Source: Polytrichum commune
Taxonomy: Eukaryota > Streptophyta > Polytrichopsida > Polytrichales > Polytrichaceae
DNA: 64,000 nt
Direction: 5' to 3'
Assembly (NCBI GenBank): GCA_950295325.1
Contig: OX485806.1
Coordinates: 33,108,001 to 33,172,000 of the forward strand
The position numbers were made by a program, and so were the translations under genes. Below, in pieces: positions 1 to 64,000 of the stretch. The notes below the pieces were generated by a model that did no database searches, was not told where the DNA came from, and was given only the letters and a program-made list of their open reading frames with translations. Within the stretch, counting starts at the first letter, position 1, and every line of letters starts with the position of its first letter.

Positions 1-2600
1 CCAAGGTTTGCCACAGTTTTTTTAATAATTATAATTTCATTTTAATAATATATTAAAAAATAAGTATTGAGGTTGTATTTCTAGTCTAATTTGTTTTAAC
101 TCACTCTAAAATTCTAGTATTAAGTTATAGGCATTTTTGTGAGGCGACTCTAAAACGCCATTTAACTATATAAAAAATAGATTTATAAATGATCACAAAG
201 ATTTTAGGCCACATTGGTTTGCATTATAGTATCTAAAATATATTAGCTGGTTCTAATTTATTCATTCCATGTGAACTAAATTTGGATTGGACTACTAGAT
301 GCTTAGTAAGACTATTTAGATTGATTTCACTCAACAAGACTTCCAAAATTTAATTTTAGATTATTTGTGATTTAAAGATAGGTACAGAAATACCCTTAGC
401 TTGAAAATCCGAAAGATGCTTACTTACCTCACAATATCCTCCTCTTCATTCCAACACATATTCATCTATGTTATGTCCTTTGTTGTATCATGCAACCATT
501 ACATTCCGTTACTTGCTAGTTTTTTTGTTGTTGTATATACTAGTAGTTACAAATGATTACAACTAATATGTTTTTTCCGACATTTGTTCTTCACATGATT
601 GATTGTAAACTAAAGTTTTGCAAATGACAATATTTTGAATCTTTGTAGTTTGGGTATACCCTCCATACTTCTTGATGATAACTGTAATGACACAACAACT
701 TATTGTTGTCTCTTCGTAATGATGTTTTTCGGCGCCATCATTAGTAATATCTTTCTTCTTCACTCATGTAGGTTGGTTTCTTATACCTACATAGCTACTT
801 GTTGTCTTATCAATTGCCTCTTGTTGTTGGCCTTCTACATGTTGTTTGTCATCCATTATTTGAGTTTGGCTACAACTTTCCATTCTGTTAGTACCACTTT
901 TGTCGCAAACATTGCTAGGTCCCCTTAACCCTTGACCATTTCTCAATTCTAGCAAGGGTCACGAGTGCTAACCCTTTGTATTTCATTCATGCGAATGGTT
1001 AGCCCCCAATACCTCAGATCTTCAAGCTCATAGGTGGATGACCAACCCTCATACACTTGCATTCGGGACTTTCTCCTTAGTCGTTAGCCAATGGTTAGAT
1101 ATGGACTTCCATCTATGGAAGTTCAATCTTTAGTAGATCATCTCGTTGCCAGAGCAACACTATAACAACCTGAACCATACTAGGTAACTATGCCCCCACG
1201 TTGGGCCAACGCCCGTGAAGGCCGTGTTGTTTGGCCTATGGGTGGGTTTGGTTGGCCACACCGCCATACTCATATAAGCCTATAGGACTTTGGGCAGGGC
1301 CCCTACCTCACCGTCAAGAAACCTTTTGTCCCTCTCCTAAGACTTGGGGCCAAGTAGACATTTTCCCTTAGCCGCTGGCGCTAAAAGCCCCCAACACCTC
1401 CATAACTTTGTTGTGTGATCTTTGCTTCTATCAAGCAACCACTCCATCGATATCTACTCTTTGTGTAGATGCTGATAGACTCCTCACTTGCCCCATTCCC
1501 GCAAGTATTGAGGAAGTTATGACTGCTCTAACCACAACAGTCTCGGGCGCCACTCCCAGGTCACTGCTGTCCCAGGGCGCTGTCCCTAAGCACCGCCCCA
1601 CTCAAATTGCCATATCTCCTAGCTCACACCTCTTATTGAGGTGTTCTTGAGCATTCTAGAATCCACACGCCATAAGCTACTCATAGCTCATGGCCTTATC
1701 CTTTGTGACTTCTACTCTTCATGGTTGGGAGGTGTTCCCAATGCCGGGGGCCCTCACCCACAATAGGATCACTTGGGCCCTCTCACCAATGGCGCCACAA
1801 GTCCCAGGTCTCACTCTGGGGTCCCCCTTGTGCCCATGGTGTTTCGGGCACTCATGGAGAGGTGCACGACAACTTTGCTTTTGGTGATAACCAATTTCGG
1901 AGTATTTGTCGGCTTATATATATTGGCTTCCCTCCCTCCCATGAATAGGATCATCACCGAGAAGTGATGCATCCTTCAAAACCCAATAGGGTTTAAATTT
2001 GTTGATGTTGACCAATACGGGTTTAGGATTGAACAAAACTTCATCAATGGATAGCATTTTCCTATCACGCAAGAGGTATTGAACCCTAAAATGACCTACC
2101 CACCATTTTTCGAATTCACCTAGATGATCTTTGGCGCCTTTGATAAACTAAAGAATTTGGTCGCCGAGTTGGAATTGGTTGGGATAGTAGTGGTGATGAC
2201 TCCAAAGGGCACGTTTCTATTGTCTACCAGATTGTTCATGCTGAGATATTTGTTGATTTCATCCAACAGTTCTAAAAACAATCAAAAGAGGAAATTACAA
2301 TCGTGGTCATGGTCCACTGGTTGGACCACTTGAAGACAAACAACCGAAAGGAGGATCAGATGATGGAAATTAGGAAAAGAAGGAAAGGATAACATTTGGG
2401 AGTCTTTGGAGGGGACCACCAAGGCATCGATTAGAGGATGGATACAATATCAAATATGTAATGGGCCTCCATCGGGACCACCATGAGGGGAGTCACTAAG
2501 AAAAAGACCAAGTGGCAACAACTCGGAGCACAAGGATGGATTGAAAGATAGACGGCGATCAGGAGTACCACAGTGGATGCAACCATGGTATTTTCTCCCA
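1..2600. other. No recognisable gene; AT-rich then mixed-composition flank
   Basis: The first ~950 bases are AT-rich with only short, frame-ambiguous open stretches on both strands. From about 960 to 1960 base composition rises and the DNA reads like decayed coding or transposon sequence, but I recognise no domain. It may be upstream sequence or a lost long terminal repeat (LTR) of the Ty3/gypsy element that follows; I could not find an LTR pair or a primer binding site. Nothing here is called as a gene. Confidence 0.5.
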
Positions 2601-2634
2601 TGGTAAATGATGTTGCCTCGACCAGCTCCAATAA

Positions 2635-3232
2635 TTGTTACGACCTTTTTCTCCTATAAAATCCCTATTGTATCCATTGTATCAATCAGATACGGATCTT
2701 GATGCCCACATCAGAGTATTCAAGAAAACCCTTAGGGCTAGCAGAGAAACCAATCATGAGGATTTATTTAATTTGTTATGTTACACATTTAGAGATGAAG
2801 AATCCGAGTGGAGAAAGAATTTTATTGACAATTATCCGGATGTACTTTTGAAATGATTACAAAAATGTTGTGTTTACGCTATCGGATGGTTCAGACAAAA
2901 AAACCAATCTACATGGCCTTAAGGAATATTAAACAAATGGAAATAGAAACCATAGAGTCTTATGTTGAGAGATTGGTCAAAACTAGCAAACTACTTACAA
3001 TAGCCACCACATGATGTATTTTTAACTACCAATTTACAACCCTACTTACGATTATTAAAGGCTAGAGAGAAAGGTACCTTAATAACTTTGAAAGAAGCCA
3101 TAGTAATGTGTGATGTAAACACAGTAGTTGAAAACATGAATTGAATAGTTGGTGCCTTGCAACTAGAAGAAAATAAGAAAAGGCAAGAGAATGCACGAAG
3201 AAACAAACATGTTTATGGATGTTGTAGATGGA
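2635..3232 (+). pseudogene. gag core fragment of the Ty3/gypsy element (5' part)
   Basis: Residues read around LDAHIRVFKKTLRA and FRDEESEWRKNFIDNYPD match the retrotransposon gag core, which normally continues into a helix-rich segment. The frame breaks near 2857; the continuation (around YMALRNIKQMEIETIESYVERL) is found in another frame from about 2850. Further stops follow from 3010. The 3' end runs into the start of a zinc knuckle and is cut there by the hAT insertion. Gag would form the virus-like particle; this copy cannot make one. Confidence 0.8.
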
Positions 3233-4114
3233 CAGGGTTGTCTATTGTGTCGTGACGGAGGGTAATCCCGACATAATGTCGTGCCGTCACGACACGTATC
3301 CGTCACGACATTATGACGGATGATGTCTTTATCCTGCTGGACTTGAATTTTACCGAATTTTTTGTGTATTTACATTACCCCTTTGCGGACACGTAGGAGT
3401 TACGATGTCCATGTGTGATGACATGTCAGCAAAGTAGAGGTAAAGTGGGGAATAAAATTACTAGCGCCCGTTCGCCCTCCCGTCCGCCCCCGTTCCCCGT
3501 ACCCTAACCCCGCTCCCTTAGCCCATTAACATGTTCCCTAACCCGTTCCCTACGTTCCCCCCCGTCCTCCCTCCCATTCCCCTCCCCCGTTCCCCTAATC
3601 CCGTTCCCATCCATCCCGTCCTATCCAAACCTCCTAAACCCGCTCCCATCCCCCGCTCCCCACGTTCCCACACGCTCCCCGCGTTCCCCCCCCCCCCCCC
3701 GTTCCCACTTACCTCCCCGTCCTCCCCCCCGTCCGACCCTCACCCCCATCCGACCCCATGTTCCCCCGCGTTCCCACACGTCCGCCCGCGCTCCCCACCC
3801 GTTCCCCCCGTCCGACCCTCTCCCCCGTCCGACCTATACCCTCCTTAGTAATATTTTATTACTTTGATTTTAACAAAATGGTAAACACAATGGCAAAATG
3901 GTTTACATGCCAAGGGAAACATGCACATCCACGTCGGCATTTTTTGCCACATAGGACGCCACCTTGGCAAGAAGGTAAGTATTTTACCCACCCTACTAGG
4001 TTGACCCTAGTTTGACCCTACGAGGAGCCTATTGTGTCGTGACGGAGGGGTCCGACCCGACACGACGCGTCATGACGGCACGACCCCGTCATGACGTCGC
4101 GATAGACAACCCTG
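3233..4114. mobile_element. Non-autonomous hAT-type DNA transposon nested in gypsy gag
   Basis: The left end begins CAGGGTTGTCTAT and the right end is its inverted complement (ATAGACAACCCTG), flanked by an exact 8-bp duplication, so this is a hAT-superfamily element. The termini carry repeated TCGTGACGG / CCGTCACGA blocks near 3250, 3284, 3300 and 4039, probably transposase-binding motifs. The 19 bases at 3244-3262 recur in the same orientation at 4031-4049, so the right end also contains a direct copy of left-end sequence. No transposase is encoded; the interior is mainly a pyrimidine-rich tract. It must be younger than the gypsy copy it interrupts. Confidence 0.88.
3466..3842 (+). repeat. 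Pyrimidine-rich minisatellite (CCCGTTCCC-type) inside the hAT element
   Basis: About 375 bases are almost purely C and T on the plus strand, built from irregular repeats of CCCGTTCCC, CCGTCC and TCCCC, including a run of about ten C. Open frames here are compositional artefacts. Such strand-asymmetric tracts can form triplex or G-quadruplex structures on the G-rich strand; that is inference only. Confidence 0.85.
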
Positions 4115-4330
4115 TAGATGGAAGGGGCACTCAATGGATGAGTGTTTCTCCGATTCGTACAACTTATTAAATAAATTGAAGGAAAGACCAGTAGTGGCAA
4201 TTCATGAAGTAGCTCAATTCAATAGAGGTATACTGGTAAGAAGTAACTTTCAACATAATGACCGCCCCCTACATTGTTTCATATGTAGTAGAATTGAACA
4301 CAAGGCTTACTTCTGGCTCTCATAAAGAAG
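4115..4330 (+). pseudogene. gag 3' end with two degenerate zinc knuckles
   Basis: Rejoining across the hAT element at the level of reading frame, the codons flanking the insertion form a first CCHC-type knuckle in which the first cysteine position is a tyrosine. A second knuckle lies at about 4276-4318, reading CFICSRIEHKAYFW, where the last cysteine position is tryptophan. In plant Ty3/gypsy gag the knuckles bind genomic RNA. Both are damaged here, so function is lost. Confidence 0.75.
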
Positions 4331-4879
4331 AAGCACATGCAGAAATATACAAGCGCAACAATTGCTTGAGCCAATCCTCAAGTAGAAGAGGTAGATGTGC
4401 ATATAGTTTTACCAGTTACCACGTGAAGCAAGGTTTCAAGGAAATAGCCTTCAAAGAGAGGGAATCATTAAAAAATCAATTTGCCAAAGGATTGGAAATG
4501 CAAGGATCATATCCAAAAGGATTTTGTTTAGACCATTCAACAATTACAATTAGAAGAGACAGGGGGCTTAGTCAATCTACAAAGTGAGAAAGACTATTGA
4601 CCATGAAGATACCCAACGTAATCAAGCAAGATACTCCAATAGAATTAAAGGAGGTATTGTCATATATAAGTTTGCAAGTGCTAGATAGCAAGCATACCTT
4701 AACCCTTAAACAACTTATGCACTTAGTGCCAATCCTTAGATAGTGCATTACTACACCAACACTAGTGAAGCATGTGAGCAAGTAGCATTTGTCATTCCAA
4801 AGAAATTGTAGTGGTAGTAGCCATTGATCTTCATATGGCAGCAATCCCAATATAGGTTGGGCAGAACATGGTAGAAGAT

Positions 4880-5168
4880 TTTGTGTAACATGGGGGATCA
4901 GGTGTTAACATCATCACCAAACACCTAAGGAAACACTTAAGTTTACCATCCCCAAGACCTCGCATCGTATAATTTACGAATGGTGGATCAAATTAAAACT
5001 AAACCAATGGGGTTAATCAATAATATTAGAATTGGTAACGGTATACCATATACAGTCATGTTTACCATAATGAACAAAAGCATGGTAGATGACTCTTACT
5101 CAATGTTACTTGACCAACGATGGTTGAGGAACGCCAAGGCATTTCACATTTGGGGGACCACATGGTAA
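4880..5168 (+). pseudogene. Retropepsin-like protease of the Ty3/gypsy element, inactive
   Basis: The frame holding GGSGVNIITKHLRKHL at about 4889-4940, followed by GIPYTVMFTIMNKS and SMLLDQRWLRNAKAFH (to 5168), matches the protease and protease-RT linker of plant gypsy elements. The usual aspartate before GGSGVNI is replaced by histidine (CAT) and is preceded by a stop, so the catalytic site is gone. The family enzyme cleaves the gag-pol polyprotein. Confidence 0.8.
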
Positions 5169-5269
5169 TGATTGAAGGAAAAGGCACTACTTGTGCTATA
5201 CCAATTACCAAAAAACCTAGTCACGATACTTGACAACCATATGTCCTAGTTTGTTATGACTTCCGATAA

Positions 5270-6060
5270 GGTGTTACGGATGAAGAGGAGGACAAAGCCC
5301 CAATTGTTTTCCATGGACATTATTACATTTCCTCCCATTCTGTACCTCTCAGAGGCATCATTGGTTTACTTGAAGCATTTTCCATAGCCAATTGTCAATG
5401 ATATGGAAATCGATACTACTCCACCTTGCAAATGGGCCAAGAATTTGAAAAACGCAGGATGGATGCTTCCAAACAATGAGCAGGTCTGGCAAACTAATTT
5501 GGGTATGGATGAAGATACTAAATGCGTTTGTTAAATGTAGCCTTAGAACCCAAGTACACATAAGAAGATGAGGAGTTGTTCAGGGAGTTGAAGTACATAT
5601 TCTTTTTGGTCCTACAAGGAATTGAGGGGGATTCCATCCCACATTGCCGAACGCATTATCAAATTGGACACATCCATGCCACCTACTCACTTGGCCCATT
5701 ACATTATGAACCCAAACTATGCAGCTATTGTGAAACATACTTTAGACAAATTACTTGCAACGGGGTTTATATAACTCATCAAGGAGGCAACATGGCTATC
5801 ACCAATTATACCAGCTCCAAAAAGAATGGAAAATTATGAATAGCAAGACATATGGCATACCGCCTTCATCACCAAATGGGGAACGTTCTCATGGATCAAC
5901 ATGTTGTTCACGTTGACAGGCTCACCATCCACCTATCAACGTGCAATAGACATGGTCTTTGAGGAGTTTTTTGAAAAAAAAAAATGAAAATTCTCATGGA
6001 TGACTTCAGTATCTACAATGACATGAATACACATTTGGACAAGATGTGGCAATGCTTCCC
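5270..6060 (+). pseudogene. Reverse transcriptase domain of the Ty3/gypsy element, frameshifted
   Basis: Several RT blocks are readable in different frames: the N-terminal block around HYEPKLCSYCETYF (5576-5840, corresponding to the conserved RYRMNPNYA region), the TAFITKWGTFSW block near 5855-5895, the TYQRAIDMVFEEF block near 5935-5970, and the active-site block ILMDDFSIYND at about 5990-6020. The two catalytic aspartates (5999-6004) survive, but frameshifts, a short A-run near 5970-5985 and stops prevent translation. RT normally copies element RNA to DNA. Confidence 0.85.
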
Positions 6061-6109
6061 AAAATAATAATAATAAAAAATAAAAAATATCTTCTCAACA
6101 AAATATTAG

Positions 6110-6580
6110 GCTATGTTGTTTCCAAAGGTGGAAGCATTGGTGTCCATGCCGGCATCTAGAAATCCTCATGATATTCAAGTCTTCAATGGTATAGCCCAAT
6201 GCTATTAGTGCTTCATCACAAGATTCACATTCATAATGATGCCCATTACCAAATTGATGCAACATTCAAAGGATTTTGTATGGACACGTGGCTGCCAAGT
6301 GGCTTTTGAAGACATCAAATCTCGGTACATTTATGCTCCTATACTTATTATAGCACACTCGGATAAGGAATTCCATGTTCATACACATGCGTCCAATCTT
6401 GCTATAGGCATAATATAGCCCAAAATCTAAGTAGGAAATGTGATCACCCTATAGCTTATACATCACATTACTTAACAAGGTATAATGGAATTAAACAACT
6501 ATGGAATGTGTTGGCCATGGTGTATGCGTTGCACAAATTCCATCATTATTTGTTGAGTAACATTTTAAAAAAATAAAAAA
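6110..6580 (+). pseudogene. RT connection and RNase H domain of the Ty3/gypsy element, inactive
   Basis: The stretch from about 6120 reads NPHDIQVFNGIAQCY, then MMPITKLMQHSKDFVW (from 6236) and EFHVHTHASNLAIG (to about 6415), which is the thumb/connection followed by the start of RNase H. The catalytic block normally reads HTDAS; here it is HTHAS, an aspartate-to-histidine change like the one in the protease. A later block (about 6440-6560, PIAYTSHYLTRYNGIKQLW) is still recognisable. The enzyme would degrade RNA in RNA:DNA hybrids. Confidence 0.85.
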
Positions 6581-6689
6581 TAATGATGTAGAAGACATGG
6601 CCTTAGTGTACTTGGTTAATAAACTTCAAGTTAAGGAAGAATAGCTTGTTGGTTATTTTTTTCTTATAATATAATTTTACACTAGTATA

Positions 6690-7720
6690 TAAACCCGATA
6701 AAAGCTACATAGTAGCCGATGGCTTGACCCGGTTGGCCAAATTTGAACCACCAATAAGAATACCCGATCCATCCATGAATGCCACATTCTTCAATGTGGA
6801 AGTTCATCAGAACAACGATTTATGAATGTACCTCAGCATGGAGAACTCCCCAATTACTTGTCAAAGGAACAACGCCAACTATTAATCCTACATGGTTCAA
6901 GTTTTTCATAAAGGACGGGATTCTCTTCCGTCAAGGACTAGATTTACTACGGTGTCGTTGCCTTCAATTAGTAGAAGTGCGTACGTTGTTGCAATTATTC
7001 CATGCATGACCAGGAGGTGGCCACTTGGTAGCCCCAATCACAACCCGGAAAATTCTCAACACTGATATTGGTGGCCCAAGTTGCATAAGGATATCATCAA
7101 TTACTACGGAAGCTTCAAGATTGCCAACAAACATGTGGGCTAAATACCATATCCCTTGCTCAACTTGTCACTACAATGTCAGCATAACCCTTTATGAAAT
7201 GTGGGGTGAGATTTTGTTGGACCCATTAAATTTATATATATAAGTTGCTACCAACTACACTACCAAATGGGTAGAAGCTAAGGCTCTTTGTACCAACATT
7301 GTAGTAGTTATTACCCAGTTTATGTATGAGAACATTCTTACCCATTTTGAATGCCCATTATTCCTAATGAGTGACCAAGGCACGCATTTTATCAATGAGG
7401 TCATCCAATACTTAGCATATATATATAATAAATCATAGGACATCAACAACTTATTACCCACATGGTAATGGACATGTGGAGTCATCCAATAGATTTATAG
7501 ATACCTTGTTGTTGACGAAGTTGGTTAATGACTTACGGTGTGACTAGGACAAACATCTAGTGATGGTTCTATTTGCCTACATGACTTCCTTTAAGGTTGC
7601 TATCGGATTCTCTTTGTTCTAATTAGTGTATGGTACTATGCTCAATGCTAAAAACAAAATTTAGATCTACACATTCCAGGTCTAAGTGTAATTATTTTGA
7701 ATTGGATATGCAATAGTATC
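6690..7720 (+). pseudogene. Integrase of the Ty3/gypsy element, frameshifted
   Basis: The three DDE-type blocks are all visible but in three different frames: DFVGPIKF with the first Asp at 7210 (a stop codon sits just before it), [12 protein letters not shown] with Asp at 7373, and GNGHVESSNRF with Glu at 7479. Downstream, LLTKLVNDLR and FAYMTSFKVAIGFSLF correspond to the conserved end of the core. An upstream piece near 6770-7000 resembles the RNase H-integrase linker. Integrase inserts element cDNA into the chromosome; this copy cannot. Confidence 0.85.
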
Positions 7721-8620
7721 AATAGTTGTTGTAGATCTCAATGCAAGGACCGTGGTTCTAATGTCTACCAAGGCTCCCCTTTGGAGTGCATACCACTAGA
7801 ATTATGAGTGTCGAAGTTGTGTAAAGTTATGTTCAAGAGCTGATAATCCCCTTATTTAATCTCTAAACCCTCAACACCTCATAAGTTAAGTACTTTGACA
7901 AGATGTAGTGTGGAAGTGAAAATTTGCAACTTGGATTCAATATGGACCTCAAGGTGTTATAAGGAGGGGTTTAAGATTGCTTATAATAATGATACTTTTA
8001 GCTAGTAACATTAAGAATGACCCTATATGAAATTTTACCCATTCATCATAGATATTATTCCAACCGGAACATACATAGATATAGCATAATTGTAGGAAAC
8101 ATTGGAGTAGGTCTAAATGACATTAACTTAGATACATAATACATGTATGTAATTATTGTTGTCACATATGTCTTTCACTTTCTCTTTTAATAGGTTACAC
8201 TAAATGTGAGTCTAATACCATGGCGCAAAATAATTTATCATCTCAACATTTGTTAAGAGTTTTCATAAATAATCACATATCTTGTAGAAACTCACACCCA
8301 ACCCTTTGAGACTTAACTAGTAGTTGCACGTCATTTGTTTTCCTTGGTTATTTCATCGCATTGTGCATGCAAATGTGTTTTTTTCTTTGAAACACATAAC
8401 CAAATCTACTAAAGCTTACATCAAAATCAAACATATGAGGGCAAGGATTGTCTCTTTCCACAACTCCATGCAATTTATGTTGGAAACTAATTGTAGGGGT
8501 GGGGTGTGAAGAGATAAAATTTTAATTAGTTTCACCCGACTTCTCAAAAAAGACTAGTTTAAGATCGCCTTGAAAGACTATGTCCTCACCAAAATTTGCA
8601 AAGCCCGATTGCACATTGCC
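7721..8620. other. No gene seen; probable decayed 3' flank of the gypsy element
   Basis: AT-rich DNA with many stops in all frames. Remnants of the gypsy 3' end or LTR may lie here but I found no repeat partner at the 5' side. Confidence 0.4.
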
Positions 8621-8626
8621 AAGTGC

Positions 8627-9022
8627 ACTCTGTTGTCAAGTTGAACACCACGTGCAATAAAACAAAAACTTCTTTTTACATATAAAGCATCACCAAAATG
8701 GGTCAAAATCTTATCAATTGTTTTTCATGTGTAGATATACACAATATCTATTACATGATAAAAAAATGATAACCAAATTTGATGACTTGTTTTTTTTATA
8801 AAACGTATTTTTTCAAACTAGAATGATGCAGAATTGAACTAAAACAATTACTACAAAAATGAAGATGACTAAAATTTTCACAAAAATATACAAAAGATAT
8901 TATCAATGTTTATGTATATGTAGAAAACATATTATAAGTTTTAAAATGATCTATGGCATATAACATAGGGTAGAAAACTTTTATTGCACGTGATTATGAA
9001 ACATAAGGGGTTGTGATCACCA
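8627..9022 (+). repeat. ~390-bp dispersed repeat, copy A
   Basis: This segment is a close relative of 9812-10203: both begin with TTGTCAAGTTGAACACCACG and end near AAGGGGTTGTGATC / AAGGGGGTGTGATC. Ends are partly inverted (ACGTGCAATAAAA near the left, TTTTATTGCACGTG near the right), suggesting a short TIR element. The two copies lie in the same orientation about 1.2 kb apart, so an LTR pair of a tiny element is the alternative. Confidence 0.7.
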
Positions 9023-9811
9023 TGAGAAGGAAGATATCTCATAAGCGATGATCATGAGCAAACATTCAAGCAACGAGTCCAAACTTAGTAAATTTGCATG
9101 GGTTTAGGGTTCATGATCTAAATTTGTCACTACCTTAATGGCGTTATTCAAATTACATTTTGCAAACATTTTGGATGAAGCAAGAGTGAAGGGGGGCCTA
9201 TTACCATGGATCATTTTGGAATACTTTCAGTCCGTTGTTGAATTTTATTATAACAATCCAAACCAATACATACCATTCACTGACATTCTTAAACATGTGG
9301 CTCAACACAACACTTGCGACACTTCTCACACTCTACAACACCCGCCGGGGGGGGGGGGGGGGGGGTGGATTAAGACACACCAAAGTGAGGGTTGCATGAA
9401 CTAATTGTTGCGCCAAGCTTAAAGTAAAAGGCCTCAGCCTCATTGATCTTGAAGTTGCCATGAGGGCTCTCATAGCCCAATGCACATTAAAGGTGTTCGA
9501 AGGAGGAAAATAAAATCTATAGTTACTTATCCAATTTAGGTTAAGAGATGCAAAACCATGTAGGAAAAACAAATGTAGTATTGGCGTGGAATGGATGCTT
9601 CTACCGCATCACCTAACGGCACAAGGTTCCAACATTTAGAAGAGAATTAGGGAAGCATGGAAAATTATGGTAGAGCATATAATAGTCCTACCACCCCAAG
9701 ATATCTTTCAAGTGCGTAACACACACATATGGTGGAACCCAAGCATTAAAAGGATTAGATATGGCATCCCTAAGAACATGGTCACCCAACTTGACATCAC
9801 GGGGGGTGCAC
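9023..9811. other. Spacer between two direct repeats; contains a poly-G run
   Basis: About 790 bases with no recognised domain. A run of roughly 19 G at 9347-9365 makes a false Gly-rich open frame. If the flanking repeats were LTRs this would be the internal region of a miniature element, but I see no primer binding site after copy A. Confidence 0.4.
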
Positions 9812-10203
9812 TTCATTGTCAAGTTGAACACCACGTGCGATAAAACAAAATCTACTTTTTACATAAAGCATCACCAAAATGGTTCAAAAGTTTATGATTT
9901 TTTTTTCATGAGTAGATATACATAGTATCTATTACATAATAAAAATTGGTAACCAAATTTGATGATTTTGTTTTTAATAAAACATACCGTTTCTAACTAG
10001 AATGACGCAACATTGAACTAAACAAATTACTACAAAAATGAAGATAACTAAAATTTTCAAAAAAATATACAAAAGATATTATCAATGGTTATGTGTATGT
10101 AGAAAAAATATCATAATTTTAAAAATTATCTATGGCATGTAATACAGGGTAGCAAACTTTTATCGCACATGGTTATGAAATGTAAGGGGGTGTGATCCCC
10201 CCG
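9812..10203 (+). repeat. ~390-bp dispersed repeat, copy B
   Basis: Second copy of the repeat at 8627-9022, about 85-90 percent similar by eye, with small indels. The left end GGGGTGCACTTC and the right end GTGTGATCCCCCC are roughly inverted, and ACGTGCGATAAAA near the left is matched by TTTTATCGCACATG near the right, which favours a TIR element over an LTR. Confidence 0.7.
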
Positions 10204-11440
10204 TGCTTGACATGAAGGGTCTTAGCTATGTAAAGAAACTTTGGGACTTTGAGCATAACCAACCCCTTTTGTGCGAGGAAAGTCGCACAGGAGTTCAAGC
10301 TAGACAATAGGGAACTAAGGGCCATTGAAACAAACTCTATCCCTAACCAATCGCGAAGCCTCGTTCAAAACCATAACATTCAAGAACCTATCGAAAGTTA
10401 GGTAGGGAGTTTTGAATCTAATGATCAAGATGCACACTTAGCAATCATCTTCCAAAGCAATATACTATTTTAGACCAATCTTAGACTGAGTGCACATGCC
10501 CTCCCCCCCCTCTACCGAACTTTTAACATAGTAATAAGAGTGTGTACCGTTAGCAAGGAGGGGAAAACATAGTATGGATGTTTATGTTGAGAGGAGAGAC
10601 TCTTTAGTTATGGATCATGTTTGGCTCAATGGAAGACATGTGAAGATTTTTTTAAACTTCACCTTGGCAATGGGAAGTTCATTTCTAAGCATCCACCGCC
10701 AAGAGACATAACCATAGATGGGATGTCAAATAAAACAAGTGATTCAGCAAGACCTTCTCGAATATGCCAAAAACACTTGGGACATTGCCTACAAAGATGC
10801 AGAGAGAGCAACTATCTAAGACGACGCACTTGGAAATTATGATAAAATTTGGGGAAGGAACAAACTTCTCTACCATAGATATGACACTAGGACTATGCAT
10901 CGGAACACTAGAGTGCCTAACATGGCCTTAGTCAATCATGTTTAGGTTGTTTACTGATGTGAGGTCTTGTGGTTCCATTGGGTGCACCTAAGAGAGCATG
11001 CCAAGCTCTTGTCCCAGGACCTAGTGGCATTGTACAATTTGGTTTCTTGGCATTGAAATAAACTTGTTTCAAGTGTCTCCGAAAATTTCTCTAAAAAATA
11101 TACAGCTCCTTGAATGTGTTTCATTGGACAATGTATCACATCACCATAATTCTCCTTTAATCCCAAGATTCCCCGTTTATGGGAAGTACTCAGTTGTGTA
11201 TTATGAACTTTTCGACAAGCAGTTGTAAATTACCATAGTTTTTTAATTGCAACCTCTTTCTTTGGAAAATATACCATCATGTAGTTGCTTAGTAAGAAAA
11301 GAAAAGAAAAAATAACGCCTATACATGGGTACCGGCATTAATGTGAGCCCGTTGGCCTAATGTTGATCACGGTTGTCCATAATGCAACATAAGGCTTTAT
11401 GCCTCTTGGGAGCTGGGTTCGGGTGGTGTACAAATTACCC
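10204..11440. other. No recognisable gene
   Basis: Short open frames on both strands around 10620-11170 overlap each other and show no family motif. Treated as non-coding or fully decayed transposon sequence. Confidence 0.4.
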
Positions 11441-11479
11441 TAACTTATTGGTGGGGGGGGAGGAACATGCATTTGGTTG

Positions 11480-12725
11480 TTTTCGAGTTTCATTTTGTTT
11501 CAAACTAGGTATGTAAGATATTTGATTGCATTTTGATGTATATTTTTCATGAGGGCTTTGATGGTTGGTTTTGGGATGTTTCGATTGATAAGTTTGTTTA
11601 TGGAGTGTTTGAGTATGGCTCCTCTAATGCCGGCTATGATGGTAATGAGGGGGTTTAGTTTTGCATCCATTGTTTTGTATGGTGTTAATTAGGGGGTCGT
11701 CTTTAACGTGTTTGTGTGTGAGGGCTTGTTTGGGGCATATGTTATGGCAATATGTGAATTCAATGAATTGGATTGTGTGTGTAGGCGTAGGTGGGTGATA
11801 TTGGTGTTTGTGTGTGGTTCAGGCCTCCAATTATGCGTAGGATATTTGGTCGTAATTTGGCTAGACGTTGGCATGTTATTTGTGGGCATGCACATTTAAG
11901 GTGCCAATGTGGTATTGTTTGTTCAGGTGATAATTTTCTTGCATTTGTTAATGTAAGGAACTGGGTATTTTTGTTAGCTTGTAGTGTTTGGGTAATGAGA
12001 TGTATTGCTTAATTGTGGTGTGCAATTCTTAAGCCTTTTAAGTGTGGATGTTTGCATGTGGATATGAGGTGGGGCCATGTGTCTCTGCCGTTGAGATGGC
12101 ATAGTGTGCAGTTGGGGTTTTGGTGTGTAAGGGGCCATAAGATATTCAATATGCGGTTACCCATGCATTGTGTGTATCTGAATTTTACTGTTTGGGTGAT
12201 TTGGGCGTCTATCACATTGTTGTTCTTCCAAAAGTGGTTGGAGAGTTTCTAGTTTATTTGAGTGTTCGATAGCCATTTGTCCACATATGGGAATTTGTTT
12301 TTGGTTGTTTCATATTCCTGCTTTTTGTGTTCTTTCATTATGAATGTGTGGGGATTTTGGATGGCTCCATTGTGTGTGGTCGTTGGGCAACTTGCTAACC
12401 AATAGGGGGTAGAGTGGGCCGTGTGGACCTGTGGGGTGGTGGTTGGTTTTTCTTTAAGTGTTCCTTCGTTGGCTAATGTGTAAGTTATTTCGTTTCTTGT
12501 AATGCCCAAGTGTGCTCATACTTTGTGTATGTGGATTCTATGTGGGGTCCAATATATATGGTGGACAATTGATGTTATTAATACTTTGTCAGGGTGATGG
12601 TGTTGTGATATCAGGTGTTGTATGTGATTGTTGATCAAGTATATGATCTTTAGGTTGTCTGTAAATATATGCATATCTATATTGTAGGCAAATTTGAGGG
12701 ATATTGGGCATAATGAGTTAGGGGT
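11480..12725 (-). pseudogene. LINE (non-LTR retrotransposon) 3' part: RNase H and zinc-finger tail
   Basis: On the minus strand the order is an RNase H-like domain (IFTDNLKIIYLINNHI at about 12690-12625, then HLGITRNEITYTLANEGT at about 12515-12460) followed by a tail with NCTLCHLNGRDTWPHL and STCKHPHLKGLRIAHHN (to 12010). The Asp in TDN survives, but the usual aspartate in the NEIADTLA block is tyrosine. The CxxC...H...C tail is typical of plant LINE ORF2 ends. Stops and frameshifts break it. Its strong C/A bias matches the LINE endonuclease fragment at 60.5-62 kb, so both probably belong to one family. Confidence 0.78.
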
Positions 12726-12953
12726 AAAATATTTACTTAAAGCTTGTGGGGGAACATGTGATGTAAAAGTAAGTCTTTACAACTTTCTAGAATGAATCAA
12801 CAACAATTGAGGTAATTAAGTGCATTAGTTTAGTTCATCTAGACATAGTGAAGAAACCCCTAGGCATTAAAGGCTAATTTCTAAATATATGTGGGGCTCC
12901 CCAAACCAATGACACAAATAGAATAAGATCCACATGTACAAAGTAAACAAGTA

Positions 12954-13495
12954 CACCATTTATAGTATTTAGTGTCACATACATTATTTGCAAAGGGCTA
13001 AACTAGATGCCTAGTGGTCTCAAAGTGTCATCTCCATTAAATGTCAATATGATACTAATTGTCAACAGAAGTAACTTCTTCAAGGTAAATAAAAATTGTA
13101 CATTATGACATTTAGCGTAGCATAATGAGATACTTGAGATGCTAATTTTATGTTTTAGTATCCAAGGGGAAAATATTGTTGAGCATAATAATGGCAAGTG
13201 TCATGTGTTTACATTTTAGTATGTAAGAGGAAAGTTATTCTCGAGCATACTAATGTCAAATGCCAATTGTGTACACCTTTAGTCAACTTGTAGACCATTA
13301 TGTACCACAAGTATACACCTCATACACTAGTGAACATACTCATGCCAAGATATTATTAGTAAGCGCATTTGAACACGAAGTGTCATGAGATGACACTGAT
13401 GGTGAAGTTGTTGATCATTAGTGCAACCTAGCATACGCTTGAAAATAGGGTAAGTGACATTAGTATGCATGTGACACTAAAAATTGTAAAGGGTG
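12954..13495 (+). mobile_element. TIR element with TA target duplication (CACC-ended family, copy 1)
   Basis: The left end CACCATTTATAGTATTTAG and the right end ...AATTGTAAAGGGTG are inverted repeats, flanked on both sides by TA (12952-12953 and 13496-13497). Internal sequence is shared with 24092-24569 (opposite orientation) and 38013-38539, so this is a repeat family of about 480-540 bp without coding capacity. TA duplication suggests a Tc1/mariner-like enzyme; the TTAGTGTCAC subterminal motif is also reminiscent of CACTA elements. Superfamily is uncertain. Confidence 0.72.
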
Positions 13496-13949
13496 TACTT
13501 TAATATTGAGTGCAATCCATGTGTCACAACCCTTTAAGGGATTGGTCATTAAATATTTATTGGGCTCTTCAAACTAATGCCAACCTCGAATGGAACAATA
13601 CTCATACATTTTCAATACAACCACACACTACATAGTCGAGGAAGTTGATAATATTGGGCAATGTATGTTAATATCAATAAAGTAACCATGTAAATGCACG
13701 AAGTGTTTTGGGGGGAGCGTTTTCTAGCATTTGAAAGATGTTTGATCAAGGTAGAGAAGCCATTGTATTGACAAAACAAAAGAGAGTACCCTCCTCATTT
13801 GGGTGCCTCCAATTCCGGTGTAGAGGGAGATATTGTGGGTTTTGGTAGCGAACATCATGCATGTGTTCAAGAGAGATGTGTTGACATCAATGGAAATGCT
13901 CTCAATGTTAATCTCTCAAAAACATATGGGACTTTCCAAAGTGATGACC

Positions 13950-14165
13950 CCAAATGAAACAAGCACCACATAAGACATGTGGGTGTTATTCGGTACCTTT
14001 CTCAATTAGACATCTATATCTAACTGGTGTGTTGTTAGGTCAAGATCAAACAACATACACCACGAGACATAGATTCATAAGAGATTGGACTACATCTTCC
14101 AACTTCATGAACTACTCCACACTCAACAATGAGCACGGTTGGGAGGACCTATGAACTCAAATCAG
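13950..14165 (+). repeat. Dispersed repeat family (ACATGTGT...GGGAGGACCTAT type)
   Basis: This segment resembles 35880-36030, 27690-28010 and the split copy at 23935-24795. Shared blocks include AGAGATTGGACTAC, CTTCATGAACTACTC and TTGGGAGGACCTATG. No coding potential recognised; family and full length unknown. Confidence 0.6.
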
Positions 14166-14331
14166 GAATCAGCCAGCACACACTTCTAATACCCATAACT
14201 AAGTAAAGGGAAGTAAAGGGAGGTCCGATTTTTGTTGATGTTTTCATTTGTACATTTGCTAATGCAACACGAGTATCGTGTGGAAATCCAATCGGTAGGA
14301 GTTAGACAACATGAAAACGGAAGTGGATAAC

Positions 14332-14640
14332 ACCCCCCCCCCCCCAAACATACACACTATATTCATTTGATTGCATCTTGTGAATAATAGGGTTCACTAT
14401 CGGAGGAGGCCCATGTGTCATAGTCCGTGCAGAGGGGGCGGGACGAGAAGTGCAGGACACCCCATTGGGGTGCACGGGGGACGGGATAAGTTTAGGGTAC
14501 CGAGGACGGCCGCCCGCCTGCCCGCCCACCTGCCCGCCTGCCCGCCTGCCAACTCGAGAGGAAAATTCTCCTTTTCCCCTTTGTTTTTTTTCCCCTCTTT
14601 TTGGTGGCACTGGGGAAAAAACAAGGGGGAGGCATTAGTG
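14332..14640. other. GC-rich island with (CCTGCCCG)n tract and poly-C
   Basis: A local GC-rich patch containing a poly-C run (14332-14345) and an eight-base CCTGCCCG-type repeat (about 14512-14551). Large open frames on both strands here come from composition. The same GCAGGCGGGCAGG-type repeat, on the other strand, occurs upstream of the host gene near 45970-46090. Could be a promoter-like CpG island or a repeat fragment; I cannot tell. Confidence 0.5.
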
Positions 14641-14841
14641 TAGCCTGATACCAACAATGGGAGGGGACAATGTAAGCAGGATAATTCCACGGTCTTGCTC
14701 TTTTGTGTATCAATGAGCCTTGGCCACCGCCCTTACCTGGCCCCCCTTCATCATGCCCCCCCCCCCCCCTCTCCTCTCCCTTTAACTTACCCCCTTGAGG
14801 TGCCCCTTGTGCCCAATTTTTGGACCTTGTGGACGGACTTA

Positions 14842-15221
14842 GGGCCGGCTCACATGGGGTCCCAAGTCCCAAGTCCCACTCATGTTAGCAAGTCCTAGTT
14901 TTTGAGCCTTTAAGAAACCATTAGAATATGGTTAATTATCATTAAAGTCATAATTTTCTTATGTTTTTGCGAAAACATTCGCGTGATTTGTATTAAGAGT
15001 TGGGTCTAGCTTTTTACTCGACCCAACTCTCAACATAAGTCCCGAGCCTCACTTTTAAAAAGTGTTGCCATATAGGCATCCATGTCGTTCTTGGGACTTA
15101 GGACTTGGGACCATGTGCGAAGTGTTAAGTCCCAACTTTCATGCTCTCGACGGCTAAGATCGCACAAATTGGCCTCAAGTGACTTGTGACTTAGGACTTG
15201 GGACCCTGTGTGAACCGGCTC
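14842..15221. mobile_element. Tourist/Harbinger-like MITE
   Basis: Ends are inverted: left GGGCCGGCTCACATGGGGTC, right complement beginning GAGCCGGTTCACACAGGGTC, extending into CCCAAGTCC-type repeats. Flanks are TTA on the left and TCA on the right, compatible with an aged 3-bp duplication. Near the centre a perfect hairpin (GAGTTGGGTC / GACCCAACTC) lies at about 14998-15034. About 380 bp, non-coding. Confidence 0.65.
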
Positions 15222-15346
15222 TCAACCACCCGGTGTTCTCAATGGCCTTGCTAGTCGTTGTTGACATCTCTTTCTCATAGGGGTCGGTTTAAAGTACGGT
15301 GAAGAAGTGCATCGGTCAAGCATTTTAGGGGGATGGATCAATATGA

Positions 15347-15686
15347 GGGGTTGTTTACATCATGGACCAAGAGAAGTGACCATGAAGTGGATGTGTTGAT
15401 TTTTCTTAAATATATGTCAAAAAAAGGCAATTTTGGGAATTTTCTTCATGTTTAACCTTTTGTCCTTCTTCTTCCCTTCTCTCCTCATAACTATGGAAAC
15501 ATTTGGTCAAAAAAATAAATTAATGTACAAAATCAAAAACAACATTTCTCTACCATAGTCCCATGTTGTTTGCAGTGAGAGAACCTTTTTTTCTTGATGT
15601 GAACCAAAGTGGTCCCGGGACGAGTTCAACGGCCAATCACATAATCTAGAGGAGCAAGGTTCATGGTCCATGATGTGAACAACCCT
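15347..15686. mobile_element. TIR element (GGGGTTGTTTACA family, copy 1)
   Basis: The left end GGGGTTGTTTACATCATGG and the right end CATGATGTGAACAACCCT are inverted repeats, flanked by TGA at 15344-15346 and 15687-15689. A longer relative is at 40580-41130 with the same TGA flanks and shared internal blocks (GACCAAGAG-AGTGACCATG; GGGACGAGTTCAAC). 340 bp, no coding capacity. The 3-bp duplication points to the PIF/Harbinger group. Confidence 0.75.
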
Positions 15687-15962
15687 TGATTGGATACAAA
15701 ATGGGTTCTTTACAAGCCAAGGTTTACACTATGGCCAAGACTTCTCCAGTGGAGAACTCTGAGCATGGATGAAAAGGTGACATGGATGTCAACATCGCAA
15801 CATTTTTTGCTAGTGGAGTTCTCAAGAGGTCAAGATATTTGGGCAATCTTAAACACTCGGACAAGAAACTTGACCTCCGGTGAACTTAAGGCATTTAAAA
15901 AAAAATCCCATCTTGTATGCCATACAAATTGTTGCCTCAATTAGCCTTGTGTTGGGCAGAAA

Positions 15963-16013
15963 TTCTTGACCAACTAGTGCACTTCTTGACCAACTAGTGC
16001 ACTTCTTGACCAT
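15963..16013 (+). repeat. Short tandem repeat, 24-bp unit
   Basis: The unit around CTTGACCAACTAGTGCACTT is repeated twice and begins a third time. Replication slippage is the simplest origin. Confidence 0.85.
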
Positions 16014-17640
16014 AGTGTAAACTAACCATGATCCCCTTAGGCAATAGGTTCGTTCCATGTAATTAAACCACCACGTGTTGATTCCTTCCACAAATGAATT
16101 GTAGGCTAGGATGTGTATACGCTAGAGTCCAAGACTAAAGAAACTCCAAAACCAAGTGCTTATAATGCTTAACAAAGAAAGCTCATACGTAGTCCAATAT
16201 ATCATGAGCATGTGCTCTTTGGTTTTCATTTTTAAATCACACCTAAGCACATACCACTCCAATATAGGTGTCTAATTAAGATAGGTAACCAATTTAGGCC
16301 CACTTACCTTACATGGGAGAAAGAAAGAAAAAAATCCCTTTTCTCTTGTGCAATTGATCAACCAAATCTTGAATAATGTAAGGCATTTGCTTACTTGATA
16401 ACCAATGGACAACCCTTCTAGACATGCATCTTAAAAAAAAAAGGTGTGATACATTTTAAGAAACTTGACCACATTATAGTTGGCGTCCGTTTTAGACTCT
16501 CACACCCTACTAGGCTTAGCACTTGACACAAGAAAGATAACATCAAGGTGACATGTGTCACAAAGTTGTTGGCCTCTCTTTCTAGGTTGATCAATTTATG
16601 TTAACAAGGTTTTGGCCATTCCAACATGTAAGGTACTTGATGCATGTGGGTGTAATTTGGTTTCTTAATCCGACACCTTAATTAGTTTCATTGGTGTGTG
16701 GTTATGTGAGGATCCAAGAATAAACATCATGAAGACATGTATTGAAAAGAGACATGCATCCTAAAGTTTCATTAACATGTCATGTTTCATATTCAATATA
16801 AACACTCCACAATTAGCATGATAAATGTATTCATTTAAGGAATCGACAAACATGCACTTATGATACATCATGAGAGGCACGATGTATAATGTGAGATTTG
16901 GGGATGTTTCATCTCATACATGCTAATGTAGCACACATTTGAAGACATATTTTGATTGATAGAAGATGTAGAACAAGAAAATGTAATTGTATTACACCCA
17001 CATACATTATACCCATGAGGTCAATGCTCAACCTCAACTGAACATTATACACCACAATGGCATTTGAGGCTTCAATTTTGTAACTACATGGCCGTAGTAC
17101 AAGGTGTTTTTTTTTATGGGGTGTATGGATGTCTTAATTCAAATTTTGCTTGACCAAAAATGAAGTTTGTCATCTTGATAGAGAATGTTTCCCGCTACAT
17201 TGGATGATAAATCCGCGTGTCCAAGCATGTGAATTAGGGGCTTGGGGTACACAACGTCTAGGTTATCTCATCCATTCAGGATGAAGGGGTCTTGATAAAA
17301 ACAAGCCCTTACTAGGTTGAGGGTCGATTCATTTCAATTAGGTCCCATTAGACTATTTTGGGGTCCTATAACCATCCAAGGCATTAGATGTGATAAAAAG
17401 GTAAGATTTTGGGTTCTATAAATCATCCATGCTTTCTACCTCCAATCAAACAATTCATGTAGACAACATGAAGCTCCAACTTTGACTGGGAAAAGTCTCA
17501 CTAAAGTTAGGCAAGAGAGAACTATTGCAGACAAACATACTTCTTATTCATTCCATATAAAAAACAAAAAAACTCTAAATCATTATGCAACATAGATGGT
17601 CTTTATCTAGTTAATTGGCATTCTAGTTACCTTCAAAGCC
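16014..17640. other. No gene seen; AT-rich intergenic DNA
   Basis: No open frame with recognisable motifs and no clear repeat ends. A segment at about 16640-16760 weakly resembles the dispersed repeat family at 13950-14165. Confidence 0.4.
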
Positions 17641-17649
17641 CTCAAATTA

Positions 17650-17747
17650 GCATGGTTGAAGTCATTTGATATGAATCAGCCACAACCCTAACATGGGTCA
17701 AGTTTTCTATGTCTGTTGGATGAGAGGTATAGTCACATACGATAATG

Positions 17748-17793
<46 letters not shown>

Positions 17794-18000
17794 GGCCTTG
17801 ACTACTTGTAGGTTTATGGCCCATTCATTTGAAGTGACTTGCACAAGACTAATTCGGGGTCTTTAAAGTTGGTTACGGTGTCAACCAAAGCAAGAACAAC
17901 AACCTTCGGGCTACACACTAGGTATGTTATAGCTTTCATGTTGGATGAATGAGAGGGTATGCATGCTCGGAATCGACGATTCCCTTTCTCTCCAAAGAGA
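17650..18000. repeat. Two partial copies of a GA/CT-flanked TIR family with (CT)n
   Basis: The text GTTGGATGAGAGGTAT...ATACGATAATGACCTC followed by (CT)n at about 17750-17790, and GTTGGATGAATGAGAGGGTATGC at 17940-17964, match the inner end of the repeat family also seen at 38685, 43150, 55740-56310 and 57157. In every case a CT or GA run abuts the terminal GGGAATTAT-like motif. Confidence 0.6.
17750..17791 (+). repeat. (CT)n microsatellite
   Basis: About 20 CT units, directly abutting the end of a TIR-family copy. Confidence 0.95.
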
Positions 18001-18375
18001 GAGATGCCCATGTGACGAAAAAAACGTAAGGAAGAAAAGTATAATAAAAAATATATCATAAGTACGTCTACGGAACTAAGATTTTTCTTGGTGTGGCCAC
18101 GTGTTGGTGACGAACCCTCCCCCCCCAAAACCCCATCCGAGGAGTGGAATTTACGCAGCCTGCCCCCGCGTGGCGGGTAATGTTTGTCATCATTTTCCGA
18201 GTGGTACCTCGGGTCCATCATGCATGAAACCCCCCCCCCCCCCCTCCCCCCCGAACTCCAACTTTATCTTTGCCAAGTTTCTACTTTATATCCCCTTATT
18301 TTTAATGTCCTCATTCACTCAACACCTTTGGTGGGATCGGGAAGCCCAACCGTAGACTACTAGCCACGGGCACTA

Positions 18376-18592
18376 CACTAAAAATTGTATTTAGTGTCCC
18401 CTACTATTTGGAGTTACACAATACTATATCGATTTGCTATTCATTTGTTTTTACCAAGTACAGATGTTAATGTTCTATAATGTTCAAACGAGCAATCTGA
18501 CCAATGTTGGTAAAAGAAACGATAAATGGAGTAAATTGGTATAGCCTTGTGTAATTTCAAATCGTAAGTGATACTAAATACAATGTTTAGTG
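18376..18592. mobile_element. Fold-back TIR element with TA duplication (CACTAAA ends)
   Basis: Left end CACTAAAAATTGTATTTAG and right end ATACAATGTTTAGTG are inverted, flanked by TA (18374-18375 and 18593-18594). The inverted similarity continues far inward (GTTACACAATACTATA against TATAGCCTTGTGTAATTTC), so nearly the whole 217 bp forms one long hairpin. A longer relative with the same ends is at 45531-45918. No coding capacity. Confidence 0.75.
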
Positions 18593-18774
18593 TACTTCTG
18601 CAACCTGCTACGATAGCTCGGGGTTCGTGAGAGTCGTTGTAAACTCATCTGTCGTGGATGAAGGGGTTCTAGTCCCCTATAAAGTTGAGGGTCGATTCAT
18701 TCCATCTGGAGGTTCATTGGACTCGTTCGGGATTTCTAATACCATTTCCGGTGTCAAGTGATCTTCAAACTTAT

Positions 18775-19680
18775 TGGTGTTGGGGTTGATACTAAGGGGG
18801 GGGGGGGGCTCTCTGTTCCGACACAAAATTAGTACCCTCTCCTCAACCTCTACCACGTGTCATGCTCACATTCACTACGACACACTCGTATCCCATGTGG
18901 AACCTACATTCTTGCACATGTAAAGACGGAGACGAGGTATAAAATCAGTTCAATCGATGCGTTTTCACGTTGCTAATGGATGAGTTTACGTAGAGCTATT
19001 GGTGTTGATACTACCGTAGAGGACTCTCTGTTCCAACACATCATCAGTATCCGCTCCTCAACCTCTGCCACGTGTCATGCTCACATTCACTACGACACAC
19101 TCGTATCCCATGTGGAACCTACATTCTTGCACATGTAAAGACGGAGACGGGAACCCTCTATGTTATAAAATCAGTTCGTTTTGATGCGTTTTCACGTCGC
19201 TAACAGATGTGTTTACGTAGAGCTATTGGTGTTGATACTACCATAGAGGACTTTATGTTCCAACACATAATCAGTATCCTCTCCTCAACCTCTGCCACGT
19301 GTCATGCTCACATTCACTACGACACACTCGTATCCCCTGTGGAACCTACATTCTTGCACATGTAAAGACAGAGACAAGAACCCTCTATGTTATAAAATCA
19401 GTTTGTTTCGATGCGTTTTCACGTCGCTAACGGATGTGTTTACGTAGAGCTATTGGTGTTGATACTACCATAGAGGGCTCTCTGTTCCAACACAAAATTA
19501 GTACCCTCACCTCAACCTCTGCCACGTGTCATGCTCACATTCACTACGACACACTCGTATCCCATGTGGAACCTACATTCCAACACATGTAAAGACGGAG
19601 ACGGGAACCCTCTACCGTATAGAATTAGTTCGTTTCGATGCGTTTTCACGTTGCCTAACGGATGAGTTTACGTAGGCAAC
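18775..19680 (+). repeat. Four-unit ~227-bp tandem array with G-box and TATA-like motifs
   Basis: The core CCACGTGTCATGCTCACATT starts at 18853, 19068, 19295 and 19522 (spacings 215, 227, 227). Each unit carries CCACGTGTC, a G-box/ABRE-like core, and 85-96 bases later a TATA-like box (18938, 19164, 19391; TATAGAA at 19618 in the last). Unit 1 lacks about 12 bases. The units also share TTTTCACGT and TTTACGTAG blocks. Copies are very similar, so amplification is fairly recent. No coding sequence is obvious in the units. This could be a duplicated promoter, an intergenic spacer-type array, or an ordinary satellite seed. Confidence 0.85.
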
Positions 19681-19719
19681 ACGAATTCCGTAGCCAACAC
19701 GGAAACCGTAGCCCTACTA

Positions 19720-20290
19720 CTAGGGTAGGGAAGGGAAGGGAAGGGAAAGGAAAGGGTAGGGTAGGGTAACAAAGTTAAGATGGGTGGGGTTATAAAATGC
19801 GACGGAGATGCTAAAAAGGGGGCCCAGGTGGCAGGGGGGTGGCATGATTACCTGGGTGCACAAAACATCCACAAGGGGTCAAAATACGGACGTAATAAGT
19901 TAGGGCTAACGGAGGGGGGGGGAACCTTTGACCAGACTGCCCGGGGGAATTATAACAGAGCCCGCTTTTGCGCGACAAACCCACTCATGGCGGCCGGAGA
20001 GGGAAGGGGGGTACCCCCGACGGAGTGGCAGACGGCAACTGGAGTGGGTGGATGGATGGATGGAGGAAAATAAATGGATGGATGTGTGGGTGGATGGATG
20101 GATGAAGTTACGGGACGAGGAAGCCGGTGGATATGGACTACGGGAATCCATAAGATTAGTATTGTCTATCCTTAGCACCGGTTTTATTTTATGCTACGGT
20201 GGAAGAAGTGCACCGGTCAAGGATCTTAGGGGAATGGAGCACTATGCTTGGATCAATGATTGGGGAGAACCGGCAGTTAGTTACAAATGA
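19720..20290 (+). other. G-rich stretch with GGGAA and GGAT microsatellites
   Basis: Downstream of the tandem array lies AGGGTAGGGAAGGG-type DNA (about 19728-19769) and a (GGAT)n stretch (20048-20103). Overlapping open frames run across it on both strands without recognisable motifs. The segment at 20195-20250 resembles 15290-15340 (GAAGAAGTGCATCGGTCAAG), so it contains a dispersed repeat. Confidence 0.5.
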
Positions 20291-22980
20291 ACCGGTTGAG
20301 TTTGAGAAATAACCGGTTGAAGTTGGAGAATGCAGGAAAATTGCCGATCATTTTAGAGGAATTTATAGATTATTCCTCAATATTAATAAAGGAAAACCGG
20401 AGGATGTCAACATGTAACTGCTTGGACTTGCAAACACTATGATCTCAACCGGTTATGCCCAAAATCTCCCTGATCACTGGCTTGGATTTGGGCGAACCAA
20501 CCCATACACTCGAACATGTGCCCCTCACTTGATAATGTTATGTCTCTACTTATGCAATGCAATGGCTTGGATTCTTCATGATGTCTAAAGACCTAGGGGG
20601 ACCATGAGACATGAAATACAAAGTGTTAACACGTGACAAGGTCATGAATAGATTGTCACAATGTGGTAGCTTCTTGGAGATACCAACTAATGTGTACATG
20701 GCATTCCATATTAATGAAAGATAGAAGATGATCTTACAAAATAGTTTAATTAATGAAACCAAGATGAAATCTAACAGGGTTGTAGAAAATACATTTACAA
20801 ACAAAACGTCATTCTAACTCAACACTACGTTAGCCATGTGCCCCTCATGTTCACAAGGGCATGCATAGGGGTTTGCGAATGGGGAACACACATTATTGTA
20901 AAATACATAGACATTTATTTTTTAAATCTTTCAATTTTTTTCTTCTTCTTCAAAGTGTTTATGATTTGACTACACGAGTGAGGATAAAATGCTTTATAAC
21001 TGAAGTCATTTAAGTCAATAATTAATGTTAGATCAACTCCAAAACCCATCTATATCCAAACTCTTATAATTCACCTATTATGTCATAAATGTCCTCACTC
21101 AACAACCTTTCCACTCATACCATACTTGGTGAGTTGAAAGAGAGCTTCCATCACATAATCGGCGGACAATACAAAATTTAATGATGTCTAAGTGTTTACA
21201 TGTGGGACATACCATGTGAGTTTCAAAATACTTGAAGCAATGGTTTAAAACACTTCATGGAGCTTCATCATATCCGGCAAATCGTCATTCTAGCCATATT
21301 ACATATTACATGTTAGGGTGCTTCCACGCACAAGTAGCGAATATGCCTCTACCATTGTCCAAATAACTTTGAGATTGGTTCCCATTTGGAGACTTTTATG
21401 TACACGCGCCTATAATGGACACTCTCAACACTTAAGAACGTGCTCCAAAAATTGCATGGAACATCTCAACAACTTAGCAAATCCCTAAGAGAGCTTATTG
21501 TACAAAATGGACCCTCTTGCGAGCAAAGGGTAGCTAACTATCGGGCTTACAAAATAAATTCCTCTAAAGAGAAGAATAGGGATCAATTGAATATGTGGGT
21601 CTCTTTTATAATATAATATCTTGGTGTCTTGAAGTATAACCTAATTTTCCTAAAGAGAAAACAACATAAAAAAATATGTGTAATGTGGTGCCAACAATTG
21701 GTTTTAGCCCTTCAATATCACAAGAGCATTACAAGCATTGGAACAACAAACAAGCCCATAAGGGCCTATGAAACAAACAACACTACCACCAACACAAACA
21801 TGCCATTAGTTTCGTGTAGATAGTCAAACGGTTATAGAAAGATTTGTGCTAAACACTATTTTATTTCTCAAAGCTCCACCAAAAGCACATAGACACAATC
21901 TTATCATTTGCCACTCAAAACCTCTTAGCCCAAATGAAACAACAACGAAGTTTGGCTTGTCTAAACCCTAAATCTATGTGTAAAACCTAAACGACTCATT
22001 GCATTATAAATTAAAGTAATTCCATGTAAACCCCCGACGCTAGCTCAATACATTCTTCATGCTTGTGTGTTTCTATTACGTTCAATTGATCAGAGTGCTC
22101 ACCGGTTGCACATGATAGTTTAGCACATTTGTGATGAAAGTGATATCTCCTTATGATTTTTATTTTATTTTTATCCATTCTTTACATAAGTAGGTACATA
22201 TGCCATCTATTTCCACCAAAAAATTTGAGTGAAAAAAATTTCATTTGCTTCCCCATGCAACCTTAAAAGAAACATCATTTGGCAAAGACGTCCTCATGGC
22301 ACATTAATGTGTTCACTCTTGAATGCCTACCTGTTGGCCACCCCAAAATGGCCTTGGAAGCCCTTTTGTGAATATCGAAACTTTGACAATTATTATTGTC
22401 ACATGTGATACAATTTTTCCAAACCCAACTGCAAGGATGTTTAGAATGTGTGCGTAAGGAGTACCTCAACGAAAAGTAACCATCCAAAGGTTTATGTGAC
22501 GAAGGAGATTTGTTCTATCATGGTGTCTTATTGAGATACATGTTTTTTCCTTGGGTATATTAAATTTATCAATGCGTAAAGAGGCATAACTCCTCATGCT
22601 ACAACATGGTCCGCCATGTTAAGCATTTGGATAACGGGCTCACATTCATGCCAATACAATGTATGGGCGTAATTTTATTTTTTTTCTTTCTATCAATGCA
22701 CTTAAAATGAAAGGAATATACCAACCACATGAAATCTACATCTCCCACAAACGAAACATTTGAATTTCTAGGGCTCTTTCCTTGGGGAGTTGGACATTGT
22801 TGGACCAAATGCCAATATTTTGATAAGATACTTGTGGACCTCAACATCCAAATCCCAATGCTAAATGTGGCATAAAGAATATGTTTAAATTGAAAAAACA
22901 ATTTGTTGCATAAATTTTAAAATCATAAGGAGATTTGGTCCCGACACTTAAACACCCTGAATCCACCAAAGCAACAAGTT
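20291..22980. other. No recognisable gene
   Basis: About 2.7 kb of AT-rich DNA. Open frames on the minus strand at 22275-22487 and 22599-22901 (70 and 100 codons) match no family I know and are probably chance. Confidence 0.4.
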
Positions 22981-23025
22981 GGGTTGGGAGGGGTACATAA
23001 TAATATACAACGTTGGGCAATTCAA

Positions 23026-23235
23026 TGTGAATTTGAGTCTGTTGGCCCTACTCTGCTCAAGGATCCCCCTTGGTGCAGGGTGGGGTTTACTGCCTACCTT
23101 GTGGTGGGTGGGCTCTTGGTCATCTGTCAAGTAGAGAGAAGATTTCACAGCCGGGAATCAAACCACCAACCCCTCGGTGTGGATTTGGGTACCTCTCCAT
23201 TGTCATCTGGTAGTTTAGGGTCATCCTTGACTGGA
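23026..23235 (-). mobile_element. Probable tRNA-derived SINE (family 2), minus strand
   Basis: Read on the minus strand, 23164-23154 gives GGTTTGATTCC, one base off the tRNA B-box consensus GGTTCGANTCC. A related fragment without the B-box part is at 28745-28845; the shared block is AAGGTAGGCAGTAAACCCCA. I could not identify a convincing A-box or target duplication, so the family call rests on the B-box and the dispersed copies. Confidence 0.5.
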
Positions 23236-23934
23236 GGGGGGGAGGGTACACTAGAAATCCCAACCGGAGAAACTTTGGAAAGCTTTGTAGGCTTCAGAAT
23301 AACTATGACTCAAGAAATTATTTTCCCATACATTTCTAATCCGGAAGTACACAACAAACTAGAAAACAAGACACTTTATATTGAATTTGCTTACCCGAAC
23401 CCTTAACTCTAAAGCACTCACATTTTGATTGATCACCGCCTTTTAAGCATTTAGAAGTTAGGGTGGGTCAATTAAATATGGACAATGACCTGTACCAACA
23501 TTTGTATGGACTTCTACGGATGTATCCGATTGTGCAATGGACATATACTATAGGTGATGATGTCAAATTCAACAAAAATTAACTCAAAATTTGGGCAATG
23601 TGCCACATGTCACTTTCATGTTAGTCGGAAACTTTACCAAATCCTATGTGTCACCTTGAAAATATAGCATTTTGACACAAGGTGCCGAACCTACTTATTA
23701 CATATGGTGTGCAAGGAATACGTGAGTTTCACTTCAAAAACTTTTATGGCATTCGAATGGAATCCAAGCACAACAAGCTCAACGTTCAAGTTACTCCCAT
23801 TGACTTGCTAATATGCTCATGAAGTGTTTCATTTAGTTAAGAAACCCTTATTTTACAAACTTGAAATGCTAAAAGCATCAACCACATGTACATTGACCTT
23901 AAGGTAAATGTGCCTAAATTGAACGCAACAATAA

Positions 23935-24795
23935 TTTGAACACCCATATTTGAGTGGCCTCAAAGGTCATGCCTGGGATGGGTATAATTTCTTGATTCTT
24001 CTTGGGCCTTGTGATTCCCTTGATGGTTGTGCTTTGATTACCTTTGCAACTAAATGCATACAAAAGCACGTGGTTATGGATCTAAGAACTACACCATTTA
24101 TGGTATTTAGTGTCACATGTGTAATAGTGTCATTGACCATGTTTGAGGCATGTGCTTGGTTACACTAATGGTCAACAACTGCACCATTTGTGTCATCTCA
24201 TAACACTTGGTGTTCAAGTGCGCTGACTTGTATCTTGACATGATTATGTTCAATAATGTTGGGAGGTGTATGCGTATGGTTACATAATGGTCTACAGAGT
24301 TGACTAAAAGTGTGCACAAATGACACTTGCCATTAGTATGCTCAATAATATCTTCCCCTTGCATACTAAAACGCAAAAATATAAGCTTAAGTTATTCCAA
24401 TGTGCTATTCTAAGTGTTATAATGTAAATAAAATTTCACTTAAAAAATTACTTGTGTTGACAAATAGTGTAATATTAGCAATTACCGGACGTGACACTTT
24501 GAGACCTCTAGGCCTCTAGTTTAGGCCCTTCACAGATAGTGTACGCGACACTAAACACCATAAATGGTGTTAAAACCCCAGGAAAAAACTTGTGTTCGAA
24601 AGAGATTAGACTACGTGCTCAAACTAGGCTAACCATTTTAGGCTCAGAAGTCAAGCAGATTGAGAGGGGTCTATATGACCACACACTAATCTTCAATAAT
24701 CTTCACTTTGATAATGATTCGCTCGCAAATTTACAAGGCAAATGGCTTGAGACATGATTTGGATTTGCACTAATGAAGTTTGGTGCATTGAGAAA
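23935..24795 (+). repeat. Dispersed repeat interrupted by a TIR element
   Basis: Left part (about 23935-24090, CACCCATATTTGAGTGG) and right part (about 24575-24795, AACTTGTGTTCGAAAGAGATT ending near ATGATTTGGATTTGC) together match the uninterrupted relative at 27690-28010. The TIR element at 24092-24569 sits exactly between them, which confirms its borders as an insertion. Confidence 0.65.
24092..24569 (-). mobile_element. TIR element (CACC-ended family, copy 2)
   Basis: Ends CACCATTTATGGTATTTAG and ...ACACCATAAATGGTG are inverted repeats. The left flank is TA; the right flank is TTA, so one side is slightly altered. Interior sequence corresponds to the copies at 12954 and 38013 in inverse orientation, for example GCATACTAA and TAGTGTAACC-type blocks. 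478 bp, non-coding. Confidence 0.72.
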
Positions 24796-26543
24796 AGTGT
24801 CCATTCACGGCACGTCCGTCATCGATCTTCAAGTGCCTTCGAGTTGTATTCATCAATGCTCCAACACAAAATGTATGGATTCAATGGCACTTTATAAAGC
24901 CCCAAATCATTCCAAAATTTATTGTATTTGAGGTCAACTTTTGGGTCTGGTGGAAAATGCAAATAAATGATGATGACAAACTACACAAAAAAACTACCCT
25001 ATATCTTGCGACGCCTTTTCATGCATGTCGACTTGTTATTACACTTTGTGGAAAAAAATCATAGCTTGTTGTCTATACACTCTAACCATCATAACTTCGA
25101 GTGACATTAAATTGCCCATCATTCAATCAACCAAATGTGAGATGGTTGATTGATTTGTGCCAGAAAAAAATAGACGTCGATATAAAAGAGTATAATGGAA
25201 GTTGGTCCACATGCAACTCCATACAACCAACCAAAGGAACAAATGCCAAGTGAGTCCCTAAAAGTGAATCCACCGATGATCATGTCTATTCAAACCTTCA
25301 CCCTTAAAGACACCGGCATACTTTCGGTGCCCTACACAATAGAAGTGGATATGAGCCCACACAATTATTCATTTATTATCTATAAAACAAATTGGGGAAA
25401 ATGAACATATTCAATTGCAAGAGGAAAAATGAAATAAAATAACACTACCATGGGGAAACTCTAAATAGGGACATGCAAGGCATTAGGTAATGGTACCCAT
25501 CTTGGGTCCATCTCTTCAAGTAACAAGTAAATTGCTTCTATAAGCAATGTGCTTTCTGACATACCAAACCGTGTCAAAGTCTTTCAAAACATCATTGTAA
25601 GCAACATCTGGAGCAATTTCCTTTCCCACTCAATCCTACCATAATCAAAAAGCACATACCAAATGATTTGGTGGGGTTTTTCCAATTGGCCCATGGAGGG
25701 AATTGAAGGCATGATCATTTTCTTGTTTGTAAATAATTCATGAAAGCCCACTATGAAGGAAAGAACCAAATTCTATGATATTTCTTAAGGGTGTCTGGAA
25801 GTGTCTCATTGAAGAGGCACTAGAGCATAGTAAAATATTTTCCCAGGTCCCAAGTTAATCAAGTCCACACAACTATTAAGTAAGGTTTTACTTGCTATAT
25901 AAGATGGAAACCACACATATTCAATGCAAATCTACGAGCTACATAGAATATTTCATAATATAGGGATAGCTAACAACAATGATGTGATATGTGTAGCACA
26001 TATTTGACTCTAAGTCATCTATAAGATGACTGATGATAACCCTTTTGCTCTTGGATGAGCAAGCGGTCGTGGGAATTGTAGTGTCAACCTTAAAGTTTTT
26101 ACAAAGAAATGCATCTTAAATAGCTAGAAATTTGTAGTTGGGGACCACCCAGTTGTGAATGAAGAGGTTGACCATCAAATCAAAAGGTATAAGCACATCT
26201 ATAAAATTTCAACCCAAATAAATAAAGATCATAACTAGGAAGAATGTAAAAGCATGTTTCAAAATTGAGAATGCTTAGTACATGAGTATCATCCTTAAAG
26301 TCTCTTGAAAGTTCAGGTTTTGGTAGGAGGTTTTGGCCCACTTTTGACATTCGTGTTTAAAGAGCGTTCAAGTAGTTTTGAAACCCCCAATTTGGGTGAA
26401 ATGAAGTTTGACTTTGGTCAAAAGGCAATTATATAAAGTTATATGAGTTTCTTTGAGACTTTGAGAAGGATCACTCTATGGACCATGATGACTTAATGAG
26501 AACATTGACCTTGTGTGACGTACATACATTTAACCATTTTGCC

Positions 26544-26583
<40 letters not shown>

Positions 26584-27560
26584 CAATTTTTTATTTATTT
26601 TTATTTTTCGTTAAAGCTAACCACACCTATCAACATATGACCCAAAAACGTATTTCTATGATTTCCTTCTTTTGAATGATTTAAAAAAAAAATTAAAAGC
26701 ATGGTCTAAGTATGGTTTACACCGTGTCTTGTGGCAAAGGCTAATCAACAAATGATTCATGATTTCTTGTGGGTATGGCTTCAAATTGCCGACCGTGACC
26801 ATGAAAAATCTTAAATGGAATTTCCTCACGACTCTTGATCATGTGTGTAAGACAACCCTTTAGGCTGGGATGTATTGTGTTTTATGAAAAACTAAAATGG
26901 GCAACATGGAACTTGCATCGAAGGTGACAAAAGATGCAACGATTAACCAAACAATGGTTCAAAATGGAAGTTGTGAAGAAATTCTAGCAAGGTGTGTGGG
27001 TCCTTGATGTGTCTAAAAACAAATGTTGATGCAAATGAACACACAAGAAAAACTCATGGGTAATGATGCTCACAATTATAGCTTCAAGGAAGTGCATAGA
27101 GTTCATATCCCATCATGAGCAAGGGTATTCTCTTTAAAAATAGGAATTGTTTTGGGCCCCAATGCCAAACGAGCAAAACGGGCAAGATGCCAAGATGGCA
27201 TTTTTGCAAAATCATTAAGCAAAATAAATTTCAAAAAAAGTGTGGTTGTCCTTGCAATTTTATCTTTTTCCACCTGACAATCACCTTCATCTACTTCTTT
27301 CAAGTGACTGGTTGTCTTGTTGTAAAACCCGGGTTGTCCATTTCTAGACATGTAAGATTCCATGTTATTTTCTCATTCATTTTTAGACATGATTGTTATG
27401 CTTTTTGTGACCTTGTGGGAAGCATAGTGGGACTGCCATTGATCTCTCAACCAATGAGGGTTTAGAAAGCAACGGTCATGGTCCGTAATCATTGGTGTAA
27501 ACACGCACTTATGTTATGGATGGCCTTTTTGGAAGATACAAATGATATATGGAAGTCATA
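24796..27560. other. No gene seen; AT-rich intergenic DNA
   Basis: No recognisable coding or RNA gene. A (CA)n(TA)n microsatellite lies at 26545-26582. Opposing open frames at 27103-27465 overlap and have no family motif. Confidence 0.4.
26545..26582 (+). repeat. (CA)n(TA)n compound microsatellite
   Basis: About eleven CA units followed by about nine TA units. Confidence 0.95.
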
Positions 27561-27575
27561 TAGTAGGCTATTTGG

Positions 27576-27601
27576 AGAGAGAGAGAGAGAGAGAGAGAGA
27601 A
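27576..27601 (+). repeat. (GA)n microsatellite
   Basis: About twelve GA units. Confidence 0.95.
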
Positions 27602-27689
27602 CCTTTTGTGTGGACGACACATGCAACTTAATCTTACGATGCCATTGATCTCAAACAACTCACTCTTAGAAAGTGTTTCCTTTGAAACA

Positions 27690-28010
27690 CAACCATCAAT
27701 CCAACACCAACCATAATAAGGTAGATTGCTTGATTCATTTTTTGGCTTTAAATGGACACCTATATTTGAGTGGTTTATGGTTGGGTGTGAATCTCCTAAT
27801 GGACACCAAAAAGACTTGTGTTGAAAAACAATTGGATTATGTGCTGAAAATATGCTTAGACCAATCTAGGCTCAATAATCAACATAATTGGGGGGGGGGG
27901 GGACCTATATGATCATTTATTAACACGCAGAATCTTCACTTTCACAATGAATACGATTATTCATACAAGCTCCAAAATTTACAAGGAAAATGGCTACCGG
28001 CGTGATTTGG
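27690..28010 (+). repeat. Dispersed repeat family, uninterrupted copy with poly-G
   Basis: Matches the two halves of 23935-24795 and parts of 13950-14165 and 35880-36030. It includes a poly-G run at about 27889-27901. No coding sequence recognised. Confidence 0.6.
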
Positions 28011-28711
28011 ATTTCCCAATCATCTCGCACTTGTTGCGTGTTTGATATCCCAGTAGAAGTGGGTGTAGAGAGAAAAGTGTCTATTTAAGACCCACTTACC
28101 TTAACTTAAGTTCTACATAATTTGGCAAGCACTAAAATCATGAGGCGCATAATTTACCAACCATGAAACTTTCTAACTTGCAAAGCTTTATGTATCATCT
28201 ATTAGCAATCACATTGAAATACAACTCTCAATTCATACTGAAACCAAGCCCAAGTCTTTTTTGTTTCCTAGCACTAGGAAGAAACTTGTCCATGCCAACC
28301 ATCTGTGGCAACTTGTCCATTGCAACTCATGGCGAGAAAATGCATATAATAAATCATTTTGATTGTCAACCGGGGGTTTTGGGTTGCAATTTAGGAAGGG
28401 TTGACACCAAAAACCTCTTGTTGGCAACCAAAGTGATGCATTTTCTCGTCATATGTTGCAATGAATGAGTTGGTAGGTATCATTGTAGGAGTATGGGGAG
28501 CCATTCACACAAGAAGCATAGAACTCCTTGACAACCTACATATCCCCACATCACTAATAATTAAAACCAATGAAAATCATCCACCAAATAGCCATCAAAT
28601 ATCTCACATACCTAGTAATTAATAAGAGAAAACTCAACAATAAACAAGAACTGGTGCTCCCCCCCCCCCCCCACATAGTAAACGAATATCAAAAAAAAAA
28701 AATTTATTTGT

Positions 28712-28743
<32 letters not shown>

Positions 28744-28744
28744 A

Positions 28745-28845
28745 GAAGAGCCCACCGCAAGGTAGGCAGTAAACCCCACCTTGCATCGAGGGAATTCTTG
28801 AGCAGGGTTGTGGGCCAAAAGAGCAATTTTGTAAAGCCCACATAA
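28745..28845 (+). mobile_element. SINE family 2 fragment after (CA)n
   Basis: The block AAGGTAGGCAGTAAACCCCA through TTGAGCAGGG is the inverse of 23045-23125. It is only the inner portion of the family and lacks the B-box. It directly follows a poly-C run (28661-28672) and a (CA)n run (28715-28742). Confidence 0.55.
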
Positions 28846-29221
28846 ATTTTGAAGCCATGCTAATTTTTTCATTTAGTGGTTGACATCGAAAATAATTATA
28901 TGGAATTGATGTGGGTGAATTTTTAATTTATCTTATGCTACTTTTGATGTAAGATAACTATTGTATATGATGTAAGGTATAGGTTGGAAGTCTCAAGGAA
29001 GGCTACAGGGAAGACCCAAGGTCTTGGACTCACATTGTTTCCATACACAACAAACAATTAGATTGGCTCACATTATTATTTCTACACTAATTCTACACCT
29101 ACATAAATAAGACTATTTGGTGCCCTGGGGATAGACTCTTCATATCACGTATGAACTAATATGAGTGTAAGAAAGAGTATTATTGGAGGCATTAGCATAT
29201 ATAATATAAATAAGTGAGAGT

Positions 29222-29292
<71 letters not shown>

Positions 29293-31020
29293 TGTGTGTA
29301 CATTTAAAAAGGTTATTTAGAATCTTGAAGGAAAGGTAAATATACCAAAAAAACCTTAGGGTATAGAGATTTTTTTAACAATAGATGTGTTTGTTTCATC
29401 CAATTCATGTTTTCATCCATTGTTGTCACATGGTAAATAGTCCTCAATGACTATCTTGTCCATTATTGTTGGGGCTTGCATGTGGGTGTTCTGTTTAAAT
29501 AAACTAGAGCCTCTTGGAGCACTCATGGGCTCCCTTGAGTTATGCTCTCGAGATTGTGCTCTTCTCATTGTTTGTTTGCTGTAATTGTTAAGTTACATGC
29601 TATGAATGAAAAAAGTAAAGTGAATTTTGGATGTAAAAAGTGTTTATTTAATATGAGGCTCATAATCTATTTATATAGTGGAGGCATTTTTACATAATCT
29701 TAGTATAAATACATGAGTTCTTTTTTAGCATGTTGTTGGTACATATATAATTTTTCCATTTATAAAATACTTGTATATAGGGGGTTTAATTTCATAGCAA
29801 CCCACCCATGTTATTTAGGTTTCCAATGAGGAGTTCACCCCCCAAGATTTAATGTATCTATCGAATTGTAGATTCTTAAATTTTCAAAAAAAAATAATCA
29901 AAATAGGTAATATCACCAAGAATATCTACAGCAAGGGGAAGTTAGAGGGGTGAATTTATCCCTAACCAATTGCTCGTCCAAGAGCATAAAGGTTAGCATT
30001 ACTCGCCATGTTTTTTCAACCATGAAGGCATAATACCATCCATAATTTTCATAGTGTGTTCATGAGCTGATCATTATGACTAGATAACCAGCTTGAGTAA
30101 GGTGGATGACTCGATGCTTCGTGGCCCCTCATTCTCTCTCCTCTTGTTGGTTATGTAGTCCACATATTGAGTGGTTGCTCAATGACTTGGCTTACTTAGG
30201 ATTGTTGTATACTAAGGTCCACGTCTAGGAAACATGGGGTCCAACAACCTCCTTAGCCCTTTTATTGCCCCAAAGCCTATCCCATGTAAAACCTCAAAAT
30301 TTGGACCACATCCAATGTTTATTGATTTTTAACCCCTTTACTACAATGTTTTTGATGATCAAGAACTTGCTTGTAATAACTAACTTGAAGAAACATCCAA
30401 TGCTTTAGAAGAATCCAAATTCCATTGAAATATGAGAAGACCCAATGGTGCCACATGATAATGGGGGCAAGTAATGGCAACACTTGAAATATGTTAGTTT
30501 CCTATTTTTGGGTGACCTAAATATCTTTGCATGTTCACGTTCACCACAAAAATCGGTGTATAAGGTTATTTCACAAATCTTCATTTGAATTGTTTATGGG
30601 AAAATTATACTTGGTCAAAAAATGTTTGATTAGCTAGAGTTTGGGTTATGAAAAAGATAGTGGCTTGATAGTAACAAGATTTATGGAACAATGCCCAAGG
30701 GACCACCAAGAAATGGGAGGAGATCAATATGTGTTGCGGGCAGCAGTGTATATGTTTGACAAAGTTTTTGCAAGTTTTTGACTTCTGACATGCAAAAACT
30801 TGCACAAACAAAAAAATGCACGTCAATTGACAGGCACGATTTAGAAGTTGACACATATTGTGACTTGTGAAGAAAAAAAACACACGTCAATTGACACGCT
30901 AGAAATTGAATTGACACGTATTACAAGGCAACTTAAGTACTATAACTGTAATTCAAGTATCCTGAAAACATAACTCATAACAATAGGAGAACGTCCTACA
31001 ATCACTTACATACTTAAGTT
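28846..31020. other. No gene seen; contains a long (CT)n
   Basis: AT-rich DNA without recognisable coding sequence. The (CT)n at 29222-29290 is the longest microsatellite in the window. Minus-strand open frames at 30605-30917 overlap each other and contain an imperfect ~70-bp internal duplication (around ACACGTCAATTGACA), not a known domain. Confidence 0.4.
29222..29299 (+). repeat. (CT)n microsatellite, about 34 units, then (GT)n
   Basis: Uninterrupted CT from about 29222 to 29289 followed by GTGTGTGTGT. Confidence 0.95.
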
Positions 31021-32230
31021 CAGCCTTGTTCTTGTAATTTCCTTTGTAACCAGGAAGGCTTTACAATTGAGATGATGATCACAGAGGTGGTGGAGGCTAA
31101 GTACAAGGCTGACAAGACCATTGTTTATGGTCTCTCGCGGTGTCGGGTAGAGAGGGTTCCGCCTTGGGAAAGCGCTGGGCTTCTGGCTGCAACTAGATTT
31201 TATCGGACCCGTCGAATCTTCTGATCTTCAATCGAATCTTCCGGTCTTCTAGTCTTCAATTTCTTCTAATCTTCAACCTCTTTCCCGTCGACCTATCCTG
31301 TTGCGGCTCTATATGGATAAAGGGTAAGGGTAGTGTGATAAGAAACTACGGGCTTCGGATGGGTAAAATGGGACGTCAGAACACGAGCTTACGTCCGAAA
31401 GATTGGCTCCTAAACTTTCAAACCCACGGTGACCAGCAATCGCGCCTCACCAGTGGGAACGACAGAAAACAACCTTGTGGGTGATTAATCCCACTTCGTT
31501 GTCACAAACAACCTTGTGGGTCATTAATCCCACTTCGTTGTCACACAGGAAACAAATTACGATGCAGAAATGAAATGCAACTAGCCTCCAAAACCGGCTT
31601 GGAATCACACACACAAGAAAAAGACAACGTGCCACAAGCAACCACACATTCGAGTCTTGAAGCCTTCAATTCTTTAATCTGTCCGTCTTCTATGGTCGGT
31701 CGAAGTCTCAGCTCTTCTTTTAAGAACCAACAGACTTCCCTCCACTCAAACAAACACAAATCTTGATTGCTAACTTCCAAAACAACAAGTGAGATCTCTC
31801 ATGAATCACAAATCCCTCGTATTTTATTTCATATTCTTCTCAAAACAACTCACACCGTGAGCTTCGAATCCACTTCTCTCTCTCTACAACTTCTCTCCCT
31901 CAATAATCACATAACATCTTTCCTTCACCACCTCTCCCTATCCATGCGAGAGACAAAGTTCTCTCTTATCCTCATCACATGGCTTCTAATCACCCATTGG
32001 TCCAAAGTAACTCAAGATAACTAAAAGACAAAAATAAACTATGAGTAAATAAATATGTAATCTATTTCTATCATTTGGTAAAGGTAACTAAGAGTAACTA
32101 TGAGTAAACATAAAGGTAAGCAACTTCTATCCACTTCTATCCTTAGGTAATGATAACTAAAATAAACTATGAGTAAATAAAAATAATAATCTACTTCTAT
32201 TCTTTATTATTTTTCTCCAAGACCAAGAAT
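31021..32230. other. Unclassified AC/CT-rich stretch with tandem duplications
   Basis: This 1.2-kb segment differs in style from its surroundings: it is rich in TCTTC, AATCTTC and CACAC words and reads like a retrotransposon LTR or untranslated leader. A 38-bp unit containing ACAACCTTGTGGGT and CCCACTTCGTTGTCAC is duplicated at about 31469-31546. A looser duplication with AACTATGAGTAAATAAA lies at about 32020-32190. No paired copy lies in this window, so LTR identity is only a guess. Confidence 0.4.
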
Positions 32231-32399
32231 CACAATGCAATATTAAATACGTACACATCTATATAGTGTACGTATTTACATCACGACAGCGGATGTATTT
32301 CCATAATTGTTTTGTGCATGTATGTGAATGAACAATTTGCCCCAACAATCTCGAAGAGTGATGCTTTGGTTGGTTAAATATTTGGTCAACTCGTGCAAA

Positions 32400-32640
32400 G
32401 GCTCCATCTTATGTTGTGCCTTCAAAAAATTGCAATGACATGGGCAATATAAGTAATGGTAGGGTGCAAAAAAGGCCATTTAAGAGAATTAAGTAGTTAC
32501 ACGGAGCTTTTAATTCGTGCCTTGGAAGTAAATAACCCTTGAAAAAATTACCCCTCCATCGCAAGTGCTGCACAAAAATCCTATAGAGTGACCTACCCAA
32601 GGTCTCCACTTGACACTAGGATGATTTGAGGTAAACTTTT
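32400..32640 (+). repeat. Dispersed repeat shared with the mariner-like element at 62.7-62.9 kb
   Basis: Blocks such as AAGTAATGG-AGGGTGCAAA, TTTAATTC and GTGCTGCACAAAAAT recur at 62755-62935 in the same orientation. So this may be the remnant of a relative of the 62177-63298 element. No TIRs are seen here. Confidence 0.55.
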
Positions 32641-32886
32641 CATATTGCAGAAATCCCCTTCAAATTGACTTTAATGTACAATGTACAATTCACAATGCCT
32701 GAATTGAAGCTAATGTTGTTGTTGGGACTGTGATTTGAATGCCATCAACGTTCACAATTCCCTAAAGTTCGTCACATACTCTAGGCCAGTGGTAAATAAT
32801 CCACTCTCACTAGTGGCACCGTCTACATATGTGATAGATATTTTTGTATGCTCAGTTCCTAAGACACTTGATTTGAAATTTTATAA

Positions 32887-33171
32887 ATGGGAGGAGATCT
32901 AGAGTGTTTTGTTTGGCGCATATGTGATAGCAATTTGGAATGGCACACAAATTGGCCTAAAATTATGCAACTTTGGCAGGAAGTTATACTCATTCCATCA
33001 AGTATAGCTATTTGTGAGAGAAGATTTTCCAAACAAAATACAATCAAAAGCCACTTGCACAATAGGTTGAACTTGAAGACCCTCGATGCTTTTATGCGGG
33101 TCTCTCTTTGTGAGCTTGAAGTAGATGCAATGGATTGGTCTACCATCTTCAACATTTGGAGAAACATGTGA
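32887..33171 (+). pseudogene. hAT transposase C-terminal (dimerisation) domain fragment
   Basis: The open frame contains IPSSIAICERRFSKQNTIKS followed by HNRLNLKTLDAFMRVSL. This is the hAT C-terminal dimerisation signature: a Trp/Leu-rich lead (WPKIMQLWQEVI), then the P-S-S-x(3)-C/E-R-x-F-S block and the RNRL-type helix. Only this C-terminal domain survives; the BED zinc finger and RNase H-like catalytic core are not visible upstream, where all frames hit stops. It could be an old autonomous hAT copy, possibly related to the source of the non-autonomous hAT at 3233-4114, but relatedness is not shown. Confidence 0.8.
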
Positions 33172-34140
33172 AAACGAAGGGTACTTACACTTGATTGATA
33201 GTTTTTTTTGTTACAAATCAAGATTGTATTTTGATTACTCAAAATATTAGTTTTTCTAAAATTTGTGTAACCCAAAATTGAGGTGACATCTAAGAATAAG
33301 ATGTATATGTCAATTGACATTCATTTTTGTTTTTGAAAACGTCATGTGACACTCTGGATTTGAAGTTAAACGACAATTTAAATTTGTCAAACATACACAC
33401 TGGCGGGCAGGAGTTCTAAAATAGAGTTGCCCAACTTTTAACACATGAGAGGAGGATCAAATAGCCCCTGCCCCCCTCCAAAAATTTTAAAAAATAAAAA
33501 ATCTCTCTAAGTGGTGAAATCCGTTTTTCAATCATATTGCGGGGGCATGGGAGGTGTAGTATTGCACCATGATGACATTACAAAGCATTAAAATATTTTG
33601 ATTGTTGCATCAACATTGCATGGGGTGCCTTTTCTGTAAATTCACCCTTGGACTCCTCCGGAACAAAATTGGCTTCTCAAACCAAGAGGAATGTTTCCCC
33701 AAGTCCAAGACCGTTGAGATTTGGCAGGAAAATGATGTCACATTACCTTCACTTAAGGGGCTTACCCCACTACATGCCCTTAAATTTTGGTGGTGGCAGT
33801 GATTGGTTGGGTGCAACTGCCGCTGCCCTAATGGGTACCACACAGACGGGAGATAAGAACAACGTGGCTTTGAAAAGTGGAGTGCTTCCTCACGATGAAT
33901 TGCCGTTGGTTTTTCCCTGGAAGTGTTGTGTGGTGCTAAATTGCCGGTATGTGGTACATGACCATTGGCAAAGTGATGAGATGTAAGCATTTGCTTTGAA
34001 AAGTTGCCAGAACTATAGTCCACATCACGGAACCCCAATTGCCGTAATGTGGTAAGCCCCTAAGTCTCTTCTTTTTTGGGTACAAGTTGAAGTGATTCAA
34101 TTGCAAAAGGGCAACCATAAACAAACCACCACGGGGACAC
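33172..34140. other. No recognisable gene
   Basis: Overlapping open frames on both strands (for example 33610-34038 minus and 33648-33986 plus) show no family motif and are probably chance. Confidence 0.35.
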
Positions 34141-34144
34141 TTAA

Positions 34145-34642
34145 GGGCCACTTCACACACGAGACTAAGAGCCCGTGACCATTACGCTTCAAGCACTCTC
34201 ATTGGTGGAAAAGGCAGGCTGGTCCAAGTTCGCTTCACACTACACTTGAGGGACCAATGGAGTATGTGAATGCAAGATGGACGTAAAGTCTACATGGATT
34301 CCTACATGGCATCGAATGGATCATGTTTCATGGTCACTTGGATTATTTTCAAAAACCACCTCTTGGAGGTAGGCCTAACACAAAACCGGGAGACCATGGC
34401 ACTCCGAACACTCACAACCGTTGGTTTATTCTATTTTATCATGTGAGAGGACCTGAATGAATATAAATTCATTGAAATAGCATTTGGTTGAGGGCTCGGT
34501 CACATATGACTTCACACTACACTTGAGGATCCATGACCACACAACATGATTTTGGGGGTGTGTTGGGATGGCCTTTGGACACTTTCTTTTGGGCTCTCAC
34601 AATTTCATGGTCACGGCTCTTGGCTCGTGTGTGAAGTGGCCT
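34145..34642. mobile_element. Tourist/Harbinger-like MITE (GGGCCACTTCACACACGAG family, copy 1)
   Basis: The left end GGGCCACTTCACACACGAG and the right end CTCGTGTGTGAAGTGGCCT are inverted repeats, flanked by TAA at 34142-34144 and 34643-34645. Subterminal direct repeats contain CTTCACACTACACTTGAGG. 498 bp, no transposase. A near-full relative is at 36709-37212 and a diverged one at 45219-45490. The 3-bp TAA duplication is the PIF/Harbinger signature. Confidence 0.85.
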
Positions 34643-36298
34643 TAAGTGTTTCATATCTTGGATGCGGGCCTCGATTACCGGAAACTCCTTTAAGTCCAAA
34701 ATTGTGCACTCGACCCAATAGGGTCACTCGAATTTGGATGTTCTTTGGTATTGGCTCCTAGTGTACGAGCATCCCTTATCACATGTTAAATAACACACTT
34801 GTTTGGCATCTACTCACACTTACACAAAGACGAAACCCAATCTAATTAAGTTATTATCTTTCGACTCGCCTCTTAGACATGTGGGCCAATGGCAATGTAA
34901 TGAGGCTTCCTAGTTGGCAAGCTTTTGTTTCCAGCTCAGCATATTTGTAACCCCATTGGGCCAAGTTGGAGTACTCGATTAATGACATCACCAACCTCCC
35001 TTGATCTTTCCAAGTTCCCCTTATCGTGCCTTTAACCTTGGCTTTTAGAGATCCGCATGTCAAGGCCCATATAGCCATCCTAATATTAGTTATTCCCGCT
35101 CGACCAACTGCTTGAAAAGCCAATCGCCAATCACTAAGTCCAACTAACTTGTGGGAAAATTCATCATAACAAAAGATCCAAACATCTTCAATTAATGACC
35201 ATTTTGGCCACTTTCCAAACACTCTATGTTGTGATTTTGTTATGGGGTCCATGGGATGTTAGGAGTTCAGTTTGAATATAAGTCTTCCATGTTTATATTC
35301 CTAAGGTCCATAGAACATAAACACACCGTTGAGTAATGTCATGTCAATTTTGATTATGAGGTGAAATATATTAAAGGTACCTATGCAGCCATGTTATGGA
35401 CAACTTTCCACTCCACATACAATTTTGACCAATGAATCAAGATGTGCCATATACAAATGTTTCCAGCTAGCATTTGCAAATGATGAAGATTTCCAATCCG
35501 AGTCCTCATATTAAAGTGTCATAAGATGCACAATTCATGAGAGGTTCTAATGAATATTCTTGTTATTTTATAAATGATCAAAAAGGCATTCCCGAGTGTG
35601 TCAGCTATTGAGCACATGATCTATTCTCATCAATAAAACACAAGTTATAATGATGTAACTTATATTCTTAACCACGAGCCTTTGCCTTGTACCACTCAAC
35701 TACATTGTATATATTGTGGGCTACATTATATACGAGGAAACCAACCTTGAAAACATCGGGGATAATTTTGTGGGTGCATACTATATTCCAACCCATGGTA
35801 TATATACAACATCGAACAAATGTCTACATTGTAGGCCCCAAATTTCAATTGGATAGGAAATAACAAACTGAGATTCACTTTATACCCATCCTACTTGGTG
35901 AGGGTCAAAGAACAAACACCATAAAGACACATGTTTAAAGGAGATTGGTCCATGTCTTCAAACTTCATTAACTACTCTATGCTCAATAGTGAACACAATT
36001 GGGAGGACATGTGTATTTCATTATGTATCAACAAACATGCTCTTAATTGGTATTTAGGTAACTCCAAAATTTTGGCGAGTTTGGAAAAGAGCAAGAAGTT
36101 TTTTTAAAATGCGAACATCCGTGGTTGAATGTGGTTATTTGTTCTCAATATGTTGCCATTACATTGGTGATCGCATATTCAAAGATCATGGATTTGATGT
36201 GCGGAGACATATGGCATCATAGTGAGGATATTAAAGTGGGCATGCGGCGACAATTTAGTCCATAATTGGCCAAAATGTCCGAAATTATTCAAATACTA
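34643..36298. other. No recognisable gene; one unassigned open frame
   Basis: A 132-codon open frame on the minus strand (34854-35252) reads through hydrophilic and Trp-rich sequence but matches no family I recognise, and lacks any supporting context. A copy of the dispersed repeat family lies at about 35880-36030. Confidence 0.35.
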
Positions 36299-36680
36299 TA
36301 CCAAACATTGTATTTAATGTCATATGGTAGTTTATGTCAATGTTGTAAATTACTAGTGACACTTCTTATGAAAGAATTTACAAGTAATGTCATGGAGGAC
36401 TTGACTTTTGGATTATAAATCCATGCCAATTATTGAAACAAAGTCTGGTATATTCTACACCTTAACAAATATGTAATGAAACGATATCATGGATGAATGA
36501 AATTTAGATGGAAAAGCACGTAGTAAATGATAATGTTTGCACTATTGTAAATCTACAAGGCAATTTTTTTTTTTACAAGGAATGACAAATATGTGTTAAA
36601 TTTACATCTAGTGTTGGTGACACTATGCAAACCAATTTGCATTTAGTATTGAGCAAGAGAAAGAGAATTGGTGACAAATT
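36299..36680. mobile_element. CACTAAA-type TIR element, degenerate copy
   Basis: Starts TACCAAACATTGTATTTAAT, a variant of the CACTAAA end, and shares its interior with 45531-45918 (GGAATGACAAATA..., GTGACACTA, AGTA-TTGAGCAAGA). The right end is not clearly preserved; a Harbinger-like MITE begins 28 bases downstream. Confidence 0.55.
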
Positions 36681-36708
36681 TGCTAAAACACAAACTTTGT
36701 TATGTAAG

Positions 36709-37212
36709 GGCCACTTCACACACGAGACTGAGAGCCCGTGACTATTACACTTCAAGCACTCTCATTGGTGGAAAAGGCGGAGCCGGTCCAGGTTCACTTC
36801 ACACCATGCTTGAGGGACCAACAAAGCATGTGAATGCAAGATGGACGTGAAGTCTACATGGGTTCCTATATGACATCGTACTGATCATGTTTCATGGTCA
36901 CCTGAACTATTTTCAAAAAACCACCTCTTGGAGGTAGACCAAACATAAAACCGGGAGAGCATGACACTCCGAACGCTCACAACCGTTGATTTATTCTATA
37001 TTTATCACATGTGAGGAACCCCCCGTAAATAGAGCTTCACAGAAAAATAGCAGTTGGTTGAGGGCCCGGTCACATATGACTTCACACTACACTTGAGGGC
37101 CCGTGACCGCACCACATGATTTCGGAGGCATCTTGGGACGGCTTTTGGACACTTTCTTTTGGGCTCTCACAATTTCACGGTCACGGCTCTTGGCTCGTGT
37201 GCAAAGTAGCCC
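36709..37212. mobile_element. Tourist/Harbinger-like MITE, copy 2
   Basis: Same family as 34145-34642, about 90 percent similar by eye over its length. Left flank TAA (36706-36708), right flank TAG (37213-37215), so one base of the duplication has drifted. Ends GGGCCACTTCACACACGAG and ...AAGTAGCCC. Non-coding, same orientation as copy 1. Confidence 0.83.
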
Positions 37213-38010
37213 TAGATTATAGGCTACTTTGATTAAACAAAGTCACCAAACAAGGCCCCACACACCTAATATTCAACACCAAGTACTAATCCATTGTACT
37301 CCTGTATATAGTGCAAAGTGTTGCGGACTCGACACTTGTCACAATGTCATGACTCGAAGCATAGTTTTTTTATATTATAACAACCCCCCACCTTGGCCTT
37401 ATAGGTGTACGAGAGTCAATGTATGTGACTATAAAAGTGGAGTTGGTTGCATTTGCGGGGGGAAAATAATGATCCGAAGGGGGGGGGGGGGGGGGGGAAG
37501 ATACTTAGCAACGCAAGAGCAATGCATGATATATACTACTTATACAGTAAGAAGAAGGTGGGGATCTACTCCCAATAGCCTCTGGAAATGGGGTGGTACA
37601 AATCGCATCTTGCTATAAACGAAAAGATATGTCTTTCCTATTATAAAAACCACACAGCAAATCCTGTCGGAACCCTGTGCCACTGTGCGGAACTAGCCTT
37701 TCTAAGAAGAGAAAGGTTATGATAATGTGAAAGTCCAATGCGTTCCTTTCTCTAAAACGCCCTCGCCGAGTCACCATCTTACAATCCGTACCGTACATCT
37801 AGCATCTAAGTTTTTCTTCCTTGTTTCTTGGCTACCGAGAGGGGATTAAAAACAACACGGGCTATGGATGTGTTGGTGTCTATGTAAACTCATCCATTAA
37901 GCGACGAGGAAAATGTAGCAAAACTATCTTATGTGTTGCAAAGTCGAAACAAGATAGAGAGATTTAGATCATCTGATTGTGGAAATGGCATCAGAGACCC
38001 CAAATTAGTC
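37213..38010. other. No recognisable gene; poly-G run
   Basis: Contains about 18 consecutive G at roughly 37480-37497, which creates a false Gly-rich open frame. No coding family recognised. Confidence 0.4.
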
Positions 38011-38012
38011 TA

Positions 38013-38539
38013 CACCACCGTTTGTGGTGTTTATTGCGGTGTGAACTGTTGGCAGGCAATCTAAATAAGGTGTCTAGAGGTTTCAAAGCGTCGTGGCTGT
38101 TGATTGTGCACATGGTATTCGTTGTCAACATAAGTAACTTTCCGAGGTTGGTAAGTATTAACATTATGGCATTTAGTGGAGCACGTGTGGACACTTGAGA
38201 TGGTGGTTTTGCATTTCAGTATGCGAGGGGAAGATATGATTGAGCATACTAATGCCAAGTGTCGTGTCTATACATTTAAGTATGCAAGAGGAAGATATTC
38301 TTGAGCATAAAATTGGCAAGTGTCATTTGTGTACACTTTTAGCCAACTTGTAGAACGTTGGTGTAACATAGGCATGCACCTCGTAACTCACTATTGAACA
38401 TACTCACGCCAAGATATTAGTAAGTGCACTTGAGCGCCCAGTGTGATGATGTGACACTAATGGTGAAGTTGTTGATCATTAGTGTAACCCAACATACACC
38501 TCAAAATAGGGGATGTGACACCAATTACCATCAGCGGTG
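38013..38539 (+). mobile_element. TIR element (CACC-ended family, copy 3)
   Basis: Left end CACCACCGTTTGTGGTG, right end complement CACCGCTGATGGTAATTGG, flanked by TA on both sides (38011-38012 and 38540-38541). Interior shares AGGGGAAGATAT...GAGCATACTAATGCCAAGTG and GTTGTTGATCATTAGTG blocks with 12954-13495. The left terminus seems to contain a 3-bp insertion. About 527 bp, non-coding. Confidence 0.72.
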
Positions 38540-38684
38540 TAGTGGATTCCAATTGGAAGGAATCGGCCTTCGACCTTGTAGGGGACTTATTTTCACTAGA
38601 GCCTTCTCACCCATGATGGATGAGTTTACATAGATGCCATAAACCCCAAGCCAGTAAAAATGTTGAGAAAGATTGTAGGGTGAA

Positions 38685-38924
38685 TGGGAATATTGCATAC
38701 AAATATATCTCTCATTCATTCATTCGTTCGTTATAAAAGCCTTGAAATGGTATACAATCAAGAGGTTGTAATTTTGTGAGTTATGCAACACCAAAAATAT
38801 TTTTAAAGACTCCGAATTAGTCTAGTCCGAGTCACTTGAAACGAACCAGCCACAAACTTATAGGGGTAAAGTTTTTATGTTGGATGGATGAGATGTAATC
38901 TCGTATGCAATAATTCCCTCTCTC
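38685..38924. mobile_element. GA/CT-flanked TIR element (GGGAATTAT...CATCCAAC family)
   Basis: Left end TGGGAATATTGCATAC and TCTCATTCATTCATTC, right end GTTGGATGGATGAGATG and TCGTATGCAATAATTCCCTC are inverted. The inner part has the shared wording of this family (GACTCCGAATTAGTCTAG, ACGAACCAGCCACAAAC). About 240 bp, non-coding. Other copies: 43150-43392, 55740-55925, 55981-56310, 57157-57330. Confidence 0.7.
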
Positions 38925-39970
38925 GGTGTTGAAACATTGTAGTACCTAGTCTTTGCTAGTTAAGCCGAATAAACCATGACATGGAGTCAAAGACCCCAAT
39001 TTAGTATAATAAAACCCGATTGAAATGAATCAACAACAAGTTGGGAGGGGCAAGTTGTTATAGCATCCCTTTGATAGGTGTCATTTGACATTTAGGTATA
39101 TTTGGACAAAGCACTTGTCCAAAAATATGCAGGGTTATGGAGTTGTGGGGACAAAAACATCAAATGACAATAACAAATACCAACCACACAACAACCACAA
39201 CTTCGAATGTTTGTATTCCATGTTCACCAACCAACATATTTGTGTAGTTTTGCGATCTAACGTATGTTGTATTGGCAGTTGAATTTGTTTTTAAATCCAT
39301 GCATATATCTAGATACACTTAAATGCATGACAATCATGCATTGAAACCGTAACCGCAGAAGCTAGATAATTCACTTTGGCTTGAAATATTGCATCCTTCA
39401 TGTGCACCTTTTTTCTAGCATTTCCATAGCATTATGGTAGCTATACCTATCTTTCTCTTTTGATCCAATTGAACGCACATATGATCTTAACTTATGTTGG
39501 GTCTTGTTAGTTAGTCTTAAAATAGTTCAACACATCTTAGCACGGAATTCTTGGGCTAGATTTTGAACCATGTTTATTTCATGCAAGAATCTACATTTGT
39601 TGCTTTAGGGTAAAGGGTCATAATCGGGTGTAGTTACCATAGTCAACATAAGGTTTAGGTTCTCTTGCTCTCTCTATTCTAATGGACATGGGATACTTTC
39701 ATACATATTCCAAAAATGTACATGAAACTTACCTTCCCAAAAATTTAGAAAGTTTTGCCCGACTGTCTTCTTGAAAGTGCAATGCGAGGCAACATATGCA
39801 TAGTTTTACATGGTTATGAGTAAAACATACTCTAATACGGTATGGGGAATAAATTGTCTTCCAAACTTAAGGACAAACATACCCATAACGGGATCATTGT
39901 GAATAGTAAGTATCAATAAGGAACATTGTTGGAGTAACATGGCAACTTCAAATATAATTACTTCATGTGT
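38925..39970. other. No recognisable gene
   Basis: AT-rich, no family motif in any open frame. Confidence 0.4.
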
Positions 39971-40397
39971 AAGGTAGAAATGCCATAACCTGTTAACCAC
40001 CCTCTAGCCGTGCACTAGACCGCCGTCATAATGGTGAAGTGCCATTTCTAAAACAGATCATGACTCGGCGGCAACTTCAATGTGTGCACACTTAATGTAG
40101 CCAATGGGAGTCAAGTGTTAATGTACTCATGAGGTAACCGATTTAGGCGATGTTCTGTATGGAAATGCAGATTATTGTGTTCGGTGTAGGGAGAATCTAG
40201 TGAAGGAGTAGGGGTTTGGACAACTTTCCACTTTGAAAAATTGTAGCATTTTTTGTATAGGGCAGAGAAATATGAAACAACTTGCATTCTTCATGAATCC
40301 TTCTCGTTTATCTTAGAAAATTATCTCATGATTGTCAGACTAGATCTTCAATGCGAATCGCCTTATTTTCACGAGTTATGCTATTTCTACCTTAAAG
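39971..40397 (+). mobile_element. TIR element (AAGGTAGAAAT family, copy 1)
   Basis: Left end AAGGTAGAAATGCCATAACC and right end GTTATGCTATTTCTACCTT are inverted repeats. The whole unit is repeated in inverse orientation at 43623-44056, with shared blocks such as CACGGCTAGAGGGTGG and AGGAGTAGGGGTTTGGACAA. No complete transposase; the internal open frame is unassigned. The flanks do not give an unambiguous duplication. Confidence 0.75.
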
Positions 40398-40579
40398 TAA
40401 CATAACATTCATCAGCGACTTTGATCAGTTCACTTACTAATTGTGGTCTTGTGAAACCTTCACTCCTCAAATTTGATCAGAAATCATACAAACCTATGTT
40501 TGTCTTGTAGGTTTGGTTTGCAGACATCTTTATGTTATTCTTTGCATCCAGTGAACAATTTGTGTGACATGAGGAATGA
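40398..40579. other. Short spacer between TIR elements, no gene
   Basis: No recognisable feature. Confidence 0.4.
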
Positions 40580-41130
40580 GGACCGGTTTACACCATGGAC
40601 CTTGATATTAGACCATGGAAGATGGCCTTTTTTCATGGTCTAGTGTTTAAAAGAAACTGATTTACAAAGCTTTCAGGCCCCTCACTAGGTGTAAACCAAA
40701 TGTGGACCAAGAGGAGTGACCATGCACCAAAAAATAAATGTGTTGATTTTTTTCTAATATATGTTCAAAAACGCCAGTTTTGAAAAACAATCAAGTTTGA
40801 CCATTCTTTTGTCTTCTCTTGTCTCCATCTTCTCTTCCTCCCCCAAAAAAATTCTTAATTTTTTTTTATTATAACAACATTTCTTTGCCATGAGCCCTTG
40901 CCTTTTTCTATTAGAGCACCTCTTTTGCCTCTCCCACCGCAAAACCTGTTGGAGTATGTCAATGGAAGATGTAGGCCTTAAAACATGTCTTTTGGGGACC
41001 TGAAACTTCCTGGTCACTATGACATTTTTCCTTGGTGTAAACCGAAGTGGTCTCGGGACGAGTTCAACAACCAATCACATATTTTATAGGGCCTTGGAAC
41101 GACTTCATGGTATGTGGTGTAAACAACCCC
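40580..41130. mobile_element. TIR element (GGGGTTGTTTACA family, copy 2)
   Basis: Left end GGACCGGTTTACACCATGG and right end GTGGTGTAAACAACCCC are inverted, flanked by TGA at 40577-40579 and 41131-41133. Shares interior with 15347-15686 (AAATGTGTTGATTTTT, GTGTAAACCGAAGTGG, GGGACGAGTTCAACAACC). It is about 210 bp longer than copy 1. Harbinger-like by its 3-bp duplication. Confidence 0.75.
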
Positions 41131-41229
41131 TGAATAGAGCCACAAAATTGGGCAGAAAATCTGACAAAGGAGAAGCTTGCAATTGCTTCACAAGCGATAT
41201 TTAAAATATTCATCAACACAATGGAACTT

Positions 41230-41386
41230 CATAACATTATTCATATCCATAACAATGTTTTGTGGGACTGACAATATTCCACAAGATATTCCTAGATATT
41301 ATTCAAATTCAGTCTAAATATGGGGAATATTATGTGGAATATTGTCAATCTCACATAACAATGTTATGGATCTGAATAATGTTATG
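41230..41386. mobile_element. Fold-back MITE (CATAACATTATTCA family, copy 1)
   Basis: The left arm (CATAACATTATTCATATCC ... GACAATATTCCACA) and right arm (TGTGGAATATTGTC ... GAATAATGTTATG) form about 54 bp of near-perfect inverted repeat, with a further inner palindrome. The 157-bp unit is almost entirely a hairpin. A relative with a duplicated arm is at 58344-58632. No target duplication is clear. Confidence 0.78.
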
Positions 41387-43149
41387 TTAGTTGGTTGCAA
41401 TTTACCCTATTTATGTGGCCCACTTAATCCCTATATTTAGATGTTCTTCATTGTACAAAACATTATTCAATCATGTGGATCGGTTCCATGATCCTGGAAT
41501 ATGTCAATTGTATTATGTGGGTCCTCTCGACAAAGCAAGAATATCCGTTAAGTATTCATAGATCATGTTGACAATTTGAAAATTGGGTGGAGTTATACTT
41601 TCGGCACTATTCACTTGAATCACTATTCATCCCGGTAATATATTGTTACTAATGCTATTCATAGCAACACTATCACTGAAAATACTGATATCATTCACAA
41701 TATTCTTACTATTCATACCGGCACCATTCATTACTAACACTGGTTTTGTCTTATTTTAAAGTTTTTTCCCATGAAGGTAAAATAGTGGAGGTCCGTATTA
41801 TATGCCAAATATAGGATCAAACACAACCATGCAAATGAATAATGTTGTGTAGTACTAGACTACTTTGAGCCGTTTGTGGGTCAAATTTAACATGCCGTCA
41901 CCGCAAATCCTTACTTGGGATAGTAAATGTGTTGTTCATGGTCATGGACTAATGTTGACTACAACAAAGGGGATAGACTTGGAGTGGACATTGCAATGAA
42001 AACATGTAACATATATATAGAATATATGGTTGGTCGTACTTCAACTACTTGTGCAATAGAATGCGTTCAAATGCTACTTTGCTTCTTAATTTAGTATGAA
42101 TGGACCCATATAACAAGTATGGGAGTTTTATTTGGCACTCGCATAGTACTAAGTAAGGTCCTATTATTTATAAGTTAGTGCTTACTTGAAAATGTTGGAT
42201 TTACCATGTGTCAAAGGTGAGAGGGAATTGTCACAAACAAGCTCATCTCTCATCTTTTCATGTTAAAAAGGGTAAACAAATTTAAACCTTAAACAATGTA
42301 TAAGTATTTGACGTATGAGATGGCAATTTATGATTGGGGAAAAGAATGCCTTCCACAAAGAATTACCCCTTTCCTTCCCATGTCCTCAATCTATGCCGTA
42401 AATCTTCATGAACAAAGGATGTAGAGGAGGGGAAGGCCAAAATTATTATATATAGTAACCTTTCTCTGCCCTCCCGGAGCTCCCAAATTATGAACCCTAA
42501 TTTTGACAAATTTCAAATCATGACATTTACGGGTTAACCCTTAAATGGCCAAGAATTGGCCCCAAGTGCATTCCAATGAACTTGGAAGTTTAATACCACC
42601 TTTGATATCGAGGGCATTTGGACCCACTTTTATCAACATTAATTTTGGAAGACAATGTGTGTGAAGAAACCAACACTATAACGAAGTTGTGGGAACATAA
42701 TTCTTTTCATTGCAACAAAATGGAAAAAAAATCCAATTGTTGCAAAGTTTAAGTCTTCAAGTTGGAGCATCTTGTTCTCTTTGATTTTGGATTACATGAT
42801 GGATACAAACACTACACTAAAATAGACCCAAATGCACAAAATTGGAACACAAACTTTCCTCCAAAAGCCATATTATTGTGCGCTTGACCAATCTTCAAGT
42901 TCACAATGAAGTTGGGCAAGTGTGAAGTGATGACCACGCTCAAAGTGAGATAAGCTTACATATCACAAACCAAAGAATGTTCGGAGTCTCATTGGCTTGG
43001 GGTCCAAGAGCAAGACTTCGGAGTCTCGACATTTATGAGCAACATGCATGAGCTAGTCTAGGACTTTAACCTAAATGTTGTCATAGATGTCCAATAGAAA
43101 GTAGGCTTGAGTGAGAGCATGCGTGAGTAAGAGGGTCCTTGCTTTGGAG
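41387..43149. other. No recognisable gene
   Basis: AT-rich DNA. A loose TATTCAT/ACACTATCAC-type repeat lies at about 41600-41750. No coding family seen. Confidence 0.4.
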
Positions 43150-43392
43150 GGAGGGCATTATCGTATATGAACGTACCTCTCATTCATCCAACATAAAAGC
43201 CTTGAAATAGTACGAAGCGCGAAGGCAATTGTGTTTTTTGATTAATTTGACGTTGGAATCCGCTTCAAAGACCCAAACTAGTCTAAATAGTCCAAGTCGT
43301 TTGGGAGGAATCGGCCACAAACCTATCTAGGGGGCCACATTTTGCTTTTGGATGGAGGATAGGTACGCTCATATGCAATAATTCCCTCTATC
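43150..43392. mobile_element. GA/CT-flanked TIR element, second full copy
   Basis: Left end GGGCATTATCGTATATG with ACCTCTCATTCATCCAAC, right end TTTTGGATGGAGGATAGG with CATATGCAATAATTCCCTC; interior CAAAGACCCAAACTAGTC and AATCGGCCACAAACC. Same family as 38685-38924. Non-coding. Confidence 0.68.
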
Positions 43393-43622
43393 TACTTGCT
43401 TTCACGAGAATACTCCTTTCTCCAAGCTCTTAGTCTTCAAGCTCTCAACCTCTCTAGTGTAAATTAGAGGGCCTTGTTGTGGATGGGTGAGACAAATATT
43501 AGTATGCGAGTGTTCATCTTAGCTTGTGGTGTGTGTGTTGTGGGGTGGGGACAAATCAATGCAATGTGCCTAGGGGATGAGTTTGAAGAGCTTTGATTGA
43601 GGAACCCATAAATAGGTGCATT

Positions 43623-44056
43623 AAGGTAGAAATACCATAACCCGTAAAAATAAGGCGATTCACATTGAAGTTCTTGTCTGGCAATCATGAGATAATTTTC
43701 CAAGATAGACGAGAAGGATTCATGAAGAATGCAAGTTGTTTCATATTTTTCTGCCCTATACAAAAAATGCTACAATTTTTCAAAGTGGAAAGTTGTCCAA
43801 ACCCCTACTCCTTCACTAGATTCTCCCTACACCGAACACGGTAATCCGCATTTCCATACAGAACATCGCCTAAATCGGTTACCTCGTGAGTACAATAACA
43901 CTTGACTCCCATTGGCTACACTAAGTGTGCACGCATTGAAGTTGCCGCCGAGCCATGATCAGTTTTAGAAATGGCACTTCACCATTATGACGGCGGTCTA
44001 GTGCACGGCTAGAGGGTGGTTAACGGGTTATGGTATTTCTACCTTAGTCACCACCA
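43623..44056 (-). mobile_element. TIR element (AAGGTAGAAAT family, copy 2, inverted)
   Basis: Inverse copy of 39971-40397 with ends AAGGTAGAAATACCATAACC and GGTTATGGTATTTCTACCTT-like (right end at about 44048). Similarity is high across the ~430 bp, so the two copies form a large inverted repeat with a 3.2-kb loop. A 99-codon open frame crosses its left part but I cannot assign it. Confidence 0.75.
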
Positions 44057-44219
44057 TGGTAAACTATGCCTGGGAGGGAATAATGTGAGGGAATTATGGC
44101 ATGCATGCAAACATCTCATCCATCAAGTTTTGGTACATGACACTGGGATGATGCCTACCAAAGGGTGTGCGAATAAAAATTGCCCCTCCTAAGTTTGTTG
44201 TTAATTCGTTATGACTGAG

Positions 44220-44570
44220 TCCCACTAAATTAAATCGGGATCAAAAACATTGATTAAAGGCACTTTGGCTTAAAACAAAAGCATGAGCTCTGATCTAAAC
44301 TTTGATGAGTTTATGAGAATTAACACAAAGTCATTTATGTTTTCTTAATGCTTTAAATTACCATATAGAAAGAGTGGTGTTGGGTTGTTGAAAACTGGCT
44401 TTCTAGCTTGTCCTACTAGAATGAGTGGACCAAGCTAGTCTTGCATACGCCAATCCAAGATTTAAGAGACTGGATCCCATGTGCGTACCCTTTTTTAAAT
44501 CCTATAATTCTCCCAAAGTTTTGAGATGAAAAGAGGAAGTCCCAAAAATTTCACCCAACTTTCAAAATAG
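44220..44570 (+). repeat. Dispersed repeat linked to LINE remnants (copy 1)
   Basis: The block TTATGAGAATTAACACAAAGTC ... GGTCCCATG/GGATCCCATG matches 59030-59340 closely in order. In both loci it sits next to a fragment of the same LINE type (44652-45060; 58643-58990), so it is probably the 3' untranslated part of that LINE. Confidence 0.55.
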
Positions 44571-44651
44571 GTTTGGAGACACGACGAGCTAACGAACCCT
44601 TAATAAAAGTAATTTCTCAAAGAAGGATCAAATCCATGGTTTCAACCCTTT

Positions 44652-45060
44652 GTGAAGGATCTTACGTATAACTATATTGGGGTATTGAGGTTGGAATCGA
44701 AGTTGAGGTGGGGGAATGCAACCCTTCCTCAACCTACATTAGCATATGGTATTGAGGTGTGGGGGTGGCCATCACATTATTCAAGAAAAATGATCATGTT
44801 TTTTTTTAACCTTTTGGAAACGAGAATGGAATTATACGTGAGTAGCTCAATAGAATGCCACAATGGCTACCAATAAATGTCAAGGCATGTTAGCTATTCA
44901 CATCATGGAACGGTTTGGTCTGAGATGATCCTAAACTATTGGCTAATAGTGGAGAGGTATCCAAAATTGAATGGAGTGGTGCCGGTTCGATTCCATGAAA
45001 AAACGTAACCCCATCAAAAACTTGAGGTGATTGAATACATTGGGCTTATGACATTAGGGA
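44652..45060 (+). pseudogene. LINE reverse-transcriptase C-terminal remnant
   Basis: The frame contains LPQPTLAYGIEVWGWPSHYS, matching the conserved 'P-x-x-LYG-x-EVWG' segment after the RT catalytic core of many non-LTR elements. The following reading (LETRMELYVSSSIEC, then in other frames ERYPKLNGVVPVRFHE) corresponds to the downstream linker, with stops and frame changes. The catalytic part is absent. Confidence 0.65.
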
Positions 45061-45218
45061 ATACATGTCCGTATCCATCGCAAACCCAAATGAAGACCGA
45101 GACTTCCAATATATTCTTTGCATTTGAGTTTGTTATTCTAGAATCAAACGTGATGATAAATTGTTGGACCCACATCACACTAGATATAGGCTCGTTGAAT
45201 AATAATATATTAGTTCAA

Positions 45219-45490
45219 GGGCAACTTCATACATGAGCCAAGGGATGTGACCATGTAATTGAGAGGGGCCTTCGACTCTTATCCAAAGGCCGTACCAAGT
45301 GTTTAACTGACGTGGTTTGTCATGTAGGAATCCATATAGAATTTTCATCCGTGATAATTTCTTTGGGCCCTTAATTAGGCCTTCACCTTCTAGTGTGAAG
45401 TCAACTCGGATGGTCTCATCCTCTTCGACCAATGAGAGATTTTACAATGCAATGGTCACGGGCCTTCAGTCTTGTGTGTGAAATGGTCCC
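45219..45490. mobile_element. Tourist/Harbinger-like MITE, diverged copy 3
   Basis: Left end GGGCAACTTCATACATGAG and right end CTTGTGTGTGAAATGGTCCC are inverted and resemble the family at 34145 and 36709. The flanks read CAA on both sides (45216-45218, 45491-45493). At 272 bp it is shorter than its relatives, so it is either a deletion derivative or a sister family. Confidence 0.65.
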
Positions 45491-45530
45491 CAAAAGGCAA
45501 GTTTTTCATATCGATGGATGAGAAGTAGTA

Positions 45531-45918
45531 CACTAAATATTGTATTGAGTGTCATTTGGTACTTTATGTCATTATGGTAACTTTTTTTTAAGACACTTAT
45601 GAAGAAACTTGAAAGTCATGGATGATTGAAATTTGGACGAAATCCACCCAATTATTGGAAAAATTATGATATATAATCCACCCTAACATTTATGTAATGA
45701 AATATTGTCATGGACGATTGATATTTGGATGAAAAATTACATATTGTAAGTGACAATATTTGCAACGTTGTAAATATATAATGCCCATTTTTTTTTTCAC
45801 AAGGAATGATGAATAATGTTAGGTTTACATATGAAATTGGTGACACTACACGTGTGGTTTACAATTAGTACTTGAGCAAGACAAATAGAGTTGGTGACAC
45901 TAGATACAATATTTAGTG
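45531..45918. mobile_element. CACTAAA-type TIR element
   Basis: Ends CACTAAATATTGTATTGAG and ATACAATATTTAGTG are inverted. Left flank TA, right flank TG, so one base differs. It shares ends with the short fold-back element at 18376-18592 and interior with 36299-36680. 388 bp, non-coding. Its right end lies about 30 bases from the GC-rich region of the host gene. Confidence 0.68.
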
Positions 45919-45949
45919 TGGTATGCAAACTCGTATGCAAACAATTCCC

Positions 45950-47697
45950 TCTTAGCCAAGGAGCAGAGGGCCGGCAGGCAGGCAGGCAGGCTGCCCGCGG
46001 TCAGGACATGAAAAACACTGGCTCCCGCAACAGGGCAGGTGGCAGGGCGGGGGGCAGGCGGGCAGGCGGGCAGGCGGCACAGGGCAGGGCAGAGAATATT
46101 ACTTACTTACCCCTCCAACACTCCCCCTCGTCCCCTCGTGCCCCCCCCCGGCGACAGGGCCGCGTCCGCGTCGCTCCGCGTCTACCCGCGGCAGTTCGCG
46201 TCCGTCCCCTCCCCCACCCACCCACCCACCATCACCTCGCTCGCTCGCAAAGAGAAGAGAAGAAGAGAAGAAGAGAGGAGAAGAGAAATTTTGCTGCATT
46301 GCAGCAATTGCAGCAGGCGCAGTTCAGTTCCGTGATGAGGAGAATCTCACATCGCGCCTGACACCCGGGACTCGGGCGGAGGAAAAATATTCGGCTGCTC
46401 ATCAGTCAGTGGTGGTGTGGTGGACTATCTCATCGCATCCCATCCCCTCTCCTCCCTTCCCCTCCTCCTCATCATCACTCCGGAGGCAGAGAGAGAGATA
46501 GAGAGACAGAGAGACAGAGAGACAGAGAGAGAGAGGAGATTGTGGCATTTTGGTTTGGATGCGCAGGAGAGAAGAGAAGAAAAGTAGAGAGCCAAAGTAG
46601 AGAAGCAGAAGTAGAGAACCGAGGGAGTCAAACAGGTGTGAGCTTTGAGCATTGTGTTGTAAGGACAAAGGAGAGGAAAGGTTTTGGCAGAGGGGCGGTG
46701 CAGCAGGCAGGAGCAACAGCTTGCAGACTTAACACATTGAGGACAGACAGAGAGAAAGGGATAGGACAGACAGATACATACATACATACATACACACACA
46801 CGGGAGAAGAGAAAGAGAAAGAGGGGAGGAGAGTGGAGTGGCATTTGGCTCTTGGGGGATCCATGATCCATCCAATCTGTTTCTGTGAGTGTCGTAGTGT
46901 GCAACATTGGCATTAAATCGGTGTTTGTCAGCCTGGGGGACAAGAGGGCAGAGGAGGCAGGCGTAGTTGTAGTTGTAGCAGCAGTAGTAGTACTTCCCAT
47001 TCCCTTCTTTCCTATCTCTTAAAAGCGAATAAGCCATCATTACAGGCGCGGCAGGAGGTTTTGTGTGGTCTTTGGCGGTGCCAACCATGCGCCGGTGCTC
47101 CCACGAGGTTTCGCACACCTTGGGACTGTGGTGAAGGGAAGGCTAGGGGATCATCATCCTCCACATTGTCTTTGCCTCCCATCGGTATCCTTCAACCCAT
47201 CACAGGAGTTACTTACCCCTGACACATCAGCAGAACCTGGAGAGCTCGTCTGTCGGCCTTGTGCCTCGCAGGTGGCACATTAGGATTGCATTCCTTTGCA
47301 TTCCATTCCATTGCATGCTCACCGAGGCTCTTGAGTTTTTCTTGGGAGGGGGAAAGAATCGGGGCTTTCTTTCTTTCTTTCTTCTCAACAGGGAGTGAGT
47401 GAGTGAGTGAGGGAGCGAGCGGGTGTAATCAAAGTCAACCCAAGATGCACTCAGATTGCCTGATCTACATCTAACTTTAGGATCGGCTTTCTATCTCTCT
47501 CTTCAGAAAAGTGAGCGTCTTCGGAGTGAGAAGCTGCAGATTGAGCTGCTCATCTTTCTTTCTATCTCTCTTCCCATGGCGTGTTGTAGCTTTCTAGTGT
47601 AGAAGTTTCTGCACCGGAGGGCTAGAAATCTGCTTGGAGAAGAAGTTTGGTTCTTTGTGCCCATTCAAGCGTTTTGTTTGTTTTTTTATCATCATCC
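45950..47697 (+). promoter_or_regulatory. GC/GA-rich promoter and long 5' leader of the host gene
   Basis: Base composition changes sharply at about 45955: (GGCAGGC)n repeats to 46090, CpG-rich DNA at 46135-46240, then GA-rich runs (46245-46290; 46485-46535) and (ACAT)n at 46772-46798. Pyrimidine/purine-rich leaders of this kind are common before plant regulatory genes. I place transcription start somewhere in 46.1-46.5 kb from composition only; no TATA box is convincing. Several upstream ATGs occur before the chosen start, and a leader intron is possible. Open frames here on either strand are low-complexity artefacts. Confidence 0.55.
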
Positions 47698-50600
47698 ATG
47701 GACTCCCGACAGGGGTTACCGGCGCTGAACCATCTGTTGCAACACACTCTTCGCAGCTTGTGCACCGACTCGCAATGGGTTTACGCGGTGTTTTGGCGCA
47801 TCCTGCCCCGCAATTACCCGCCTCCTCAGTGCGTGCTCCTCCTCACCACTTTAATATTATTTTCTCAACCTGATCAATGCACCACCGCCACCGCACGCGA
47901 TCCTCTTTCATGTCATCCATGTCATAACATCACTGATTTCTCACTGTGAATTCTTGTCTCTCCTCAAGTTGGAATTCTCTCTCCTTGCCGGTGTTGGTGT
48001 CTATTCTCTAGATTCCCTTTCTGAAGTTCAATTCCTGTGCTTCCATGAGGATTCAGTGTTTCTGATCCTCACATTACATGTGCAAAAGTTCTTCAAAACT
48101 TGTGTAGGAGCAATGTAGCCACCGGTTTGGGTTCTCAGGTGGAGTAGGTTGCTAGATTTTGTGTGAGGAATCTGCAAAAACCCAAACTTCCTCTCAGAAT
48201 ATGATGTTCGTGCACTTCACCTTCAGACGGATCTCTTTACATACTACATTCTCCCCCTCCCTCTTAGCCACCAGCGTAGAGGTCATCGAGATCACCAACA
48301 ACACTAAGCTAGTTTCTTTGCGTCCAGCTCTATGGACTACCGCTCTCTTGCTTTCTTTTCTTTCCATCCTCAGGAAGCTGTAGAAATGTATCCACAGCAA
48401 TCACTTGGTAGCTCTCTAACTTCGAGTAGAGTCGAGAAGATCAGTGTGCAATCCTTCTTAGCCAACCACTTGAAGAACTCTCTTAAGTTAGTAGATCACC
48501 CCAAGCCTTTCTCTAGAGTGAGTTAGTTCCCTCTACCTCTACCTCTACCTCTACCTCTACCTCTACCTCTACCTGCATTGTTGGGACCTGCATTGTGTGG
48601 ACCTGCATTGTCTCCAAAGTTAGATCACGTGTGTCTGCATCAGCGGTTGACGAGTTTGCTGTCGTTAGTATTTCCACTGCTTCATTCCAGTCCCTTAGAA
48701 CCTTCAGTGGGGCACTGCTGGGTTGCCGCAGATTAGAAAATTTGGTTTGGGGAAACTTCGAAGGAAAACTCTCCTAACCTTCGCAATTGTGGTTGACCCA
48801 CAGATGGGACACCGAAGGTGGCGTAATGGACAGATCGAAAGGAAACAAACGCAACTGGTATAATTATGCTAGCTTCCCCTCAATCTCTCCACATGCTATT
48901 GTTCGCAATTTCAGATGTGTTCTTGGTGGAGTTCTACAACAATTGTTAAATCTACGTTAAGTCAGATTTTAGTGATTTTTCTCCTAATGGGCATCCAAGG
49001 GTTGGTTCGGACTTTAATTCTCTCTCTCGACTGAAATCCTGGTTAAACCATCTTCACAGTCGAGAATGGACCCGAAGACTCAGGAAAAAGAGGGTTTGGG
49101 CTAGTGAATTGTCTCTCAAGTCTAAAACAAGGTGGCGGTGTGCAGGATTCTAGTGTGGGAGGATGGTTTCTGCAACTTCTCAGCCTGTGCTGGTGCAGCC
49201 AAGGATGCAAGGGGCGGTTCCCACTTCTTCGGAGCGCAACAGCACCGGGGCAGTGACGATGAGTCGGAGGCCATGAATCCGGAGCTTTTCTTCAAGATGT
49301 CACACGAAGTGTACAACTACGGAGAAGGGTAGAAACCTCCACCCAAACCATTGAAGCTAATATCCATCCTCCCTCTTACCATATGTGTGACCAACTCACC
49401 ACCCAAAAGCCAACTTCACATCAATCTCTCTGCAGACAAGTTTTGAAGACAAGCCCAACCATTGATGCTAACATCCATCCTCCTAACTCATTACCCAAAA
49501 TCCAACTTCACATCAATCTGCAGACAAGCTTTGAAGCAAGCCTAACCCTGGTTATTGGCCGTTGTTGTTGGTGGCAGGTTGATGGGCAAGGTAGCTGTCG
49601 ACAACAGCCACAAGTGGGTGTACCGAGAGCCGATGGAGCATGAGATCAGCTTCATCTCCCCTTGGCACGGCTCCCTGGACCCTGTGAGCCACTTTTCCCC
49701 GCATTCCCAAGCTCTTTTCCTCCCAATTTGCTCTTCACATTGTTTCGTCACCCTGGTTATGCAACAATTTGCCGGAGTCTTCTCGTTACCGCTGGAAATG
49801 TAGCCGAATATCAAGACAAAAACCCACTATTGGGAACTGCTGATGATGCAGATTGGTGTGCATAACCTCTGGTCAAATGGCTTGGCACCATTTGGCTATA
49901 GCCACGTGTTTTTTTTAAAATTATTTATTTTCTATTTCATTCTAATTTGTGATCGCTTCCTTTTTTTATTGCTTTGGACTGAGTATGTAACTTTAAAAGC
50001 TTTTGCTTAACTATCTCTGTTGATTCTTATTTTGTGGTGTACTTGTGTCCTTGATATTTAAGCGTTGTCTGAGCCTCAATTCTTGCGAGGACATGTTTCC
50101 TCACATGGCTGGGGTTCAATTGGGTCACTGGCTCTTGCTCTGACACCGTGGGAGCCTGTTTTGTAGCATCCACGCACATGGGAGGCCCAATTCAAGTCTG
50201 GAATTCAGACGATTGCAGTCGTGGCGGTTCAAGAAGGTGTTCTTCAGCTGGGATCCACCAAGAAGGTGATCATCACCGTGCTCATTCTCTGTCCTATCTT
50301 GTGGGCAAACCGCAGTGCCAAAGTTCTCCTTTCTTCTGTGGATGGCTAGCAAGATTTGCTGCAACCTGTAAAAGCAGGCTCCTTTGCTGGCTGTTTGCAC
50401 ATGGACCCCCTGTGGCAGTCACATTTTGTGAGCTCCATTGCAAGTCTGTGAGTGTGCACACAATGATCTGTGTCTACACACTACAAACCATGCCTTAAAA
50501 CGTCTGCATTGTTATTGAATCTGCATTTATTTCATATCCGGTTGCTGTAGCACATAGCAGAGGATCTGAACTTTGTGCTCCACATGCAATCTTGACTATT

Positions 50601-51808
50601 TCGATTTCGAGTCGCATTGGCAGATAACAGAGGATCTAAACTTTTATGATCCACATGCAAATCTTCCTGTATTCGATTTCGAGTTGCTCTGGCACATAAC
50701 AGAGGATCTGAACTTTGTGCCCCACATGCAATTCTTGACGGTTCCAACTTCTGGTTGCTTTGGGCAGATAACGGAGGATCTGAGCTTTCATGCTCCACAC
50801 GATGCAAATCTTGACATGTTTGATTTCTGGTTGCTTTGGCAGATAATGGAGGATCTGAACTTTGTGCTTCACATGCAACGGAAATTCAACTACCTCCAGT
50901 CGATCCCTGGGGTGTTTGTGCCTCACCCGGCATCGACCACAGGAGGGGCCAGTGTTCGGAAACGCAATGGAGAGGGCTCCCCACCGGCCGACCGTGGCCA
51001 CTGGATGGCAGCCGCAGAGTACGAGAGGCTCACGGCCGCAGGCGGCCACTTGACGGCCCGATCGATTGACCAGTTCCTTTCGCCACGGCTGGGTCCTGAC
51101 CCATGGCGACCGGCAACTGACACGTCCATCCTCGGGATGAAGAGGCCCCCGGACGGCGAGCCAATGCCACTCAACTTCAAGGACTACAATTCGTACATGA
51201 ACGGAAATGGCAATGGGAGTGTTGGATTTGAGTGCCGGCCGGAGTGCCCGTCGCCCCCGAAAGCATTGAACACAGGGCAGTCAAGCCCTCAAGGCAGCGC
51301 GAGCCCCACCATCCCGAACCTACTCCCCTCGATGTCAAGCTTGCAAGCGCTGCTATCAAAGCTCCCGAGCGTGACGCCGATGGAAGGTGACCAGAGCAAG
51401 GTGGCGTCCTCGTCGTCGCCGCCGAGGAGTAACGGGTTCGAGGTCGGGGGGTTGGGATCCGGGAGCAACAATTTCAGCAGCAACCGGCCCCCGATCGGGC
51501 GGTCGTCGGGGAAGGTGGTGAAGGAGGCGGCGGCAGTGCTGGATGTGCATGGGTTGGACTGCTTGCAGGGGAGCAGTACTGGGACGGCTGGGAGCCCACC
51601 CCAGCAATCGGGATCGGATGTCATGTCCGGGGGGGAGGCGCCCGAGGAGTCGGGCAGCGGGACACCGCAGCAGGACGGAGGCACCTCCTCCGTTTCACAG
51701 CAGCAACCCACATTCCTGGACACGTTTGCGAACCTCGAGGACTTTGGGCTGCCACTCGAGAACGTCAACGACTCCTACAACTCATTTTTGAACGAGATAT
51801 GCAGCTGA
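47698..51808 (+). CDS. bHLH-MYC_N domain protein, RSS3/LHW-like family ('WNK-related'), five exons
   Basis: Exons by GT-AG and phase: 47698-47828, 49146-49328, 49578-49683, 50167-50265, 50843-51808, giving 494 residues. The N-terminal ~200 residues form the plant bHLH-MYC_N domain, with SQWVYAVFWRILPRNYP (exon 1), ILVWEDGFCNF and ELFFKMSHEVYNYGEG (exon 2), MGKVAVDNSHKWVYREP (exon 3), TWEAQFKSGIQTIAV (exon 4) and EDLNFVLHMQRKF (exon 5). The rest is Ser/Pro/Gly-rich with two conserved islands, PSMSSLQALLSKLPS (about 335-349) and a C-terminal NLEDFGLPLENVNDSYNSF. There is no basic helix-loop-helix and no kinase domain; plant relatives named 'WNK-related' are misnamed. Rice RSS3 of this wider group is a nuclear jasmonate-signalling partner, so a transcriptional co-regulator role is inferred. 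The start is the first ATG matching the family N-terminus. Confidence 0.92.
47829..49145 (+). other. Intron 1 with (CTCTAC)n microsatellite
   Basis: Donor CA|GTGCGT, acceptor GTGTGCAG|G, phase 2. The 1317-bp intron holds a CTACCT hexamer repeat at about 48529-48574 and a duplicated ACCTGCATTG nearby. No other gene is seen in it. Confidence 0.85.
49329..49577 (+). repeat. Intron 2 built largely of a ~111-bp duplication
   Basis: Donor GG|GTAGAA and acceptor GTGGCAG|G, phase 2. Words AACCATTGAAGCTAA and CTTCACATCAATCT with a CTGCAG recur with a spacing of 111 bases (49346 and 49457), so most of the intron is two tandem units. Each unit ends in a CTGCAG that could act as a cryptic acceptor. Confidence 0.8.
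49684..50166 (+). other. Intron 3
   Basis: Donor CCT|GTGAGC, acceptor TTTTGTAG|CAT, phase 0, 483 bp, with a T-rich central part. No internal feature recognised. Confidence 0.85.
50541..50880 (+). repeat. Five-unit tandem repeat of the exon 5 splice acceptor and exon head
   Basis: The word GAGGATCTGAAC (or variants) starts at 50560, 50630, 50702, 50774 and 50849, spacings 70, 72, 72 and 75. Each unit holds the acceptor tract (TTGCTTTGGCAG), about 36 bases equal to the first codons of exon 5 and about 30 bases of spacer. The last unit runs on into exon 5 proper. AG acceptors survive before units 2 (exon would start 50624), 4 (50768) and 5 (50843), all in one frame with no stop, adding 73, 25 or 0 residues. 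Unit 1 is out of frame and reaches a stop; unit 3 has lost its AG (GGCAC). Confidence 0.88.
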
Positions 51809-52110
51809 CGAGAAAATCTTGCCATTTTAGCAAAATCACCTGTACAATCCACACACAACTCTAAAAACATCCAATCCACACGAGATGACCATCACCACTC
51901 ACAGAAAACTGAACGGAACTGACCACAGCATGCAGCAGCAGCAGCAGCAGCGTCAGCGGACTGAAGAGACGACGGCCCCGCAAACGCGAGCGACTAGTAG
52001 GTGGGGGCAGGACACCAAATTTGGAAAAACCAGCAATTGATCAAGAGACAGATGGGTTTATAATTCATCATGTAAGAAAAATAAAAATCTTCCAGGGATA
52101 GGCTAGGCTG
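51809..52110 (+). other. 3' untranslated region of the host gene
   Basis: Follows the stop codon TGA at 51806-51808. It contains a (CAG)n stretch at about 51929-51951 and an AATAAA at 52080-52085, the best polyadenylation-like signal. End position approximate. Confidence 0.55.
52080..52085 (+). terminator. Putative polyadenylation signal AATAAA
   Basis: Canonical hexamer about 270 bases after the stop codon. Plant signals are loose, so the cleavage site is not fixed. Confidence 0.45.
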
Positions 52111-54965
52111 ACCTGCAGGCCGCTCGAATTCTTAACTTGTCATTACATTACCTAGATAGAGCGGGTTCCAAAGCTCCCAGTGGGCTGGAAAAGTGTAGTA
52201 ATGGTACACACAGTGGTTTTATGGATACTGGAACTTAGCCTCAGGATTTATTGTACAGCTTTAGGTTGGTAGTTGGGACACCCATTGACTTCCATGCTAA
52301 CGCGTTTTATGTGTGGTGTGCTTACCAAACTTTGACTCAGGGAAAATTTGGTCTTTTTTGCCGAAGGCGTAGAGTAAAGAGCACACATTACTTTTATTTC
52401 CTTCCCACCTCTCGTCCCTCGGCCTCTCTCCCATCTATGTCTCAGCACGTCTTGTGTTGGAGCCGTTGTCTCACACGTTTTGTGTTGGAGTGGTTGTTTC
52501 AAATGCCTTGTGACCTGAGTCTCGCAATTGTATCTCTCACGTCCATGCTCGCTGGCCAGCCGGCCAGCCAGCCATCGTCACCCTGACATTCGTTGCGCCA
52601 ATGCTTCCTGCAGACTCCACTGTTGTGTTGGCGGGAATGTCGTTGAAGCACCAAAAAGCGGCATGTACTTGCACCACTGCCTTATCTACTGGCCAGCGCC
52701 AATTTATTGTGTTGGGAGTTCAATCAGAAAAGGTACGGGATCTAACAACAACATGATCACGGCACCTTTAAGAACACAAGGAAAGTTCAAGGACCGACCC
52801 GACGTCTGTTAATATAAATCACTTCCTACCCATCAGCTCTTACGCGGTCGTGCCCCCCCCCCCGCACTGCCTCCATCATTCTCTAGCTTCCTGTTGGGCT
52901 AACTGTTTGTCTGTCTGTGTGCGCAAGTGAGGCCACCCTCATTTCCTGCAATCCCTGAAACTTATTCCCACATATCAGGGAAGGAGGCCAAGGCCTTAAC
53001 CTTTCAAGCCTTTCAACCACATTGCATCATTGATCATCATCATCACCATCATCATCACCATCATCATCATCATCATCACGCACGAAGGCATGACGACGGG
53101 ACACGCTGCTCGGAACAATGCATGAGTGGAGCCATGATTTAGCGCTGCTCGGGAGGACTACACATCGAGTAACATAGTGATTAGGAAGTGAAAGATCGAA
53201 GCCTGGCGTGTGTATATATATATATGTATATATGTTAATGCATCTGGCTGGCGTGTTAACCTGCTACTCTTACTGCCGGTAATCTCATTGAATGAGTGCT
53301 AGCGAGATGACTAATCAGCTCAAGATCTTTGTACTTCTCTTCCCACCCTTGTACACCAAGGCAGTGTACATTCACATGCCGCAGTGGGCCAGGTTTTATT
53401 AGATTGTGTTCTCGCACACCAGTACTACGACGCCAGTGAATCTTCACTCTTTGACAAGATTCTTAGCCTACTGCTGTGTACCGGGTGTCAAAGACTCGTT
53501 GTGTTAGCTAGGCTGGTGCAAGCAACGGAAGAAGTGTTAAGAGTGTGCCATTGATACCCTCTGGAACTCTTGTAGTAAGGCATGGAAATCGTATACCAGC
53601 CTTTTTCTGGAGTATTTCGAATATTGATTGGTTGGCTTCAGGGAGTTGCAGGTTGTTGCACATATGGCTATGACAAACATGTTTATTTAGTAAAAATTGA
53701 CAGAAATAATTTAATGTTTTTCACACGCTGGCTTGACACAATGAAAGTGATATTGAAATCTATGGCGATATTTGTGATGATAATGATAAAAGTAGTAGTT
53801 GGAGTCGATACATAGATTTGTTGGAGTCTAGAAAATGGTTGTGAGGGTCTAAAGTCAACCCTCGAATTGGTTAAAAACATGGGTGTTTTCTCATGGGCGT
53901 GTGGGGCAGACCTCATGGGCATTGCAACTTTACATCGACATTTGCTCATGGAGGGGTGGAGCACCCAAGGTCAAAAGTCTTGCTCCCAGAGGAGGATGCC
54001 TCCGACTCATGAGCGAAGCAAGCATGCTTGCGTGTAGAGGGCACATCCGAAGGCCCTTGATTGCACCCATTCCTCGAGCTTACAAAGTATAGTTCGAGGA
54101 TAGTGTTGTTCTTCAACTTATCCCCCTTTGACATGATTATGATTGACATAGATTCAAGAATCACATTCAAGGTCAATCGTATTCAACCACATCCCAAGCT
54201 ACACCAATAACATTCATAAGAATAACCACAAATCACAGCAAAACAAACACGAGATAAAACATAAACGAGGGAGGGTTTGAGCTTCCTTGTTTGGCCGAGG
54301 CAGCTACGCGCAATCAAGGTATCAACCCTTGAATCCATCCCCCACATCACACAAGGTCCAACAACTTCGATCGTGATCGCTACAATTGCTCGCCACTCCC
54401 CCAACTCCATGTAGCATGAAGCGCACATGTGCACACTCCCCATCAAGGAATATTAATGGAAATTTGGCAAGTTACAACTAGAGAGTAATCAACAAAGAGA
54501 ACGGTCACTGGTCCTTGCAATTACCACCACTAAGCACTAGCAACCAATGCACATTCATCTTGGGCGATGAAACCAAACACAAGGGTGCTACCAAAGGTGA
54601 TGGTGGATTGGCAGTCTATGATTGCTATGGCAATAGAGAGCTCACAGGCAATGAACGAAGTGGCGATGAAGAGCTCAGGGATGGGGAAAATGGACGCGGG
54701 AGATCTCACATGTGGCAATGGGACTTAATGTTGGCAAGGGTGTCGCATCACTGGCTACATGTAGAGGAAGACGGCAGCTGAGAGAGGACAAGTAGGGCCT
54801 TCAAGTAAGTGGAGGGTGGCACTCATGGAGCTTTGTGGCTCTAGACAAGTGGTGGCCAGTGTTATGATGGCCCTTGCCATTGAGTGACTTGGATATTTTA
54901 ACACAAATTTTTTGTGGTCCCCAAATTTTGTTTCAATATTTGGCCCCTTTTATACCTAAAAAAAG
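52111..54965. other. No recognisable gene; low-complexity patches
   Basis: Mixed-composition DNA after the host gene. (CAT)n at 53035-53080 makes a false poly-His frame; a poly-C run is at 52853-52863 and TA repeats at 53213-53232. Open frames at 54183-54781 on both strands match no known family. Confidence 0.4.
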
Positions 54966-54969
54966 GTTG

Positions 54970-55740
54970 TTGTATACCCAATACCAAACACCATGAATCA
55001 TGGTCACACATATAAGGGATTCATATGTATGATTGTGGTACATAATGATACCATGGTTTGGAGTTTTGTAGTAAGGTATGTACATCCAGCACTATGTACC
55101 ATAATCACACATTGAGGGGCTTCAGATGTATGACTATGGTACATAGTCATACCATGATTTGGAAGTCTTATAAATTATGTATATCCAAAACCAACATTAA
55201 GTGTCATAATCAAAACATTTGGGGGTTTCATATACATGATTAAATACATAGTGAGACTTTGATTTGGAAATCTTATAAAGTACGTATACCCAAAACAAGC
55301 ATTAATTATCACAATCACACATGTAAGGGCTTCATATGCATGATTGTGGTACATAGTGATACCATGATTTGGAAGTCTCATGAAGTATGTATACTCAAAA
55401 CCAACATTAAGTATCACAATCACACATTTGGGGGGGTTTCATGTGCATGATTCTGCTACATAGTGAGACCATGTGGAGGTCTTGTAGTAAGGTATGTACA
55501 TCCAATATCAACATTATGTATCACAATTACACATTTGGAGGTTTCATATGTATGGATGTGGTCCATAGTGATATCATATGAAAGTCTCGTAAGACATGTA
55601 TACCCAAAACCAACACTACATACCGACCGATAATATACATTCATGATTTTCAAATGTAACGATTGTGGTGCATTATGATACCATGTGAAAATCTTGTGTG
55701 GTATGTAAACCCGGAACCTATGTGTTGGTTTTGAGTATGC
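54970..55740 (+). repeat. Eight-unit ~105-bp tandem array with internal dyad symmetry
   Basis: The word TGTATACCCA or its variants begins at about 54971, 55079, 55179, 55283, 55388, 55495, 55597 and 55704 (spacings 100-108). Within each unit TATGTACCATAATCACACAT-like sequence is followed by an approximately complementary ATGTATGATTGTGGTACATA, so each unit can fold on itself. Units differ by about 15-25 percent, so the array is moderately old. No coding sequence. Confidence 0.85.
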
Positions 55741-56325
55741 CTCCCGGAGAGGTTACCTTTTAAAGTCAATTTGAGACCAAAATTAGCTTCAAAGACCCCC
55801 CCCCCCCCAATCAGTCCACTCGAAGCCATTTGAGATGAATAGGCAACAAACCTATAAGAGGAGGTCAAGTTTAATTTGTTGGATGGATGAGAGTCCACTC
55901 ATATGCGATGAACTCTCTCTCTCTCTCTCTACAACCAAGGCCAAATAACTAAACTTATGACACGAGGCTGTAGACAGTGTCCCCTGGAGAGAGGGAATTA
56001 TAATATACAAGCATACCTCTTATCCATCCAACTTCAACACTCGACCCCCATGTAGGTTTGTTACTTATCCATCTCAAATGACCGTAGGTAGACTAATTCC
56101 AGTGTGAAATCGAGTAAGAAAAGTAACCATCCCCCCTGGAGAGAGGGAATTATAATATACAAGCATACCTCTTATCCATCCAACTTCAACACTCGACCCC
56201 CATGTAGGTTTGTTACTTATCCATCTCAAATGACCGCAGGTAGACTAATTCGGGGTCTTCAAACCTAATTCCGGTGTGAAATTGAATAAGAAACGTAACC
56301 ATCCCCCCCCCCCCCCCCCCCACTA
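55740..56325. repeat. GA/CT-flanked TIR family: one copy plus a near-identical tandem pair
   Basis: The first copy (about 55740-55925) ends in GTTGGATGGATGAGAGTCC and (CT)n. The segment starting CTGGAGAGAGGGAATTATAA occurs at 55984 and again at about 56136, offset 152 bases; the ~118-bp overlap differs by a single T/C, so this duplication is recent. A poly-C run ends the block (about 56305-56322). Confidence 0.75.
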
Positions 56326-57150
56326 AATCTGATCACTCCCCGCTCCCACACTCACCCCGGTGCTAAATCGAGACGAGGTTGCGGAACCCTAGTTAATCCA
56401 TCCCCCCACCAATTTAAAACGTGAGCAAATATAGCAAGAGATTGAAGAGCCGGGGTGGGGGACTCCCCAATGGAGTGGTTGAACACTATTTGATAACTGC
56501 CGCATGCTCTCGAGGCACATTACAAATATATCGTATCGGTGGGGCCCGTCCAAAGGGGGAAAAAAATCTTATCGGTGATCGTGGGGTGGGTCCCACCCTC
56601 CCGCCTTTCTCAGGTTTGCTTGCCAAGCCAATCGGCCGGCATATTTAGATATTTGGAATGAATACTATTCTTTATACTTGATACCCTCCACAATGTACCC
56701 ATTTTGTACATATTCCTTCTATCCGCCTAGGAAAGTGCATGTACGTCTCACGTTGATTTCAGGTGGGGGCCAAGGCCCGAGGCATGGCCGATTCTAGAAT
56801 ACCACCCCCCAATGGACGGGGAGAGCCAGTTACTAGCCACAAAGCAACCGGCTCGTTTTCCAAAGTCACCAGCTCACAATCAAAGCTTGAGGAAAGGAAC
56901 CAACCCTTGTTTTGGAGATTTTAGCATTTTATGATAGACTACAAGGAATAACCGAAGCATTTCAATGAATAACCGGTTGATGATGAAGAAGTGGAAGGAT
57001 CGCGGTGACTGAGTGGGCTCAATGTTCTCCCCCCGTTCGATGAGACACCCACCTCTTTGAGTTGGGCCCCTGTCAACAATACTGAAGTACAAGGGTGTCT
57101 AGTAGAAACATGGCCCCTATAAGTTTGTGGTCGATCCATTTTCAAGTGGG
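56326..57150. other. No recognisable gene
   Basis: Mixed composition; open frames on both strands are short and unassigned. Words such as AACCGGTTGA and GTGGGGTGGG recur in the 20-kb region, hinting at another dispersed repeat. Confidence 0.35.
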
Positions 57151-57156
57151 TTTTCT

Positions 57157-57591
57157 AAGGAGAGAGAGAGAGAATTATCGTATACAAGTATACCTCTCAT
57201 CCGTCCAACATAAGAAACTTGACCCCCTATAGGTTTGTTGCCGATGCATCTCAAATGATCTTGAGTAGACTGCTTTTGGGACTTTGAGGCTACTTTTGGT
57301 GTCAAATGAAGAAAATAAACAACCTACCTCTGGGTTGCATACTATTTCATTTTTTTTAATCGTGATAGATACTGCACTGCCCCCCTCATGCATTGTTGAA
57401 CATGAAAGCCCCCGAGGACAGACTTCAACAACTCTGATTGGTTGAAGGAATGGTGGTATGCCATGCCCATAAAACGTACTAATACACTCCGAAATACGTG
57501 GGGTGCCTTGCACAAAGTAAGGATACCTCAAATCACAAAAGACAAAGTCAGCTTGGGACTTTTTGGATGGATGAATGAGAGGTAAGATATG

Positions 57592-57620
<29 letters not shown>
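57157..57620. repeat. GA/CT-flanked TIR family, split copy
   Basis: Left end GGAGAGAGAGAGAGAATTATC with ACCTCTCATCCGTCCAAC starts at 57157; the typical right end (GGATGGATGAATGAGAGGTAAG followed by (CT)n) is at 57565-57620. Normal copies are about 240 bp, so about 220 bp of other DNA lies inside or two partial copies are adjacent. Confidence 0.6.
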
Positions 57621-57622
<2 letters not shown>

Positions 57623-58343
57623 TGCCTGCTGATCACACCGGCCAGTTTTGACACCATCCGTCACCATTTCACGACTGGAACCAAACAGAAAGTTTAGTGA
57701 GATTGGGGCACGATTTGGATTGTCCAATGTTTAATTTGGAAAACCAAGGTGTGTGTAAAAGAGAGAGGAAAACACCACAAGTTGCATAGAGTTGGTTATA
57801 ATTGATTACGGCCACAAGCTACATATTGAAAGAGGTGGGGTGGTGTTATAGGCCTGGCCCCAGCAACAGTGGTGATACAGGGGCCGAGATTACAGCTGAC
57901 TCCTGGGCCCCATCCCCACCCCCATCCAGACTACCCTAACCTAGGTGCTAACTTTAATAAGAAGTTGGCCCCCCACCCCTCCCCTTCTGGCATACCCTAA
58001 CTAATAACCATCTACTAAACATATGTGTTTTTTAAGTAGTGGCTCATATGGCCCCCTCCTTTATAATTGGACATCCCCATGTAAGTAACTAACTTAAGCC
58101 AAGCGTTTCAACGACGAGGGGCGGGGGCTAGAAAGTTGGCCCATCATAACTAACTCGAAGTGGGTTCCAAATTAAAAGTTCTAACAAACAAGAAGAGCCT
58201 TTTGGCCGCCCTACTAAGTTCCATCTTTGCTTCCCTTGCATGGGCCCCCACATTGAACCCCACCCCAAGACGTGCGCATGGTTGGGAATCGGTGGACCCA
58301 TTAGGGTAGGATTTTCTTAACTATGAATGTGAATTATACTTGA
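57621..58343. other. No recognisable gene
   Basis: Pyrimidine- and purine-rich patches with CCCCACCCC-type words; no open frame with a family motif. Confidence 0.4.
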
Positions 58344-58632
58344 CATAACATTATTCATAACCATAACAATGTTTTGTGTGCTGACAATATTTCATAGAAA
58401 ATAACATTATTCATAACCATAACAATGTTTTGTGTGCTGACAATATTTCATAGAAAATTTCCTGATATCCCCCACATCCGGTCTGAATGTGGGGATATCA
58501 AGGAATATTCTGTAGAATATTGGCAGTCCACATATATTCTCACATTCAGTTTGAATGTGGGAAATATCAAGAAAAATTCCGTGGAATATTGTAAGTCCAC
58601 AGAGCATTGTTATGGTTCTGAATAATGTTATG
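58344..58632. mobile_element. Fold-back MITE (CATAACATTATTCA family, copy 2) with a duplicated arm
   Basis: Same family as 41230-41386. The left arm (ATAACATTATTCATAACC ... TTTCATAGAAA) is present twice in tandem at 58345 and 58401, an exact 56-bp period, while the right arm (AATATTGTAAGTCC ... GAATAATGTTATG) is single. The inner part carries a second palindrome with CCACATCCGGTCTGAATGTGGGG. No coding capacity. Confidence 0.75.
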
Positions 58633-58642
58633 AAAGCAACCA

Positions 58643-58990
58643 TTGACTCAACCACGACATAAGATCATTGTTGCCTACCGCACCTCGAACTATAGACTTG
58701 CCATTGAAACCAGGCAATGGATGAGTATCTCAATTTCTAAAGACACTAGACTATGTCGTTTTTGTTCTTATAATGCAGTTGAAAATGAGGCATATTTCGT
58801 GTTGGGGAGTCCCATGTACAACCCCGTTAGAGATAAGTTTCCATCACCATTTGAGAACATATTTCCAGGGAACCTCAAGTCTTTCTTTCAATTGAACCAA
58901 AACGAGTTAATAGTAGCCTCTATCTCATGGGGGGGCTACCACACTCCGCCACTCTAGAGAATACACTGGTCTAAAACCATCGTGATGTAC
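58643..58990 (+). pseudogene. LINE ORF2 C-terminal zinc-binding tail, degenerate
   Basis: The frame contains SNYRLAIETRQWMSISISKD, then TRLCRFCSYNAVENEAYFVL and YNPVRDKFPSPFENIFPG. This matches the tail of non-LTR retrotransposon ORF2 proteins, which binds nucleic acid through Cys-x2-Cys...His...Cys. Here the two cysteines (CRFC) remain, but the His position is Tyr (EAYF) and the last Cys position is Ser (GSP), so the finger is broken. It is probably the same LINE type as 44652-45060, followed in both loci by the same dispersed repeat. Confidence 0.72.
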
Positions 58991-59029
58991 TTTTAGTCCC
59001 ATTAGCCTTTTCGGCTTCTGAGACTTTAC

Positions 59030-59340
59030 AATCAATTTTACTTCATTAGAGTTATTTGTAAAGTAAAGGAGACGAAACCATGGGTTCAGTCCCAAACCTT
59101 GTGTTTATGAGAATTATCACAAAGTCACCCATGTTTTCTTAATGCTTAAATTATCATACACAAAAAGTGGTGCCAATTGTTAAAAATAAACTTTCTAGCT
59201 CGTCTTATTAGGATGGGTGGGCCAATCTAACTTTGCATAGGTTGATATGGGATTTAGGATGACGGGTCCCATGCACATGCCATGTTTTAGATCTTAAAAC
59301 GCTCTCAAAGTTTGAGAGATGGAAAGAGGAGGTCCTAAAA
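59030..59340 (+). repeat. Dispersed repeat linked to LINE remnants (copy 2)
   Basis: Matches 44220-44570 (TTATGAGAATTATCACAAAG; TTTCTAGCTCGTC; GGTCCCATGCACATG). The start also resembles 63395-63470 (GAACCATGGGTTTGAACC type). It lies directly after the LINE tail, consistent with a 3' untranslated region. Confidence 0.55.
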
Positions 59341-59732
59341 ATATGATATATGGGGAAAACAAATCATAAGCTTGAGAGTCAATCAAAACACAAGCAGACA
59401 AATGAAATGAAATTGATTTTGAAGTCTAGCAAGTCAAAAAAGGCTAATGAGAATGTGTGTGTGTGCGCCAAATGAAGGTGATGTGCTTGCATTGGAGGCG
59501 AATTTTGACAAATTTAACCCGTGCCTTACAAGGAGGGCTAATAAGGACCTCAACATTTTCTTCAGAAATGCATGCGGTGAAGCCTCTTATTGTGTTTTGT
59601 TAGAGTTTGTTTCCGAATTTCTTTCTCATTGTGTACACCTAATAGAATCCTCCATTATCTTGGTGCCAATATCATTTTGGAATCCAATCTCTCTATATGA
59701 CCCTCAATTTTTCTTGTTTACAAAACTTATAA
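59341..59732 (+). other. Unassigned 109-codon open frame before a SINE
   Basis: An open frame at 59447-59776 runs into the SINE. Its sequence (LALEANFDKFNPCLTRRANK) is not one I recognise. It could be a decayed gene piece or chance. Confidence 0.3.
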
Positions 59733-60130
59733 TTGGAAAAATACCAAGGCACCACGGGCCTTGGCTTGGTGGTTAGGCTCATGGCCCCCAATGAGGAGGT
59801 TGTGGGTTCTATTCCCCATGCCGGCGTGGTGCTCACCACCTTAGTCCACCCAACTATGGTGGGGGGTCCTTGGACCTTGTTGTATGGGTACCTCAAAGTC
59901 CTTTGGGGGGATACCATGTCCGGTATCTTCAAGGCACTAGTGGCTAGCTAGGAACTAGTATAGTGTGTCACTATAGTGTCCATCCTCGAAAGGGGAGAGT
60001 AGTATTGTCCCAGTGTCCCCTTGTCCAGTGGCCATCGGGTTCATTGGCATTACGAACGGACACTTTATTCACGCCGGCCCCTTGCTAAAAAGGGACCGGA
60101 GTTTCTCTTCTTCTCTTGGAAAAATACCAA
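59733..60130 (+). repeat. Perfect 15-bp target-site duplication of the SINE
   Basis: TTGGAAAAATACCAA at 59733-59747 and 60116-60130 is identical on both sides of the element. This fixes the insertion borders. Confidence 0.92.
59748..60115 (+). mobile_element. tRNA-derived SINE, apparently full length
   Basis: The head has an RNA polymerase III A-box-like TTGGCTTGGTGG (59761-59772) and a B-box-like GGTTCTATTCC (59805-59815) with normal spacing, as in tRNA-derived SINEs. The body is 368 bp and ends in a pyrimidine-rich tail (TTTCTCTTCTTCTC), like plant SINE families whose 3' end is T-rich instead of A-rich. It is flanked by a perfect 15-bp duplication, so it is a recent or well-preserved insertion. 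It encodes no protein and would depend on a partner LINE. Confidence 0.88.
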
Positions 60131-60329
60131 TGTTCTTGGCATGATTAGTATTCCCCTTTCAAGCATGTTATGCAACTAACATTTTTGACCAATCAAACCA
60201 AAGTATGAAGAGAGTTCACTACATGCATAAATTTCAATTAGTTTTTCAAGATTTTTCTTAAAGATAATTTGTTCAAGGTTACTTTAAGATAGATCCCTCA
60301 CTACATCATCATGCCACCTCCCCACAACC

Positions 60330-62040
60330 ACACTACACTAGTATATCCCAAACAAAACACACATAAAGCACTCTAAACAAAATAATGCCTCATATTCACC
60401 CCTCCTCCCCCCTCTTAGATATGTACATTCTGCTACAAAACCCACACCAACCTTTAAAAACCCAAACCCAAAACCAAAACCAAAACCAAAAGGATAAGCT
60501 ACCACATGGAACAACTCCAACCTTGTCCTACTAGATGGAGACATATCACTCAACTTGGTTCCGATACCCTCAATTCTTAAACAAATGCCCAAAGCCTTCA
60601 AACAAAGACAATCCCAATACTACATAGAAAACACCACAACCCTAAAAAAATTGAATACAAACATCTTGCCAACATATTCCTACCCATTATACAATCCTCC
60701 CCCAACCATCCAATCCCCAACCCAATCTCGCAAAACGCACACAACTACTACATATACATTCAATACAACACATCCTCTACATATTAATTGTGTCTATGAG
60801 GCCCACCTTAGCACAATGTGACCAAGTACTTCAAAATGGATTCCCATCACGATTTTTCACTATCCTAAGATGTCTTAAATTGCTCCCATACCCAATAGAC
60901 CCCATCACTACCCCATGCTCAATACAATCAAGACATATATACCTACATCACACAAACCATCTAAAAAAGCATCAAACCCACTCTAGACTCAATAGTACAA
61001 CAATTCCCAAACTATCCAAAACAATTCATCTAAGAAGCACTAAGAATATTGGATCCAATAGTTGGCTTTTCCACAACACACAACATCCCCACAAACGCCC
61101 ACCACCCCCCACCACCCACACAAACATACATACCCATACATACTCAGACCCAATTACATGCACCACATGGAATTGTGGCCACCTTAGCACTAGTCTCCAA
61201 GATATCCACTAGCTCAACACCGCCAACAACACACCCGTGCTATTGATTTGTATACAAGAAACCAAAACCCCTAAAGACAAATCCAAAAGATTCATAGATT
61301 CACAATTCCCATCATACAAATTCCTACAAAACAACACCTTAGATGTCCAAACATGCCTAAGAAAACCATACATCCAATAAGCACCCACTAGGGGTGCCTC
61401 ATCACTATAATACAACAATCAATTGCCTTCTCAGGATCCATCACTAAAATCGTAACCCCACTCAAACTGACCCCATACTTATAGATCATCACAATATCCA
61501 ACAAGCCCCTCACCCCTACCCTCCTAATCCACATTTATATGCCATCACACGAAGAGAACATACCACTAATTACCACTATACAAACAACAATAAAACAAAC
61601 ACTTAACACACACCCCACCCACATCACACTTCTAGTGTGTTACTTCAATAGAGATATTCTCCTCACAGGAGGACAAACCCTACAAACCACCACATCACCA
61701 ACACAAAACATATAAAGAACGACATACATTCACTGAAATAATACAACTAACAAGTACAAATCTCCAACTCAACCTAGGCCATTTCCCAATCAATCTACAA
61801 TTTCAACCCTACTTTCTAGTCCGGAGACCCCCCACAAAACCAACCAACCCTCCCATCCAATACACTTACCCCATACCATAGTAAAACATGAACGCATTCC
61901 TCATCAAATTCAATGAGCTAAACCTCACAAACATTCTCCAACTTACAAGCCTTCTCAATGAAAACACACTCCTACCCCAAGACAAATGGGTCAATGCACA
62001 TGAATAAATCAATCACATAATACAATCCATTAGTGATTGC
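60330..62040 (+). pseudogene. LINE 5' part: ORF1-like sequence and apurinic endonuclease domain
   Basis: A C/A-rich stretch whose forward frames hold an AP-endonuclease-type domain: TTWNCGHLSTSLQDI (Asn motif, 61160-61205), LLICIQETKTPKD (Glu motif, codons 61255-61263), LLIHIYMPSHEEN and LLVCYFNRDILL (61630-61670). The last block normally reads GDFN, so the Asp is changed to Tyr. A late LGHFPINLQF is the degenerate SDH-type end, but the segment before it is mostly deleted. Stops interrupt throughout. The upstream frame (60555-60821) may be ORF1 but has no motif I can name. The same composition as the LINE at 11480-12725 suggests one family; reverse transcriptase is absent in both pieces. Confidence 0.72.
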
Positions 62041-62176
62041 GCTATACATTCGAGGTCAACTTTCAAGTAGTCTAAAGGTTAAAGAAATGATAAGATTATA
62101 CTAAAATGGGTAACTCCTTGTGCTAAACATAGCATTAACCATCAACAAGAAGTTTTCCTCCTTTTCCAATTTGGTA

Positions 62177-63298
62177 CTCCCTCTATTTCAAAATAAAAGT
62201 TACTTTTGGACATAAATTGCATTACGAAATACACGGGTAGATCACTTAGTGCATTTTAAAAACGACGTGCGGCATAATATAGAGAGGATTTAAATCATTT
62301 GAAATAAAAATTATAAAGGAATTCCAAATAATGAAGGGGCCATTAAATGTAGACAATCCCATTATAAGTAAGTTAGATGGACATAAAACGTGGGCCATTA
62401 TCTTTTTGTAAAATGAATATAGGGGCTAAAGATAAGGATCCTAGAAGGTATGTTTAGTATGGTATGTAAATGGGTTTAGGACTTACGGGGATGGATGATA
62501 ATTGGGATTTCCGTCTGTCCACCCTAAATTGTAAATTCTAAACATGCTTTACTATGCTATGTGTTTTTGGTCACTTGCATTGCAATGACCGCTATGGTAT
62601 TTGTGTTGGCATCTCCTATGTGTTTTCATCATAATAGTGTTTGCAATGGTATTACTGTTTGCACCCTTTTTTGTTTCCATGCTTTCCCTCAACACTCGTC
62701 AATTGCATTAGGAAGTAGATTAGCTTTTATTACTTAAAAGGAATATAGAGTACAAAAAATTGTAGTGACTTGGACAATAAAAGTAATGGAAGGGTGCAAA
62801 CAAATGGGTCATTTTGAAATTTAAGTAATTATAGGGAGGCTTTAATTCAACCCTTGAAGGTAAATAGCCCCAAAACCAAAAAAATCCACAGCCGCACGTG
62901 GTGCACAAAAATGCCTTAGAGTGATCTACCTGTGACGAAATAAAAGTTACATTTGGTGAAATTTCTCTCAAACTTTGTCAAACAAACTGGAATGTTGCCA
63001 AATACAATGAAAAAGTTGTTATTGACGAACTACCAAGTCAAATAATAGTTTACACTTGTTTAACAATTGATATTTGGACTCGACGGCGTCGACGCACATC
63101 AACGCCGTTTTATGTGTGAGATCAATCGGTGTCAATCGTTAATGGCGATGAATAGGTGTTACTATGGACACCCCTAGCTTGCTGGAAAGTGCTTAGTGAG
63201 AGCTATGCAGCGCACACAATTTTGTGCTAAAAGTGCGAAAAAGGACCTTAAGCCCACAGATTTCCTAAAACGTAATTTTGATTTTGAAACGGAGGGAG
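62177..63298. mobile_element. Stowaway/Tc1-mariner-type element, 1.1 kb
   Basis: Ends CTCCCTCTATTTCAAAATAA and TTTTGAAACGGAGGGAG are inverted and flanked by TA at 62175-62176 and 63299-63300. CTCCCTC ends with TA duplication are the plant mariner/Stowaway signature. At 1122 bp it is much longer than usual Stowaway MITEs, but I see no transposase DDD motif in the frames. Part of its interior (62755-62935) recurs at 32400-32640, and an internal ATAAAAGTTACATTTGG (62940) echoes the left end. Confidence 0.85.
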
Positions 63299-63300
63299 TA

Positions 63301-64000
63301 CTAGTTAAGAATTGGAATAGTGGGAAGCCTATAAGGAGGGTTGCCTAGAAGCTTCCCCAAACTTCAAGCCACCGCATTTACAATTGCCACTTCCCATTGT
63401 GCTACTAATAAAACTCAAGATTCAATAGAGTTATCCGTAAAGTCCCTCAAAGAGCGAGGGAACCATGGGTTTGAACCTTTTTTGAGAGAACTTTCTAGTA
63501 ACCCTTAACTTTCTAAGAGGCCATTTCTTGACTTATGAATTTTTGAAGGCATACTCATCCAAAAGGAAGGTGTTAGGAGGGTCACAATTGGTATCATTGT
63601 GTTCCTCATGAAAGTTTCTTGGCAATGATGTCGATCTCATTCCAATATATAAAGATGGGTGTTTGTGATAAAAATTTAAAGTTAAGAATGAACTATGTTA
63701 TCCGTTTGTTGATAAATGACTAAATATTGTATCTCCATATTATTTTGACTAAAAATTATCAGTTTTTTATGGACTTTTTTTCCTACCTCGAAGTGTATAT
63801 TTATCTTTAATATAAGCTTGAAAGTTTAGAATATAATTCTATTGCATATATTTATCACAATTTCTTGAATTCTAATGATTTTAAATCGATTATGAGCAAT
63901 TTCTAAAAAGTATCCAATATTGTCAACATATTGATGTGATCTTAAAAATCATCAGCAACATCTCTTCTTTAGGTATAATAAAGAATTGCGCTCTAAAAAG
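63301..64000. other. No gene seen; AT-rich
   Basis: About 700 bases of AT-rich DNA. The segment at 63395-63470 resembles the dispersed repeat near 59030-59100. Nothing else recognised. Confidence 0.4.

Follow-up and report, generated by a model that had tools for sequence, protein, structure and literature searches.

The 64-kb window analyzed here (the whole stretch of 64,000 nucleotides from Polytrichum commune contig OX485806.1) contains a plus-strand gene in which a tandem array of five units runs from the predicted last intron into the predicted final exon. GT-AG joins give a predicted product of 512 amino acids (aa), which would be encoded by five short exons and a long final exon. The features of the gene model and of the array are as follows:

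47698..47828, plus strand: exon 1, coding part, with the ATG start (gene model)
48804..48857, plus strand: exon 2 (gene model)
49146..49328, plus strand: exon 3 (gene model)
49578..49683, plus strand: exon 4 (gene model)
50167..50265, plus strand: exon 5, ending in ...GSTKK, phase 0, donor AAG/GTGATC (gene model)
50266..50842, plus strand: intron 5, 577 bases with the acceptor at 50843; contains units 1-4 plus the unit 5 tail
50541..50878, plus strand: tandem array of five units (TRF and repeat finding)
50554..50589, plus strand: head of unit 1; acceptor position CAC
50624..50660, plus strand: head of unit 2, longer by one base; acceptor CAG; use would add 73 residues
50696..50731, plus strand: head of unit 3; acceptor position CAC
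50768..50807, plus strand: head of unit 4, longer by four bases; acceptor CAG; use would add 25 residues
50843..51808, plus strand: exon 6, coding part including the stop codon; opens with the head of unit 5 (50843-50878)

The exon downstream of the array is the sixth in this gene model, and not the fifth as the initial annotation had numbered it. Donors and acceptors were scored with matrices that approximate plant frequencies, and all rankings of sites given below rest on them. The donor of exon 1 (TCA/GTGCGT) scores -0.4, the lowest among the five donors, and the end of exon 1 is therefore the least certain border of the model.

The predicted 512-aa product matches the bHLH-MYC_N family (PF14215) over residues 14-206, which span the whole profile (123.9 bits against a cut-off of 30.2), and this is its sole Pfam family at E-values up to 0.01. 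At that threshold, the bHLH domain that lies beside bHLH-MYC_N in MYC2-type proteins was not found in the product. The protein presumably resembles Arabidopsis proteins annotated as WNK-related. Comparison with solved structures yields five weak matches, to MYC3 and EGL1 (best E-value 0.0028), and no stretch passes singly; in the weak alignment with MYC3, the exon 5-exon 6 junction (KK/I) falls between GSSEV and ISQSS. The splice junction follows residue 191 and so lies 15 residues inside the Pfam match. Thus, the proposal that residues encoded by the array would be inserted right at the end of the bHLH-MYC_N domain holds for the vicinity of that end, but not for its exact position. A search for paralogues with the whole protein as query returned six matches at E-values up to 1, all of them parts of the same gene, and a 108-aa fragment has no relatives in the prokaryote and virus contig collections. 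A literature search on the protein family, judged by titles and abstract openings, turned up a single paper, which deals with Dendrobium bHLH genes.

Scans of the 64-kb window with Rfam (gathering scores) and for tRNAs gave no matches. Two other tandem repeats are present in the window: a 105-base repeat 3' of the gene (54971-55615; 6.2 copies, 73% matches) and a 227-base repeat at 18938-19675 (3.3 copies, 91% matches). Additionally, the region 60400-61900 is poor in G on its plus strand (300-base windows have a GC skew of roughly -0.55 to -0.65) and includes a C- and A-rich open frame without a Pfam match (60655-61212); it is perhaps an old retroelement-like copy or a product of strand-biased mutation.

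TRF reports the array at 50541-50878 both as 4.7 copies of period 72 (score 380) and as 2.3 copies of period 147 (score 417). The array is beyond chance, as none of 100 dinucleotide shuffles of 48000-54000 yields a TRF row at a score of at least 50, while the real sequence gives seven rows under identical settings, two of which are the array. According to the alignment of the units, every unit joins an intron tail, which includes an acceptor position, to the first 12 codons of the final exon (hereafter, the head). The heads start at 50554, 50624, 50696, 50768, and 50843, with spacings of 70, 72, 72, and 75, which agrees with the original description of five tandem units of 70-75 bp, each with a 3' splice-site tract and about 12 codons of the exon head. 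The corresponding acceptor positions read CAC, CAG, CAC, CAG, and CAG; the three acceptors first described as intact, those before 50624, 50768, and 50843, are indeed all CAG, and 50554 and 50696 are preceded by CAC.

The head lengths (36, 37, 36, 40, and 36 bases in units 1-5), together with the lengths of the stretches between heads (34, 35, 36, and 35 bases), point to an ancestral unit of 71 bases. From such a unit, each of the in-frame lengths (72, 72, and 75) would require small frame-restoring indels, which is suggestive, although units 2 and 4 may have gained their extra base in a single event. Units 1 and 3 have the CAC lesion in common, and units 2 and 4 have an extra head base in common, from which we infer that a block of two units was copied; the higher TRF score of period 147 over period 72 also backs block duplication. 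In a BLAST search of the window outside the array, three matches of 13-17 bases were the only similarities to it. In the source genome (407,808,757 bases, or 408 Mb, in 64 contigs, with 59,099,198 bases in the contig of the window), the array matches only itself among the best candidates scored.

A duplication of this kind has been described in the potato RdRp gene PGSC0003DMG402000361, where an intron-exon border was duplicated in tandem, the copied segment holding a putative branch site, a pyrimidine tract, CAG, and the exon head, and RNA-seq reads confirmed a new intron that recruited a GTAAG donor (PMC4974935). Beside this case, the literature on intron gain seen through titles and abstract openings consists of general papers. 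As in the potato gene, the present copies lie in a plant gene and combine an intron's 3' end with the head of the exon that follows; as placed by the predicted border, the array is a border-crossing tandem duplication. Unlike the potato segment, the moss array has five diverged units, two dead acceptors, and no GTAAG donor, and it is known from sequence. With respect to location, the array is also comparable to the ABCA7 VNTR, an intronic tandem repeat which is reported to affect splicing (PMC5954066). No multi-unit acceptor array was found in a literature search limited to titles and abstract openings, and one may exist in print.

Among the acceptors of the array, the one at 50843 has the highest score (9.7), followed by 50768 (7.1), 50624 (5.8), and 50551 (4.5); the remaining four acceptors of the gene score 3.0, 1.6, 6.3, and 1.6. 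For scale, 25 of the 3406 AGs on the plus strand of the window reach the score of 50843, 139 that of 50768, and 275 that of 50624. The AGs at 50561 (3.6), 50703 (2.4), and 50684 (2.1), from the 17 in 50500-50900, also score above the gene's two weakest acceptors, and further sites in the array are possible because the matrix separates weak AGs from real acceptors poorly. The site at 50768 retains a branch-like motif, a pyrimidine stretch, and CAG, much like 50843. An AG is present between the branch-like motif and the acceptor in unit 2, with none in units 4 and 5; the gene's acceptor at 50167 also has such an intervening AG, and that at 49146 is without a branch-like motif.

The composition of the region changes at 50843. 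The array has an AT content of 0.56, which compares with 0.39 over the first 300 bases of exon 6, and in 60-base windows the value goes from 0.57 (start 50826) to 0.48 (50866) and 0.35 (50906). A composition step at the splice border is described as needed for efficient splicing in the potato report (PMC4974935). In the comparison with Pfam, the product that uses 50843 matches the whole profile (1-181; 126.7 bits for residues 1-224), whereas with 50768 or 50624 the match stops at profile position 173 (119.1 or 119.6 bits, respectively). The acceptor scores, the AT step, and the Pfam match together therefore suggest that 50843 is likely the main acceptor and 50768 likely a minor alternative.

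In alternative 3' splice-site events, several in-frame acceptors serve one donor. The array resembles such events in that it places several in-frame acceptors after one donor, and differs from ordinary alternative 3' sites in that its candidate sites are copies of a single acceptor that have diverged within a tandem array. The exon 6 frame meets only two stops across 50554-50842, at 50555 and 50567; both are confined to unit 1, and the last four units do lie in one open frame, as had been noted at the outset. The possible in-frame products are 585 aa (from 50624), 537 aa (from 50768), and 512 aa (from 50843), which correspond to the 73, 25, and 0 extra residues that were initially predicted; two further AGs in frame, at 50612 and 50684, would yield products of 589 aa and 565 aa, respectively. 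By the approximate matrix, the locus has at least two acceptors with splicing signals and in-frame products, as expected of an alternative 3' splice-site event. The central proposal, that the array amplifies a 3' splice site and an exon head in frame, is supported by TRF, the unit alignment, the frames, and the product lengths. On the other hand, the open frame is weak as evidence for coding, since one antisense frame is likewise stop-free over 50554-50842, and in a drift simulation with open in-frame starting units all three units remain open with a probability of 0.34. The frame of unit 3 differs from those of units 2 and 4 across most of its second half, and the inserts consequently have little in common past their EDL(N/S)F start.

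Divergence among the units was compared by frame and by position. Units 2 and 4, aligned in the exon frame with the three-base insertion omitted, have 15 differences and a dN/dS of 0.32; the remaining two frames on that strand have 0.85 and 0.91. Fisher's test gives p = 0.15 if five changes are counted as synonymous and p = 0.06 if six are, and random placement of the changes gives p = 0.07. The exon frame keeps 17 of 23 residues between these units, compared with 18 of 23 in an antisense frame that does contain stops, and 14 of 23 in the stop-free antisense frame. The changes between units 2 and 4 thus lean towards purifying selection without reaching significance. A stronger signal appears across units 1-4, where variable columns are fewer in the heads (7/36) than in the tails (20/35; Fisher p = 0.0015), and the mean pairwise difference is 0.106 in heads and 0.347 in tails, or about threefold, with the dead units included; if unit 5 is included, the counts are 9/36 and 20/35 (p = 0.008). 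Counted as changes per column, the contrast in units 1-4 has p = 0.0007, or 0.032 when only the last 20 tail columns are used; without unit 1, the value is 0.0079, and without both unit 1 and the distal tail, 0.126. The same four comparisons with unit 5 added give p = 0.0025, 0.091, 0.0146, and 0.310. Since removal of the distal tail weakens these values, the contrast between heads and tails arises mostly from the distal tail. With dead acceptors in units 1 and 3, selection on protein cannot fully explain the conservation of the heads. Other possible causes are conversion with the functional exon and an RNA-level role for the heads.

These data are, on balance, best explained by a border-crossing duplication that was later amplified, with 50843 as the main acceptor, 50768 as a probable minor alternative, and any isoforms as a by-product of repeat growth, a reading that we consider somewhat probable. 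A segment of about 71 bases, made up of the last ~35 bases of intron 5 and the first 36 of exon 6, would have been duplicated in tandem, and the copied intron tail would have carried a branch-point-like motif, a pyrimidine-rich stretch, and the acceptor. Later amplification probably proceeded in part as a two-unit block. The copy that adjoins the body of the exon (50843) most likely stays the main acceptor and yields the 512-aa bHLH-MYC_N protein; unit 4 (50768), with its visible acceptor signals, probably takes a minority of splicing and would thereby insert 25 residues close to where the domain ends; unit 2 (50624) ranks below it as a candidate acceptor; and units 1 and 3 are dead at the original acceptor position. 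In this account, the array, its intact and broken acceptors, and the frames are observed directly, and its history, the gene model, and any use of acceptors upstream of 50843 are inferred. Three points count against the explanation: head conservation is not predicted by the plain decay of a spent array, the differences between units 2 and 4 lean to purifying selection, and the acceptor matrix leaves room for other sites in the array. The first two also speak for isoforms that are graded and maintained, in which the acceptors of units 2 and 4 would be regulated, the 73- or 25-residue inserts would alter bHLH-MYC_N, and each longer form would begin with a copy of EDL(N/S)F that replaces the native one. 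For instance, the in-frame lengths of units 2-4 against an ancestral 71, the open frame, the lower dN/dS in the exon frame, and the acceptor signals of unit 4 can all be read in its favor. This alternative is nonetheless unlikely, as the openness of the frame is accounted for by drift at 0.34 and equalled by an antisense frame, the selection tests on units 2 and 4 are not significant, the mostly different frame of unit 3 leaves the three inserts without a common peptide, and in the alternative products the Pfam match stops short of the profile's end. It is improbable, too, that the array acts as a splicing rheostat, in which selection would keep the amplified units, alternating live and dead acceptors would set the shares of products with 0, 25, and 73 extra residues, and the heads, conserved even in the dead units, would serve in the RNA as enhancers of splicing.

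At the other extreme, the array could be an inert intronic minisatellite that is decaying while 50843 alone is used. The top acceptor score and the composition step both indicate 50843, two acceptors are already dead, and the genome search found no second copy among the best candidates; however, the signals of 50768 are so similar to those of 50843 that some use is expected, and the heads are conserved, which makes this reading fairly unlikely. A potato-like new intron or cassette exon, for which the acceptor of a unit would pair with a donor inside the array, seems very unlikely. Among 13 GTs that were scored across the array region, 12 are at 2.7 or below, and the best (4.3, after 50817) would produce exons of 194 or 50 bases, neither a multiple of three; those in the exon heads, after 50574, 50716, and 50863, score -2.9, -4.2, and -1.0, the gene's own weakest donor being -0.4. 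Two of the five predicted donors of the gene are themselves at 1.9 or below (-0.4 and 1.9), so donor scores alone do not decide against such pairing, and in its favor the GT after 50668 (1.8) would form a 45-base in-frame exon from 50624. Still, the donor recruited in potato was GTAAG (PMC4974935), and AAG follows none of the 13 GTs here; as such, we think that a potato-type origin would give rise at this locus to alternative acceptors rather than a new intron. Least probable is a truncation switch, in which the AG before 50551 in unit 1 would give a 205-aa protein that lacks the C-terminal region, ends just past a copy of EDLNF, and retains nearly the entire bHLH-MYC_N domain. Its acceptor scores within the range of the gene's own, and its product matches positions 1-179 of the 181 in the Pfam profile (118 bits; exons 1-5 alone match 1-166 with 108 bits), but the site was picked post hoc from the scan of all 17 AGs, and the branch-like motifs before unit 1 are only TTCAT and TTTAT, which fit the loosest pattern (distances taken from 50554).

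The significance of the amplified border depends on whether its upstream acceptors are used. If they are unused, the array would be an ordinary relic of intronic repeat growth. If they are used, the gene would carry, within one transcript, naturally occurring copies of a single splice site that vary in position, in the strength of their signals, and in exon head, and that would therefore test how the plant spliceosome chooses among near-identical acceptors; it would also illustrate how in-frame isoforms can emerge from a minisatellite.
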